Positions 1 through 44,400 of a stretch of 44,400 bases of DNA are shown here, one piece after another. Under the pieces are notes generated by a model. The model was not told the origin of the DNA. It saw nothing but the letters and a program-made list of their open reading frames with translations, and made no database searches. The stretch comes from a virus. Numbering within the stretch: the stretch's first letter is position 1; each line of letters opens with the position of its first letter. The stretch is from IMG/VR virus record IMGVR_UViG_3300042887_004374, positions 1 through 44,400 of that record. One strand, 5' to 3'. The position numbers were made by a program, and so were the translations under genes.

Positions 1-2113
1 TATAACCACCTTGAATATCAATTATTGCAAGAGTATCGTTTCTGCTTTTAGCAGTTTCTAATAAGTTGTCTGTAACTGTAGTATTAGTGACACCTGGAAT
101 TGTTACAAGATTCATCTCAACAACTTCTGGGTCAGAAACAATGTCTATAGCCTTTTGAACACTATATAGGGCATAATTTGATCTTGGTTCTGGAGTTACA
201 CCTAGTATGCGATTGGCAAATGGTTCTTTTTCTTTGACAGTAAGACCATCAAAACCACCAAACATAGGCATGACAAACTTATCAACACCCTTATCTAATA
301 GGCCCTTATAGGAGCTGTTAACAGCAGTTATTGATGTACCGCCAACACGGCTGTTGCTTTGCCAGAAGAACTTACCAGCAGCACCTGAAACTTCATTAAC
401 ATCATCTAAAGTGAAGATGGTTGAATATTCCGTCAATGAAGCAGTTGGTACGAAAGTGTCTAAGTTAAATGGTTTGATTCTTACGAGATCAACATATTCT
501 TCATTAAATTGAGCGCGGGTTCCAACATTACTTACAACACCGAAATATGTATCACGGTCATTTAATACACCGGCTTGTGAACTTGACACTCTCATCTTCA
601 ATTCTGGGAATATTATTGAAGCAGTTAATGCAGTTATACCAGAGACATCAACTGTGCCTGTTGTTCCGGCTGGAGCAAGCGGGATTTGACCTACGGTTTT
701 AAGTAAGTCAGTTCCGGTAACAGCAGAACCACTTAATAATGTTACCGCTTTATATTTGACAGGACCGAGAAAGCCGAATGGGATTGATTCTGGATCAACA
801 CCACCGTCTTCAACTAGTGAATTCATTTCAACACGAACAATTTTTGAAACGTTATCATAGTTTCCAAATACTTTGTGTCTTTTTTCACCGGTTACAGTAT
901 CATCTGTCCATTCAAGATACTTGTCACCAATTCTCTTGGCAACATAATTTTCTGAATTGGGGTTTATATTGCAGTTTGTGAATACTTCTAGTGCTCCTGG
1001 TTGAGCATCGTTATCGTCTGTCTTACGAATTTCTACGGTAAATGAACCGTATTTTTCAAATGGAGTTGGAGAAGCTTTAATATCTTTTATTGCGACTTTT
1101 AATGAACGTTGTGTCCAATCGCCAGAACCTTCTCCACCTAGAGCAACAAATCTAAACAATTTAGACATGTTTTGTGGATTGTATGAACCCGTTATGGTAC
1201 TAAGATCTTGTGAAAACGCCCAACCGGTTTTAGCTGCTTGCGCTACTAATTGAAAATCAGAAAGATCTGCAGTTGCACTCTTTAATCCAGCAATGAAGGC
1301 ATAGGCAGCACCACTAGAGCTACCGGTAACATTGTCATTCAAGAAATCTGTGAACGTTTCGCCAAGCCAGTATCTTTCAACGTTATCTACATTGGTAATA
1401 CTTGTGTTGACTAGCGTAGGATTGGTATTAAATACCTTACGAATATATTTATCTGATGTTTTATCAAAGTTGAAAGATGTATCTAGTACCGGTAACGCGT
1501 CATTTACACTACCACTTACAATCTTCATTCTAAATTCAAAATTGTTTCCAATTGATTTAACGAAAGCAGCAGAACCAGTTGTCATAGTACCTGAAGGGTT
1601 TTGACCAACAAGAGCTAAACCAACAGAACTGTTGACATAAAATATAGCAGCCAGAGCGCCAGTAACTTGTGCATTTGAACTTGATGGTACAACGAATAAG
1701 CCATATGCGCCACCGCCACTTGCAGTAACTGTAGTTGTGATACTGAAATCGGTTTTCCAACCAGCATAACCTTGTGTATTAGCTTCTGGGTGTTCAGAAC
1801 CCATTAGGCGCACGAATGTAATAGGACTTGAGTTAGCTAAATATGCTTTAGCTGCCCATGATGCATATGCAGGACCGGTTAAGTTTCCTTCTCTCCAAAT
1901 ATCACCATCAGTTGATCCGCGAACAGGTTCACCGAATATTTGAACAAATTCTTCATATGAACGAACTTTTACTGGGACCATGCCTGGACCGCGACGGGAG
2001 CGACCAATTATAACTGGTCCAACAGCGTCATTAACATTATTGACTTGTGATCTGTCAATTTCTTTTATTTGAATTCCGGGGGAAACGAAACGATACTTAT
2101 TTGCACCACTCAT
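1..2113 (-). CDS. 18: Tail sheath protein, T4 gp18-like (C-terminus outside window)
   Basis: This is the contractile sheath subunit that polymerises around the tail tube and shortens during DNA injection. The frame stays open from the ATG at 2113 to the left edge, giving 704 codons with no stop, so the C-terminus is missing. T4 gp18 is 659 residues, so this sheath is longer. The N-terminus reads MSGANKYRFVSPGIQIKEID; the FVSPGIxIKEID pattern is the hallmark start of T4-family sheath proteins. Near the left edge, segments such as NLVTIPGVTN and LAIIDIQGG look like the conserved sheath core. A strong AGGAG lies at 2123-2127. A CTATTTA promoter-like motif lies at 2149-2155. It follows the neck and gp15-like genes, as gene 18 follows 13-14-15 in T4. 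The many S/T-rich loops suggest insertion domains exposed on the tail surface (inference). Confidence 0.93.
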   Translation of the reverse strand, partial: MSGANKYRFVSPGIQIKEIDRSQVNNVNDAVGPVIIGRSRRGPGMVPVKVRSYEEFVQIFGEPVRGSTDGDIWREGNLTGPAYASWAAKAYLANSSPITFVRLMGSEHPEANTQGYAGWKTDFSITTTVTASGGGAYGLFVVPSSSNAQVTGALAAIFYVNSSVGLALVGQNPSGTMTTGSAAFVKSIGNNFEFRMKIVSGSVNDALPVLDTSFNFDKTSDKYIRKVFNTNPTLVNTSITNVDNVERYWLGETFTDFLNDNVTGSSSGAAYAFIAGLKSATADLSDFQLVAQAAKTGWAFSQDLSTITGSYNPQNMSKLFRFVALGGEGSGDWTQRSLKVAIKDIKASPTPFEKYGSFTVEIRKTDDNDAQPGALEVFTNCNINPNSENYVAKRIGDKYLEWTDDTVTGEKRHKVFGNYDNVSKIVRVEMNSLVEDGGVDPESIPFGFLGPVKYKAVTLLSGSAVTGTDLLKTVGQIPLAPAGTTGTVDVSGITALTASIIFPELKMRVSSSQAGVLNDRDTYFGVVSNVGTRAQFNEEYVDLVRIKPFNLDTFVPTASLTEYSTIFTLDDVNEVSGAAGKFFWQSNSRVGGTSITAVNSSYKGLLDKGVDKFVMPMFGGFDGLTVKEKEPFANRILGVTPEPRSNYALYSVQKAIDIVSDPEVVEMNLVTIPGVTNTTVTDNLLETAKSRNDTLAIIDIQGGY

Positions 2114-2191
2114 TATAAAATACTCCTATACAGCATGTATTTCTTAGGTAAATAGTAAGATTTCTTTTCAAAAGAAATAAACTACGATATT

Positions 2192-3046
2192 TTAATAATA
2201 CTTCTTTTTATCTGCTTCTGTTGTTTCTTGGAACATTTCTTTTTCTTTTGACATTTTAACTTCTACAATTGTTTCTGAAACAACTATTTTTGGTTTTTCA
2301 GAATTTGCCCCGCCACCCAGTAAATAACCCAACACATTAATAGAAAAGTCTGTTGTAAATAAGCGATTTTCATTTTCTAATTTGGTTATATTTCCACCAT
2401 TTTTAAATGCAGAATCTCTTTCAAAGAAAGCTTCATATTTATGCTCTTCTTGACCAATCATGAAATGGTTTATACCAGCGGTATAAGTCATGAATGGCTG
2501 TATTATCTCGTTCATCTGTTGCTGATATTCAGTGCTAACTGTTATTGTATATTTTACATCAATATATACAGGAAGAGGTATCTTTGTGACTTCGTAAACA
2601 ACTTTCTGATTTTTTTCTTTTACATTATACTGAACATATTTTCTGTTATTGTTATTTTTAGCATAATTATTTGATTTTTCTTGAGATATTTGTTTTGTAA
2701 CTGTTACAACTCCACCGCGAAAATCATCTGCCGGTACATTCGCATAAAATGTACCTTTTTTAGATAAACTTTTTACTATTGTTTCTCTTTGTAGAGTTAT
2801 GACTGGCAATATAAAATTACCATTAACATCTCTAAGGGTTCTATTAGATTTTATTTGATGTGCTCTTTCGCCGGTCACCCATACAATAGGAACTTTTTTC
2901 CATCCACGATTTGTGTTAGAATGGACATTCATTGATTTATCAAGCCATTGATAAATTGATAGGTCTATTGTTTCTATCGTTGAAGGTTCAATAGAAACTT
3001 GATTTTTTTCAAGACCTCTTCTTTCATATTCTGACTGATCTGACAT
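2192..3046 (-). CDS. 15: Tail sheath stabiliser / tail completion protein, T4 gp15-like
   Basis: It is probably the terminator that caps the tail tube and sheath and joins them to the neck. It has 284 codons; T4 gp15 has 272. The assignment rests on a pattern shared with T4 gp15. A WKKVPIVWVTGERA strand near residue 50 corresponds to FIRVPITYASKEH in gp15. A LPVITLQR strand near residue 80 follows. Then comes PLPVYIDVKYTITVSTEY with QQMNEIIQPF, matching PSPIKMIYELSIFTRYEDD and the next segment in gp15. A C-terminal FSINVLGYL strand corresponds to LTFEVNGWMY. The gene sits between the neck genes and the sheath, as gene 15 precedes 18 in T4. An AGGAA precedes the ATG. The last about 20 residues are charged and end in KKKYY. 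A structure prediction against gp15 would settle the call. Confidence 0.72.
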   Translation of the reverse strand: MSDQSEYERRGLEKNQVSIEPSTIETIDLSIYQWLDKSMNVHSNTNRGWKKVPIVWVTGERAHQIKSNRTLRDVNGNFILPVITLQRETIVKSLSKKGTFYANVPADDFRGGVVTVTKQISQEKSNNYAKNNNNRKYVQYNVKEKNQKVVYEVTKIPLPVYIDVKYTITVSTEYQQQMNEIIQPFMTYTAGINHFMIGQEEHKYEAFFERDSAFKNGGNITKLENENRLFTTDFSINVLGYLLGGGANSEKPKIVVSETIVEVKMSKEKEMFQETTEADKKKYY

Positions 3047-3058
3047 ATTTTATAATTC

Positions 3059-3298
3059 CTATTCTTGAAATACTTTATTGTGAAAGTCCGTAGTGTGCCA
3101 TGCCCCATCTTCATTTATATAAAAAGTTTTAGCCTCATCAAATGGTTCAAGTATCTCATCTTCATCTATTTCTTTTAAATAAACAATGTATGCTTTATAG
3201 TTATGTGGATTTTCCACCATATCTAAAAAGAGTAAACGATCTGGGCTGTCTCTTTTTCCTGACATATGCTTAAATCTACCATATAGAATTTCTGACAT
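3059..3298 (-). CDS. Small protein duplicating the C-terminal domain of the gp14-like neck protein
   Basis: This 79-residue protein has no function that I recognise on its own. From residue 13 it aligns with the last about 60 residues of the gene just upstream (3308-4111). Both contain SGKR, then FLDxV, NP, Y, IVYLxEIDEDEI and FYxNExGxW, with 32 of 55 aligned positions identical by hand count. It therefore looks like a partial tandem duplication that became a stand-alone gene. GAGG lies 8 bases before the ATG, and only 9 bases separate it from the upstream stop. It is acidic and compact, and could bind the same partner as the parent domain, for example at the head-tail joint (inference). Its retention as an open, well-spaced gene argues for function rather than decay. 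Confidence 0.8.
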   Translation of the reverse strand: MSEILYGRFKHMSGKRDSPDRLLFLDMVENPHNYKAYIVYLKEIDEDEILEPFDEAKTFYINEDGAWHTTDFHNKVFQE

Positions 3299-3307
3299 AT
3301 TAAAACC

Positions 3308-4111
3308 TCATATAGCAAAGAATTGACTAACGTACCAGGTACCATTTTCATTAAAGTAAAACTTATCTACCTGATCAAACTCTCCAAATATTTCATCTTC
3401 ATCTATTTCTGTTAAATATACGATGCAACCTTCATAATCTAGTGGGTTGTTTACGTAATCTAAAAATTGAGAGCGTTGAGAACTAGTTCTTTTTCCAGAA
3501 ATTAATTGTATCTTGCCACCACATCCACCTTCAACGGTTGTATTGGTTATGATATCAATTATACTTTCTTGTGTTTGTCTGTATTTTTCTCTTATTTGCA
3601 AAAGAGCAACAGGCTCATTGAAAAAGCCATCTCTAACTCTGATGCATGTAGTTTGAATTTCAAATTTATGATCAATTTGTCCAAATAATGTTCTTGGTTC
3701 TGCTAGCTTTACGATTTCATAAAAATTTAAACCATAAAAAATAATATCACCTTCTCTAACAAATAAATCTTGATCTTCTGTCAATCTTCTTTTGTGAAAA
3801 TTTACTGTTATTTTTGAACTTTTATCAAGACCATAAACTTCTGTTGAAGTCTGGTGTTCATCAATCTTTATTAATGCTTTTATTATAATAGGTCTTAAAA
3901 ACGTTTTATTTATTGCTTCACCATAAAGAGGATGAAAATCGCTATTTTTTACATTTAATGGAAAGTAAATAATAGTTTGTCCTATTACTCTTTCAATCAA
4001 CTCGTCGTTAATTTGCTTAGTTAAATCTCTTTCTTTCTTCCCCAAAAACATGGGAGGAGGTGGCTGTTCAGGCTGAGTCCATTTTTTTTGATCTACTTTC
4101 TTTTTAGCCAT
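3308..4111 (-). CDS. 14: Neck / head-completion protein, T4 gp14-like
   Basis: The 267-residue protein probably forms part of the neck ring that closes the filled head and receives the tail. It starts with a K/P/Q-rich segment, then FLGKKERDLTKQINDELIE near residues 22-40. IGQTIIYFPL follows, then FHPLYGEA at about residue 60. A central REGDIIFYGLNFYEI and VKLAEPRTLFGQ match a sequence style I know from neck-type proteins of marine T4-like phages. The last 60 residues form a separate module (SGKR to NGTWY) that is duplicated in the next gene. The position between the gp13-like and gp15-like genes is the T4 order and is the main support. The start is 6 bases after the upstream stop with only a weak SD, so coupling to the gp13-like gene is likely. 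Confidence 0.62.
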   Translation of the reverse strand: MAKKKVDQKKWTQPEQPPPPMFLGKKERDLTKQINDELIERVIGQTIIYFPLNVKNSDFHPLYGEAINKTFLRPIIIKALIKIDEHQTSTEVYGLDKSSKITVNFHKRRLTEDQDLFVREGDIIFYGLNFYEIVKLAEPRTLFGQIDHKFEIQTTCIRVRDGFFNEPVALLQIREKYRQTQESIIDIITNTTVEGGCGGKIQLISGKRTSSQRSQFLDYVNNPLDYEGCIVYLTEIDEDEIFGEFDQVDKFYFNENGTWYVSQFFAI

Positions 4112-4117
4112 TTATAA

Positions 4118-5434
4118 TTAACCCACAAATATAACGTTTGGAATAGCACTAAGTATCTTGTTTGCATTATCAGACATAGCAGTACGTTTTTCTGCTAATG
4201 TCGTATAATCGGTATCTTCAAGTATCTTCAATAGTTCGTCACGAAGAGCGTCTTTTTCTTCTTTGCTCTGCGCTCTTAAATCAGCCCCATTCAACGTTAC
4301 GCTTTCACCCGGTATTGGGATGGTCTGAAACTTAGAACGCACCTCTGCAAGCATACCTTTAGCCACAGCAAGAGCATAACGACGAATCCAATGCTTACCA
4401 ATTGAGTTTATATTTTCAAAAGGGATGTTTGAAAAAGGAAGAGTGTTGATGTTATTGACACCACCGATTCTTGAGTCTTTGCCACTTGCTTCAAGGTATG
4501 AAGAACCAGACATGATGCCTATACCAACATTTGCACCACTTCCCGCTCCTACACTAAACTCAAACCACAAATGAGCTATATCTCCTGAACTTGGAGTTGG
4601 AAATAATCTTAATTTATTATTTTTTACTTCATACGCATAATGAGAAATGCGAGTATAGATATTATCTTCATAAGCCATTGCTTGTAGTTTATTATGCCAT
4701 GCCGGAATAACTTCAAAAGTACTGTCATCAGCATACTGACCATATGTTGAAAGATTTCCTACAGCATTTAAACCACCATAGTAACCATAGAATCTCCACA
4801 TGGCACGTGCAGATTTATAATAAACTTTACGAACTGTTATTCTTGCACCAGATGAAATCTTTCCAAAGAATGAAGAGTTAGTATCACTAACTAAATTTTC
4901 AACTATTTGTTGTAAATCATAATCTTGTACTTCTGGAACTGCATCAAAAGAGGCAGAGTAAATATCTATTTTACCACCGACGCCTGCTTCATGCGAAAAT
5001 GCATCAGCAACATCGCGAATTGCGGTAATATCATACATTGGGTATGTAAGATTTATTGGACCAGAACTACTAACGAGATTATAAAGAGCACTTCCACTCT
5101 TTATTTCACCATCACTATTAAATGTACCTGTTGGAGAACCAAGCATGTTACCAAGTGAATTCTTTGCTTGATGAAGATTTACAAAATAAGAATAAGTTAA
5201 TGTAGCATCTTCATATGCTGCATATATTTGTCCTTCTGTTATTTCAATATCAAGAACATCACCGCCGATCATTTTATAGGTATATGCAACTTGATCTACA
5301 GCACCGGTTATAAAATCAGTGCTATTTGTATATACACCTATAGGCAGATTGCTTGTTACTCTAGAAAATGTTCCAGTTGCTGGCAATATAATTGCACTGG
5401 TTTGGCTTTTTGGCGTTAAAACTGGAACTGACAT
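4118..5434 (-). CDS. 13: Neck protein, T4 gp13-like
   Basis: The protein has 438 residues against 309 for T4 gp13. The diagnostic part is the C-terminal third, WIRRYALAVAKGMLAEVRSK then FQTIPIPGESVTLNGADLR. It is followed by an EEKDALRDELLKILE helix. This is close to the C-terminal helix-plus-TIPIPGG-LTLNG block of gp13-type neck proteins of T4 relatives. The N-terminal half is a G/S-rich beta segment, probably an insertion. A FEVIPAWHNKLQAMAYEDN segment lies in the middle. The gene is directly downstream of the capsid gene and its terminator. Its own promoter-like palindrome (TATTTATAAATA) ends 38 bases before the ATG, with GAGG closer in. The product is expected in the neck under the portal (inference from family and order). 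Confidence 0.7.
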   Translation of the reverse strand: MSVPVLTPKSQTSAIILPATGTFSRVTSNLPIGVYTNSTDFITGAVDQVAYTYKMIGGDVLDIEITEGQIYAAYEDATLTYSYFVNLHQAKNSLGNMLGSPTGTFNSDGEIKSGSALYNLVSSSGPINLTYPMYDITAIRDVADAFSHEAGVGGKIDIYSASFDAVPEVQDYDLQQIVENLVSDTNSSFFGKISSGARITVRKVYYKSARAMWRFYGYYGGLNAVGNLSTYGQYADDSTFEVIPAWHNKLQAMAYEDNIYTRISHYAYEVKNNKLRLFPTPSSGDIAHLWFEFSVGAGSGANVGIGIMSGSSYLEASGKDSRIGGVNNINTLPFSNIPFENINSIGKHWIRRYALAVAKGMLAEVRSKFQTIPIPGESVTLNGADLRAQSKEEKDALRDELLKILEDTDYTTLAEKRTAMSDNANKILSAIPNVIFVG

Positions 5435-5459
5435 TTATTGTGGTACCTCATTGATAACT

Positions 5460-5472
5460 TATTTATAAATAG
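5460..5472 (-). promoter_or_regulatory. Candidate late promoter upstream of the gp13-like gene
   Basis: The minus strand reads CTATTTATAAATA. The core CTATTTAT occupies 5472-5465, and its C lies 38 bases before the ATG at 5434. It sits just after the capsid-gene terminator, where a new transcription start would be expected. The palindrome also contains the T4 late-promoter octamer TATAAATA in the right orientation. Confidence 0.5.
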
Positions 5473-5484
5473 TTAATATAAAAA

Positions 5485-5510
5485 GAAACCCGCCATTTCT
5501 GGCGGGTTTC
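5485..5510 (-). terminator. Rho-independent terminator after the major capsid gene
   Basis: A perfect 10-bp stem (GAAACCCGCC / GGCGGGTTTC) with a 6-base loop is followed on the minus strand by TTTTATATT. It begins 25 bases past the stop of the major capsid protein gene. The stem is nearly symmetric, so it could also act on plus-strand transcripts, but no plus-strand gene is present. Confidence 0.88.
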
Positions 5511-5534
5511 ATTCAGGCTATGAACCGGTTAATA

Positions 5535-7211
5535 TCAGCCGACCATGTCTTGTATGACAACAATGCCATACATGTCAGGACGTACCATCTTCTTAGCGTA
5601 ACGGGTCATAACGCCCTTACGTGGTACGAAGTCTTCAGTACCAAAGATGGTTGGTGTAACTTGGAGTGGGACATATGGAGCATATACGAATCCACTTTCG
5701 AGGAAACTACTGCCCTTACGGCCTACAAGAACAACGTTACGTAGGAAATATGGATCAACGAATACATCCCATTTCTTACTGATTGAACCGGCTTTGACTG
5801 CGCCGATTGTGCCCTTGGCATCATCATGAACTACGTTTGCACGGAATCCGCTGGTGAATTCAAGGATGTTAGCAACTTCTGGGCCACAAACAACAAAGTT
5901 TGCGCCGCCACGAAGCGTCTTACGGTGGATAGCAGCACTTACATCGTTGATTGTTTCAACGAGTGTTTCGTACCACATACTGACGTTACCGGTAAAGTCA
6001 GCGCCAAGTAGTGATTCATTTGCTACGCCACTGGCAATTGGTAAGCCAGTTGTACGATCAAGGAACTTACCTGGACGACGTGACCAGTATAGTGTTGCAG
6101 CAGTTGCACCACGGACAAGTTCACCTAGCATTTCTTGGTCAATTTCAAGACCAATTTGTTCTGATAGGATACTTGTGAGTTCAACTTCGGCATCAAGATT
6201 GTGATAAGCATTTAGATCTTGACCGAGTTCTGGCGTCCACTTGGCTTTGAGTTTGCGACTCTTAGCAGTTACAGCGACACTGTCAACTTTGATGTCAATT
6301 TCTGGAATTTCTGTTTCACCTTCTAGAGTGACACTAACTGCTGCGATACTACCGAGTGGTGAAGTACCGGCACCTAGTTGATCACGTAGTGGCCAAGTTA
6401 ATGCACGATTACCAGTTGCAAGACTTGCTGCACCGGTACCAACAACAACTAGACGAACGTGTGTAAATGATTCGCCAGCCATAAACGCGCCATTAACATC
6501 GCTTTGTGCTGATAGACGACGAACTAGTGAACCACTTTCAAACGTACCTGAAATAGCGATTAAGTTACTGCGATCAAGATTTGTTAATAGTGATGTATTA
6601 ACAACAAATACCGCAACTTCTGAACCGGAAACAATATCCATATCATATCTGCAGGCTTTGTCGATTGCTGAATTGCCAGTGCTAAACGTGCCACTATCTT
6701 TAAGAACACAAGAAGCAGTTGGATTTGAACCGGTTGCTAGTGAGTAACCGTTGTTTAGAGCACGGAGGGAATTTTCAGCATTTAGACCACTGAGATCAAC
6801 ACCGCCCGTGAGTTGGCTGGCTACACGACCACCACCGAATAGTGAACTACCACTTACTGCACCTGAACGAGTACGATCAAACGTAAAGTCAAGGAAGAAG
6901 ATGAGACCACTTGGTAAACTCATTGGCTGTACGCTAACGAGTTCGTTAGCAATTAAGCTACCGAAAACGCGGCGGACAATTGGAAATGCAACTGCAGCGA
7001 AACCTTCAACATCACCTCCTGACATTGTGTTCGCTTCACGTAGTAATTCTTGAGCTTGACTTTCAAGTAGGCGGGCCATCGTTGCTTTCGCACGATCATC
7101 GCCAATACCTTCTAATAGACCTGTGTCTGACCATTTACTTAATAGAGCACTGCCTTCTTTTTCAAGGTCGCGCTTTATAATACCTTCTGTTAATTTTTTG
7201 ATGACTGACAT
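5535..7211 (-). CDS. 23: Major capsid protein, T4 gp23-like
   Basis: This is the HK97-fold subunit of the head lattice; 558 residues (T4 gp23 521). The block EGFAAVAFPIVRRVFGSLIA then ELVSVQPMSLPSG (about 69-102) matches the T4 block containing MVRRAIPNLIAFDICGVQPM. The KAKWTPELGQDLNAYH segment (about 323) is another conserved gp23 block, as is the C-terminal RYAKKMVRPDMYGIVV. By family precedent the N-terminus is removed by the prohead protease. The likely site is LRE|A at residues 59/60, close to residue 65 in T4 gp23. AGGAG lies before the ATG. A hairpin overlaps the end of the scaffold gene upstream and a strong terminator follows downstream, so capsid mRNA could be made as a discrete abundant transcript. 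Confidence 0.96.
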   Translation of the reverse strand: MSVIKKLTEGIIKRDLEKEGSALLSKWSDTGLLEGIGDDRAKATMARLLESQAQELLREANTMSGGDVEGFAAVAFPIVRRVFGSLIANELVSVQPMSLPSGLIFFLDFTFDRTRSGAVSGSSLFGGGRVASQLTGGVDLSGLNAENSLRALNNGYSLATGSNPTASCVLKDSGTFSTGNSAIDKACRYDMDIVSGSEVAVFVVNTSLLTNLDRSNLIAISGTFESGSLVRRLSAQSDVNGAFMAGESFTHVRLVVVGTGAASLATGNRALTWPLRDQLGAGTSPLGSIAAVSVTLEGETEIPEIDIKVDSVAVTAKSRKLKAKWTPELGQDLNAYHNLDAEVELTSILSEQIGLEIDQEMLGELVRGATAATLYWSRRPGKFLDRTTGLPIASGVANESLLGADFTGNVSMWYETLVETINDVSAAIHRKTLRGGANFVVCGPEVANILEFTSGFRANVVHDDAKGTIGAVKAGSISKKWDVFVDPYFLRNVVLVGRKGSSFLESGFVYAPYVPLQVTPTIFGTEDFVPRKGVMTRYAKKMVRPDMYGIVVIQDMVG

Positions 7212-7239
7212 TTTTAAACTCCTGTGAATATATTTGGTA

Positions 7240-8550
<1,311 letters not shown>

Positions 8551-8585
8551 TATAAAAATACTCCTGAAAATACACTTTTACTCAA

Positions 8586-8593
8586 TTAAATAG
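8586..8593 (-). promoter_or_regulatory. Candidate late promoter upstream of the scaffold gene
   Basis: The minus strand reads CTATTTAA, with the C 43 bases before the ATG at 8550. It is a member of the recurrent CTATTTATA motif family and lies in the non-coding gap between two head genes. Confidence 0.4.
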
Positions 8594-8620
8594 TTTTATT
8601 TTTCATAACATACCATAAAA

Positions 8621-9172
8621 CTACAGTTTCTTAATAAAACATTTAATTAAATTACTATCACCATCGGCATCTTCTAATGCTTGCGCCAATACTTTGCCGA
8701 ATAAATCTCTTTTTGTTCCAAATATTGTTTTAGTTTTTGCAGCACAGCCATGGCCGACTTTTTCACTAGTAACAATCCAATCGCCAGATCTCACTGTACC
8801 GGTTACTAAAACATATTCTGCGCCTAATATTATTGGTTGATCTTTTCCATACAATGTTGCACCAACAACTCTGTGATCTTCTATTTTTATACAAGGAATT
8901 GCTTTTCCATTTTCCCAGACAACAACTGTTCCTGTAGGATGTTCTCCTAAATTTTCTGTTGTTAATCCGGTTTCAAATATAGCACCAACTGTAGTTTGTT
9001 GAACATAAATATCTCCCCATCTATTTTGGGGAGAACCTATATCTCTTTGAGCATCACCTTCTGGCAATAATGTTCCAGTTATTTGAACGGAGCCACTGAA
9101 GCTTGCAATGCCATTATTTAAAAGTTTATGGACATGCGTTGTTCCGTTTACTACGCTTAAGCCTTTGATCAT
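8621..9172 (-). CDS. Virion protein sharing an N-terminal module with the upstream head-fibre protein
   Basis: I do not recognise this 183-residue protein with certainty. Its first about 35 residues (MIKGLSVVNGTTHVHKLLNN, then a G-rich beta turn and VQITGTLL) align with the start of the 780-residue protein encoded next door. This suggests a common virion-docking module. Next comes RDIGSPQNRWGDIYVQ, a motif typical of fibre-shaft proteins. The rest is a beta-rich domain with GTVVVWENGKAIPC, RVVGATLYG, VLVTGTVRSGDWIV and FGKVLAQALED. This resembles the compact C-terminal beta domain (peptidase G2 type) that ends some phage appendage proteins; I did not identify catalytic residues. Its place between head-fibre and scaffold genes suggests a head decoration rather than a tail part (inference). 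Confidence 0.55.
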   Translation of the reverse strand: MIKGLSVVNGTTHVHKLLNNGIASFSGSVQITGTLLPEGDAQRDIGSPQNRWGDIYVQQTTVGAIFETGLTTENLGEHPTGTVVVWENGKAIPCIKIEDHRVVGATLYGKDQPIILGAEYVLVTGTVRSGDWIVTSEKVGHGCAAKTKTIFGTKRDLFGKVLAQALEDADGDSNLIKCFIKKL

Positions 9173-9222
9173 CTTATACCTGCTTCTTCACTAAATATAA
9201 CTTGAAACATTGTTTCAGCCAA

Positions 9223-9230
9223 ATAAATAG
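9223..9230 (-). promoter_or_regulatory. Candidate late promoter upstream of the 183-residue virion gene
   Basis: The minus strand reads CTATTTAT, with the C 58 bases before the ATG at 9172. It lies just downstream of the strong terminator that ends the previous gene, a logical place for a fresh transcription start. Confidence 0.42.
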
Positions 9231-9247
9231 CATTTAACAATAAAAAA

Positions 9248-9269
9248 CCGGTACCCTTTCGGGTACCGG
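9248..9269 (-). terminator. Strong rho-independent terminator after the head-fibre gene
   Basis: CCGGTACCC-GAAA-GGGTACCGG is a perfect 9-bp stem with a stable GNRA tetraloop, followed on the minus strand by six T. It starts 28 bases beyond the stop of the 780-residue fibre-like gene. Confidence 0.93.
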
Positions 9270-9296
9270 CCTATAGTTTAATTAAAAACTATTATA

Positions 9297-11639
9297 TCAA
9301 GCACCATAAAATGGGCTTGCGAACCATTCACCACCTTCACAGAAGTACCATTTCTGGCCTTGTGGGAATGCAGCTACGGCATCATTTGCAGCATCAAGAT
9401 AGAACATGTGTCCATTGTTTGCTGATTGATCACCACTGGTGTAGCCAGCAGCAACGACTTGTGCAGCAGTAAACTTAGGAGCTTGGAACTTACCTTTTAC
9501 TGTTACTTTATCGTTTTCATCACTACCAAGATCGGCGTTACCATTTACTGTTAGTTTGCCAGCGACAGTAACGTCATCTGGTAGACCGATTGTAATCGTG
9601 CCACTTAGACCAACGCTGGTTGATTCACTGCCATTAACAGTTATTTCACCTGCACTGCCAACAATAAGAACACCTTCTAGTGTATCAAGACGACCATCTA
9701 GCGCATCGTCATCGGCAGCACGTGTTGATGCTTCACTTGATAGCGCAGAAGTAAGACTTCCATCAGCACTTAAACGTGCAGCTGCTTCCGTAGAAACATC
9801 GGCACTTAGCTTAGCTTCTAATGAAGAATCAGCACTTGAACGTGCAGCAACTTCAGTGGAAACGTCAGTACTTAATTTACTTGCTAATGAACTATCGGCA
9901 CTTGAACGAGCAGCTGCTTCTGTTGAAACATCTGCGTCAATCTTTGTAGCTAATGAAGCATCGGCAGTTGAGAAAGCACTTGTTAGTGAGACTTCAGCTG
10001 ATTGTGCGCGAGCAGTTTCAGTTGAAAGTTTACTATCCAGGCTTGTATCGGCTGATTGACGAGCAGCAACTTCGGTGCTGTCGGCAGCAGTTAATGCTGC
10101 ATCAACACTTGTAACGCGTAAGACTTCACTACTGATTGAAGAAGCAAGACTACCTTCGGCAGCTACAGCGCGTGAAGCTTCGGAAGAAATACTTGTACTT
10201 AAACCGGTTGCAAGAGCTGTAATAGCACCATCAACACTACCATCTGCACTTTGGAATGCACTAACAATTTCTGCTAATGAATCAAGAGCAGCTGCGTCAG
10301 TGTTTGATAGAACACTATCAATTCTGCCTGCCAATACAGTTTCTACTGAAGCAGCACGGGCAGCTTCGCTGCTTAGGTCTGCACTTAGAACACCTTCAAC
10401 TGAAGAGGCGCGAACTTCTTCAGATGATAGACGAGTTTCAAGACTTGTATCACCTGATTGACGACCAACAACTTCTGTGCTAAGATCTGCAGTTAATACA
10501 GCTTCAGCTGATTGTGCACGAACAGTTTCAGAACTTAGATCAGCACTGATTGCTGATTCAACTGAATCTGCGCGATCTTCTTCATTTGATAGACGAGTAT
10601 CAAGTGAAGTAAGATCAACAGCTTGCAAGCTGTCAATTGCTTCAATTCTTGCTGATAGTGAATCGTCACCAGAAACACGACTTGAAACTTCTGATGATAC
10701 TGCGGTTGAGAAAGCAGTTGAAACACTTTCATCGCCAGCAACACGTGCTGATTCTTCAGAACTGATTGCACTTGCGCGTGCGACTAGTTCTGTACTTAGA
10801 CCACTTGCTAGTGAATCTTCGGCAGCAAGGGCTCTTGAAGCTTCACTTGAAACTTGACCTGATAATTTACTATCAAGACTTGTGTCAGCTGACGCAAATG
10901 CAGTAGCTAGTGAAATTTCTGCAGAAAGGGCTCTTGAAGCTTCACTTGAAACTTGTGTTGATAATGCAGTTGTTACACTTGCATCAGCAACTGATAGAGC
11001 TGAAGCTAAACTTGAATCGGCACTTGCACGTGCTGATTCTTCACTTGAAAGACGAACAGTTAAGCTTGAATCTGCACTTGCACGAACACTTTCTTCTCCA
11101 CTAACTCTTGTGGAGACACTTGCCATACTACTGGTTAGTTCATTAACTTTTGAAGTTAAATCGCCTATACCTGATACTAGTGCGCCTGCACCATCACCAT
11201 CAAGGAATTCTTGAATGGCGACAACAGTACTTAAAGTACCTGTTAGACCTTCTGCACCAATAAGCGTATCAATTCTGGTATCAACTGCTGTTTCAAGGCT
11301 TGAAACTGCACTAATACGAGCACTTACTTCTGAAGAAATTATTGTGCTGATTGATGTATCGCTACTGGCAAGACTGTTTAATACAGCTTGAACATTACTA
11401 TCACCGGTGGTGGTAACGTTTGCTGCAGAAACTTGTGCTAATGAAGCACTGCCATCTGTGCCAACATGTAGAACTTTACCGGCACCACCTACTTGACCTT
11501 CTAGGTCAAGAACGAGCGTACCGCTAACGCGCATATTAACTGGCTTTTGATCACCGAATACTACCGTGCCGTTTTCCATGATTTTAGCGACTACTGTGCT
11601 AGAACCTGAAATAACTGCAAAACCTTTTTGTTTTGACAT
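9297..11639 (-). CDS. Long repetitive head-fibre / whisker-like structural protein
   Basis: This protein of 780 residues is dominated (about residues 80-650) by imperfect repeats built on SxExxARAxADxSLxxxLSx. Runs such as SLTVRLSSEESARASADSSL recur about every 15-30 residues. Such Ser/Ala/Asp-rich repeats with regular hydrophobic positions are typical of trimeric coiled-coil shafts in phage fibres (known in general; inferred here). The shaft ends with ALDGRLDTLEGV. A beta-rich C-terminus follows, with TVNGNADLGS and a final GQKWYFCEGGEWFASPFYGA. The first about 40 residues (KGFAVISGSSTVVAKIMENG onward) match the start of the downstream 183-residue protein. Because it lies among head genes, not with the tail fibres, I favour a head fibre or fibritin-like whisker. 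It has its own hairpin-containing leader and a strong terminator. Confidence 0.72.
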   Translation of the reverse strand: MSKQKGFAVISGSSTVVAKIMENGTVVFGDQKPVNMRVSGTLVLDLEGQVGGAGKVLHVGTDGSASLAQVSAANVTTTGDSNVQAVLNSLASSDTSISTIISSEVSARISAVSSLETAVDTRIDTLIGAEGLTGTLSTVVAIQEFLDGDGAGALVSGIGDLTSKVNELTSSMASVSTRVSGEESVRASADSSLTVRLSSEESARASADSSLASALSVADASVTTALSTQVSSEASRALSAEISLATAFASADTSLDSKLSGQVSSEASRALAAEDSLASGLSTELVARASAISSEESARVAGDESVSTAFSTAVSSEVSSRVSGDDSLSARIEAIDSLQAVDLTSLDTRLSNEEDRADSVESAISADLSSETVRAQSAEAVLTADLSTEVVGRQSGDTSLETRLSSEEVRASSVEGVLSADLSSEAARAASVETVLAGRIDSVLSNTDAAALDSLAEIVSAFQSADGSVDGAITALATGLSTSISSEASRAVAAEGSLASSISSEVLRVTSVDAALTAADSTEVAARQSADTSLDSKLSTETARAQSAEVSLTSAFSTADASLATKIDADVSTEAAARSSADSSLASKLSTDVSTEVAARSSADSSLEAKLSADVSTEAAARLSADGSLTSALSSEASTRAADDDALDGRLDTLEGVLIVGSAGEITVNGSESTSVGLSGTITIGLPDDVTVAGKLTVNGNADLGSDENDKVTVKGKFQAPKFTAAQVVAAGYTSGDQSANNGHMFYLDAANDAVAAFPQGQKWYFCEGGEWFASPFYGA

Positions 11640-11669
11640 TAAAAAAACTCCTTAAATAAAGAAAACATA

Positions 11670-11691
11670 GATGTTGACATGGGCCAACATC
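11670..11691 (-). promoter_or_regulatory. Leader hairpin upstream of the head-fibre gene
   Basis: GATGTTG-GCCCATGT-CAACATC forms a 7-bp stem with an 8-base loop, 31-52 bases before the ATG at 11639. No U-run follows, so it is not a terminator. It may protect or regulate the transcript (inference). The 272 bases between this gene and the bS21 gene hold only this hairpin, an AT-rich stretch and the larger hairpin at 11827-11889. Confidence 0.35.
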
Positions 11692-11826
11692 ATGTAACAA
11701 TAATTAGTAATAATTTTTATTAAAATCTATGCCATTATATCGTGTGAAACGGCACTTGTGTTTCTAACCATTTTTAATCAAATAATATGCCCAGTGACGC
11801 CTAATAATTGATTAAATAATTATAAA

Positions 11827-11889
11827 AAAAAACCAGATATCAAGTCTGCTTAGATTTATTTTCTAGCAGCTTGAATAATTCTGGTTTTT
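11827..11889 (-). terminator. Long interrupted hairpin, probable terminator after the bS21 gene
   Basis: AAAAACCAG pairs with CTGGTTTTT at the outside, and CAAG-CTGCT pairs with AGCAG-CTTG inside, with small internal loops. On the minus strand the outer arm gives CTGGTTTTTTT, a T-run typical of intrinsic termination. It begins about 22 bases beyond the bS21 stop and would end the long head-assembly operon before the head-fibre unit. Confidence 0.6.
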
Positions 11890-11911
11890 AATAAATATTT
11901 TTTACAGACTA

Positions 11912-12115
11912 TCAATCCTCTTTTGGAGCATTGGCTTTTTCTTTTTCTAACGCTCTTTCTTTTGCGCGTCTTGTTGTATGTTTTATTTGTGAAGGCTTTA
12001 AATAATATTTACGATCATAACAATCTTCAATAATTCTCATCTTTTTTGTTTTCTTTAAAAAACGCTTGATCATCTTTTCCACGTTACCATCAACTTCATC
12101 TAAACTTACTTTCAT
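11912..12115 (-). CDS. rpsU: Ribosomal protein bS21 homologue
   Basis: This small basic protein of 67 residues has the architecture of bacterial bS21 (71 residues in E. coli). Its order is xVExMIKRFLKKTKK, then MRIIEDCYDRKYYLKPS, then a basic tail TTRRAKERALEKEKA. This mirrors the FDVALRRFKRSCEKAG, EVRRREFYEKPTT and basic C-terminal helix of the host protein. bS21 binds the 30S platform near the anti-Shine-Dalgarno end of 16S rRNA. Phage copies are known in several aquatic phage groups and are thought to bias host ribosomes towards phage mRNAs (known; function here inferred). GAGG precedes the ATG. It is the last gene of the head-assembly operon, so it should be made late. The 12-residue acidic-ended tail differs from host versions. 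Confidence 0.87.
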   Translation of the reverse strand: MKVSLDEVDGNVEKMIKRFLKKTKKMRIIEDCYDRKYYLKPSQIKHTTRRAKERALEKEKANAPKED

Positions 12116-12130
12116 TTTTTCCTCGTAATG

Positions 12131-12598
12131 TCAAATGACATTAAATTTCTTTCTACCAAATATTTTACTTATATCAACACCGGGATCGTTTGGCGATACT
12201 CCACCCAATGGGTTTGCTATACTTTCTTGAACATTTGCTGGAGCGGGTTTTGTATCTTTAAATACATCTACTCCACCAACCTTAAAAGACATGGACTTAT
12301 TCATTTCTGAATTTTGTTTCTTAAATTCACTCGTTAGTTCGTCTCTGTCTCTTTTTAATTGTTCCAATAATTCATTGTTTTGTGGCACTTTTGTCTGCCT
12401 AGATTGTAATTGAACCGGTTGTACATTAGTTTGTGCTGATTTATTTGATGCTTCCGTGATCATCGGAAGGGCACCTTTCATTACTTCTTTTATAACTGCA
12501 GATAATAAACCGCTTTCAAGAAGAATTTCTTGCACACTCTCCTCAACACATTCTTTTACAATTGGTTTAATTAGATCTTTTAATTCACTCTTTTTCAT
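12131..12598 (-). CDS. Hypothetical head-cluster protein with a helical N-terminal motif
   Basis: The function of this 155-residue protein is unknown. It begins MKKSELKDLIKPIVKECVEE, an amphipathic helix that recalls, without the exact cleavage spacing, the N-terminal signal of three other proteins in this window. The middle (about 60-75) is Q/N-rich. A predicted coiled coil follows (LLEQLKRDRDELTSEFKKQ, about 80-98), and the C-terminus is P/G-rich, ending GRKKFNVI. The start overlaps the stop of the prohead protease gene by one base (TAATG), so it is translationally coupled. The context argues for a prohead core or internal head component (inference); no catalytic motif is visible. Confidence 0.75.
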   Translation of the reverse strand: MKKSELKDLIKPIVKECVEESVQEILLESGLLSAVIKEVMKGALPMITEASNKSAQTNVQPVQLQSRQTKVPQNNELLEQLKRDRDELTSEFKKQNSEMNKSMSFKVGGVDVFKDTKPAPANVQESIANPLGGVSPNDPGVDISKIFGRKKFNVI

Positions 12599-13200
12599 TA
12601 ATCACCTATTATGTCATTCAAAAGACGATTGATTCTATCAGATTTGTTGAAAATGTTTGGTGTTTTTTTGCTTTCGGAAAGACCCATGAATGCTCCGACC
12701 GTTGAAGGCTCGCTAACGAAATCAAAACAAATAAGCTGGAAATCGTCTTCAACATAAGTTAATCCAGCTTTTTCTTTTACACTTCCAAGACCGCGACTTG
12801 AAATGCCCAACTTAACTCCACTCTCAACAAGCGATTTAAGAATTTGGCCTGATGGGGTTGTTAATATTTTAACCTTACCCATTACGTCTTTGCCATTCCA
12901 CCAAATATCTGTAACAATATGAGAAGCGTTCTTTAAATTGATTACAGACTCGTCTGGATGATCAAGCTCTCCAAGTGCACGATTTTCTGCAACGAGCTTC
13001 TTATAGTTTTCTACTTCGCGACGAAGGATGTTTTCAGGGTATACCCGTCCGTTACCATTCTTGGCATCAGCTCTTTGCATGACACCGGTAAGCATCATGC
13101 CACCACTTTTAACAAATGATTTTTCTGCTTCTGTTAATAAGTCTTGACAAACACCACCTTCGCAGAGTTCAAAATACTCTCTCAATAAAAACTTATTCAT
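12598..13200 (-). CDS. 21: Prohead core protease, T4 gp21-like
   Basis: This is the maturation protease that digests scaffold and trims capsid and internal proteins before DNA packaging; 200 residues. The sequence gives LTGVMQRADAKNGNGRVYP (about 38-55), the conserved start of the fold. GELDHP at 78-82 carries the likely catalytic His81. DIWWNG and GKVKILTTPSGQ follow. GISSRGLGSVKEK (132-144) carries the likely nucleophile Ser134 or Ser135. DDFQLICFDFVSEPSTVGAF contains the aspartates expected near the active site. All blocks match T4 gp21 closely. A possible self-cleavage site LTE|A lies at residues 22-25. Its start overlaps the upstream gene by ATGA. It stands immediately downstream of two proteins that carry candidate cleavage signals. 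Confidence 0.95.
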   Translation of the reverse strand: MNKFLLREYFELCEGGVCQDLLTEAEKSFVKSGGMMLTGVMQRADAKNGNGRVYPENILRREVENYKKLVAENRALGELDHPDESVINLKNASHIVTDIWWNGKDVMGKVKILTTPSGQILKSLVESGVKLGISSRGLGSVKEKAGLTYVEDDFQLICFDFVSEPSTVGAFMGLSESKKTPNIFNKSDRINRLLNDIIGD

Positions 13201-14231
13201 ATTTTGACTCCGGGTTTTGTATATCTTTTCCAGTTATTATAAAAATTATCGTAAGATTTAGATTCTTGCTGTAGCTGTGATTCAAGATTATCTAAATCTT
13301 GTGGATTTCGGATTGCAGGATCATTTGTGTGTAATAGTTTGTTATATAATCTTGTACTTATTGCTAATCTTCCTTGTTTAAACAAAGTGGTTATTACATA
13401 TTCTACTATATTTTGAGGTATTCTGCCACTAAAATATTTTTTAGTAGTAATAATTAAACTATTTATATACCAAGGTTCAAGTCCGACCTGCTGATAAGAA
13501 GGCATTTTTTCTCTTTCTTCTTTTATATCTTTTGTAATTGGACCAATTGTTGAATTTTGTAAAACTCGCTTTGTACCTACAAGGTGTTTTAAAACCGTAT
13601 TAATATTGTTTAAAGTTTCTTTTTTTTGTGATGTATTTAACGACTTGAAACGTTGATCGTTGATAAAATCTCTTTCTACCTCTTGTCTCAACAGAGAAAA
13701 AGACTCGTCTATTGTTGAACGTAAAAGATCTCCATAATCTTGAACTACGCCTATTCTTTCGGGCGCAGGCAATTGTTTTGGTAAATTACCCGGTGGCAAG
13801 TCTCCAGAAGATTTAACGTCTTGCGGTGCTGAGTCAGTTGGCTGTCCTGTGCCTAATTGTTTTGGTTGATTAACTGAATAACTTGAACCAAATGGTGCGT
13901 CTTTATAATCAGCAGGTTGCTCTGCATCAGAATCAGATGTTTGCATACCCTGAGATGCGTTGCGCCGCACCAGACCAACACCAGGTTCTATTTCTGGTTC
14001 TGGTTGTATTGGTTGTTTTTGCGGAACTTTATATCTCGCAAATGCACGACCAACACCTTGAGAGGCGTTTGGTTTTGGCTTGCCAGACATAAAATCTGTG
14101 GCCTTGTTATAAAGTCCCTTACCAATACCCTTTAAGGCACTTAAAAGCTTTTCATCAATCTCTTCTTCGTTGACGAGATTGGCAAATTCTTCTTTTATAA
14201 TTTGTTTTAACTGTTGTTTGGTAAGGGACAT
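13197..14231 (-). CDS. Candidate internal head protein with capsid-targeting-like N-terminus
   Basis: I do not recognise a family for this 344-residue protein. It starts MSLTKQQLKQIIKEEFANL, with L8, I11-I12 and E14-E15 at the same positions as in two other proteins of the window. IKE|E fits the (L/I)-x-E rule of T4 prohead protease sites. Residues about 45-165 are low complexity and P/Q/G/S-rich, with a repeated NASQG element. Residues 165-344 are mostly helical, with DLLRSTIDESFSLLRQEVER and an aromatic LEPWYINSLIITTKKYF segment. The gene lies between portal and protease, where T4 has the prohead core genes 67 and 68. I infer a scaffold-core or ejected internal protein. The ATG is 5 bases after the upstream stop. 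Confidence 0.72.
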   Translation of the reverse strand: MSLTKQQLKQIIKEEFANLVNEEEIDEKLLSALKGIGKGLYNKATDFMSGKPKPNASQGVGRAFARYKVPQKQPIQPEPEIEPGVGLVRRNASQGMQTSDSDAEQPADYKDAPFGSSYSVNQPKQLGTGQPTDSAPQDVKSSGDLPPGNLPKQLPAPERIGVVQDYGDLLRSTIDESFSLLRQEVERDFINDQRFKSLNTSQKKETLNNINTVLKHLVGTKRVLQNSTIGPITKDIKEEREKMPSYQQVGLEPWYINSLIITTKKYFSGRIPQNIVEYVITTLFKQGRLAISTRLYNKLLHTNDPAIRNPQDLDNLESQLQQESKSYDNFYNNWKRYTKPGVKI

Positions 14232-14236
14232 TTATA

Positions 14237-14791
14237 TCACTCTTGCTCGTCTTCTTTCATAGCACGTGCTGGTCTTATAGGTGCTGGTTTACGAGGATCA
14301 CCAGCTACGAATCCTTCTGGCCCTTGACCTGCTGGAAGTGGTTGTGATTTTTTACCACCGTGAAATAATGCAGATCTTGCAGTCTTTAGTTGTTGCAGCA
14401 CCATCGGAAGATCTAATCCTGCTTCTTTAGCTGGCATGTTTAAAGCTTTCATCTTTAGTATCAAAGTATTTAAAGATTCAACCGCGCCTGTTACTTGCTT
14501 GAGAGCAGTTTTAATAACTGCTTCAACATCACTTCCGGTTTTGACCGTTTCAGCAGCAAGTTTTGCGTCTTGTCTAGCTTTTTCAGCTTCTTCATCGGCT
14601 TTTTTGCTTGCTTCTTTAGCTGCACTTATTGCGCCGCCAACTCCAGAAGCTGCTGTTTTTGCAACACCACTAATACCGGTGCCTAATGATTTAAAAAAAT
14701 CTCCAACACCTTCATCAACTTCGCCAGTTTCCTGCATTGATTGTAATTCTTCTTGTATTATTTTTTGTAACTTTTCTTTTGTGATTTTCAT
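14237..14791 (-). CDS. Candidate internal head protein with capsid-targeting-like N-terminus, Ala/Lys-rich
   Basis: This 184-residue protein begins MKITKEKLQKIIQEELQSM, with IQE|E in the same register as its neighbours. A Gly-rich patch (about 30-55) and an Ala/Lys/Glu helix (KEASKKADEEAEKARQDAKL, about 60-80) follow. Then comes a leucine-rich helical segment near 95-145, and the protein ends P/K-rich and basic-acidic. The sequence is helical and simple, with no enzyme motif. It resembles the general type of T4 internal and core proteins rather than a specific family. The start codon overlaps the stop of the upstream 42-codon ORF by ATGA. With the next gene it forms a pair just before the prohead protease. 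Confidence 0.74.
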   Translation of the reverse strand: MKITKEKLQKIIQEELQSMQETGEVDEGVGDFFKSLGTGISGVAKTAASGVGGAISAAKEASKKADEEAEKARQDAKLAAETVKTGSDVEAVIKTALKQVTGAVESLNTLILKMKALNMPAKEAGLDLPMVLQQLKTARSALFHGGKKSQPLPAGQGPEGFVAGDPRKPAPIRPARAMKEDEQE

Positions 14792-14916
14792 TTTGTAGAT
14801 TCCTTTAAAGATAGAAGTGCGGGCATTACCCGCACGATATGGCTACCTTTACAGCAGCGCCTCGAATTAGTTTGCGGAAGAAACCACTTGCGAATATTGC
14901 GATCTATTAATTTCAT
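14788..14916 (-). CDS. Possible 42-codon small gene, frame uncertain
   Basis: The ATG at 14916 has GAGGTG 6-8 bases upstream. A TATTTAT promoter-like motif ends 26 bases upstream, the same spacing as at three other genes. Its stop overlaps the next start by ATGA. The predicted product starts MKLIDRNIRKWF and then becomes Cys/Arg-rich and less protein-like. In the +1 frame after the TGGTTTCTT stretch the DNA reads FFRKLIRGAAVKVAISCG and stops at TAA, which looks more like a real C-terminus. So either the gene has an indel or frameshift near 14881, or only the first dozen residues matter. A 7-bp hairpin at 14817-14835 lies inside it. Transcription start and SD are well supported, the product less so. 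Confidence 0.45.
   Translation of the reverse strand: MKLIDRNIRKWFLPQTNSRRCCKGSHIVRVMPALLSLKESTK
14817..14835 (-). promoter_or_regulatory. GC-rich hairpin 26 bases before the 184-residue head gene
   Basis: GTGCGGG-TAATG-CCCGCAC is a perfect 7-bp GC-rich stem with a 5-base loop. No T-run follows. It lies just past the alternative-frame TAA stop of the small ORF, so it may stabilise or regulate the mRNA in front of the internal-head-protein genes (inference). Confidence 0.4.
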
Positions 14917-14934
14917 ATATACACCTCGTACTTT

Positions 14935-14942
14935 ATAAATAT
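14935..14942 (-). promoter_or_regulatory. Candidate late promoter before the small ORF at 14916
   Basis: The minus strand reads ATATTTATAAAG, a one-base variant of CTATTTATAAA. Its 5' base lies 26 bases before the ATG at 14916, identical spacing to the motifs before genes starting at 32835, 40839 and 42870. Confidence 0.45.
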
Positions 14943-14949
14943 TCTCTAA

Positions 14950-15261
14950 TTAGCGTTTGTTCTTTAAATTTAACATAATTCCTTCATCGTTGAAGCTTTT
15001 ATCTAAAATATAACTGCACAAAGAAGAAATTAAAGAGAAAACAAACATACCAATATAAAAATTCGGGAATAAACAAACATCAGAATACCAAAACAACACA
15101 AACATCAGATAACCAACATGGAATCCAGTACACATGCTGCAACTGAATAATTCCCCGAGGAAGCCAGCTTTTGGTCTAAACCAATTAAGTATACTGGCGT
15201 AACACAATATCTGCGTTAAGCCAGCACAACTTAATATAAAAATTAACAGTTTATCCATCAC
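14950..15261 (-). CDS. Small integral membrane protein with a CxxCxGFHVG motif
   Basis: This 103-residue protein has three likely membrane helices. The first is near residues 5-25 (LLIFILSCAGLTQILCYASI). The second follows the motif (VGYLMFVLFWY, about 49-60). The third is near 68-88 (FYIGMFVFSLISSLCSYIL). Between the first and second is SCSMCTGFHVG, close to the CxxCxGFWVG signature of the DUF1360-type membrane proteins seen in phages and bacteria (recognised from memory, not searched). The role is unknown; the two cysteines could bind metal or form a disulphide. It overlaps the upstream gene by ATGA, so it is co-translated with head-assembly genes, which is odd for a membrane protein. It could anchor prohead assembly at the host membrane, where T4 proheads are built (speculation). 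Confidence 0.75.
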   Translation of the reverse strand: MMDKLLIFILSCAGLTQILCYASILNWFRPKAGFLGELFSCSMCTGFHVGYLMFVLFWYSDVCLFPNFYIGMFVFSLISSLCSYILDKSFNDEGIMLNLKNKR

Positions 15262-15839
15262 ATACCATAAGCATAACGACGAACCTGATGAATTGGAACT
15301 GAGCCTTTTTCTGGCGCAGCGGCAACATTGCCGAGTTCTGTGCTGTCTTTTTCATCTGGTTCTGTAACTCTATCAGTATAGATATCGTCAACTGCTTTCT
15401 GATAAATGAATGATGGTTTCTCTTGTTCAATCCATTTTGAAATAATCATTAACAGTAACTCATCAATTGGTATTTCTTGCGGAGAGCTTAGAATTTTACA
15501 TTCTAATGAACCATAAACATTACTACCAGCAATACTATCCGGCATTATGATTCCTTTTTTAACAAGGTATTTCATTAGCCGATCTTGTGTTTGATAAATG
15601 TGATCGTCAAAATTCTCTTTTGAAAAAGCAATTAATTTCTTTTTTTCTGGCATTATAACAATATCAATATCGGGGTGGTCTGAAATGATAAAATCTCCAG
15701 CAAGAGTTGTTCTTACTTTTAATTTAATTGTAAAAATTTGTTTTGGCTTTTCTTTTTCTTGGGGTGCATTAAAATCTTCACCACCAGCTTGATCTGGCTG
15801 CGGATCTTCATCTACAATCTTGACATTGATATCAGCCAT
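15258..15839 (-). CDS. Conserved-looking hypothetical protein between portal and protease
   Basis: This 193-residue protein has no function I recognise. It has an acidic start (VDEDPQPDQAGGEDFNAP) and a predicted beta-rich middle (FTIKLKVRTTLAGDFIISDH, then IDIVIMPEKKKLIAFS). A helical section LMKYLVKKGIIMPD follows. The C-terminal segment ISKWIEQEKPSFIYQ is followed by a flexible tail ending VRRYAYGM. No signal peptide, membrane helix or catalytic motif is visible. It overlaps the upstream gene by 8 bases and the downstream membrane-protein gene by ATGA, so the three are translated as a unit. Its place suggests a virion or assembly protein (inference). Confidence 0.75.
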   Translation of the reverse strand: MADINVKIVDEDPQPDQAGGEDFNAPQEKEKPKQIFTIKLKVRTTLAGDFIISDHPDIDIVIMPEKKKLIAFSKENFDDHIYQTQDRLMKYLVKKGIIMPDSIAGSNVYGSLECKILSSPQEIPIDELLLMIISKWIEQEKPSFIYQKAVDDIYTDRVTEPDEKDSTELGNVAAAPEKGSVPIHQVRRYAYGM

Positions 15840-16698
15840 CTTTATTTGTTTCCTCTGAGTTTATTTCTTTGACGAGGCTTTGTATCTTTAATATTTCTTG
15901 AACCATTTGCTGATCAATGTTTCTTTTGTTGTATCCTTCTATTTTTTTCAGAACAACATTTGTTTTTTCATTTAAGAACTTGTTTTCAACTATTTGTTTT
16001 GTTTTTAATGAATGATTTAGAGATACTTTTATTCTTTCTATTTCTTCATTTAAGAATAGTTTAAATTCAATACCACTGTCTGCAAAACTCATAACATATT
16101 TTGTCAGTAATTCTTTTTGTTCAGATAATAAAGAGTCGGTATATTGTTCATTAAATTTCTTAACGAATACCTTGTAAGTTAAGGCGTCAAGAGTTTGTAG
16201 TTTTTCCATTTCAGCATTTTCTGGGGAGGAGATCATTTTTGCGAGAACGGTACTTTCTAATAAGACTTTTTCTTTAAGAGTAACAGTGTTGTTAAAGATT
16301 TGAGAAATGGTAGCCAAATTTTTGTAATCAGGAACAAATGTATTGAAAATTTTACCATTTGAAAATTTATTTAAAATATTAATTAACTTTGTTTGTTCGT
16401 TAAAAATCTTATTTTTATCCAAAAGTTCATATTGATACTTGGCTTCATTTAATAATTTATCTGCAAGATTTTGTGGCATCTCGTATGATTCGTTTATTGC
16501 TTTATAAAGTTCTAATTCTTTTTTTAACGTTAAATTTTTTGAGAAGAATGACTTACAGACATTAACAAGAAATTTTTTATTCTGTTCATTTTTTTCTAAT
16601 AATGAATTTGTTATTTCACGAAGAATCACTTCATACAGAAAAGCCGTGTTTCTTTTCTTGTTATGTTTATTTTTCATCACTTTGTTTCCTTGTTGCAT
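15832..16698 (-). CDS. Hypothetical helical protein encoded next to the portal
   Basis: This lysine-rich, almost entirely helical protein has up to 288 residues and unknown function. Recognisable blocks are KKRNTAFLYEVILREITNSL near the start, a middle rich in Asn/Lys helices, and a C-terminal helix ending LVKEINSEETNKDG. Two starts are possible. The first is the ATG at 16698, with GGAG 7 bases upstream, overlapping the portal gene by 32 bases. The second is the ATG at 16677, with AGGAA upstream, giving 281 residues and an overlap of 11 bases. Because RNTAFLYE looks like the beginning of the conserved part, either start gives the full domain. The context suggests an assembly factor or core protein linked to the portal (inference). 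Confidence 0.74.
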   Translation of the reverse strand: MQQGNKVMKNKHNKKRNTAFLYEVILREITNSLLEKNEQNKKFLVNVCKSFFSKNLTLKKELELYKAINESYEMPQNLADKLLNEAKYQYELLDKNKIFNEQTKLINILNKFSNGKIFNTFVPDYKNLATISQIFNNTVTLKEKVLLESTVLAKMISSPENAEMEKLQTLDALTYKVFVKKFNEQYTDSLLSEQKELLTKYVMSFADSGIEFKLFLNEEIERIKVSLNHSLKTKQIVENKFLNEKTNVVLKKIEGYNKRNIDQQMVQEILKIQSLVKEINSEETNKDG

Positions 16699-18769
16699 TT
16701 TTCTTCTCCAGAGAACTTAATAATTTTTTCAAACTATCATTATTTGTCATGATTTTTTCTTCAATTAAGTTTTCATTCTTTTCATCAGATAACTCAGTAA
16801 TCATTTGTTCATTGTAATTATTTTCATAATCTTCGTAAATACCATTACCTAGACTAAATAAGTTTTGTGTTCCACTTCCCCAAACATTTCTCTCTGATCC
16901 GCCACCTAATTCTTTATTAAACTTAGATTGATAGCTTCTTGTTCTTGCTCCACTTGGTCTCTTGTCGCCACCACTATATTTGACTGGAAGGTATGTTTTT
17001 CCACGTGAGGCTGGAGTTGAGGTTAAGCGATCATCTCGTTTTCCGGGAGCTGCTAATAATGGACTTTCTTTTCCTCCTGTTGGAGTTTCTGTCGGTGCTG
17101 CGGCTTCTCCGGGTGCACCTGCTGCTCCAGCACCACCTTCTGGTTCTCCAGAAATAGCACTAAGGTCTATTCCTCCTGCATCTGCTCCAGCATCGCCAGA
17201 TGATTCTAATCCAGTTGGTCCACCTGATAATCCTGTATCTTGTTCTCCGGCAGCAGCTTGAGCTTCTGTACCAGCTTTTTCAACAGCTGCTTTAAATTTA
17301 AAGTCAAAGAACATTTCACGTTGATTACGCAGAAATTCTTCATCGGACATACCAAAGATTTTCTTGGCAACCCAACGCTTGCTGAAGTAACCTTCAGTCG
17401 CAGCAGTAGCAACATCAAATTTAGTTTTCCAAGTTTCAAGTTCTTGTAGTTCGGCAATCTTACTTGGATTATTTAATCTTAATTTAAACTTTATAAGATC
17501 TTCGTTTCTATAACCAAGAACGAAAAGATGAATGATACCAATTTTTTCTAATTCACTAACAAGTGATCTTTGAAGACGTTGAACTGTTCTAGAAAAGCGA
17601 ATATCTTTTTGAGCAAGAGTTGTTTTATCTTCTTCACCACCTTCACCACGCGTAAGATATGATTGTGGAATCTTGATAGCAGAAAATAATTTATCACGCA
17701 AATATTTAACGTCCTCAATATCGCCAGTGTATTGACCACCAGCAAGACTTTCAATCTTTGTAGATTGTTGCCCACGAACCGGGATAAAATAGTCTTCTTC
17801 AATTGAAAGCGGATTATAACGCAAATCAACACGACCGGTTTTTTCATCAACAACTTGGTTACGCTTTAAGGCAGTCATTGCTTTTTGCATGAATTGTTCT
17901 ACATCATTTGGAGCAACGTTGCCGACGTCAACATAAAATACTCGTCTTTCGGCAGAACGAACAATACGATATGCCATCATGGCGTCTTCTAGAAGGGTTA
18001 ATTGACGCCAAATACGGCGGGCTGCTTCAAGCATAGAGGTGCCGTATGGAGCATATTTATCATTTCCAAGAATACGGAAATGGCCCATTTGCCAGTTTTC
18101 AAACGTCATGCCACCGCTATTCCATTGGAATTGAACATAATTTGGGTTCTTTTCATCTTCACCTTCAATACGCTCAACTTCATATGGAGGAATACCTATT
18201 GCATTCTTAATTCCATCTTTGTCGTCAATATCAAGATAAAGGAAAAAATCGCCAAACTTGCACATTGTTCTTGACCAGCCGAAAAGATTAAATTCAATAT
18301 TTAAAATATCGTAATAAAGACCATTAAGAATATTTTTAATTTCTTCATTTGGGCAATCAATTGTTAGTACTTTTTCTAATGAATTACTTGTAGTCATTTC
18401 ATCGGCATAAATATCAAGTGCTGATGCAATTTCTGGGGTGTATTCCATTTGTTCAAAGTCAACATACCTTTCGGCGCGGTTTTGATTTGCCATACTTTGT
18501 GATTGAACAAAGTCAAATGGATTATATGAAGATTTTTTAAACTGCTGTCCTTGCGCAGATTGAAATTTATATTTATCTAATCGGCGGCGGCGTTCGCTCT
18601 TATAATTTTGTTGCCGACGATTAACGATTGGACCAGAAAACAACTTCGTCAATCTCTTGAATAGAGAGTTGTCAGGGTTGTAAGGACTACGATCTTGTTT
18701 TATTTGACCTCTTTTAGAGGGCGTCATGTTTCTGTAGTCGCTTTTGTTTGTTGGTTTGTTGTCTGCCAT
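16667..18769 (-). CDS. 20: Portal vertex protein, T4 gp20-like
   Basis: This is the dodecameric ring at one head vertex through which DNA is pumped and the tail attaches. It has 700 residues against 524 in T4. Family blocks are YTPEIASALDIYADEMTT (about 108-125), FGWSRTMCKFGDFFLYLD and the IRRxERRVFYVDVGN-type segment (here IVRSAERRVFYVDVGNVAP). EEDYFIPVRGQQSTKIESL and KYLRDKLFSAIKIPQSYL follow. Residues about 505-640 are a Gly/Ala/Glu/Pro-rich extension (LSGGPTGLESSGDAGADAGG onward) not present in T4 gp20. The end is acidic and helical. The extension is probably disordered and could contact core proteins or a jumbo-head-specific partner (inference). The start is 4 bases after the terminase stop. 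Confidence 0.95.
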   Translation of the reverse strand: MADNKPTNKSDYRNMTPSKRGQIKQDRSPYNPDNSLFKRLTKLFSGPIVNRRQQNYKSERRRRLDKYKFQSAQGQQFKKSSYNPFDFVQSQSMANQNRAERYVDFEQMEYTPEIASALDIYADEMTTSNSLEKVLTIDCPNEEIKNILNGLYYDILNIEFNLFGWSRTMCKFGDFFLYLDIDDKDGIKNAIGIPPYEVERIEGEDEKNPNYVQFQWNSGGMTFENWQMGHFRILGNDKYAPYGTSMLEAARRIWRQLTLLEDAMMAYRIVRSAERRVFYVDVGNVAPNDVEQFMQKAMTALKRNQVVDEKTGRVDLRYNPLSIEEDYFIPVRGQQSTKIESLAGGQYTGDIEDVKYLRDKLFSAIKIPQSYLTRGEGGEEDKTTLAQKDIRFSRTVQRLQRSLVSELEKIGIIHLFVLGYRNEDLIKFKLRLNNPSKIAELQELETWKTKFDVATAATEGYFSKRWVAKKIFGMSDEEFLRNQREMFFDFKFKAAVEKAGTEAQAAAGEQDTGLSGGPTGLESSGDAGADAGGIDLSAISGEPEGGAGAAGAPGEAAAPTETPTGGKESPLLAAPGKRDDRLTSTPASRGKTYLPVKYSGGDKRPSGARTRSYQSKFNKELGGGSERNVWGSGTQNLFSLGNGIYEDYENNYNEQMITELSDEKNENLIEEKIMTNNDSLKKLLSSLEKKNATRKQSDEK

Positions 18770-18773
18770 TTAT

Positions 18774-20372
18774 TTATCCCTTGTAAAGCCAATCATACAT
18801 TTTATAAAATTCTTTTAATTCCGTTGTATTAACACGTTGTTTGTCTAACGAATAATTTTTATTATACCCGATCTGACCTGGAATTTTAGTTTGAACTCTT
18901 GTGTTCGCCATGGTTATAGCATTAAACATCGCCTTTGTATACTCAACATCTCTCTGAGATGTTGTTAATGCTGTGTCTCGTACCCAGCAAGCAATAGCTA
19001 AAGACATTGTCAAATCGTCATTTCTTCCCCTCATTGCTTCGGGTCTTCCATTGTTCCATATAAAAGTTGACAACTCTTCTACTAGACGATTTGAGTATGT
19101 TTTAATTATTTTATTTCTAATAAACTCTTCAAGTTTTGCAACAATAAGTGGACGAGTCTTTTGCGTCGTGGTAAAACCAGGAACACTATTATTCATAGAC
19201 TCTGCTTGAACTTGTTCTACGTATTCATGAGTTGATTTTACTGAATAATAAAGATTTGGATATCTTCTTTCAATCAATTTCTCTAATACGTTAAAACCAA
19301 TATTGTTATTTTCAACAACAAGTAATGCGTTATTGTATTCTTTGCCGGTTTGCAACAACATGTCTGCATAAATATCCGGAGATAGTTTTCCTTGATATTC
19401 AGCGACTTGTTCCATTGTTTCTAGTTTAATGATATGAAATCCAGAATAATCTTTACCATCGCCTCTAGCAACGTCGGCGACCATCAAATATGTAAATTCT
19501 GCTCTAGCTTCTTCCCATATCCAATAATTTCTATCAAAACCGGTACGATATTTTGGCTCTAAAACATTTTTTCTTATTTCTTCAAGATCTTGAGAATTAA
19601 TGACACCTTCACCGGATGCATTAAAAGAACATTCATATTCTTGTGCAATATCTCGCCTATTCATGTTACGAGTAGCAGATTCAAACCATTCACGATCTCG
19701 GTCTGGGTGGGAATCCCAGTTTAATTTAATAGCGCGAAAATCGTTTGAATTGTTCTCAGCGTTTGTATATGTTTCGTGAAACCAATTACCGACACCATTT
19801 GGTGTTGAAATGGCTATACAACGACCACCGGCTGATAGTGTGGGGAATATACTTTTCCATAGTTCTTCCATGCCGTCAACGAATGCAGCTTCGTCAATTA
19901 CAAGCAAACTGAGAGCTTCTGAACGACCAGCACTTTCACTGGTTGAAGATGCCTTAATCCATGAACCATTGTTTAATTCAAAGCTGTTTCTATTGTCTAT
20001 ACTGATTTCAGCAATACGTAGCCAATCTGGTACGTTCTTTATCATCTTTTTAACTTTTTTAACAAGATTGGCAGCAACGTCAAGTTTTGTTGCAACAACA
20101 AGAACGCTTTTTTGACGACGGAAAAGAAGCATCCAGGCAATATAACCTGCGACAGCTGTTGATAAACCTAACTGGCGAGCTTTAAGAACTATATTAAAGC
20201 GATAATCTTCAAAATCCTTTATGGTATCTTGTTGATAGCCATAAAGAGAAAAAGGGATGGTTCCCTTTTCTGGATGTGTAATTTTACAAAAATTGGTGAT
20301 AAAGTATATGGGGTCTTTGCCGCATCTTTTTACTTCATCTACTACTTGTGCCTTTGTGAGTCCATAATTCAT
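18774..20372 (-). CDS. 17: Terminase large subunit, T4 gp17-like
   Basis: This is the ATP-driven packaging motor and headful nuclease; 532 residues (T4 610). The ATPase part shows a YGYQQDTIKDFE adenine-type motif (44-55). A Walker A variant KARQLGLST lies at 64-72, Walker B LLVIDEAAF at 156-164 and the coupling motif STPNG at 189-193. The nuclease part has VADVARGDGKDYSGFH (D300, D305 and D308), VVENNNIG with E354, and GRNDDLTMSLAIA late in the protein (about 463-475), the usual acidic triad of the RNase H-like fold. All catalytic motifs look intact. It is followed by the portal, as gene 20 follows 17 at some distance in T4. No small terminase is recognisable in the window. Confidence 0.96.
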   Translation of the reverse strand: MNYGLTKAQVVDEVKRCGKDPIYFITNFCKITHPEKGTIPFSLYGYQQDTIKDFEDYRFNIVLKARQLGLSTAVAGYIAWMLLFRRQKSVLVVATKLDVAANLVKKVKKMIKNVPDWLRIAEISIDNRNSFELNNGSWIKASSTSESAGRSEALSLLVIDEAAFVDGMEELWKSIFPTLSAGGRCIAISTPNGVGNWFHETYTNAENNSNDFRAIKLNWDSHPDRDREWFESATRNMNRRDIAQEYECSFNASGEGVINSQDLEEIRKNVLEPKYRTGFDRNYWIWEEARAEFTYLMVADVARGDGKDYSGFHIIKLETMEQVAEYQGKLSPDIYADMLLQTGKEYNNALLVVENNNIGFNVLEKLIERRYPNLYYSVKSTHEYVEQVQAESMNNSVPGFTTTQKTRPLIVAKLEEFIRNKIIKTYSNRLVEELSTFIWNNGRPEAMRGRNDDLTMSLAIACWVRDTALTTSQRDVEYTKAMFNAITMANTRVQTKIPGQIGYNKNYSLDKQRVNTTELKEFYKMYDWLYKG

Positions 20373-20375
20373 ATA

Positions 20376-20678
20376 TCATCTTATTCGAATTTCTAGCTTG
20401 TCATGTTTTGGAACAACAACTTTTTTATCTTTTGGATTGATTAGAAGATCTTCTTCTGTTGTTTCTTCTTCCAATTCACCAGCTGCAGCTTTATTGAGAA
20501 CATCTTTTGGATTTTTTACATTTCCATTTTTATCTGTTGGAACAGGTTCTTCTGTCGCTGAAGCATTAAGATCTTCTAATTCTTTTAATTCTACTTCATC
20601 TAATTCTAAAGTATTTTTTTCATGAAGTTCAACTTCTTCGCGAATTATTTGCAATAAACGTGATTTGTTTATTTTCAT
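20376..20678 (-). CDS. Small acidic protein with capsid-targeting-like N-terminus
   Basis: This 100-residue protein begins MKINKSRLLQIIREEVELHE; L8, I11-I12 and E14-E15 align exactly with two other head-cluster proteins, and IRE|E fits the prohead protease rule. The rest is very acidic (ELDEVELKELEDLNASATEE, later AAAGELEEETTEEDLL) and ends basic (HDKLEIRIR). It looks largely disordered and has no enzyme motif. It overlaps the upstream gene by ATGA and ends 3 bases before the terminase start. I considered a small-terminase role from its position, but the acidic composition and lack of a DNA-binding motif do not support it. A scaffold or internal head role is the better inference. Confidence 0.72.
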   Translation of the reverse strand: MKINKSRLLQIIREEVELHEKNTLELDEVELKELEDLNASATEEPVPTDKNGNVKNPKDVLNKAAAGELEEETTEEDLLINPKDKKVVVPKHDKLEIRIR

Positions 20679-21205
20679 TTTTTAAATCCACCTAATGAAA
20701 GCCATTTTTGAAATTGCTTAGAACGTTCAACATCTGATGGATTTTCTAATTTTGGCATATCAACTCCACCAATCTTATAATGACACTGCGCAGTCACAAA
20801 CACTCTTATTTTTGATGTTTCTTCAACAAGCATATTAATGTCGCCGTATTTTTCAACAGATAATTCTTTGCCTGTGACTTTTTTAAATTCTTTTTTAAGA
20901 TATTTTAATGCTTCTGCAATGTGTTCTTCAACATTTTCACCAAGTTTTGGACTGTGGGCTTCTTCAAGTTTTAATTCTGATTGATAGCTCATAATCAAAC
21001 ATGGAAAAGAACCATCTTTGGCGGCATGATGTGTTACTCTTGCTTTAAACCCATCAAGGAGACGGCACTCACAGCTTGTGAATGCTGACACTTCCTCACG
21101 ACGTAAACCTGCTTTGATAGGTTCACCCTTTTCATCGCGGGCACCATCATAAGTTTGTGCCATTACTTGGGAAATTCCCTTTATTACATCCATTAATTCA
21201 GCCAT
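20675..21205 (-). CDS. Hypothetical protein upstream of terminase, conserved-looking
   Basis: The function of this 176-residue protein is unknown. The start MDVIKGISQVMAQTYDGARD and the following EKGEPIKAGLRREE look like a family I associate with T4-like marine phages, where it is annotated only as hypothetical. The middle is a predicted alpha/beta domain (FKARVTHHAAKDGSFPCLIM, then a long helix EEHIAEALKYLKKEFKKV). A later strand, IRVFVTAQCHYKIGGVD, precedes an amphipathic end QFQKWLSLGGFKK. No metal-binding or catalytic pattern is evident. It is coupled by ATGA to the acidic protein gene downstream and lies 27 bases after the Hc1-like gene. Confidence 0.78.
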   Translation of the reverse strand: MAELMDVIKGISQVMAQTYDGARDEKGEPIKAGLRREEVSAFTSCECRLLDGFKARVTHHAAKDGSFPCLIMSYQSELKLEEAHSPKLGENVEEHIAEALKYLKKEFKKVTGKELSVEKYGDINMLVEETSKIRVFVTAQCHYKIGGVDMPKLENPSDVERSKQFQKWLSLGGFKK

Positions 21206-21232
21206 TTAATACCGTCTCCTCAAGTAGTTTGT

Positions 21233-21424
21233 TCATTCTTTGTTCTTAGATTCTTTAACAGTCTCTAGAGCAATAGCACGAAGCTCTTTTAGCAGTTTTG
21301 CAACTGCTGCAGCATCTTTACGTAGACGAGTAGCTGCTGAACGGTTTCCCTTATCAACTTTTACGGCGTCTGCTTTACAAGTTTCTAATACTTTTAATAC
21401 TTCTTCAAGTTTGGTCACTACCAT
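21233..21424 (-). CDS. Histone H1-like (Hc1-type) DNA-binding protein
   Basis: This 63-residue protein contains VDKGNRSAATRLRKDAAAVA followed by KLLKELRAIALE. The KGNxxAxxRxRK core, then a second basic helix, is the signature of the Hc1 family. Chlamydial Hc1 has AEKGNKAAAQRVRTES followed by KLEKTAKVYRKESI. Hc1 proteins bind and condense DNA. In a phage the likely roles are packing of virion DNA or effects on the host nucleoid (inference). It lacks the long Lys-rich C-terminal tail of chlamydial Hc1. AAGGTGA 6 bases before the ATG is the SD, and the start lies 20 bases inside the preceding gene. The position just before terminase and head genes fits a late, DNA-packing role. Confidence 0.7.
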   Translation of the reverse strand: MVVTKLEEVLKVLETCKADAVKVDKGNRSAATRLRKDAAAVAKLLKELRAIALETVKESKNKE

Positions 21425-21806
21425 TTGTCATCACCTTCTTTCTTTTTTGCCAAAGGTCTTCACGACCTTCAACATATTTTATGTAACATTCATAACAACA
21501 ATCAAACTTATTTACGTAAACATCATCTTTTAAGCTAAAAGAATAGCGTTTACACTCTGTTACCGGACAAACCCTGCTGGTTTTCGTAGTAAATAGTTTT
21601 TTCTTTAACAAAAACCCGTTTTCTTCAATTGTTTCTTGATTTTCAGATTTTTCTGAGATTATTTTCGCTTGTTGCTTGACTTGTTCTATGTAATCTTTTT
21701 CTTTTTCTTCATTCCAATTTGCCTTTGGATTGTCAATGGCTTTCTCGCCATATTTTTCTTTTACAGCTTTTTCTATTGCTGCGATTTTATCCCAATCTGT
21801 ACTCAT
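21405..21806 (-). CDS. Small putative zinc-binding protein
   Basis: This 133-residue protein has a helical acidic N-terminal half with a KAIDNPKANWNEEKEKDY segment. Its C-terminal domain has two cysteine pairs, CPVTEC near residue 80 and CCYEC near residue 102, separated by a SFSLKDDVYVNKFD strand pair. The four-cysteine arrangement suggests a zinc ribbon. Its end, YIKYVEGREDLWQKRKK, is aromatic and basic. No specific family is recognised and the function is unknown; nucleic-acid or protein binding is likely (inference). It overlaps the gene upstream by ATGA and the Hc1-like gene downstream by 20 bases, so all three are one translational unit. Confidence 0.75.
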   Translation of the reverse strand: MSTDWDKIAAIEKAVKEKYGEKAIDNPKANWNEEKEKDYIEQVKQQAKIISEKSENQETIEENGFLLKKKLFTTKTSRVCPVTECKRYSFSLKDDVYVNKFDCCYECYIKYVEGREDLWQKRKKVMTNGSDQT

Positions 21807-22231
21807 GGGTTTACCTGATTAAGAACAGACACAATACCTATGGTACCGGCAATTGTGATGGCGCCGCCAACAGCAAGTCCACCAACGAACCAATATAAAT
21901 TATCACCACTGTCACCAATTCTTTGGTATAACTTTTCGTCCTGAACATCTCTTAACCTACTTATATCAGTAAATTTACTTTTTTCATAAGATAATTCGTT
22001 TTTCAGTAAATTTTTTTCATACTCACAATTTGTTTTAAAAAGTTGTAGCGCCGATTCTTGCTCTATTTTGCAAATTTGCTCTGCAGCCTGTTTTTCAGCT
22101 ATTACTTTTGCTGCTTGTTCTTTTGTAAGAAACACGCCGTCTTCTGGTGCTGGCTTGTCTTTTGCGAGAGAAACTTGAGCTAACGAGGTAGAGCACAGCA
22201 ATAATGATGTCATAAAACATAATATTCTCAT
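21803..22231 (-). CDS. Exported coiled-coil protein with C-terminal membrane helix, candidate spanin-type
   Basis: This 142-residue protein starts with a signal peptide (MRILCFMTSLLLCSTSLAQV), with probable cleavage after SLA. A periplasmic helical region follows (EQAAKVIAEKQAAEQICKIE onward). It ends with a hydrophobic C-terminal segment, WFVGGLAVGGAITIAGTIGI (about 115-134). LLLC in the signal does not make a proper lipobox because the residue before Cys is Leu. The topology of periplasmic coil plus terminal membrane segment, and the overlap (ATGA) with a membrane-anchored coiled-coil gene upstream, recall Rz/Rz1-type or unimolecular spanins that fuse inner and outer membranes at lysis. There is no sequence match I can claim, so this is a context-based guess. 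Confidence 0.6.
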   Translation of the reverse strand: MRILCFMTSLLLCSTSLAQVSLAKDKPAPEDGVFLTKEQAAKVIAEKQAAEQICKIEQESALQLFKTNCEYEKNLLKNELSYEKSKFTDISRLRDVQDEKLYQRIGDSGDNLYWFVGGLAVGGAITIAGTIGIVSVLNQVNP

Positions 22232-22602
22232 AGTTTAAATTCTTCTTTCATTTTCCTTGCCAAGTCATCAGCAGATTCATCTTTTAATTCTTCAACCATT
22301 TGAATTTTTTTTGCATTTACTTTTGCTAAATCTGCGTCTCTTTTGTCTTGTAGCTCTTTTGCTCTTTCTTCGTGTGTTTGAGCAACTTGTTTATCCTTGG
22401 CTGACTTCTTATTGGCCAATTTGTCTATTGTTTTAACTTGGTCTTTATAACCAGCAATAATGTCTTTTATAGTATTTGTGACGCCTGCCATTTTAGAATT
22501 GTCAATAAATCCTACTACCACAACAAGAATAGTTAAACCAATTATGGCAAAGATATACCAAAATTTTTTAAATGTCTCTAAGGTTGAATTTAAAATTTTC
22601 AT
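22228..22602 (-). CDS. Membrane-anchored coiled-coil protein, candidate inner-membrane spanin (Rz-like)
   Basis: I chose the ATG at 22602 (124 residues, MKILNSTLETFKKFWYIFAI) because GGAG lies 11 bases upstream and the hydrophobic segment then begins within 15 residues. A longer frame to 22677 has no better signal and overlaps another gene. After the single membrane helix (IFAIIGLTILVVVVGFID, about 17-34) comes a Lys/Glu/Ala coiled coil to the end. N-in, one helix and a long periplasmic coiled coil is the topology of Rz-type i-spanins (known). The neighbours are also small membrane or exported proteins. No endolysin is present in the window. Other membrane-tethered roles are possible. Confidence 0.58.
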   Translation of the reverse strand: MKILNSTLETFKKFWYIFAIIGLTILVVVVGFIDNSKMAGVTNTIKDIIAGYKDQVKTIDKLANKKSAKDKQVAQTHEERAKELQDKRDADLAKVNAKKIQMVEELKDESADDLARKMKEEFKL

Positions 22603-22733
22603 TTGTTGTTTTTCTCCGAAAGTATTTCTATTAAAATGGAAACTACGCCGATCAATATTATACCGGCGTAGAACCAAGTTTTAATTTTAAGTAACCAGCT
22701 ATACTTGCTGACCACCTTTTTTGATTTTTGCAT
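22599..22733 (-). CDS. Hidden 44-codon single-helix membrane protein
   Basis: This small gene overlaps the end of the 22699-22920 gene by 35 bases and the next start by ATGA. The product begins MQKSKKVVSKYSWLLKIKTW, a strongly basic start. A single membrane helix FYAGIILIGVVSILIEIL follows, then a short polar tail SEKNNK. The basic N-terminus predicts N-in topology. No clear SD precedes the ATG, so translation would depend on coupling to the overlapping gene. With its neighbours it could act in lysis (holin, antiholin or pinholin-like) but nothing specific proves this. The GC-rich inverted repeat at 22643-22671 lies within the helix codons. Confidence 0.6.
   Translation of the reverse strand: MQKSKKVVSKYSWLLKIKTWFYAGIILIGVVSILIEILSEKNNK
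22643..22671 (-). promoter_or_regulatory. Inverted repeat inside the 44-codon membrane-protein gene
   Basis: CTACGCCG and CGGCGTAG form a perfect 8-bp stem around a 13-base AT-rich loop. On the minus strand it is followed by TTTCCATTTT, a weak T-rich tract. It might attenuate transcription or regulate translation of the following coiled-coil gene, whose start is about 40 bases downstream (inference). Confidence 0.35.
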
Positions 22734-22920
22734 ATTCTAACATAAAGCTGGTGGCAGCTTGAGAACCGATATAAATCATACTTATCTGCATCCATTCGTC
22801 GCCAGTTAAAAACTGTAAGGGAACCCCTATTGTAGCTACAAGCCACACTAAAAGTTTTCTACTTATTGCCTTCCCTACTAGCTTATCTAGTATTTCTTGT
22901 TTATATCTTGCCATATCCAC
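22699..22920 (-). CDS. Small two-helix membrane protein, candidate holin
   Basis: This protein has 73 residues if the GTG at 22920 is used, or 71 from the ATG at 22914. GGAGG lies 5 bases before the GTG and 11 before the ATG, so the GTG is favoured; it directly follows the stop of the recombination nuclease gene. The product has an amphipathic basic start (RYKQEILDKLVGKAISRK), a membrane helix LLVWLVATIGVPLQFL and a second segment WMQISMIYIGSQAATSFML. The tail is basic (AKIKKGGQQ). This size and arrangement resemble small phage holins, and I have a weak memory of similar sequences annotated so. It heads the cluster of small membrane proteins, consistent with a lysis cassette, but no endolysin is adjacent. 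Confidence 0.55.
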   Translation of the reverse strand: MDMARYKQEILDKLVGKAISRKLLVWLVATIGVPLQFLTGDEWMQISMIYIGSQAATSFMLEYAKIKKGGQQV

Positions 22921-25900
22921 TTAAGCCTCCACATGTGCATAACCATCAACATTGTCAATAGTTATTTGTAAATCAGCAACGTCTTTTAATTCTGGTAAGT
23001 GAGAAATAAGTATGATTGTTTTGAAGTGTGACTTCAACATATCAATTATACGCATAAAGCCTTCCATATTTTCCTCATCAAGAGCCGTTGCTGGTTCATC
23101 TAATATAAATACATCTCCGACAGGTAATGATGTTATTTTAGTTAAAGCAAGACGAATAGCCATAGCAGCAAGACTCTTTTCAGCACCTGAACAAAGCTCA
23201 AGTGGACGTGCATCGTATTTTGGATGCTTGATTAGAATATCCAATTTCTTTCCGTCGTCCTCAAAAAAGATTTCAAAATTAACTATATTTGATAGAATTT
23301 TTGCAATCTCTTCATTTATTACTGGTAGCTTCTTTCTAATAACATCATAACTGATACCATTGCTGTGCATTGCTTTTTCAAACATAGCGATTGCAGTATA
23401 CTCATCTCTCAATCTTAGAAGCTCGCTTTTTGAATCCTGTAAGTCTGCGTATTTTTGTTCTAATGAACCATAGTCCCGATGTAATTTTATAATACTAGCT
23501 TCACATTCAGACAATTTCTTTGCAAGTTCCGCTTTTTCTGTCAATAATTGTTGCTTTTTATGGCTTAAATCTTTTAATATTAAAGCAGTTTCTTCATTCT
23601 TGTAATAATCTTCAATTTTCTTTTCTAATTTCTCAATTAAATTTTGAGAAATAATAATTTTACCATTTAGTTTCTCAGATTCCAATTTTTTATTAGAAAT
23701 GATCGTTTCCATGTTCCGGATTTTTTCCAGAATAAGATTACGCGTTGAAATTGATTTTTCTATCTCGTCTGGATTTAACTTCTCAATCTCATTTTGAAGT
23801 TGTTGCTTTTTGTTACTTGAAATTTTTACAAGTTCATTTTTCTTTTCCAGGCCATCTTTTTTAGTAAAAGCATCAGTCAAGAATTTACAAGTTGGAAAAC
23901 TATCACCACAAGGCACTTCATCAAGAATTTTGATAGCCATTTGATCACGTAAGATATCTTTTTCAATATCAGTTATTTCACGTAATGCTTTTTCTAGTTC
24001 TTTGCTCTTATCTGCTAGCATTTGCTTATTTTTATTGAGTTCGTCAACTTTTATGTCAGAGATAAGTTTAGCGGCATTTTCTAGTGCCACTTGCTTTTCT
24101 TCAACAAATTTTGTGTTTGTGCCAATAGTTTTTTGCCACCCTACAATATCTTCTTCTATTTTATTTAAAGAAGATTTTACAAGATCAATGTCAACTACTT
24201 CTATTTTTGGAAAAGAAGCAATTTCAAGATTAATGTGATTGACACTATCTGATAGCTTTAATATATCTTCTTTTAACTCTTCGCACTCCTGAGTTTGTGA
24301 TTCTGCTTGCTTTTTAGCTTCTGAAGCGCGAATAAGTGTTTCTGCAATTTCTTTGTCAAAGTCTTTGCTCTCAAGACGCTTCAGTGCTGACTTAAGTTCG
24401 GTGGCGTCATTGTTTGATAATTTATATTTCTTAGCGAAAAGCTCAAGGTCAAGAAATTTTCCAAGAATTTCTTTGCGACGAGTTGAACCTTCGTTAATGA
24501 AGTCAAGAGAACCCATTTGTGAAGCCATAGAAGTAAAAAGAAAATCTTCTAATGTTCCAAACAGCTTACGAACATTCTTATCTGTTTCGTTACGATCAAG
24601 ACCATTCAAATTACCTTTTTCATATGTAATACAATCTTCCTGTTCGTTCGCATCGCAAACAGAAAATGAAACATCTGTTTTTGCTTCAAGTGTTTCTTCT
24701 CCTGCAAGTTTCTTGAGATACTTCTCGGCAGTTCTTTCAATAATATAAAGTTTATCATCAATAGAAATTTGAACTTCTGATTTAGCACTCTGCTGATTTT
24801 GATTAATGATGTTTACATTTTTACGAACGTTTTTACTCGTTGAATTTTGAATTGCCCAAAGTAAACTATCAATGATGCTTGATTTGCCTGAGAAGTTCTT
24901 ACCAAAAATGCCGACGACACCTTCTAATTTTTCAAAATCAACTTTATTATTAGTTCCATAATTAAAAAGATTATCCCACTTAATAGACTTAAGTGACCAA
25001 CGAATATTACGAGAAACCTCTTCGTTCTCTTCGGCGGTAGTATTATATTTCTTATTAATCTCAAATACTTTTTGCAAAACTTCTTCTTTTGGATTAAAAT
25101 CTTTAAGATATTCACGTAATAGTTTTTCTTGCGTTTGTATGTTACGCAAATCTTCTGTATCAATCTTTTTGATTGTATCGCTAATATCAATTCTTTCTGT
25201 GGCCTTATTTAAGAAGGTTACACTTTCTGGAATAAATTTAACCTTGATTATATCAATTGATTTACGAATATCACTTACAGAAAGATTATGCTCGCAAACA
25301 ACACGAATGCGTGCGTCTGGTTTAATTTGCAAGCTTTCATCAAATTTACCAGCTTCGTTAAGTTTAATTGTCACAAATGGGCGAGGATGCGGAATAACAA
25401 TGTGACGAACATCAAACTTATTTTTATCTTCAATTTCCCAGATTAGGAAACCTTTATCGTCAGTTTCTCCATGGTTCTGTTGAATAGTTGAACCTGGATA
25501 ACGAACGCGTCCTTCTGTGTCAACAATTTGATTGGTCTTATGGATATCTCCAAGCAAAGCATAATCAAATTCTGCAAAGATAGAAAGTTCATGGTCTGAA
25601 TGTTCAAGTGTATAACCGATGTCAGTTGATACACCGGCAATCGCTCCGTGATAAAGAGCGATGTTAATACGATTTGTATCGCTTGGTTTAACCCACTTGT
25701 CTTCGTCAATCAACGAAAGAACATTAAAAGCAAGCTTGTCATTAATGATTCTTTCTCCTGAATACTTCCAAAGAAGTAAATTTGGATGATTTAGTGCATT
25801 AATAATTGGAGTAATACTATCTTGCCGAGTATCATTCTTTAAATTTGTATCATGATTACCAAGAATCACATACGTTGGTGAAATATCTGCAAGTTCCTTG

Positions 25901-26094
25901 AGAAACCAAGAACACATTTCCACAAATTCTGGTGAGATTTGATTTTTTGTGTGCGCAATGTCGCCAGTATGAACAATGTAATCAGGCTTTTCTTCTCTGA
26001 GAGTGGAGAAGATTTTATTGAACACTTCACGATATTCTTCGTGATACTTTAAGTTTCTGATATGTGTGTCACTAATTTGTGCGATCTTAATCAT
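22921..26094 (-). CDS. Single-chain Mre11-Rad50 (T4 gp47-gp46) recombination nuclease fusion
   Basis: This 1057-residue protein joins what are two subunits in T4, SbcD/SbcC and Mre11/Rad50. Residues 1-240 are a metallophosphoesterase with DTH (D9, H11), TGDIAH (D45), GNHD (80-82), H149 and GDIH (about 182-185). A linker (about 250-365) corresponds to the region by which Mre11 normally binds Rad50. Then comes the Rad50-type ATPase: Walker A GIFGKNFSGKSS (395-406) and a long coiled coil. The coiled coil is interrupted by a hook with CGDSFPTC (C729, C736). The ABC signature CSGAEKS follows at about 968, Walker B VFILDE at 995-1000 and the H-loop ISH near 1030. All motifs look intact. It should process DNA ends for recombination-dependent replication and host DNA breakdown. 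The start overlaps the 47-codon gene by ATGA. Confidence 0.95.
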   Translation of the reverse strand: MIKIAQISDTHIRNLKYHEEYREVFNKIFSTLREEKPDYIVHTGDIAHTKNQISPEFVEMCSWFLKELADISPTYVILGNHDTNLKNDTRQDSITPIINALNHPNLLLWKYSGERIINDKLAFNVLSLIDEDKWVKPSDTNRINIALYHGAIAGVSTDIGYTLEHSDHELSIFAEFDYALLGDIHKTNQIVDTEGRVRYPGSTIQQNHGETDDKGFLIWEIEDKNKFDVRHIVIPHPRPFVTIKLNEAGKFDESLQIKPDARIRVVCEHNLSVSDIRKSIDIIKVKFIPESVTFLNKATERIDISDTIKKIDTEDLRNIQTQEKLLREYLKDFNPKEEVLQKVFEINKKYNTTAEENEEVSRNIRWSLKSIKWDNLFNYGTNNKVDFEKLEGVVGIFGKNFSGKSSIIDSLLWAIQNSTSKNVRKNVNIINQNQQSAKSEVQISIDDKLYIIERTAEKYLKKLAGEETLEAKTDVSFSVCDANEQEDCITYEKGNLNGLDRNETDKNVRKLFGTLEDFLFTSMASQMGSLDFINEGSTRRKEILGKFLDLELFAKKYKLSNNDATELKSALKRLESKDFDKEIAETLIRASEAKKQAESQTQECEELKEDILKLSDSVNHINLEIASFPKIEVVDIDLVKSSLNKIEEDIVGWQKTIGTNTKFVEEKQVALENAAKLISDIKVDELNKNKQMLADKSKELEKALREITDIEKDILRDQMAIKILDEVPCGDSFPTCKFLTDAFTKKDGLEKKNELVKISSNKKQQLQNEIEKLNPDEIEKSISTRNLILEKIRNMETIISNKKLESEKLNGKIIISQNLIEKLEKKIEDYYKNEETALILKDLSHKKQQLLTEKAELAKKLSECEASIIKLHRDYGSLEQKYADLQDSKSELLRLRDEYTAIAMFEKAMHSNGISYDVIRKKLPVINEEIAKILSNIVNFEIFFEDDGKKLDILIKHPKYDARPLELCSGAEKSLAAMAIRLALTKITSLPVGDVFILDEPATALDEENMEGFMRIIDMLKSHFKTIILISHLPELKDVADLQITIDNVDGYAHVEA

Positions 26095-26234
26095 TTTACA
26101 TCCATTTCTACAATAGAAAAATTACGTGAATTTGCTTGCTTGTTTATAAAACTTTCTGCTTCTTCTTTTCTCCTAAAACAACTCACTAAATCAGTGTTGC
26201 TGTACCAAACTTCTATTACAACATATACTTTCAT
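26091..26234 (-). CDS. 47-codon small protein between primase and recombination nuclease
   Basis: The ATG overlaps the primase stop (TAATG) and the stop overlaps the nuclease start (ATGA), so the gene is embedded in a coupled operon. The product begins MKVYVVIEVWYSNTDLVSCF and continues RRKEEAESFINK, ending NFSIVEMDVK. The pattern of a beta strand starting MKVYVV, a short loop, a KEEAE helix and a final strand recalls a family of tiny phage proteins starting MKVYVVTxGxYSDYxIxxVF (from memory). Function is unknown. Its perfect fit between two coupled genes makes it a confident coding call in spite of its size. Confidence 0.78.
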   Translation of the reverse strand: MKVYVVIEVWYSNTDLVSCFRRKEEAESFINKQANSRNFSIVEMDVK

Positions 26235-27175
26235 TACACTATTCCTTGTAATTGGTATTTAAATAAACTTTCTGTGGTCATGGGAATTGCAGAACTTTTT
26301 CTTTCTGCAAATTCGTCTTTGGTCATGCTGCCAACATCTTGGAAGCCCCTTACATCAATTTTGTAAAGTTCAATTCCATATTGTAACATATCTCTAATTA
26401 AATTTTTTGCTTTTTTCTCTGCATCAGGATCTAATGCAACATATATTGGCGTATCGTGCTTTGCGACTTCTTGGAACAATCTACTTGTTTCTGGCAAGGT
26501 TGAACCAAGAAGTGGTATTGCATTTCCAATAACAATAGCGTCAAATACTCCTTCTGTCAAGGTTAAATCACTATCCCAATCAACGTAAAGTTCATTAAAG
26601 ATTATTGAATTTTTATGTAATTGAGGATTTTTATACTTCATCCAATCATCGCGATAAGAACGACCAATAAAATAATTTATTCTTCCTTCAAGGTTGAAGC
26701 TTGGAACAATGATACGTCCAGCATATTCTCCATCTGGGCAGTAGCCAATCTTCCACTTAAGAATATCTTGTTTACTTACTCCGCGTTCATAAAGATAACG
26801 GATCGGAACATTATTTGAAGAATTATGTTTACCAGTTAAGGTAATAAATTCTTTAGGGAGATTAAGCAGCGTTTCAGGTGCTTCTTGTTGTCCAAATAAA
26901 GTATCTGCAAGAGAAGTGGAAGACAAATCAATTTTGTCATCATACATAGCCCACTCTTGTTTGTGTTTAAACGAACCATAACGCTTTACCAGCCTTGTTA
27001 GAGAAGTTCCTGTAAAGTGACATACCCAACATTTAAAAACGTTTTTACGGAGATTACAGGACAGCTTTGGTTTATGATGTTTACATTTTGGGCAATAAAA
27101 AAGCAACTCCCCGCCAGAATGATGGGGAGTACCAAGAATTTCATTTAAGATCTGTTCTTTTTTCTGATCTGACAT
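26234..27175 (-). CDS. DNA primase, DnaG-type (T4 gp61-like)
   Basis: This enzyme makes RNA primers for lagging-strand synthesis at the phage fork. I choose the ATG at 27175 (313 residues, MSDQKKEQILNEILG), preceded by GAGGG. A longer GTG frame to 27241 starts inside a terminator hairpin and is rejected. A zinc-binding domain has CPKC (C28, C31) and CWVC (C49, C52). A catalytic core with YLYERGVSKQDILKWKIGY and GRIIVPSFNLEGRINYFIGR follows. The Toprim motifs are TEGVFDA with E208 and ALDPDAEKK with D249 and D251. The C-terminus (MTTESLFKYQLQGIV) may contact the helicase. No helicase is in the window. It opens the operon running through the recombination nuclease. Confidence 0.9.
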   Translation of the reverse strand: MSDQKKEQILNEILGTPHHSGGELLFYCPKCKHHKPKLSCNLRKNVFKCWVCHFTGTSLTRLVKRYGSFKHKQEWAMYDDKIDLSSTSLADTLFGQQEAPETLLNLPKEFITLTGKHNSSNNVPIRYLYERGVSKQDILKWKIGYCPDGEYAGRIIVPSFNLEGRINYFIGRSYRDDWMKYKNPQLHKNSIIFNELYVDWDSDLTLTEGVFDAIVIGNAIPLLGSTLPETSRLFQEVAKHDTPIYVALDPDAEKKAKNLIRDMLQYGIELYKIDVRGFQDVGSMTKDEFAERKSSAIPMTTESLFKYQLQGIV

Positions 27176-27233
27176 TGCCCTCAACTTAGCACGGCACGGC
27201 AGCAGCGTCAAGGCTGGCTGGTACCGAATAAAA

Positions 27234-27257
27234 AACGGCACCAGTTAAGGTGCCGTT
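27234..27257 (-). terminator. Rho-independent terminator ending the tail-fibre unit
   Basis: AACGGCACC and GGTGCCGTT form a perfect 9-bp stem with a 6-base loop; the minus strand continues TTTTTATTC. It is the second of two terminators between the last fibre gene and the primase, so readthrough into the primase operon should be low. The 180 bases between 27176 and 27355 hold this, the second hairpin at 27301-27333 and a short GC-rich stretch near 27185-27225. Confidence 0.9.
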
Positions 27258-27300
27258 CTAGTTTAACATTTAAATCAAACTAATCAAACTGAACCGGATC

Positions 27301-27333
27301 TTAAAAATACCCCCCTATATTTCAAGGGGGATA
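27301..27333 (-). terminator. C/G-run hairpin terminator, copy 1 of an exact 33-bp repeat
   Basis: On the minus strand CCCCCT pairs with AGGGGG around an 8-base AT-rich loop, followed by GTATTTTTAA. It lies 23 bases beyond the stop of the 551-residue fibre gene. The same 33 bases occur at 29327-29359, also just past a fibre gene. Confidence 0.75.
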
Positions 27334-27355
27334 CTAAGTTATAAACTATAAAAGC

Positions 27356-29011
27356 TTATATTACAAACCAAGTTGAACCACTAGCTAACAAAGTGACTCT
27401 TTCAAGAGCATTTAATGTTCTTGTAGACGAACCATCGATTGTTTCACCAGCTCTTGCTGCAATTGTATCTGCGGCTAAAGAATTTGTTTTCTTTATTACG
27501 ATACGTCTTCCGGCGTTTGCTGATGCAAATGGAAGCGTCGCAGTAAGTCCAGAACCATTCAATAAAACAACATTTGGAACAGGAGCAATTGTTATGTTTC
27601 CTGCTATTATTAGTGTCTGCATTGTACTTACAGCTGGCTCTTTTAATCCAACAGCAGTATCAATACCAGCTAAATGACCTTGTGTGCTTGATATTGTACC
27701 AGAAACCGTATAACTTGCCGGAGTAAATCCAACAAATTGGCTTCTTGCATCATCCAAGAAGTCATAGTTTAATGTTCCGGTAACATCTAATGTTCTCGCT
27801 GTCAGGGCGCCTGTACCACTTCTACTAAACGCTAGTGTGGTATATGAAACAGAATCCATCTTATATCTTGTTCCAGATCCCTGACCAATTTTATATACCG
27901 AATTACCTTGAGTACCACCTATGTTTCTAAATTGTGTATTTACGATACCAACATATGAGGTAGATGCACTGCCACCAACACCACCATTCGTAACACTGCC
28001 GCCCATTGTGCGGTCAATATCATAAACGCGGCAACCGTCCAATTCTGCAAGAACAATTGATGGACCAAATACTGAAGCAAAGGTTGAATTGTGCGCTTTT
28101 AATGTTAACGAACCATATGATGGTATTGTTGTATTTGCTCCAAATGGAATATAACCGCAGTATGTTCTTTCACCAGAATCGGCATTACCAATTTTTGAAG
28201 ATTCAACTTCAAAAATAACGGCTGGTGCTCTTGCTGTTGCAACTGTATTATCGTGAATCATTACAAGACCGCCGAGTAATGCGACATTGTCAGATGAAAC
28301 ATAGAATTGGCCATATTGACTATCCCAATTATAACTTGCTCCACCATTTTCAAATTCAATAGATGTTCTGCCAGTTACTGTAACAACACTTGTTGTTGAG
28401 TCGGCTTCAAGACCACCACCAGCATCACCAGCAATTTCAAAACTCATCTGAGCAGAGAAACCTGTCCATGGTGCTGGATAAGCAGCCTTCATTGTTGTTG
28501 ATTGTAGGCTTGATGCTGGAAAGTCTGCTTTCTTAACATCCATTTTCACAGTTCCAACGATTCTTGCGCCATTACCAACTAGTGCAACCCGTGCTCTCTT
28601 AAATCCTAATACAACATTTTCTGTATATGTGCCGGGAGCTAGTTTGAAAATTAGTTTTTCAGTAACGAACGTTTGAACGCTAAGGCTACCGGTTGTATAT
28701 AAAGTATTTGTAGGATTTGCACATGATGGTACTTGTGAATATGCATAATTAATTGTTTTGAATGGTTTCAATAATGTGCCACCGCCAATTTGGTCTACAC
28801 CGTTGGCAGCATCAACATACACTGTTTCTTGATCATATTGTTCTAATGCTGCAACGCGAGCACCTAAAGATGAGCCCTGATCAACAAAATCTAAAATTTG
28901 TTGAGCAGTTGCTTTTTTTGTTTTTGCGCTACCAGCTGGATCATCAACAACGATGAATAAATCATCACTTGTTATTGCACCGGAAGCGGTTAATTGTGTT
29001 ACTAAAGTCAT
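27356..29011 (-). CDS. Beta-helix tail fibre / spike protein with shared N- and C-terminal modules
   Basis: This protein has 551 residues. The start (TQLTASGAITSDDLFIVVDD then KKATAQQILDFV) matches the start of the 252-residue fibre protein at 38843-39601 and is probably a virion-docking module. A short coiled stretch (LGARVAALEQYD) leads into a pectin-lyase-type beta-helix. It opens with VYVDAANGVDQIGGGTLLKP and PFKTINYAYSQ, then has LAPGTYTENVVLG and repeated strand-turn units to about residue 440. The C-terminal domain (VVLLNGSGLTATLPFA, GRRIVIKK, RVTLLASGSTWFVI) is shared with two other fibre proteins here. Beta-helix phage proteins often bind or cut surface polysaccharide (known); no catalytic pair was identified. 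SD is AGGAG; two terminators follow. Confidence 0.75.
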   Translation of the reverse strand: MTLVTQLTASGAITSDDLFIVVDDPAGSAKTKKATAQQILDFVDQGSSLGARVAALEQYDQETVYVDAANGVDQIGGGTLLKPFKTINYAYSQVPSCANPTNTLYTTGSLSVQTFVTEKLIFKLAPGTYTENVVLGFKRARVALVGNGARIVGTVKMDVKKADFPASSLQSTTMKAAYPAPWTGFSAQMSFEIAGDAGGGLEADSTTSVVTVTGRTSIEFENGGASYNWDSQYGQFYVSSDNVALLGGLVMIHDNTVATARAPAVIFEVESSKIGNADSGERTYCGYIPFGANTTIPSYGSLTLKAHNSTFASVFGPSIVLAELDGCRVYDIDRTMGGSVTNGGVGGSASTSYVGIVNTQFRNIGGTQGNSVYKIGQGSGTRYKMDSVSYTTLAFSRSGTGALTARTLDVTGTLNYDFLDDARSQFVGFTPASYTVSGTISSTQGHLAGIDTAVGLKEPAVSTMQTLIIAGNITIAPVPNVVLLNGSGLTATLPFASANAGRRIVIKKTNSLAADTIAARAGETIDGSSTRTLNALERVTLLASGSTWFVI

Positions 29012-29040
29012 TTTTTTAATCTCCTAAATAAATAAAAAAA

Positions 29041-29193
29041 TCAAACATAAAATTCTACTAGATTACCTTGTTCATCTAATAAAGTTAACGGGTCTTCTTC
29101 ACCGTTATTTAAAAATAAGTATGAAGCACCCGGATTAGCAGGTGGTGGATATGCCAGTGGCTGTTCCGGTTCATTTTCTACATAAAAAAACAT
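29041..29193 (-). CDS. 50-codon protein sharing leader and N-terminus with the adjacent spike gene
   Basis: This small gene is preceded by GGAGG and by a promoter-hairpin-leader unit nearly identical to that of the gene at 29382-30497. The product starts MFFYVENEPEQPLAYPPPAN; the spike starts MFFYKENEVVAPP. After the proline-rich segment it reads ASYLFLNNGEEDPLTLLDEQ and ends LVEFYV, beta-strand-like units as found at fibre ends. It looks like a copy of the spike's expression unit and docking peptide with a new short body. Function is unknown; a small virion-bound adaptor or a fibre remnant are both possible. The conserved leader argues it is transcribed. Confidence 0.7.
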   Translation of the reverse strand: MFFYVENEPEQPLAYPPPANPGASYLFLNNGEEDPLTLLDEQGNLVEFYV

Positions 29194-29227
29194 TTATAAA
29201 TCCTCCAAAAAGAAATAAAGAAATCGT

Positions 29228-29247
29228 GTCCTGAAAAATCTCAAGAC
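29228..29247 (-). promoter_or_regulatory. Leader hairpin of the 50-codon gene
   Basis: GTCTTG-AGATTTTT-CAGGAC forms a 6-bp stem with one G-U pair. The same element before the spike gene has a fully paired GTCTTG/CAAGAC, so the substitution keeps the pairing. It lies 35-54 bases before the ATG at 29193. Confidence 0.5.
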
Positions 29248-29250
29248 TAC

Positions 29251-29259
29251 TATAATTAG
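29251..29259 (-). promoter_or_regulatory. Candidate late promoter of the 50-codon gene
   Basis: The minus strand reads AAACTAATTATAGT. The CTAATTATA core also occurs before the genes starting at 30497 and 39601. It lies immediately upstream of the conserved leader hairpin. Confidence 0.45.
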
Positions 29260-29326
29260 TTTCAATTATTTGTGTTCGATTGTACAAAGCAATTCTACTG
29301 TGACGATAATAAAAGTGTCTGTGCTA

Positions 29327-29359
29327 TTAAAAATACCCCCCTATATTTCAAGGGGGATA
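29327..29359 (-). terminator. C/G-run hairpin terminator, copy 2 of the exact 33-bp repeat
   Basis: It is identical over 33 bases to 27301-27333, with the CCCCCT/AGGGGG stem and a downstream TATTTTTAA. It lies 23 bases past the stop of the 371-residue spike gene and before the promoter of the 50-codon gene. Confidence 0.75.
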
Positions 29360-29381
29360 TTAGAACTTAAATTATTATAAT

Positions 29382-30497
29382 TTAAGAAGCTGGTGTTTCT
29401 TGCATTGCTGGAGCACTTGGAATTACAGTACTAACATCTGCTGTGACAGTAACAGCTGATGCTTTGCCCAATAGGTAACTTGCTACAGTACTTGATGGAT
29501 TTTGTGTTATAGCACCATAACCTGTTCTAAACACTTGATTTGTTTGTGTGTTTGTGCCGACATATACTGGTAAGTTCGTACTTCTGAACGCACCGCTATT
29601 GTCAATATTTAACATACCTTTTGTTCCTAGTGGCGTACCACCGTGAATACCACTAGTGGTATTACCATCAAGAACTATTTTACCGATAATATTGCCAACA
29701 TTTGCTGCCCCATTCCAGAAACCAACGAATAGACTTGTTTCGTTTATAGTATTATTCAAGAAATACAAATCATATCCTCCGGTTGTACCACGTAGATTGT
29801 CTTGATTATAGAACTGTTGTACAGCCGCACCGACGTTAGTGTTGTCAGATACAATCAACGCACCGGTTGTTAGCTCGTTTGAAGTTGCGTTTGTACTTGT
29901 TGAATAAATTGGTCTGAATGCTGTACTTGATAGAACTGAATTGTCAAATATGTTATTGGCAATAAAACAATTACCTCTTTGACCATAGATGCCAATACAT
30001 CTATTGCTATTACCGGCAGTACCTGTTGCATATACAAATCTGTTGTTGGCTAATTTAAATCCTTCGCCGCGTAAAACAACGCCAAATTCAACATATTCCA
30101 CTCTACAGCCGTCCATAATAAAGTTTTTTGGATATGTGAAGGTTGGGAATCCACCGGCAGAAATGCTGATTGCAGTTTCAACACTTGTGTTGTTAGATTT
30201 TCTGTGTTTGAATGTAATATCTTTGAATACAACATTATCAGAACTTACGGTAACCATTGTTACTGGATCGCCAGAAGTTCCCGCTGTTTGAAATATAGTT
30301 GAACCGCTTCCAGCACCAAACAATCTTAATGATTTGCTGATTGAAAGAGTGGAAGTTAAAGTATAATTTCCTGCTGATACAAAAATAGAATCTCCTGCAG
30401 TTGCTGCGCCAATTGCCGTTATTAGTTCGGCTGTACTACTAACTGTAAAATCAAAACTTGGTGGTGCAACCACTTCGTTTTCTTTGTAAAAAAACAT
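29382..30497 (-). CDS. Parallel beta-helix spike protein
   Basis: This 371-residue protein is predicted as a right-handed parallel beta-helix from about residue 20 to 330. It shows STAELITAIGAATAGDSIFV, SAGNYTLTSTLSI and KSLRLFGAGSGSTIFQT, the typical entry of pectin-lyase-like folds. Rungs such as NFIMDGCRVEYVEFGVVLRG, NRCIGIYGQRGNCFIANN and DLYFLNNTINETSL follow. The ten-residue start MFFYKENEVV is shared with the adjacent 50-codon protein. Such proteins serve as tailspikes that recognise or cleave host glycans (known for the fold; inferred here, no active site assigned). The C-terminus is Ala/Ser-rich. It has its own promoter-like motif, hairpin leader and terminator, so it is probably a monocistronic unit. 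Confidence 0.72.
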   Translation of the reverse strand: MFFYKENEVVAPPSFDFTVSSTAELITAIGAATAGDSIFVSAGNYTLTSTLSISKSLRLFGAGSGSTIFQTAGTSGDPVTMVTVSSDNVVFKDITFKHRKSNNTSVETAISISAGGFPTFTYPKNFIMDGCRVEYVEFGVVLRGEGFKLANNRFVYATGTAGNSNRCIGIYGQRGNCFIANNIFDNSVLSSTAFRPIYSTSTNATSNELTTGALIVSDNTNVGAAVQQFYNQDNLRGTTGGYDLYFLNNTINETSLFVGFWNGAANVGNIIGKIVLDGNTTSGIHGGTPLGTKGMLNIDNSGAFRSTNLPVYVGTNTQTNQVFRTGYGAITQNPSSTVASYLLGKASAVTVTADVSTVIPSAPAMQETPAS

Positions 30498-30531
30498 TTA
30501 AAAATCCCTCCAAAGGATATAAAGAAATCGT

Positions 30532-30549
30532 GTCTTGTTTTCACAAGAC
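30532..30549 (-). promoter_or_regulatory. Leader hairpin of the beta-helix spike gene
   Basis: GTCTTG-TGAAAA-CAAGAC is a perfect 6-bp stem with a 6-base loop. It is followed by ACGATTTCTTTAT, which is also conserved before the 50-codon gene, and then GGAGG. It lies 35-52 bases before the ATG. Confidence 0.5.
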
Positions 30550-30552
30550 ATA

Positions 30553-30561
30553 TATAATTAG
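30553..30561 (-). promoter_or_regulatory. Candidate late promoter of the beta-helix spike gene
   Basis: The minus strand reads GAACTAATTATATATG. The CTAATTATA core is repeated before the 50-codon gene and the gene starting at 39601. The motif directly abuts the conserved hairpin leader and lies at the end of the resolvase gene. Confidence 0.45.
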
Positions 30562-30563
30562 TT

Positions 30564-31079
30564 CTAATTTTTTGTTTGCAAATAACCAGCCTGTGCAATA
30601 ACCCAACTGTCGGCCATGTCATAATAATGATCTTTTATGTTGGTGCTATTCTTTTTGTATTCAACTTTAAACCAATTTTGATTTATTAGCATCCAAGCCA
30701 TCACTTGCTGTTTGGCTGGAGTTCCTTTGGTTATTTTTATACCGCAACTCTTTCTTGCGGTGGTTGAGCCAATATATTTTACTTTTATTGACATCTCTTC
30801 CCAAATCATCCAACAAAGGATACCGTTGAATTTGGCAAGTGTTAGAATGGTTTTTGCAGATGAGAAACCGGGACGAAATGCTTGCAAGCTTTCTTCAACA
30901 AATACTTCTGTAATTGGGTATTTCTTTTTTAATTCCCGTATTTCTTTTTTTGCTCGTTCAAGTTTGTCAAACATATCATCTTCTTTAAATTTCCAACAAT
31001 CATTTAAAACAACACGACCGGTGTAATCTAAAATAGTTACACCGGTACATGAAGTTGATATGTCAAGTCCTAAGATCAT
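30564..31079 (-). CDS. RuvC-like Holliday junction resolvase
   Basis: This 171-residue protein has an RNase H-type nuclease fold. GLDISTSCTGVTIL (4-17) carries D6. VFVEESLQAFRPG (59-71) carries E62/E63. A final DHYYDMADSWVIAQAG (150-165) carries D150, H151, D154 and D157. These are the positions of the RuvC acidic quartet, and the length fits RuvC (about 173). It should cut Holliday junctions or other branched DNA before packaging (known for the family). T4 uses the unrelated endonuclease VII (gp49) for this task, so the enzyme is probably a replacement. Its location among fibre genes is unexpected. The SD is weak and the start lies 12 bases after the preceding fibre gene, so coupling is likely. 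Confidence 0.88.
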   Translation of the reverse strand: MILGLDISTSCTGVTILDYTGRVVLNDCWKFKEDDMFDKLERAKKEIRELKKKYPITEVFVEESLQAFRPGFSSAKTILTLAKFNGILCWMIWEEMSIKVKYIGSTTARKSCGIKITKGTPAKQQVMAWMLINQNWFKVEYKKNSTNIKDHYYDMADSWVIAQAGYLQTKN

Positions 31080-31091
31080 TTAAGTGTTATA

Positions 31092-32432
31092 TCACGGAAT
31101 TGAGCCAGATATAACAAACAATTGTGCTGCTAATCTATCAATAGCTTGCTTTAAAGTTGTTGGGTCTGGATCTGTCCAATGCGCAGTATTTGCTGGCGTA
31201 TAGCTTATATTTGAAGCCGTCAACGTAGTAAATAAAGCTGTTGAGCCTGTAACAGTTGAACCTGTTATTGTTGTAAACAAAGCTGTTGAACCTGTAACAG
31301 TTGAACCAGTTATACTATCTGTTCTTATATTTTGGAAGTCACTTGTTAGATTTAGTGATGTTCCTAAAATGGAGCCAGCCTTATTATAAACAGTGTTTGC
31401 AATAGAATATTGCAATGGCATACTTGCAGAAGCAGGAGTTGCTGTTGGTGTTATTAAGTAACAATTTACCAAATCAATTCTTGTTGCCGCACTTGCAGAA
31501 ACAGCATATCCAGTTGCTTTTGAATATATTGTTGAACCTTCTGCTCCAAAAAATCCAGCAATTACAACAGGCGCTGTGCAATTGATTGAATTTTTAACGG
31601 ATACGGTAGCAAGCGCATTGTTTATCGTGAATGTCCCGGCTTGTGTTTGTTTTCCTCTATTAATAGAAAGTATTCCACTACCATTAACAGTTAGACTTGT
31701 ATTGATATCTGAATCGTTTATTTCGCAATATGTATTTGTGGTTTTTGTAAAATTATCAACCTTGCAAGTGTCAAGATATAAACTTCCGGTTCCGTTATGA
31801 ATTAAATTACTAACAGATATACCAAATAATCTTATAGAAGAATTGGGAGCAATAGACTGAGAAATTGTCATTGTTCCTGAGAAATTAACTTCTCCACCGT
31901 TTGAACCTTGGGCGGCACAAATAGTAGTGTTAAATTTACCCATTGTTACATCTTCAATAAAAGTACCTGGGTGTAAAACAATTTGGTCGCCGCCTTGAGT
32001 TGAGGCAGCAGTTATAGCAGCACCAACTGTTCTGTATGGACTTAACAATGTTCCATTGCCGGTAATATCATTTCCACTACCAGTTGAAACATGCCACTCT
32101 CTACTGTATACAGCCGAAGAAGCACTTAGAGTATTTGTAGCAAAACTTGCTGTACCATTTAAATTTCCACTAAACGAACCGGTTATTGATGTTGCTTGAA
32201 GATTTGTTAGACCAGTTATATTTGTGCCTAATGAGACAGTTACGTCTCCACTGCTTCCACCGCCAGTTAAATTGGTTCCGGCTGTTACAGAAGTAATATC
32301 CCCGGTTCCACCGCCACCACCACCGGCACCTGCAACCCATGCTGTACCGTCATAAACAAGAACATTTCCACTAACTGGAGCAATTGATGGAGCTGGAATA
32401 CTTTTTGTGGAGAATCCGTCATTAAAACTCAT
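31092..32432 (-). CDS. Tail fibre protein with beta-helix domain and tandem repeats
   Basis: This protein has 446 residues. It has an N-terminal fibre segment (IPAPSIAPVSGNVLVYDGTA) with a poly-Gly hinge near residue 36. TAGTNLTGGGSSGDVTVSLG and TSITGSFSGNLNGTASFATN follow, beta-turn units common in phage fibres. A pectin-lyase-like domain runs from EWHVSTGSGNDITGNGTLLS through VLHPGTFIEDVTMGKFN to about residue 350, parallel to the architecture of the 551-residue fibre. Two tandem 15-residue repeats ITGSTVTGSTALFTT lie near residue 375-405. The C-terminus WTDPDPTTLKQAIDRLAAQL then FVISGSIP is a conserved fibre end. It lacks the shared WFVI-type C-terminal domain of other fibres here. SD is AGGAG. 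Confidence 0.75.
   Translation of the reverse strand: MSFNDGFSTKSIPAPSIAPVSGNVLVYDGTAWVAGAGGGGGGTGDITSVTAGTNLTGGGSSGDVTVSLGTNITGLTNLQATSITGSFSGNLNGTASFATNTLSASSAVYSREWHVSTGSGNDITGNGTLLSPYRTVGAAITAASTQGGDQIVLHPGTFIEDVTMGKFNTTICAAQGSNGGEVNFSGTMTISQSIAPNSSIRLFGISVSNLIHNGTGSLYLDTCKVDNFTKTTNTYCEINDSDINTSLTVNGSGILSINRGKQTQAGTFTINNALATVSVKNSINCTAPVVIAGFFGAEGSTIYSKATGYAVSASAATRIDLVNCYLITPTATPASASMPLQYSIANTVYNKAGSILGTSLNLTSDFQNIRTDSITGSTVTGSTALFTTITGSTVTGSTALFTTLTASNISYTPANTAHWTDPDPTTLKQAIDRLAAQLFVISGSIP
31225..31314. repeat. Two tandem 45-bp repeats in a tail fibre gene
   Basis: Two 45-base units (31225-31269 and 31270-31314) are nearly identical and each encodes ITGSTVTGSTALFTT. A similar peptide (TTISGSTVTGSLAKF) is found once in the 252-residue fibre. 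The in-frame repeat could change fibre length by recombination. Confidence 0.9.
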
Positions 32433-32433
32433 T

Positions 32434-32835
32434 TCAACCTACTCCTAAAGAGCCAGACCAATTATTTGTTAGTTCTAGGGCATCTATGTTTGTTAAGCCT
32501 GCTATGATACTTGCTGATAGCGCAGTGCCATTGTTACTCATTAAGTAAACTCGCGTGACTTTTAAATCTGCAGCGAAACTTTCACCGGCAGATAATAAGA
32601 AAAAGTTATTTGTATTTGATACGCCGTTTGAACTAAATCCAACGCGCATAGATACAGATCCGGTGCTGACATTTTTAACAATTATACTTTTTGTTATTTG
32701 TGGAAAAGCTATTTCTAGCGGGGTTGAACCACTTGCGGGAACTGCTAATGAGCTTGAAACCCATGGAATACCAGATACTTGGTAAGAAGCTGCGTTGCCA
32801 ATTCCTGGCCTGTGTAGATGCATTGTATCAACCAT
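32434..32835 (-). CDS. Small virion-associated beta protein in the fibre cluster
   Basis: This 133-residue protein has no recognised name. It starts MVDTMHLHRPGIGNAASYQV, followed by SGIPWVSSSLAVP. A predicted beta-sandwich comes next: PLEIAFPQITKSIIVKNVS, SVSMRVGFSSNGVSN, FFLLSAGESFAAD and VTRVYLMSNNG. It ends with a conserved-looking LTNIDALELTNNWSGSLGVG. The strand pattern suggests a small jelly-roll or Ig-like virion protein, as found at fibre joints or as tail decorations (inference). The gene has a CTATTTATA motif exactly 26 bases upstream and GAGG, and it ends 1 base before the next fibre gene's start. Confidence 0.68.
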   Translation of the reverse strand: MVDTMHLHRPGIGNAASYQVSGIPWVSSSLAVPASGSTPLEIAFPQITKSIIVKNVSTGSVSMRVGFSSNGVSNTNNFFLLSAGESFAADLKVTRVYLMSNNGTALSASIIAGLTNIDALELTNNWSGSLGVG

Positions 32836-32853
32836 TTTTAAAATCCTCTGTTT

Positions 32854-32861
32854 ATAAATAG
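32854..32861 (-). promoter_or_regulatory. Candidate late promoter before the gene starting at 32835
   Basis: The minus strand reads TCTATTTATAAACAG. The C of CTATTTAT is 26 bases before the ATG, the same as at 40865 and 42896. It lies in the only sizeable gap of this part of the fibre cluster. Confidence 0.5.
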
Positions 32862-32882
32862 AAAGTTATATGTGAAATCTCT

Positions 32883-34034
32883 CTATGACCAGCTAATAAC
32901 CCAAATTTCTCCACGAACACCATTACCACCGGCACCAGATATATTACCTACATTTATACCTGTTGAACTAGCGCCACCTCCACCTCCACCACCGGGAAAG
33001 CCACCGGGACCACCGGGAAAACCGCGTGCATTTACATCTTGTGTTTGTGTTCCGCCACCACCACCACCAGAACCACAAAAACCAAGAGTATTTAATTTAC
33101 CATTGCCATTAGAACCACTAGCTCCCGGTGTACCATCAACTGCAGTACCGTTTGTACCGGCAGCACCACCGGTACCAGCCGTGTAGGATCCGCAAGAACC
33201 ACCTGCCCTTGGTAAAATATTACCCATACCCCCTCCCTGACCACCACCGCCCGCACCATATATTGATGAACCGCCTAGTCGACTAGTCGGGTCTTGACCA
33301 CCACCACCACCACCGCCGAATTCTGCACTACCACCATTTGTTGCTATAGAACCTTGACCACCCGCACCTGCAATCGATGTAGTGGTAAGTGTCGTAGTAC
33401 TTCCCGGTATGCCACCTGCTACGGCAGTATTAGTTGTACCTTGTTGACCATTACCATGTGTTCCACCACCTCCACCACCGGAAGTATTAGTAGATACAAC
33501 GTTGGTTCCGAAACAACCACCACCTCCACCACCGGCTCGGATGTAAGAACCAAAAGAAGAAGATTCACCAGAACCTCCTATTAATCCGGCTGTAGCAACT
33601 GTACCCGGTCTTGCTGGCCCTCCAGTTCCTCCGTTTCCAACGTATAATGATTCGGTGGCAGCCAATTGACTTGAAGGTATTATTAGGGTATTTATTGCTC
33701 CACCACCTCCACCTCCACCGCCCCTTCTTATAGTACTTACAAGATTACCTACAATATTACAAGCTCCACTTCCACCACCGCCGCCACCACCAACACAAAC
33801 TATCATAGTGAACTTTGGATCAAATGTAGTTGGCTTTACCCATTGACCAGCGCCAACTGTTGTAAATTGCTGAATATCAAAAGTATCTTTACTTGAACTA
33901 ACAACGTCAACGACAAAATTAGTTATAATTGAAGATGTTATGCCGGTAATACCTTCTCCACTACCGGTGAACGAAGAAGTTATAGTAGTTGCGATTAAAG
34001 AACCAGTTACTGAAGTATTTTGAAATTGAGACAT
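32883..34034 (-). CDS. Poly-glycine tail-fibre adhesin, copy B
   Basis: This 383-residue protein is built for receptor binding. The N-terminus (QNTSVTGSLIATTITSSFTG) and the first about 85 residues are nearly the same as in the neighbouring copy A. They are a docking and shaft module ending with FDPKFTMIVCVGGGG. From about residue 80 to 370 it consists of Gly runs (up to eight) alternating with short variable loops, such as GNGGTGGPARPGTVATAG and AGGGGGGCFGTN. The end is GAGGNGVRGEIWVISWS. Arrays of Gly-rich segments form a packed polyglycine-II sandwich in T-even adhesins such as S16 gp38, where the loops bind the receptor (known). Cysteines in the loops are unusual. It was probably produced by tandem duplication and then loop divergence. 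Confidence 0.8.
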   Translation of the reverse strand: MSQFQNTSVTGSLIATTITSSFTGSGEGITGITSSIITNFVVDVVSSSKDTFDIQQFTTVGAGQWVKPTTFDPKFTMIVCVGGGGGGGSGACNIVGNLVSTIRRGGGGGGGGAINTLIIPSSQLAATESLYVGNGGTGGPARPGTVATAGLIGGSGESSSFGSYIRAGGGGGGCFGTNVVSTNTSGGGGGGTHGNGQQGTTNTAVAGGIPGSTTTLTTTSIAGAGGQGSIATNGGSAEFGGGGGGGQDPTSRLGGSSIYGAGGGGQGGGMGNILPRAGGSCGSYTAGTGGAAGTNGTAVDGTPGASGSNGNGKLNTLGFCGSGGGGGGTQTQDVNARGFPGGPGGFPGGGGGGGASSTGINVGNISGAGGNGVRGEIWVISWS

Positions 34035-34058
34035 TTTATTCGCCTTTAAAGTTTTTTA

Positions 34059-35225
34059 TCAAGCCCAACTAATAACCCAAATTTCTCCACGACCACCATT
34101 TCCACCGGCACCAGATGGATTTCCAATACCACCTGTTCCACAAGCACCTCCACCACCTCCACCACCGGGAATTCCACCGGGACCACCTGACAAACCGGCA
34201 AATACAACGTTATTGGTCATTGTTGCTCCACCACCACCCCCACTGCCACAAAATCCGGTAGATTTAATTTTGCCATTACCATTTGAACCAGAACCGGCTG
34301 CGCTAGCACTACCACTTGCTCCTACACCGGCTGCTCCACCGTTACCAGCGGTGTAAGAACCACAAGAACCACCAGCAGATGCTACTACATAAGTGGTGCC
34401 GGGATTATAAGAACCACCATTACCACCAGCACCACCACCATATATAGATGAGCCTCCAGCAATACTTACTGCTGCGGCAGTATGTCCACCACCACCGGCA
34501 CCACCATATTCAGCACAGCCGCCATTTGTTGCTATTGAACCTAAGCCACCACATCCACCTAAAGAAGAAATAGAAAGAATAGTAGTACTTCCTGGTGTAC
34601 CACCTGCCACAGCAGCGGTTGAACCTAGTGTACCATTACCAAATATACCTCCACCGCCACCGCCACTTCCCGCTCCAGCCGAGGTGACTTGTCCAAAATA
34701 TCCACCGCCACCACCACCGGCACGAATTAAAGAACCGAAAGACGAAGACTCTCCATTGCTACCAATAATACCGGCAGTTGTAGCAGTATTTATGGCAGCA
34801 CTTCCTGAACCGCCTCTACCAACATATAGTGATTCAGTGGCAGCTAATTGACTTGAAGGTATTATTAAGGTATTTATTGCCCCTGCACCACCACCTGCAC
34901 CGCCTAATCTTATTGCTCCTGCTGCACCATTAGCACCACTTCCACCGCCACCACCTGCACCAACACATATAACCATTGTCATTTTAGGATCAAACGATCC
35001 AGATACAAGTGCACTTGGTTTAACCCAAGAACCTGAACCAGTTACTGTGAATTGCTGTATATTAAAAGCAGTATTATTGGCTCCTATAACATCTCTGACG
35101 AAATTAATAATATTTGAAGCAGTTACATTGGTTAAATTGAAGCCGTCTCCACTAAAGCCTGCAGAAGCAGTTATAGAAGTTGCTATTAATGTTCCTGTTA
35201 CTGAGGTGCTTTGTAGTTGAGCCAT
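34059..35225 (-). CDS. Poly-glycine tail-fibre adhesin, copy A
   Basis: This 388-residue protein is a paralogue of the adjacent gene. Both start M-x-Q-x-Q-x-TSVTGxLIATxIT, both contain INTLIIPSSQLAATESLYVG, and both end GRGEIWVISWA or a one- to two-residue variant. The inner Gly segments align, but the loops between them differ (for example AAINTATTAGIIGSNGES here). The FDPKMTMVICVGAGGGGGSG entry marks the beginning of the Gly-rich domain near residue 85. The start overlaps the stop of the S74 fibre gene by one base, so the adhesins may bind to that fibre, as gp38 binds gp37 in T-even phages (inference). Two alternative adhesins would broaden host range. Confidence 0.8.
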   Translation of the reverse strand: MAQLQSTSVTGTLIATSITASAGFSGDGFNLTNVTASNIINFVRDVIGANNTAFNIQQFTVTGSGSWVKPSALVSGSFDPKMTMVICVGAGGGGGSGANGAAGAIRLGGAGGGAGAINTLIIPSSQLAATESLYVGRGGSGSAAINTATTAGIIGSNGESSSFGSLIRAGGGGGGYFGQVTSAGAGSGGGGGGIFGNGTLGSTAAVAGGTPGSTTILSISSLGGCGGLGSIATNGGCAEYGGAGGGGHTAAAVSIAGGSSIYGGGAGGNGGSYNPGTTYVVASAGGSCGSYTAGNGGAAGVGASGSASAAGSGSNGNGKIKSTGFCGSGGGGGATMTNNVVFAGLSGGPGGIPGGGGGGGACGTGGIGNPSGAGGNGGRGEIWVISWA

Positions 35226-37486
35226 TATAGATTACCTCTTGTGTTTTTAAGAATTTCTATTTCGTTTTGTTGTTTTTCAACTTTATTTGTTAATTCTTTA
35301 ACAGCACTAACAAGTATACTTACCATTTTTGGGTAACTTATACCTTCACCAACAACAAATTCTGGATAAACTTCTTTTACCTCTTCTGAGATAAATCCAT
35401 ATTCTTTTCTGCCATCGTCAATACGAGTATATGAAACAGGATTTAGTTTAGAAATTGTTATTAGTTCGTTATTCAAACTTTTTATATTTGTCTTAATTCT
35501 TCTTGTTGAAAGCTCGGTGATTGAACCGGTTACAGTTAAATTACCTGTTGCTGTCAAGTTTCCAGAAACTGCCACAATTGTTGAGCTTATTCTTAATTTT
35601 TCATTTCCTGATGATGTACCGCCTATTGAAAATACAATTGAAGCAGCAGTATCAAGAGTTGAAAACAACATACCGGAACTTGCACTTACATCTGTATTTA
35701 AGTGTAATTGTGAGTTTCCAATTAAACCAGAAATACCAGCTGAAGAATTTCTATAAGATATTGAAGCATTTCTTCCTGTTGAGCCTTGATTTAAGCTTAT
35801 TGTTGAAATACCCGCCAAGTCAGTTGATTCAAATGTTTGTAAACAAACACCAGAAGAGGTTATGACTGTTAAGCTGCCAGTTATTAATGCATTACCATTG
35901 ATATCTAATTTTTCACTTGGAGTTGATGTTCCGATACCTAATTTTAATGATACATAAGCATTTGAAGCAGTTACGGTTGTGAACTGCGCAGTTGTTCCAC
36001 TAACTGATGCCAATGTTGATGGACCACCTGTTGTTAAGGCGCCAAAACTTCCTGTTCCCGTAGCTGTTAATGCATGGGTTATTCTATCAAAAGTAAAATT
36101 AGAGTCGGCGCCGAAAGCACCATCATCATTAAACTGAACGTAAGAACTTGAACCAGCTGGTAATGTTGTGGCACCGGTAGAACCACCACCGCCCCCACCT
36201 GCACCACCTCTAAAAATACTAGCCTGATATATTCTTGCAGTAGATGGAGTATCAAAATTGGTAACGTTACCTCTCATAACAAGGAAACCAATTAATATTC
36301 CAGAGCCTCTTGTATTATCAGCTTCTATAAAATTTTCAGTATTTATACCGGCAATTGCATCATCTAAGCTTGCATATTTTGTTTGACCATAATATACAAA
36401 GAAAGCACGATTCACTGCTTTAGGAAACCAAAAAACTCGCTGAACACTAAACTCGCCATTGCCAACTGCTGCTAACTGTCCATTTCCATTTTGATATTGT
36501 GCTGGATCAACAACAGTATAGCCAGCATTTGCTATGCCGGTATTAATAACAGGCACGCCACCACTTATATGTTGGCGATATATTTTAGAAACTGTTACAG
36601 CCGGATCATCTGCAGCTAATACAAGATTTGGTATATTTGGATTTGTAGTATAATTTCTACCCTCAACATAAGAATCACCAGCACTCATTGTTAGCGATAG
36701 ACTTGAACCACTTGGAGCAAGAAAGTGACCATTGATCTTCAAAGGACCAATAGCACGAATAAAATCTGCATTATTTGATGTTACACCATATGCAGTAACA
36801 GGCGTATTGGTGGCACCATTTGTTACTGAACCGCTTTGGTGTAATACTCTACCAAGATAAACTCTGTCTTTAAACTGTGCCGGTGTTGGTGGAACGGGGC
36901 TTTGTAATACTTCGCCGTCGCCAGCGATTGAAACATATGTTATTTGTGAAGCAGTAACGTTAAAAAGCGACTGACTAACAGAAGCGGGCCAGCTAACAGA
37001 ACTAATTGTAGGATATGGTTCTGATCCGGTTGAAGCGTTGAAATTAACAATAATACCTGTGCCAGCAGTTAAATTAAAAGTTGTTGTTCCGTTAACAGTC
37101 GATAGGATACCGCCGTGTAGTAGACCTGTGCTTATTGCACCTTCTAACCAACGAAAGCGAGTTACATTTTTAAGATTAGTTATTGGCTGATATTGTGTAA
37201 CATACAGATCGTTTGTTGAGCCAGAAGTATAAAGATAACTAGCTGTTTGATTAGTTGGTAACACTTCTGCTCCAACTGGGAGCATTTCAATATATTTAGC
37301 AACAGTTAAACCACCACTAACATATAAATCGTTTTCTAATTTGAAGTTAGAAGCAGTAAAAGAAGTGAATTGTGCCGTAGTTCCAGAAACTTGTGAGCCA
37401 TATAGTGAACCAGTAAGTGTAATTAAAGAACCACTTATATTGACTACATTATTTGGACCTATATTAATATTTTTATTGTATGCCAC
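35225..37486 (-). CDS. Long tail fibre protein with S74 intramolecular chaperone
   Basis: This protein has 753 residues. The N-terminus (MAYNKNINIGPNNVVNISGS) and the repeated SGTTAQFTSxTASN element are fibre-shaft features. Residues about 90-430 form a large beta-rich domain with VYLGRVLHQSGSV and FFVYYGQTKYASLDDA. A Gly-rich hinge (RGGAGGGGGGSTG) follows. The shaft resumes with KLGIGTSTPSEKLDINGNAL, typical for S74 fibres. The last 94 residues are an S74 chaperone: STRRIKTNIKSL (S660 and K665 in the SxxxxK spacing of the catalytic dyad), LNPVSYTRIDDGRKEYGF, EEVKEVYPEFVV and a C-terminal coiled coil. The domain helps trimer folding and cuts itself off (known). The GTG/ATG choice is not an issue here; the start is ATG with GAGG. 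Confidence 0.85.
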   Translation of the reverse strand: MAYNKNINIGPNNVVNISGSLITLTGSLYGSQVSGTTAQFTSFTASNFKLENDLYVSGGLTVAKYIEMLPVGAEVLPTNQTASYLYTSGSTNDLYVTQYQPITNLKNVTRFRWLEGAISTGLLHGGILSTVNGTTTFNLTAGTGIIVNFNASTGSEPYPTISSVSWPASVSQSLFNVTASQITYVSIAGDGEVLQSPVPPTPAQFKDRVYLGRVLHQSGSVTNGATNTPVTAYGVTSNNADFIRAIGPLKINGHFLAPSGSSLSLTMSAGDSYVEGRNYTTNPNIPNLVLAADDPAVTVSKIYRQHISGGVPVINTGIANAGYTVVDPAQYQNGNGQLAAVGNGEFSVQRVFWFPKAVNRAFFVYYGQTKYASLDDAIAGINTENFIEADNTRGSGILIGFLVMRGNVTNFDTPSTARIYQASIFRGGAGGGGGGSTGATTLPAGSSSYVQFNDDGAFGADSNFTFDRITHALTATGTGSFGALTTGGPSTLASVSGTTAQFTTVTASNAYVSLKLGIGTSTPSEKLDINGNALITGSLTVITSSGVCLQTFESTDLAGISTISLNQGSTGRNASISYRNSSAGISGLIGNSQLHLNTDVSASSGMLFSTLDTAASIVFSIGGTSSGNEKLRISSTIVAVSGNLTATGNLTVTGSITELSTRRIKTNIKSLNNELITISKLNPVSYTRIDDGRKEYGFISEEVKEVYPEFVVGEGISYPKMVSILVSAVKELTNKVEKQQNEIEILKNTRGNL

Positions 37487-37524
37487 GTTGTACCTCTCTT
37501 ACTGCTTGGTTTGTTAAATATCTA

Positions 37525-38823
37525 TTAGACAACGAACCAATATGTGCTTCCGTCTGATACTAAAGTCACTGATTGATATGGACCATTAAGTTCATAAAAT
37601 AGTGCTCCATCAATAGAACCAGATATTGTAACTGTATTGACTGTTGTGTCTATTTTTTTAATAACCAACTGTCTTCCGGCATTTCCAGCAGCAATCGTTG
37701 GTACAGTTACTGTTAGTGGTGCGCTAGTGGCATTTGCAAAAACAACTTGATCTAAACCATTAACAACATAGCTGCCAGTTGTAGTGATCTGAGCAACTGT
37801 AAACGAGCCTGCTGCTTTAAAGCTATTGCTAGCCAATATATTGCTACCGGTAATTGCGGATGAACTCAGGTTAGTTAAACCGGTAACAGAAGAACTTAAT
37901 GCAACAGTTGCTGTTGGACCAGAGCCGTTTGTTACAGTTATATTAGAACCAGATTCTATTTGTGTTACCGCAGTTGTCAATGCTGATGAAGAAATAACGC
38001 CGGTTGCAGGATTGTAATTTACTGAACCTGTGGCGGATATTTGGTTTCTGACGTCTGAGGTGAAGCTGCTAAAGTTGGATGCTGTTAAACCGGTTATACC
38101 GGCACCACTACCACTAAATACAGAACCGGTTACGCCACCAACTGTATAAATGCCTGGAAATACAACTATTTTATCAACAACTGAACCAGAAGAAGCTTCA
38201 TAACGAACATATGCGGCGTCTGGTACTGCAGTTAAACTGGCAGTGCCATAGATTACTACACTGCCGTTAAATTCTGCTGCGCTTGCACTTAATACACTAA
38301 ATGAACCAGTTGTAGCACCAATATTTGTGACACCTGTTAGCGTTGTTAATCCACTGGTAATTGAACTCGTAAGAGCAACAGTTACTGCACCAGTTGATGC
38401 ACTAGCTGATAAATTTGTTCCTGCTGTTATTGAAGTTACGGCAGAACCGCTTAAGTTTATACCGGTTAATCCAGAACCATCGCCAGAGAATGAACCGGTG
38501 AAAGTTGTTCCACTAACATTACCAACTATATTTAATGCGCCAGTAATTGAATGAACTGTTCCTGAAATGTTCACTGAACCTGTGAATTGGTGAGTATCCA
38601 TAAAAGCACCGGAACCGGTGTCACCAAAGATTGTTGAACCACTATGATAAATTGTTGAAGATGAAACGATTGTTTCGCTTATATGAAGAACGCTTGCTGA
38701 AACTGTTCCGTTCACAAATAAATCGCCGGTTGTTCTTATTTGTGAACCGGTAATTTCAACAGAAGAGCCACTTAGAGAAAGAACATTTCCCGATTTTACA
38801 CTAACATTTGATATATTTGCCAT
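37525..38823 (-). CDS. Tail fibre protein with the shared C-terminal beta domain
   Basis: This 432-residue Ser/Thr/Gly-rich fibre carries many repeats of the TGSFSGDGSGLTGIN and SITAGTNLSASAS type. The start NVSVKSGNVLSLSGSSVEIT is similar to that of the S74 fibre. Residues about 185-260 (SVLSASAAEFNGSVVIYGTA, then DKIVVFPGIY) closely match the 252-residue fibre encoded downstream. The C-terminal about 85 residues (VVFANATSAPLTVTVPTIAA, GRQLVIKK, YELNGPYQSVTLVSDGS, WFVV) are shared with that protein and with the 551-residue beta-helix fibre. The shared end is probably a trimerisation or tip domain (inference). A TATAATTTAG motif precedes the gene by 14-23 bases. Confidence 0.76.
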   Translation of the reverse strand: MANISNVSVKSGNVLSLSGSSVEITGSQIRTTGDLFVNGTVSASVLHISETIVSSSTIYHSGSTIFGDTGSGAFMDTHQFTGSVNISGTVHSITGALNIVGNVSGTTFTGSFSGDGSGLTGINLSGSAVTSITAGTNLSASASTGAVTVALTSSITSGLTTLTGVTNIGATTGSFSVLSASAAEFNGSVVIYGTASLTAVPDAAYVRYEASSGSVVDKIVVFPGIYTVGGVTGSVFSGSGAGITGLTASNFSSFTSDVRNQISATGSVNYNPATGVISSSALTTAVTQIESGSNITVTNGSGPTATVALSSSVTGLTNLSSSAITGSNILASNSFKAAGSFTVAQITTTGSYVVNGLDQVVFANATSAPLTVTVPTIAAGNAGRQLVIKKIDTTVNTVTISGSIDGALFYELNGPYQSVTLVSDGSTYWFVV

Positions 38824-38836
38824 TTTAAAAATCCCC

Positions 38837-38846
38837 TATAATTTAG
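38837..38846 (-). promoter_or_regulatory. Possible late promoter before the gene starting at 38823
   Basis: The minus strand reads CTAAATTATAGGGG, a variant of the CTAATTATA motif with one inserted base. It lies 23 bases from the start codon and overlaps the SD region more closely than at other genes, so it is weaker evidence. Confidence 0.28.
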
Positions 38847-39601
38847 AATATAAACCAGTCTACGCCATCATGAATTAAAGTAGCCGATTGATAAGGACCA
38901 TTTAATTCATAGGTAGCCTGACCATTTATTAAATTTGGAGAGCTACCAGATATAATTACAGAACCGGTAAGTGAATCAGCTTTTATTATATAATATTCTT
39001 TTGAATCAGCCAGTGAAGCACTTGGCAATGTAACAGAAATTGATGAACTTGTATTATTTTTTGCAAATACAGCTCTTTGTGTTATTGATAAAGAAACAGA
39101 AGAACTGACGGATATTTTTGTTAAATCAAAAGATGAAGGTGGTAAGCCTAAATAATTTGAAGCAGAAACAGTTTGGAATGCACCAAGTCCACTCCCGGTT
39201 AAATTGCCGCTCAAATATAATCCAGGAAAGACAACAAGCTTGTCTAAAGAACTTGAATATATAATATAAGCAGCAGATGGATTTGAAGATAAACTCGCGG
39301 TACCATAAACTAAAATACTGCCACTAAACTCAGCAGCACTTGCGCTTAATATGGTGAATTTTGCCAAACTTCCAGTAACAGTTGAGCCAGAAATAGTAGT
39401 AAACTTGACAACGGAACCGGTTATATTTGATGCAGTTAATTGTGTAACTGTTAAAGAATTGAATGTGGACCCAGTGACATAATCAAGGATTTGACTAGCT
39501 GAAGCTCTTTTTGTTGCCACTGTTTCAAAGTCAACAATAGGAACAAAGTCGTTTGAAGTTACCGCAGAAGAAGCTGTTAATTCTGAAATTTTTACTGACA
39601 T
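38843..39601 (-). CDS. Short tail fibre protein with shared N- and C-terminal modules
   Basis: This 252-residue protein is the simplest member of a three-protein set. Its N-terminus (ISELTASSAVTSNDFVPIVD, then KRASASQILDYV) matches the start of the 551-residue beta-helix fibre. The middle (KFTTISGSTVTGSLAKFTIL, SASAAEFSGSILVYGTASL) matches the neighbouring 432-residue fibre and the tandem repeats in the 446-residue fibre. Its C-terminus (TYELNGPYQSATLIHDGVDW then FIF) is the shared tip domain. It shows how these fibres are assembled from exchangeable modules. It may be a short fibre or a connector (inference). GAGG precedes the ATG, with a CTAATTATA motif 28 bases upstream. Its end overlaps the region upstream of the 432-residue gene's own start signals. 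Confidence 0.75.
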   Translation of the reverse strand: MSVKISELTASSAVTSNDFVPIVDFETVATKRASASQILDYVTGSTFNSLTVTQLTASNITGSVVKFTTISGSTVTGSLAKFTILSASAAEFSGSILVYGTASLSSNPSAAYIIYSSSLDKLVVFPGLYLSGNLTGSGLGAFQTVSASNYLGLPPSSFDLTKISVSSSVSLSITQRAVFAKNNTSSSISVTLPSASLADSKEYYIIKADSLTGSVIISGSSPNLINGQATYELNGPYQSATLIHDGVDWFIF

Positions 39602-39620
39602 CTATAAATCCTCTAATGTG

Positions 39621-39629
39621 TATAATTAG
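39621..39629 (-). promoter_or_regulatory. Candidate late promoter before the gene starting at 39601
   Basis: The minus strand reads AACTAATTATACAC. The C of CTAATTATA is 28 bases before the ATG. The same core occurs before the genes starting at 29193 and 30497. Confidence 0.45.
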
Positions 39630-39881
39630 TTATTCTATTATTATAAAAGTTCCATCTTCTGTTAATAGATATTGTCCGTCTTCAGTTGCTAAAACTGTTA
39701 GTGGAATTGGGCTTGGCGTGACTGAAGTCGGTTCCATCAAAAAGTCATTTATTTTAACGCCGTCTTGAGAAAAAGAGTCATTATTGTAATATAGACTTCC
39801 GGAATAAGTAAGCACTCTTACTCTTGGATAAGCTTTTATACGGTTTACAAATATGTCGCTACTTTCAAATTTTTTTAACAT
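39630..39881 (-). CDS. Small fibre-cluster protein with tandem EDG motifs
   Basis: This 83-residue protein begins MLKKFESSDIFVNRIKAYPR and continues VRVLTYSGSLYYNND, a start I associate with small structural proteins of marine T4-like phages. The C-terminus is PLTVLATEDGQYLLTEDGTF followed by IIIE. It contains two tandem TEDGxxLL-type strand-turn units, as seen at phage fibre ends. The centre is a proline/threonine linker. No enzyme motif is visible. The start is 1 base before the stop of the larger baseplate-type gene, so the two are coupled. A docking peptide plus a tiny tip suggests an adaptor between baseplate and fibre (inference). Confidence 0.68.
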   Translation of the reverse strand: MLKKFESSDIFVNRIKAYPRVRVLTYSGSLYYNNDSFSQDGVKINDFLMEPTSVTPSPIPLTVLATEDGQYLLTEDGTFIIIE

Positions 39882-39882
39882 A

Positions 39883-40839
39883 TTATAAATCCATCTTTAA
39901 TTTAAAGGTATAACTATCCAGTTCTCTTTTTCTTACTGGGTTTGCTAATTTAGCAACGCCTATTAAATTTTTCTGCTCGTCGTATATTGCTATTTTTGAA
40001 ATATAAGTTGTTTTCTTAAAATCAGGCTCTTCATCTACAAATGATGAACTAACCATGTTTTTTATTAGTGTGTTACTGTTTTCTATATACCCAGTACTTC
40101 CCGTGGTTATTTGTTGATTTTGACCATATTCAATATACGTGGGATTATTTGAGTGATTTAATTCACCCTGTTGAGCGTGGGCCAACATTGTTATGGTTGG
40201 TATATAATTTGTTCCTTCAAAATCTAACAAAAAGCTAGAAGAAGGAGTGAGGTTTATTTGAGAAGAACCAGTATTCATAAAATACTTCCAAGATGGTTCG
40301 TAAAAGGATGAATCAAGTCCAAATCTATCTGTATATGTGGGATGCAGCGACCAAGAACCAGTTAATAATATAAAGCCTTCTTTATATAAAACAACTCCAG
40401 CAACACTTCCTGAACCGTTGCTTCCACTTGGTCCAACTTGGATTAATTCTCCGTTTCTATTTACATCTTCCAGTTCTGCAATAAGAGTTCCGGTTAAATA
40501 CCATTTACAATTTATACTACCCTTGCGAATTGAAGAGCCATAAAAAATAGAGGGTATTGACACAAGGCTTAATTCCTGTTCTTCTTTGTTTCCAACAGAA
40601 GAACTATAAGCAAAGTTGGGACTTGAATAAATGTAATAATCTAGTGTGTTTTTTAATGCCTTGACATAATCTCTATTTTGAGCATCATAAACATGATATC
40701 TAATGATGTTTGCAACGTATGGATATTCAGAACCGGTAATAACATCGCCATATTGAAATTGGCTGAAGTTGTTTGCCGAGACTGTCTTAAAATTATTAAG
40801 ATTTCCGTCTTTTGTTATAAATTGTTTTGGTCTTGCCAT
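39883..40839 (-). CDS. Baseplate-periphery structural protein, paralogue 2
   Basis: This 318-residue protein is a paralogue of the next gene upstream. Matching blocks are GVVLYKEGFILLTGSWSLHP against GLLFYQAGIAVLTASLFSG, and ELNHSNNPTYIEYG against EFNYSSNPTYLSSSK. The C-terminal YISKIAIYDEQKNLIGVAKL corresponds to YLTSVGLYSADNELLAVAKL. The F/LNxSxNPTY and LxAVAKLSxPLKK patterns occur in virion proteins of marine T4-like phages, without assigned function as far as I know. The N-terminus (PKQFITKDGNLNNFKTVSAN) differs from the paralogue. I infer a baseplate or fibre-attachment protein. A terminator with a promoter-like loop precedes it. Confidence 0.7.
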   Translation of the reverse strand: MARPKQFITKDGNLNNFKTVSANNFSQFQYGDVITGSEYPYVANIIRYHVYDAQNRDYVKALKNTLDYYIYSSPNFAYSSSVGNKEEQELSLVSIPSIFYGSSIRKGSINCKWYLTGTLIAELEDVNRNGELIQVGPSGSNGSGSVAGVVLYKEGFILLTGSWSLHPTYTDRFGLDSSFYEPSWKYFMNTGSSQINLTPSSSFLLDFEGTNYIPTITMLAHAQQGELNHSNNPTYIEYGQNQQITTGSTGYIENSNTLIKNMVSSSFVDEEPDFKKTTYISKIAIYDEQKNLIGVAKLANPVRKRELDSYTFKLKMDL

Positions 40840-40845
40840 AAATAA

Positions 40846-40872
40846 AAACTGCCTAAAATAAATAGGCAGTTT
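40846..40872 (-). terminator. Terminator whose loop contains the promoter-like motif
   Basis: AAACTGCCTA and TAGGCAGTTT form a perfect 10-bp stem around a 7-base loop, followed on the minus strand by TTATTTATGG. It lies 31 bases past the stop of the 339-residue gene. The loop with the flanking stem bases reads CTATTTATT, the candidate late-promoter core. Confidence 0.8.
40858..40865 (-). promoter_or_regulatory. Candidate late promoter inside a terminator loop
   Basis: The minus strand reads CTATTTAT, with the C exactly 26 bases before the ATG at 40839. It overlaps the terminator hairpin 40846-40872, so termination of the upstream transcript and initiation of the next may be combined. Confidence 0.45.
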
Positions 40873-40902
40873 CTTTGTTTTGTTGATTTTTACTGTGTAA
40901 AA

Positions 40903-41922
40903 TCAGTAATCAAGTCTAACTCTTAAAATCATCTCATTGGTTGGATCTTTTTTGAGAGGTTCACTTAATTTAGCAACAGCAAGCAATTCATTGTCTGCAG
41001 AATAAAGACCAACAGAAGTTAGATAACTAACAGGGTTGTCAATTGCATTATTCTTTACAACGATCTTACTTGAACTTAAATAAGTTGGATTTGAACTGTA
41101 ATTAAATTCATTATGATTTAATCTGCAGAAATAAATCGTTGAATTAAGTTCAGTTGTATTGTTAAAATCAATATTGTAAATTCTTGATCTCAAAGCGTCC
41201 GCTGCAGCTTGCATTGAACTTGTTTGAAAAAGATTGCTTACATCACCGGTTGAACCAGTCATTGTTGCTCCACTAAATAATGAAGCAGTAAGCACTGCAA
41301 TACCAGCTTGATAAAACAATAAACCAACGCCAGTTCCTTCAGCTGCCGCAGAACCAGTATATAATATACCGTATTCACCGGCTGGTGAGTTTACGCGATA
41401 TTCATTTTGTGCACCATAATCACCAACAACTTTTATTGTTCCATCAAAAGGAGTGCCGAATGAACCGGTTCCAAGACTTAATCTAAAGGTATCTTTTTTG
41501 ACTTCATCTTTGATAAGAAGTCTTGAAAAGTTCACAAAGAAAACTTCTTTTAGTTTGTCGCCGCCCAATAATATGTTTCCATCTCTGTCAAATTCAAGAA
41601 TACTACCGGTAATATCATTACCTGCAAGAACTTGTGCCATTTGATTGTAAATGTTTATTTTTTTATTGTTTTGTTGATTTAACGAACTTGACAATCCTGA
41701 TTTTGTGCTTAAGCCAACAGTAATATCAAATATATGATTTGCTGAAGAACTTAAATAAGGATAATCATATACTGATTGAAACATCCCGTGAGCATAATTT
41801 TTAATATTATTATCAGAATATGTGCCCGAAACTATGGTTCCTGTAACTGGAATTGATTCGTGCAATAATGTTCTCGTTGAAACAACGTCGTTATTCAAAA
41901 ATGTCTTATATATTGTTGCCAT
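40903..41922 (-). CDS. Baseplate-periphery structural protein, paralogue 1
   Basis: This 339-residue protein has a start reading MATIYKTFLNNDVVSTRTLL followed by HESIPVTGTI. The middle contains FVNFSRLLIKDEVKKDTFRL and SLGTGSFGTPF, then GEYGILYTGSAAAEGTGVG and LLFYQAGIAVLT. The C-terminus carries YSSNPTYLSSSKIVVKN, YLTSVGLYSADNELLAVAKL and SEPLKKDPTNEMILRVRLDY. The last two blocks are shared with the paralogue downstream and are strongly conserved in style. The whole pattern is familiar from structural proteins of marine T4-like phages near the baseplate, but I cannot give a T4 gene number. AGGAG precedes the start, 9 bases after the upstream stop. A terminator follows. Confidence 0.74.
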   Translation of the reverse strand: MATIYKTFLNNDVVSTRTLLHESIPVTGTIVSGTYSDNNIKNYAHGMFQSVYDYPYLSSSANHIFDITVGLSTKSGLSSSLNQQNNKKINIYNQMAQVLAGNDITGSILEFDRDGNILLGGDKLKEVFFVNFSRLLIKDEVKKDTFRLSLGTGSFGTPFDGTIKVVGDYGAQNEYRVNSPAGEYGILYTGSAAAEGTGVGLLFYQAGIAVLTASLFSGATMTGSTGDVSNLFQTSSMQAAADALRSRIYNIDFNNTTELNSTIYFCRLNHNEFNYSSNPTYLSSSKIVVKNNAIDNPVSYLTSVGLYSADNELLAVAKLSEPLKKDPTNEMILRVRLDY

Positions 41923-41931
41923 CTTAATCTC

Positions 41932-42870
41932 CTATACACTTCCGCTTTTTATATATCTTACAGGAATATCAATTCTATAACCTGTTGTAGCTCCGACCAC
42001 TCTAACATTAGTATCAATATATTTAACTGTTGGAGTACTAGCTGCACCTGATATCACGGTGGTACTGCCTAATTGATCAAACAAAAAAGTTGTTGTCTGT
42101 AAATCAATTGATGATCTTATGGAGAAACTTAATCTTGTTCCTCTTGGACCACTTATTATTTGACTATTGTTAGGCGAGTTTGTTAGATTGTTAATTTCCG
42201 CAACAAACGAAGTATCACTTCCAAGTGAGAAAAAATAACTAGCCATGTTATCATCATCTATATAGGATGGTCTTGCAACTGTGCTATTATTTATTTTTGG
42301 AGCTATGATATTGCCGAGACGATTATCCATTTCTATGATATATTGCGTCTCAACTAAATCTGCATCAAGAGTATTGGTAGGAGAAATTTCAAAGTTTGTA
42401 TCTAAACCTTGATCTATTTTTATATAATTTGTTGATTCTGTTACAGTTACGCCCTTTAACACTCCCTTAACATTACTGCCTTCCGGAGAAATCATTACAT
42501 CTTCTGTGTCTTCATCAACAGCAACTAAGAAAGATCCATCGCTATATCTTGTTGTTTCTGGATTTAGTTCATTTAGTTTTAAAACTGGGAGATACAATAA
42601 ATTGTTTCTTGATATCGTCATCAGTTTTGATTTAAGACCGGCAGCATTATCTGTAAACGCTTCTAAAATAGGCGTTTGTAGGATGCTTAAATCATAATAA
42701 GCAGAACCAGATGCGTTATTTTTATCGTAAAGACGATAATTTATTTCGTCATCTCCAAGAGCAAACTTGGCAATTCTGAAACTTCCGTCGCCTTTTGCTA
42801 ACCTATATCTTCCTGTATCTGTTAGTACAGCGTCTAGTATTATATCACCTGAATTGTCAAGAAATGCCAT
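41932..42870 (-). CDS. Conserved virion structural protein of the baseplate/fibre region
   Basis: This 312-residue protein starts MAFLDNSGDIILDAVLTDTG, then RYRLAKGDGSFRIAKFALGD and DEINYRLYDKN. I recognise this strongly conserved beginning from structural proteins of large marine phages, where it has no firm function. Next come YYDLSILQTPILEAFTDNAA and a central beta-rich section (YIKIDQGLDTNFEISP, TQYIIEMDNRLGNI). The C-terminal half includes GPRGTRLSFSIRSSIDLQTT and ends YRIDIPVRYIKSG. No enzymatic motif is seen. It lies between the Fn3-containing protein and the paralogous baseplate-type proteins, so a baseplate or tail-periphery place is likely (inference). CTATTTATA lies 26 bases and AGGAG about 9 bases before the ATG. 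Confidence 0.76.
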   Translation of the reverse strand: MAFLDNSGDIILDAVLTDTGRYRLAKGDGSFRIAKFALGDDEINYRLYDKNNASGSAYYDLSILQTPILEAFTDNAAGLKSKLMTISRNNLLYLPVLKLNELNPETTRYSDGSFLVAVDEDTEDVMISPEGSNVKGVLKGVTVTESTNYIKIDQGLDTNFEISPTNTLDADLVETQYIIEMDNRLGNIIAPKINNSTVARPSYIDDDNMASYFFSLGSDTSFVAEINNLTNSPNNSQIISGPRGTRLSFSIRSSIDLQTTTFLFDQLGSTTVISGAASTPTVKYIDTNVRVVGATTGYRIDIPVRYIKSGSV

Positions 42871-42888
42871 TATATGTTCTCCTACGGT

Positions 42889-42896
42889 ATAAATAG
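42889..42896 (-). promoter_or_regulatory. Candidate late promoter before the gene starting at 42870
   Basis: The minus strand reads CACTATTTATACCG; the C of CTATTTAT is 26 bases before the ATG. This is one of the three best examples (with 32861 and 40865) defining the motif and its spacing. Confidence 0.52.
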
Positions 42897-42909
42897 TGTT
42901 TTATGGATA

Positions 42910-44400
42910 TTATTCTGTTTTGTAATTAAATTTAAACTTAAATTCACATTTTTTACCAGTTTGTTTTGAAGTTAAAACCATTTTAAATGTTTTTCCCCAA
43001 GGCACAGCGACGTCTGACAATCCAATTTTTATTTTTCGCAATGATTGTTCGGCTGTTGTGTCGTTTTCTATTTGTGAAGTTTCTCTATTCAAGAAAGTGT
43101 GTTGAGACGCTGGTTTTATTTTTATAAATCTACGAATCTCTTTTGTACCGGTATAAGCTGGTGATTCAAACTCGTAGTTTTTAATTATAGGAAAAACCAT
43201 TCCTTTTTCATTTACCATTTCAACTTCAAATATTTGAGTTGGATTAGAAATCTTTTCATGAATATCAATAGCTCTAAAGCAATAATAATATTTTTTATTT
43301 GGCTCAATTGTATCAATAAATGCCGCAGCACTTGCGCTTTGTATTGTTGCCGGATCTATGTCAGTGCTAACGGTTTTTATAAAGCCTTTTGAAAAATCTT
43401 GATAAGAGTTTGGTTTTTTCTCTAACTTCATGATTTCAAATCTTTTTGAGATATCGTCTGATTTATATAAAACAGTGTTGTTTAGATTTTTTTTATACAA
43501 AGAAGTTACAGCTTGGTCTGTTTCTAATATATTGATTGTCTCTAATTTTTCCTCTCCAGTTCTTCCATTCAAAAATAGCCCAATTTTGTTGTCAACTCCC
43601 TTATAGGGAACAAACAATATTTCTGGCGACAACGGAGGAGTGTCAGCAACTCTTTTTATTGTTGAGATTAATTCTACTTCTATTAAATTTGCTTCTGGTA
43701 GATTTTCTACATCAATTTTAAAATTGTCATCTGATGTTCCGGAAGTATTGATTTTTTGCTTTATCTTATTTCCTAAGATAAACTGATAGGCAAATATTTT
43801 ATATGTATATTCTTTTTCGTACTTAACTTGTGTGTCAACAATATTTAAGAAATCTAAATCGGGATTGTTTGCAAGCCAATAATTTTGTATTGGAATGTTG
43901 CTATCTTTTTCATATTTAGAAACTCTATAAGCTACAGTTTCATTGTAACATTTCTTGCCATCTAAAACATCTTTATAAGTTCTATAATTATTTTTTACAA
44001 ATGTGTTTAATTTTGAATTAAAAATAATATTTCTTAAACCATTCACAAAGCTCATAGAGTTTGTGTTTGTTCTCATATACTTTGTTGTATCGCCAATAAT
44101 GGTAAAATTTGATTTGTTTAAATCTATTGGATTCTGTTTGATTTCTTCTAATAAATCAGAAATATTTACACTATTTATGCTCTTTCTTCTAGAACTAAAT
44201 GTTTGTACTATCTCTGAACGTTGATTACCGGGATTGATTTTTTGAGTAAATAATTGTTCTGCTATTACAGATTCTTTGGCAACAAACTTATTGTTTTTGT
44301 ATAAATCATATAATTTTAAAAGAAAACTATCCATTAAGTCAGAATCCATAAGAGTTCTTGTTATAGTCGTTGTTTTGTCTGCTGGTATAGATAATTCTAC
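42910..44400 (-). CDS. Large structural protein with Fn3-like domain (N-terminus outside window)
   Basis: The frame is open to the right edge. Codons upstream of the ATG at 44349 read VELSIPADKTTTITRTL in frame, so that ATG is internal and at least 497 residues are present. The visible part begins with helical segments (DSFLLKLYDLYKNNKF). A beta-rich region follows with YEKEYTYKIFAYQFILGNKI. Then comes an Fn3-like unit: PPLSPEILFVPYKG and later IEPNKKYYYCFRAIDIHEK with NPTQIFEVEMVNEKG. The C-terminus has GKTFKMVLTSKQTGKKCEFK. The YYYCFRAxDxHxxxSNPT pattern is typical for Fn3-type strands. I infer a tail or baseplate-periphery protein; no T4 equivalent is apparent. It ends 39 bases before the next start. 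Confidence 0.74.
   Translation of the reverse strand, partial: VELSIPADKTTTITRTLMDSDLMDSFLLKLYDLYKNNKFVAKESVIAEQLFTQKINPGNQRSEIVQTFSSRRKSINSVNISDLLEEIKQNPIDLNKSNFTIIGDTTKYMRTNTNSMSFVNGLRNIIFNSKLNTFVKNNYRTYKDVLDGKKCYNETVAYRVSKYEKDSNIPIQNYWLANNPDLDFLNIVDTQVKYEKEYTYKIFAYQFILGNKIKQKINTSGTSDDNFKIDVENLPEANLIEVELISTIKRVADTPPLSPEILFVPYKGVDNKIGLFLNGRTGEEKLETINILETDQAVTSLYKKNLNNTVLYKSDDISKRFEIMKLEKKPNSYQDFSKGFIKTVSTDIDPATIQSASAAAFIDTIEPNKKYYYCFRAIDIHEKISNPTQIFEVEMVNEKGMVFPIIKNYEFESPAYTGTKEIRRFIKIKPASQHTFLNRETSQIENDTTAEQSLRKIKIGLSDVAVPWGKTFKMVLTSKQTGKKCEFKFKFNYKTE

Follow-up and report, generated by a model that had tools for sequence, protein, structure and literature searches.

A short N-terminal tag shared by unrelated proteins of a T4-like phage, and by hundreds of proteins of environmental phages, most likely directs them into the phage head

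We analyzed a 44,400-nucleotide stretch of an IMG/VR virus record (IMGVR_UViG_3300042887_004374, positions 1 to 44,400; hereafter the window), in which a head gene cluster includes a prohead protease of the T4 gp21 family (Peptidase_S77; Pfam, 1.4e-30, 106.8 bits against a family cut-off of 27; PHROG 207) and a Gp23-family major capsid protein (Pfam, 3.1e-69). Three proteins of the window, starting at 20678, 14791 and 14231, begin with the same short tag, which we call class A. The gene at 20678 lies just upstream of the terminase, while the other two lie just upstream of the protease. The features relevant here are as follows.

20634..20678, minus strand: class A tag (residues 1-15, MKINKSRLLQIIREE) of the 100-aa protein encoded at 20376-20678.
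20376..20633, minus strand: body of the 20678 protein, upstream of the terminase, without a Pfam or PHROG match; candidate cut LDE28|V29 (codons 20603-20592) or LHE20|K21.
14747..14791, minus strand: class A tag (residues 1-15, MKITKEKLQKIIQEE) of the 184-aa protein encoded at 14237-14791.
14708..14719, minus strand: predicted protease site VDE27|G28 in the 14791 protein.
14187..14231, minus strand: class A tag (residues 1-15, MSLTKQQLKQIIKEE) of the 344-aa protein encoded at 13197-14231.
14148..14159, minus strand: predicted protease site IDE27|K28 in the 14231 protein, with VNE22|E23 as an alternative.
12554..12598, minus strand: looser tag MKKSELKDLIKPIVK of the 155-aa protein directly after the protease, followed by LLE28|S and ITE49|A.
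12598..13200, minus strand: prohead protease, Peptidase_S77, with conserved pro-segment sites LCE14|G and LTE24|A.
5535..7211, minus strand: major capsid protein, Gp23 family, with predicted pro-segment end LLRE|ANT.

A preliminary description of this DNA, made from the sequence alone, had stated that residues L8, I11, I12, E14 and E15 coincide in the three protein starts while the remainder of the proteins is unrelated, and that a looser version starts the protein at 12598. This observation is confirmed. Of 42 genes in the window, these are the only three matching x7-L-x2-I-I-x-E-E, and shuffling the first 40 residues of all genes 2,000 times gave no match at all. The bodies of the three proteins fall into separate homology clusters. 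The looser start at 12598 (MKKSELKDLIKPIVKECVEE) is likewise real, and in relatives the gene directly after the protease often carries the perfect tag, e.g., MQLTTARLKQIIKEEL or MTLTKDVLKRIIKEEL. Elsewhere in the window, a ribosomal protein S21 gene (11912-12115; Pfam, 2.4e-08) sits in the head cluster on the same strand as its neighbors, unlike the phage clades of PMC9723584, in which it is on the opposite strand. EF-hand-like loops occur in the scaffold-like protein at 7240-8550 (DLNKDGKLSSYEE) and in relatives of the 20678 protein (DADSNKDGKLSKKE), hinting at calcium binding in head proteins, and two adjacent glycine-rich paralogous proteins with near-identical starts (10 of 14 residues) lie at 32883-35225 in a long array of tail-fiber-like ORFs.

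We then set out to determine how widely the tag is spread. Eighty viral loci with a related protease held 78 ORFs beginning with the motif, and a degenerate DNA pattern for MK[ILVM][TS]KxxLxxIIxEE matched at least 120 rows in IMG/VR. In contrast, the same pattern one base short, serving as an out-of-frame control, found none in IMG/VR and 3 hits in a genome collection. In all, 373 proteins with the tag (consensus MKITKxQLKQIIKEELxxLLxE) fell into 236 clusters with unrelated bodies, although the regular expression is slightly loose and a few of these are false positives, including one DnaB hit (MQLLIQIIREDLKGEH). The tag was found in 0 of 395 genomes of a single bacterial phylum, that of a Saprospiraceae MAG, on which its absence from cellular genomes rests, and in 0 of 54 random viral contigs of 30 kb or more. 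Many contigs carry several tagged genes in tandem, and one 288-kb contig carries about 40 tag-like ORFs. We also considered whether the tag marks only head-cluster genes, but this was rejected, since in contig G007 (288 kb; loci L225-L239) all 22 class A-like genes lie at least 69 kb from the protease, as T4 ipII and ipIII lie about 37 kb from gene 21. At about 31-60 kb of this contig there is a run of roughly 30 small genes carrying class A or class C tags (class C is described below), possibly an expanded cargo locus. Other sequence searches were less informative: a search with a guessed DNA string found nothing, a 20-residue tblastn query against named phages was too short to score, and a DNA search with one tag gave chance hits.

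To assess whether selection acts on the peptide or on the DNA, we compared 279 pairs of tagged genes that share a contig but have unrelated bodies. DNA identity was 78% within the tag, but only 32% in the 30 bases upstream and 28% in the bodies, while 34% of same-residue codons in the tag differed, compared to 59% for random same-residue codons. The peptide is therefore what is kept, with some copying of tag DNA between genes. In the 20678 family, the tag was 80-100% identical in 13 relatives while the bodies were 13-57% identical. In the 14791 family, M1, K2, L8, I12, E14, E15 and L16 were invariant in 15 relatives, and in the 14231 family M1, I11, I12, E14 and E15 were invariant in 8 relatives.

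We next examined the association with the gp21-type protease, an enrichment test that had been proposed beforehand. S77 was detected in 21 of 30 class A contigs and in 27 of 38 contigs carrying two further tag classes (see below), i.e., in 48 of 68 tagged contigs, compared to 1 of 22 and 6 of 32, i.e., 7 of 54, random contigs (Fisher p = 7e-11). Length and lineage confound this link, however, and when only contigs of at least 100 kb were considered, the figures were 28/30 against 5/9 (p = 0.018). Conversely, 20 of the 68 tagged contigs lack a detectable S77. Eight of the nine S77-negative class A contigs also lack Gp23 and may be fragments, but one, of 125 kb, has a T4-like terminase.

Since gp21 cuts after L/I-x-E (PMC9026906), we investigated where such sites fall relative to the tag. 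In 196 class A cluster representatives, [LIVM]xE occurred within 22 residues after the helix in 161, compared to 59 of 196 in protein bodies and 89 ± 6 in shuffles; with A, G or S as the next residue, the numbers were 75, against 10 and 23 ± 4, respectively. Glutamate peaked at position 22. In the same phages, the capsid pro-segment ends in L[LIV]xE followed mostly by A or S, and the protease has a strongly conserved N-terminal pro-segment (LLREYFELCE|GGVCQDLLTE) with two gp21-type sites; 75 of 84 distinct relatives of the protease have such a site in the first 38 residues, suggesting self-cleavage. In the window, the downstream site is clear in the 14791 protein, where E24 and E27 are nearly invariant in the family (consensus GE[LIV][DE]E|[GA]) and a low-confidence AlphaFold model breaks between helices 5-21 and 27-38. 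It is plausible in the 14231 protein, where EEIDE is kept in most relatives and IDE|A occurs in one, whereas in the 20678 family it is not clearly conserved. The AlphaFold models (mean pLDDT 46-48) were too weak for a fold search, and an argument from helix amphipathicity was dropped for class A because its hydrophobic moment is not above that of shuffles.

The cultured Flavobacterium phage vB_FspM_immuto (MW353175), a relative, carries class A-like tags (MKKSELVKLIKEEL, MKKSQLREIIRKEL, MKKSQLRQIIKEAL) and, between 102 and 119 kb, a second kind of tag, which we call class B (FDLKKFLVENKLTxNS in this phage; FDLKKFLxENKLTxNS as a class). Class B, which is unrelated to class A, likewise matched at least 120 rows in IMG/VR, heads 53 unrelated body groups and has the same design, being followed by [LIVM]xE in 52 of 53, compared to 3 of 52 in bodies. 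A third kind, class C (MKxLRxYIRxLLxE), ends in its own L-x-E at about position 14, with no further site, and heads 33 body groups. Pfam and PHROGs name almost none of the bodies, but a few tagged proteins are enzymes, such as a zeta-type kinase and a HAD-type phosphatase whose domains begin within some 10-20 residues of the class C tag, and a NUDIX protein. Enzyme-like proteins whose domain begins soon after a tag-like helix ending in LxE were seen in the loci we label L081 (9857-10456, 5'-nucleotidase), L449 (597-1142, HAD phosphatase) and L227 (3682-4416, zeta-type kinase).

We consider it likely that the shared N-terminus is a capsid-targeting sequence of a T4-like phage group. In this view, a helix of about 15 residues (class A, MKITKxQLKQIIKEE) would dock the protein on the scaffold core of the growing prohead, the gp21-type protease would then cut the tag off at an L/I-x-E site just after the helix, usually at residues 20-28, and the mature protein would stay in the head and may enter the host with the DNA. 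Our analysis establishes the tag itself, its spread over hundreds of unrelated bodies, its absence from the cellular genomes sampled, its association with the S77 protease, its conservation at the peptide level and a selected downstream protease-type site. Docking on the scaffold, packaging, cleavage and ejection are, in contrast, inferred by analogy with T4, where the leader sends proteins into the scaffold core and is removed by gp21 (PMC9026906, PMC3012670), and we found no virion proteomics for any tagged phage. The preliminary description had proposed IRE|E, IQE|E and IKE|E as the sites at which the protease encoded at 12598-13200 cuts these proteins, which would be packaged in the head and perhaps ejected, with the motif a general signal for phage internal proteins in this group. 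Its interpretation is partly supported: a general, modular N-terminal tag, tied to phages with a gp21-type protease and resembling the T4 sequence in design, is borne out by sequence evidence, whereas the cut at E14|E15 is probably wrong.

Several other readings were weighed. Cleavage after E14 with no downstream site in use is unlikely but not excluded: L/I-x-E is enough for gp21, E14 is invariant, the residue after the cut is loosely constrained, class C tags end in LxE at about the same position, and several cuts per propeptide are known in other phages (PMC5694885). However, if E14 were the only cut, a downstream [LIVM]xE followed by A, G or S would not be enriched, and E15 is nearly invariant, whereas the residue after the cut in the capsid and protease pro-segments of these phages is mostly A, S or G. 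It is also unlikely that the tag is a head-assembly docking helix that is not removed, or a general protein–protein docking helix for another late process. The helix is indeed more conserved than the cut site, and most tagged bodies have no known function, but a protease-type site follows it far more often than in bodies, in class A and almost always in class B, and tagged contigs are enriched for S77.

We regard as very unlikely a signal acting in DNA or RNA, for example a translation enhancer, or a copied DNA repeat without function in the protein. Although the similarity of tag codons indicates some copying between genes, a third of same-residue codons differ, upstream DNA is unconserved and the reading frame is always that of the ORF start. 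Least likely is chance or shared ancestry of the whole proteins; small phage proteins diverge fast, so distant paralogy of the bodies cannot be fully excluded, but this reading is contradicted by the absence of matches in 2,000 shuffles and by the 236 body clusters, some with quite different enzyme folds.

Among described systems, the T4 capsid-targeting sequence is the closest. There too, a short N-terminal leader ending in an L/I-x-E-type site is all that is shared by otherwise unrelated internal proteins, in a phage with a gp21-type protease (PMC3012670, PMC12373910), and accessory genes may lie away from the protease gene. However, the T4 leader is 10 residues long (MKTYQEFIAE|A), while the tag described here is about 20-28 residues, has an unrelated sequence and has a helix separate from the cut site; packaging is proven for T4 only. 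We therefore do not class the tag as the T4 leader itself, only as working like it. In the phiKZ-like giant phage SPN3US, N-terminal propeptides are removed by a diverged gp21 relative, the paralogues gp53 and gp54 have identical first 15 residues, and two propeptides are short, at 20 and 24 residues (PMC5694885, PMC10052503). Those propeptides are mostly 111-254 residues long, however, with the motif A/S-x-E, and no recurrent tag over many unrelated bodies is described in the text consulted. In phage P1, the N-terminal 30 residues of DarB are sufficient to send a reporter into the head (PMC9024508), but P1 appears to lack a separate T4-like scaffolding system, and its tag sequence is unrelated as far as described. 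No paper describing the present tags was found in a literature search that did not extend to most subscription papers.

A broader reading, which we judge about as likely as not, is that environmental T4-like phages, including very large ones, use a modular address-label system with at least three unrelated N-terminal tag classes (A, B and C), all carrying or preceding an S77-type site and heading hundreds of mostly unknown accessory proteins, a few of them enzymes (NUDIX, zeta-type kinase, HAD, GNAT), that are packaged and injected. If so, the tag would list the injected set of any such genome from sequence alone. In T4-like phages, recognizing the shared leader identified many internal proteins, and work on the three of T4 has tied them to anti-restriction functions (PMC12373910). 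A tag that marks hundreds of unknown proteins in uncultivated phages would allow candidate packaged and injected proteins to be listed from sequence alone, would point to a packaging signal usable in other phage groups, and makes the question of what these phages inject into bacteria directly testable.
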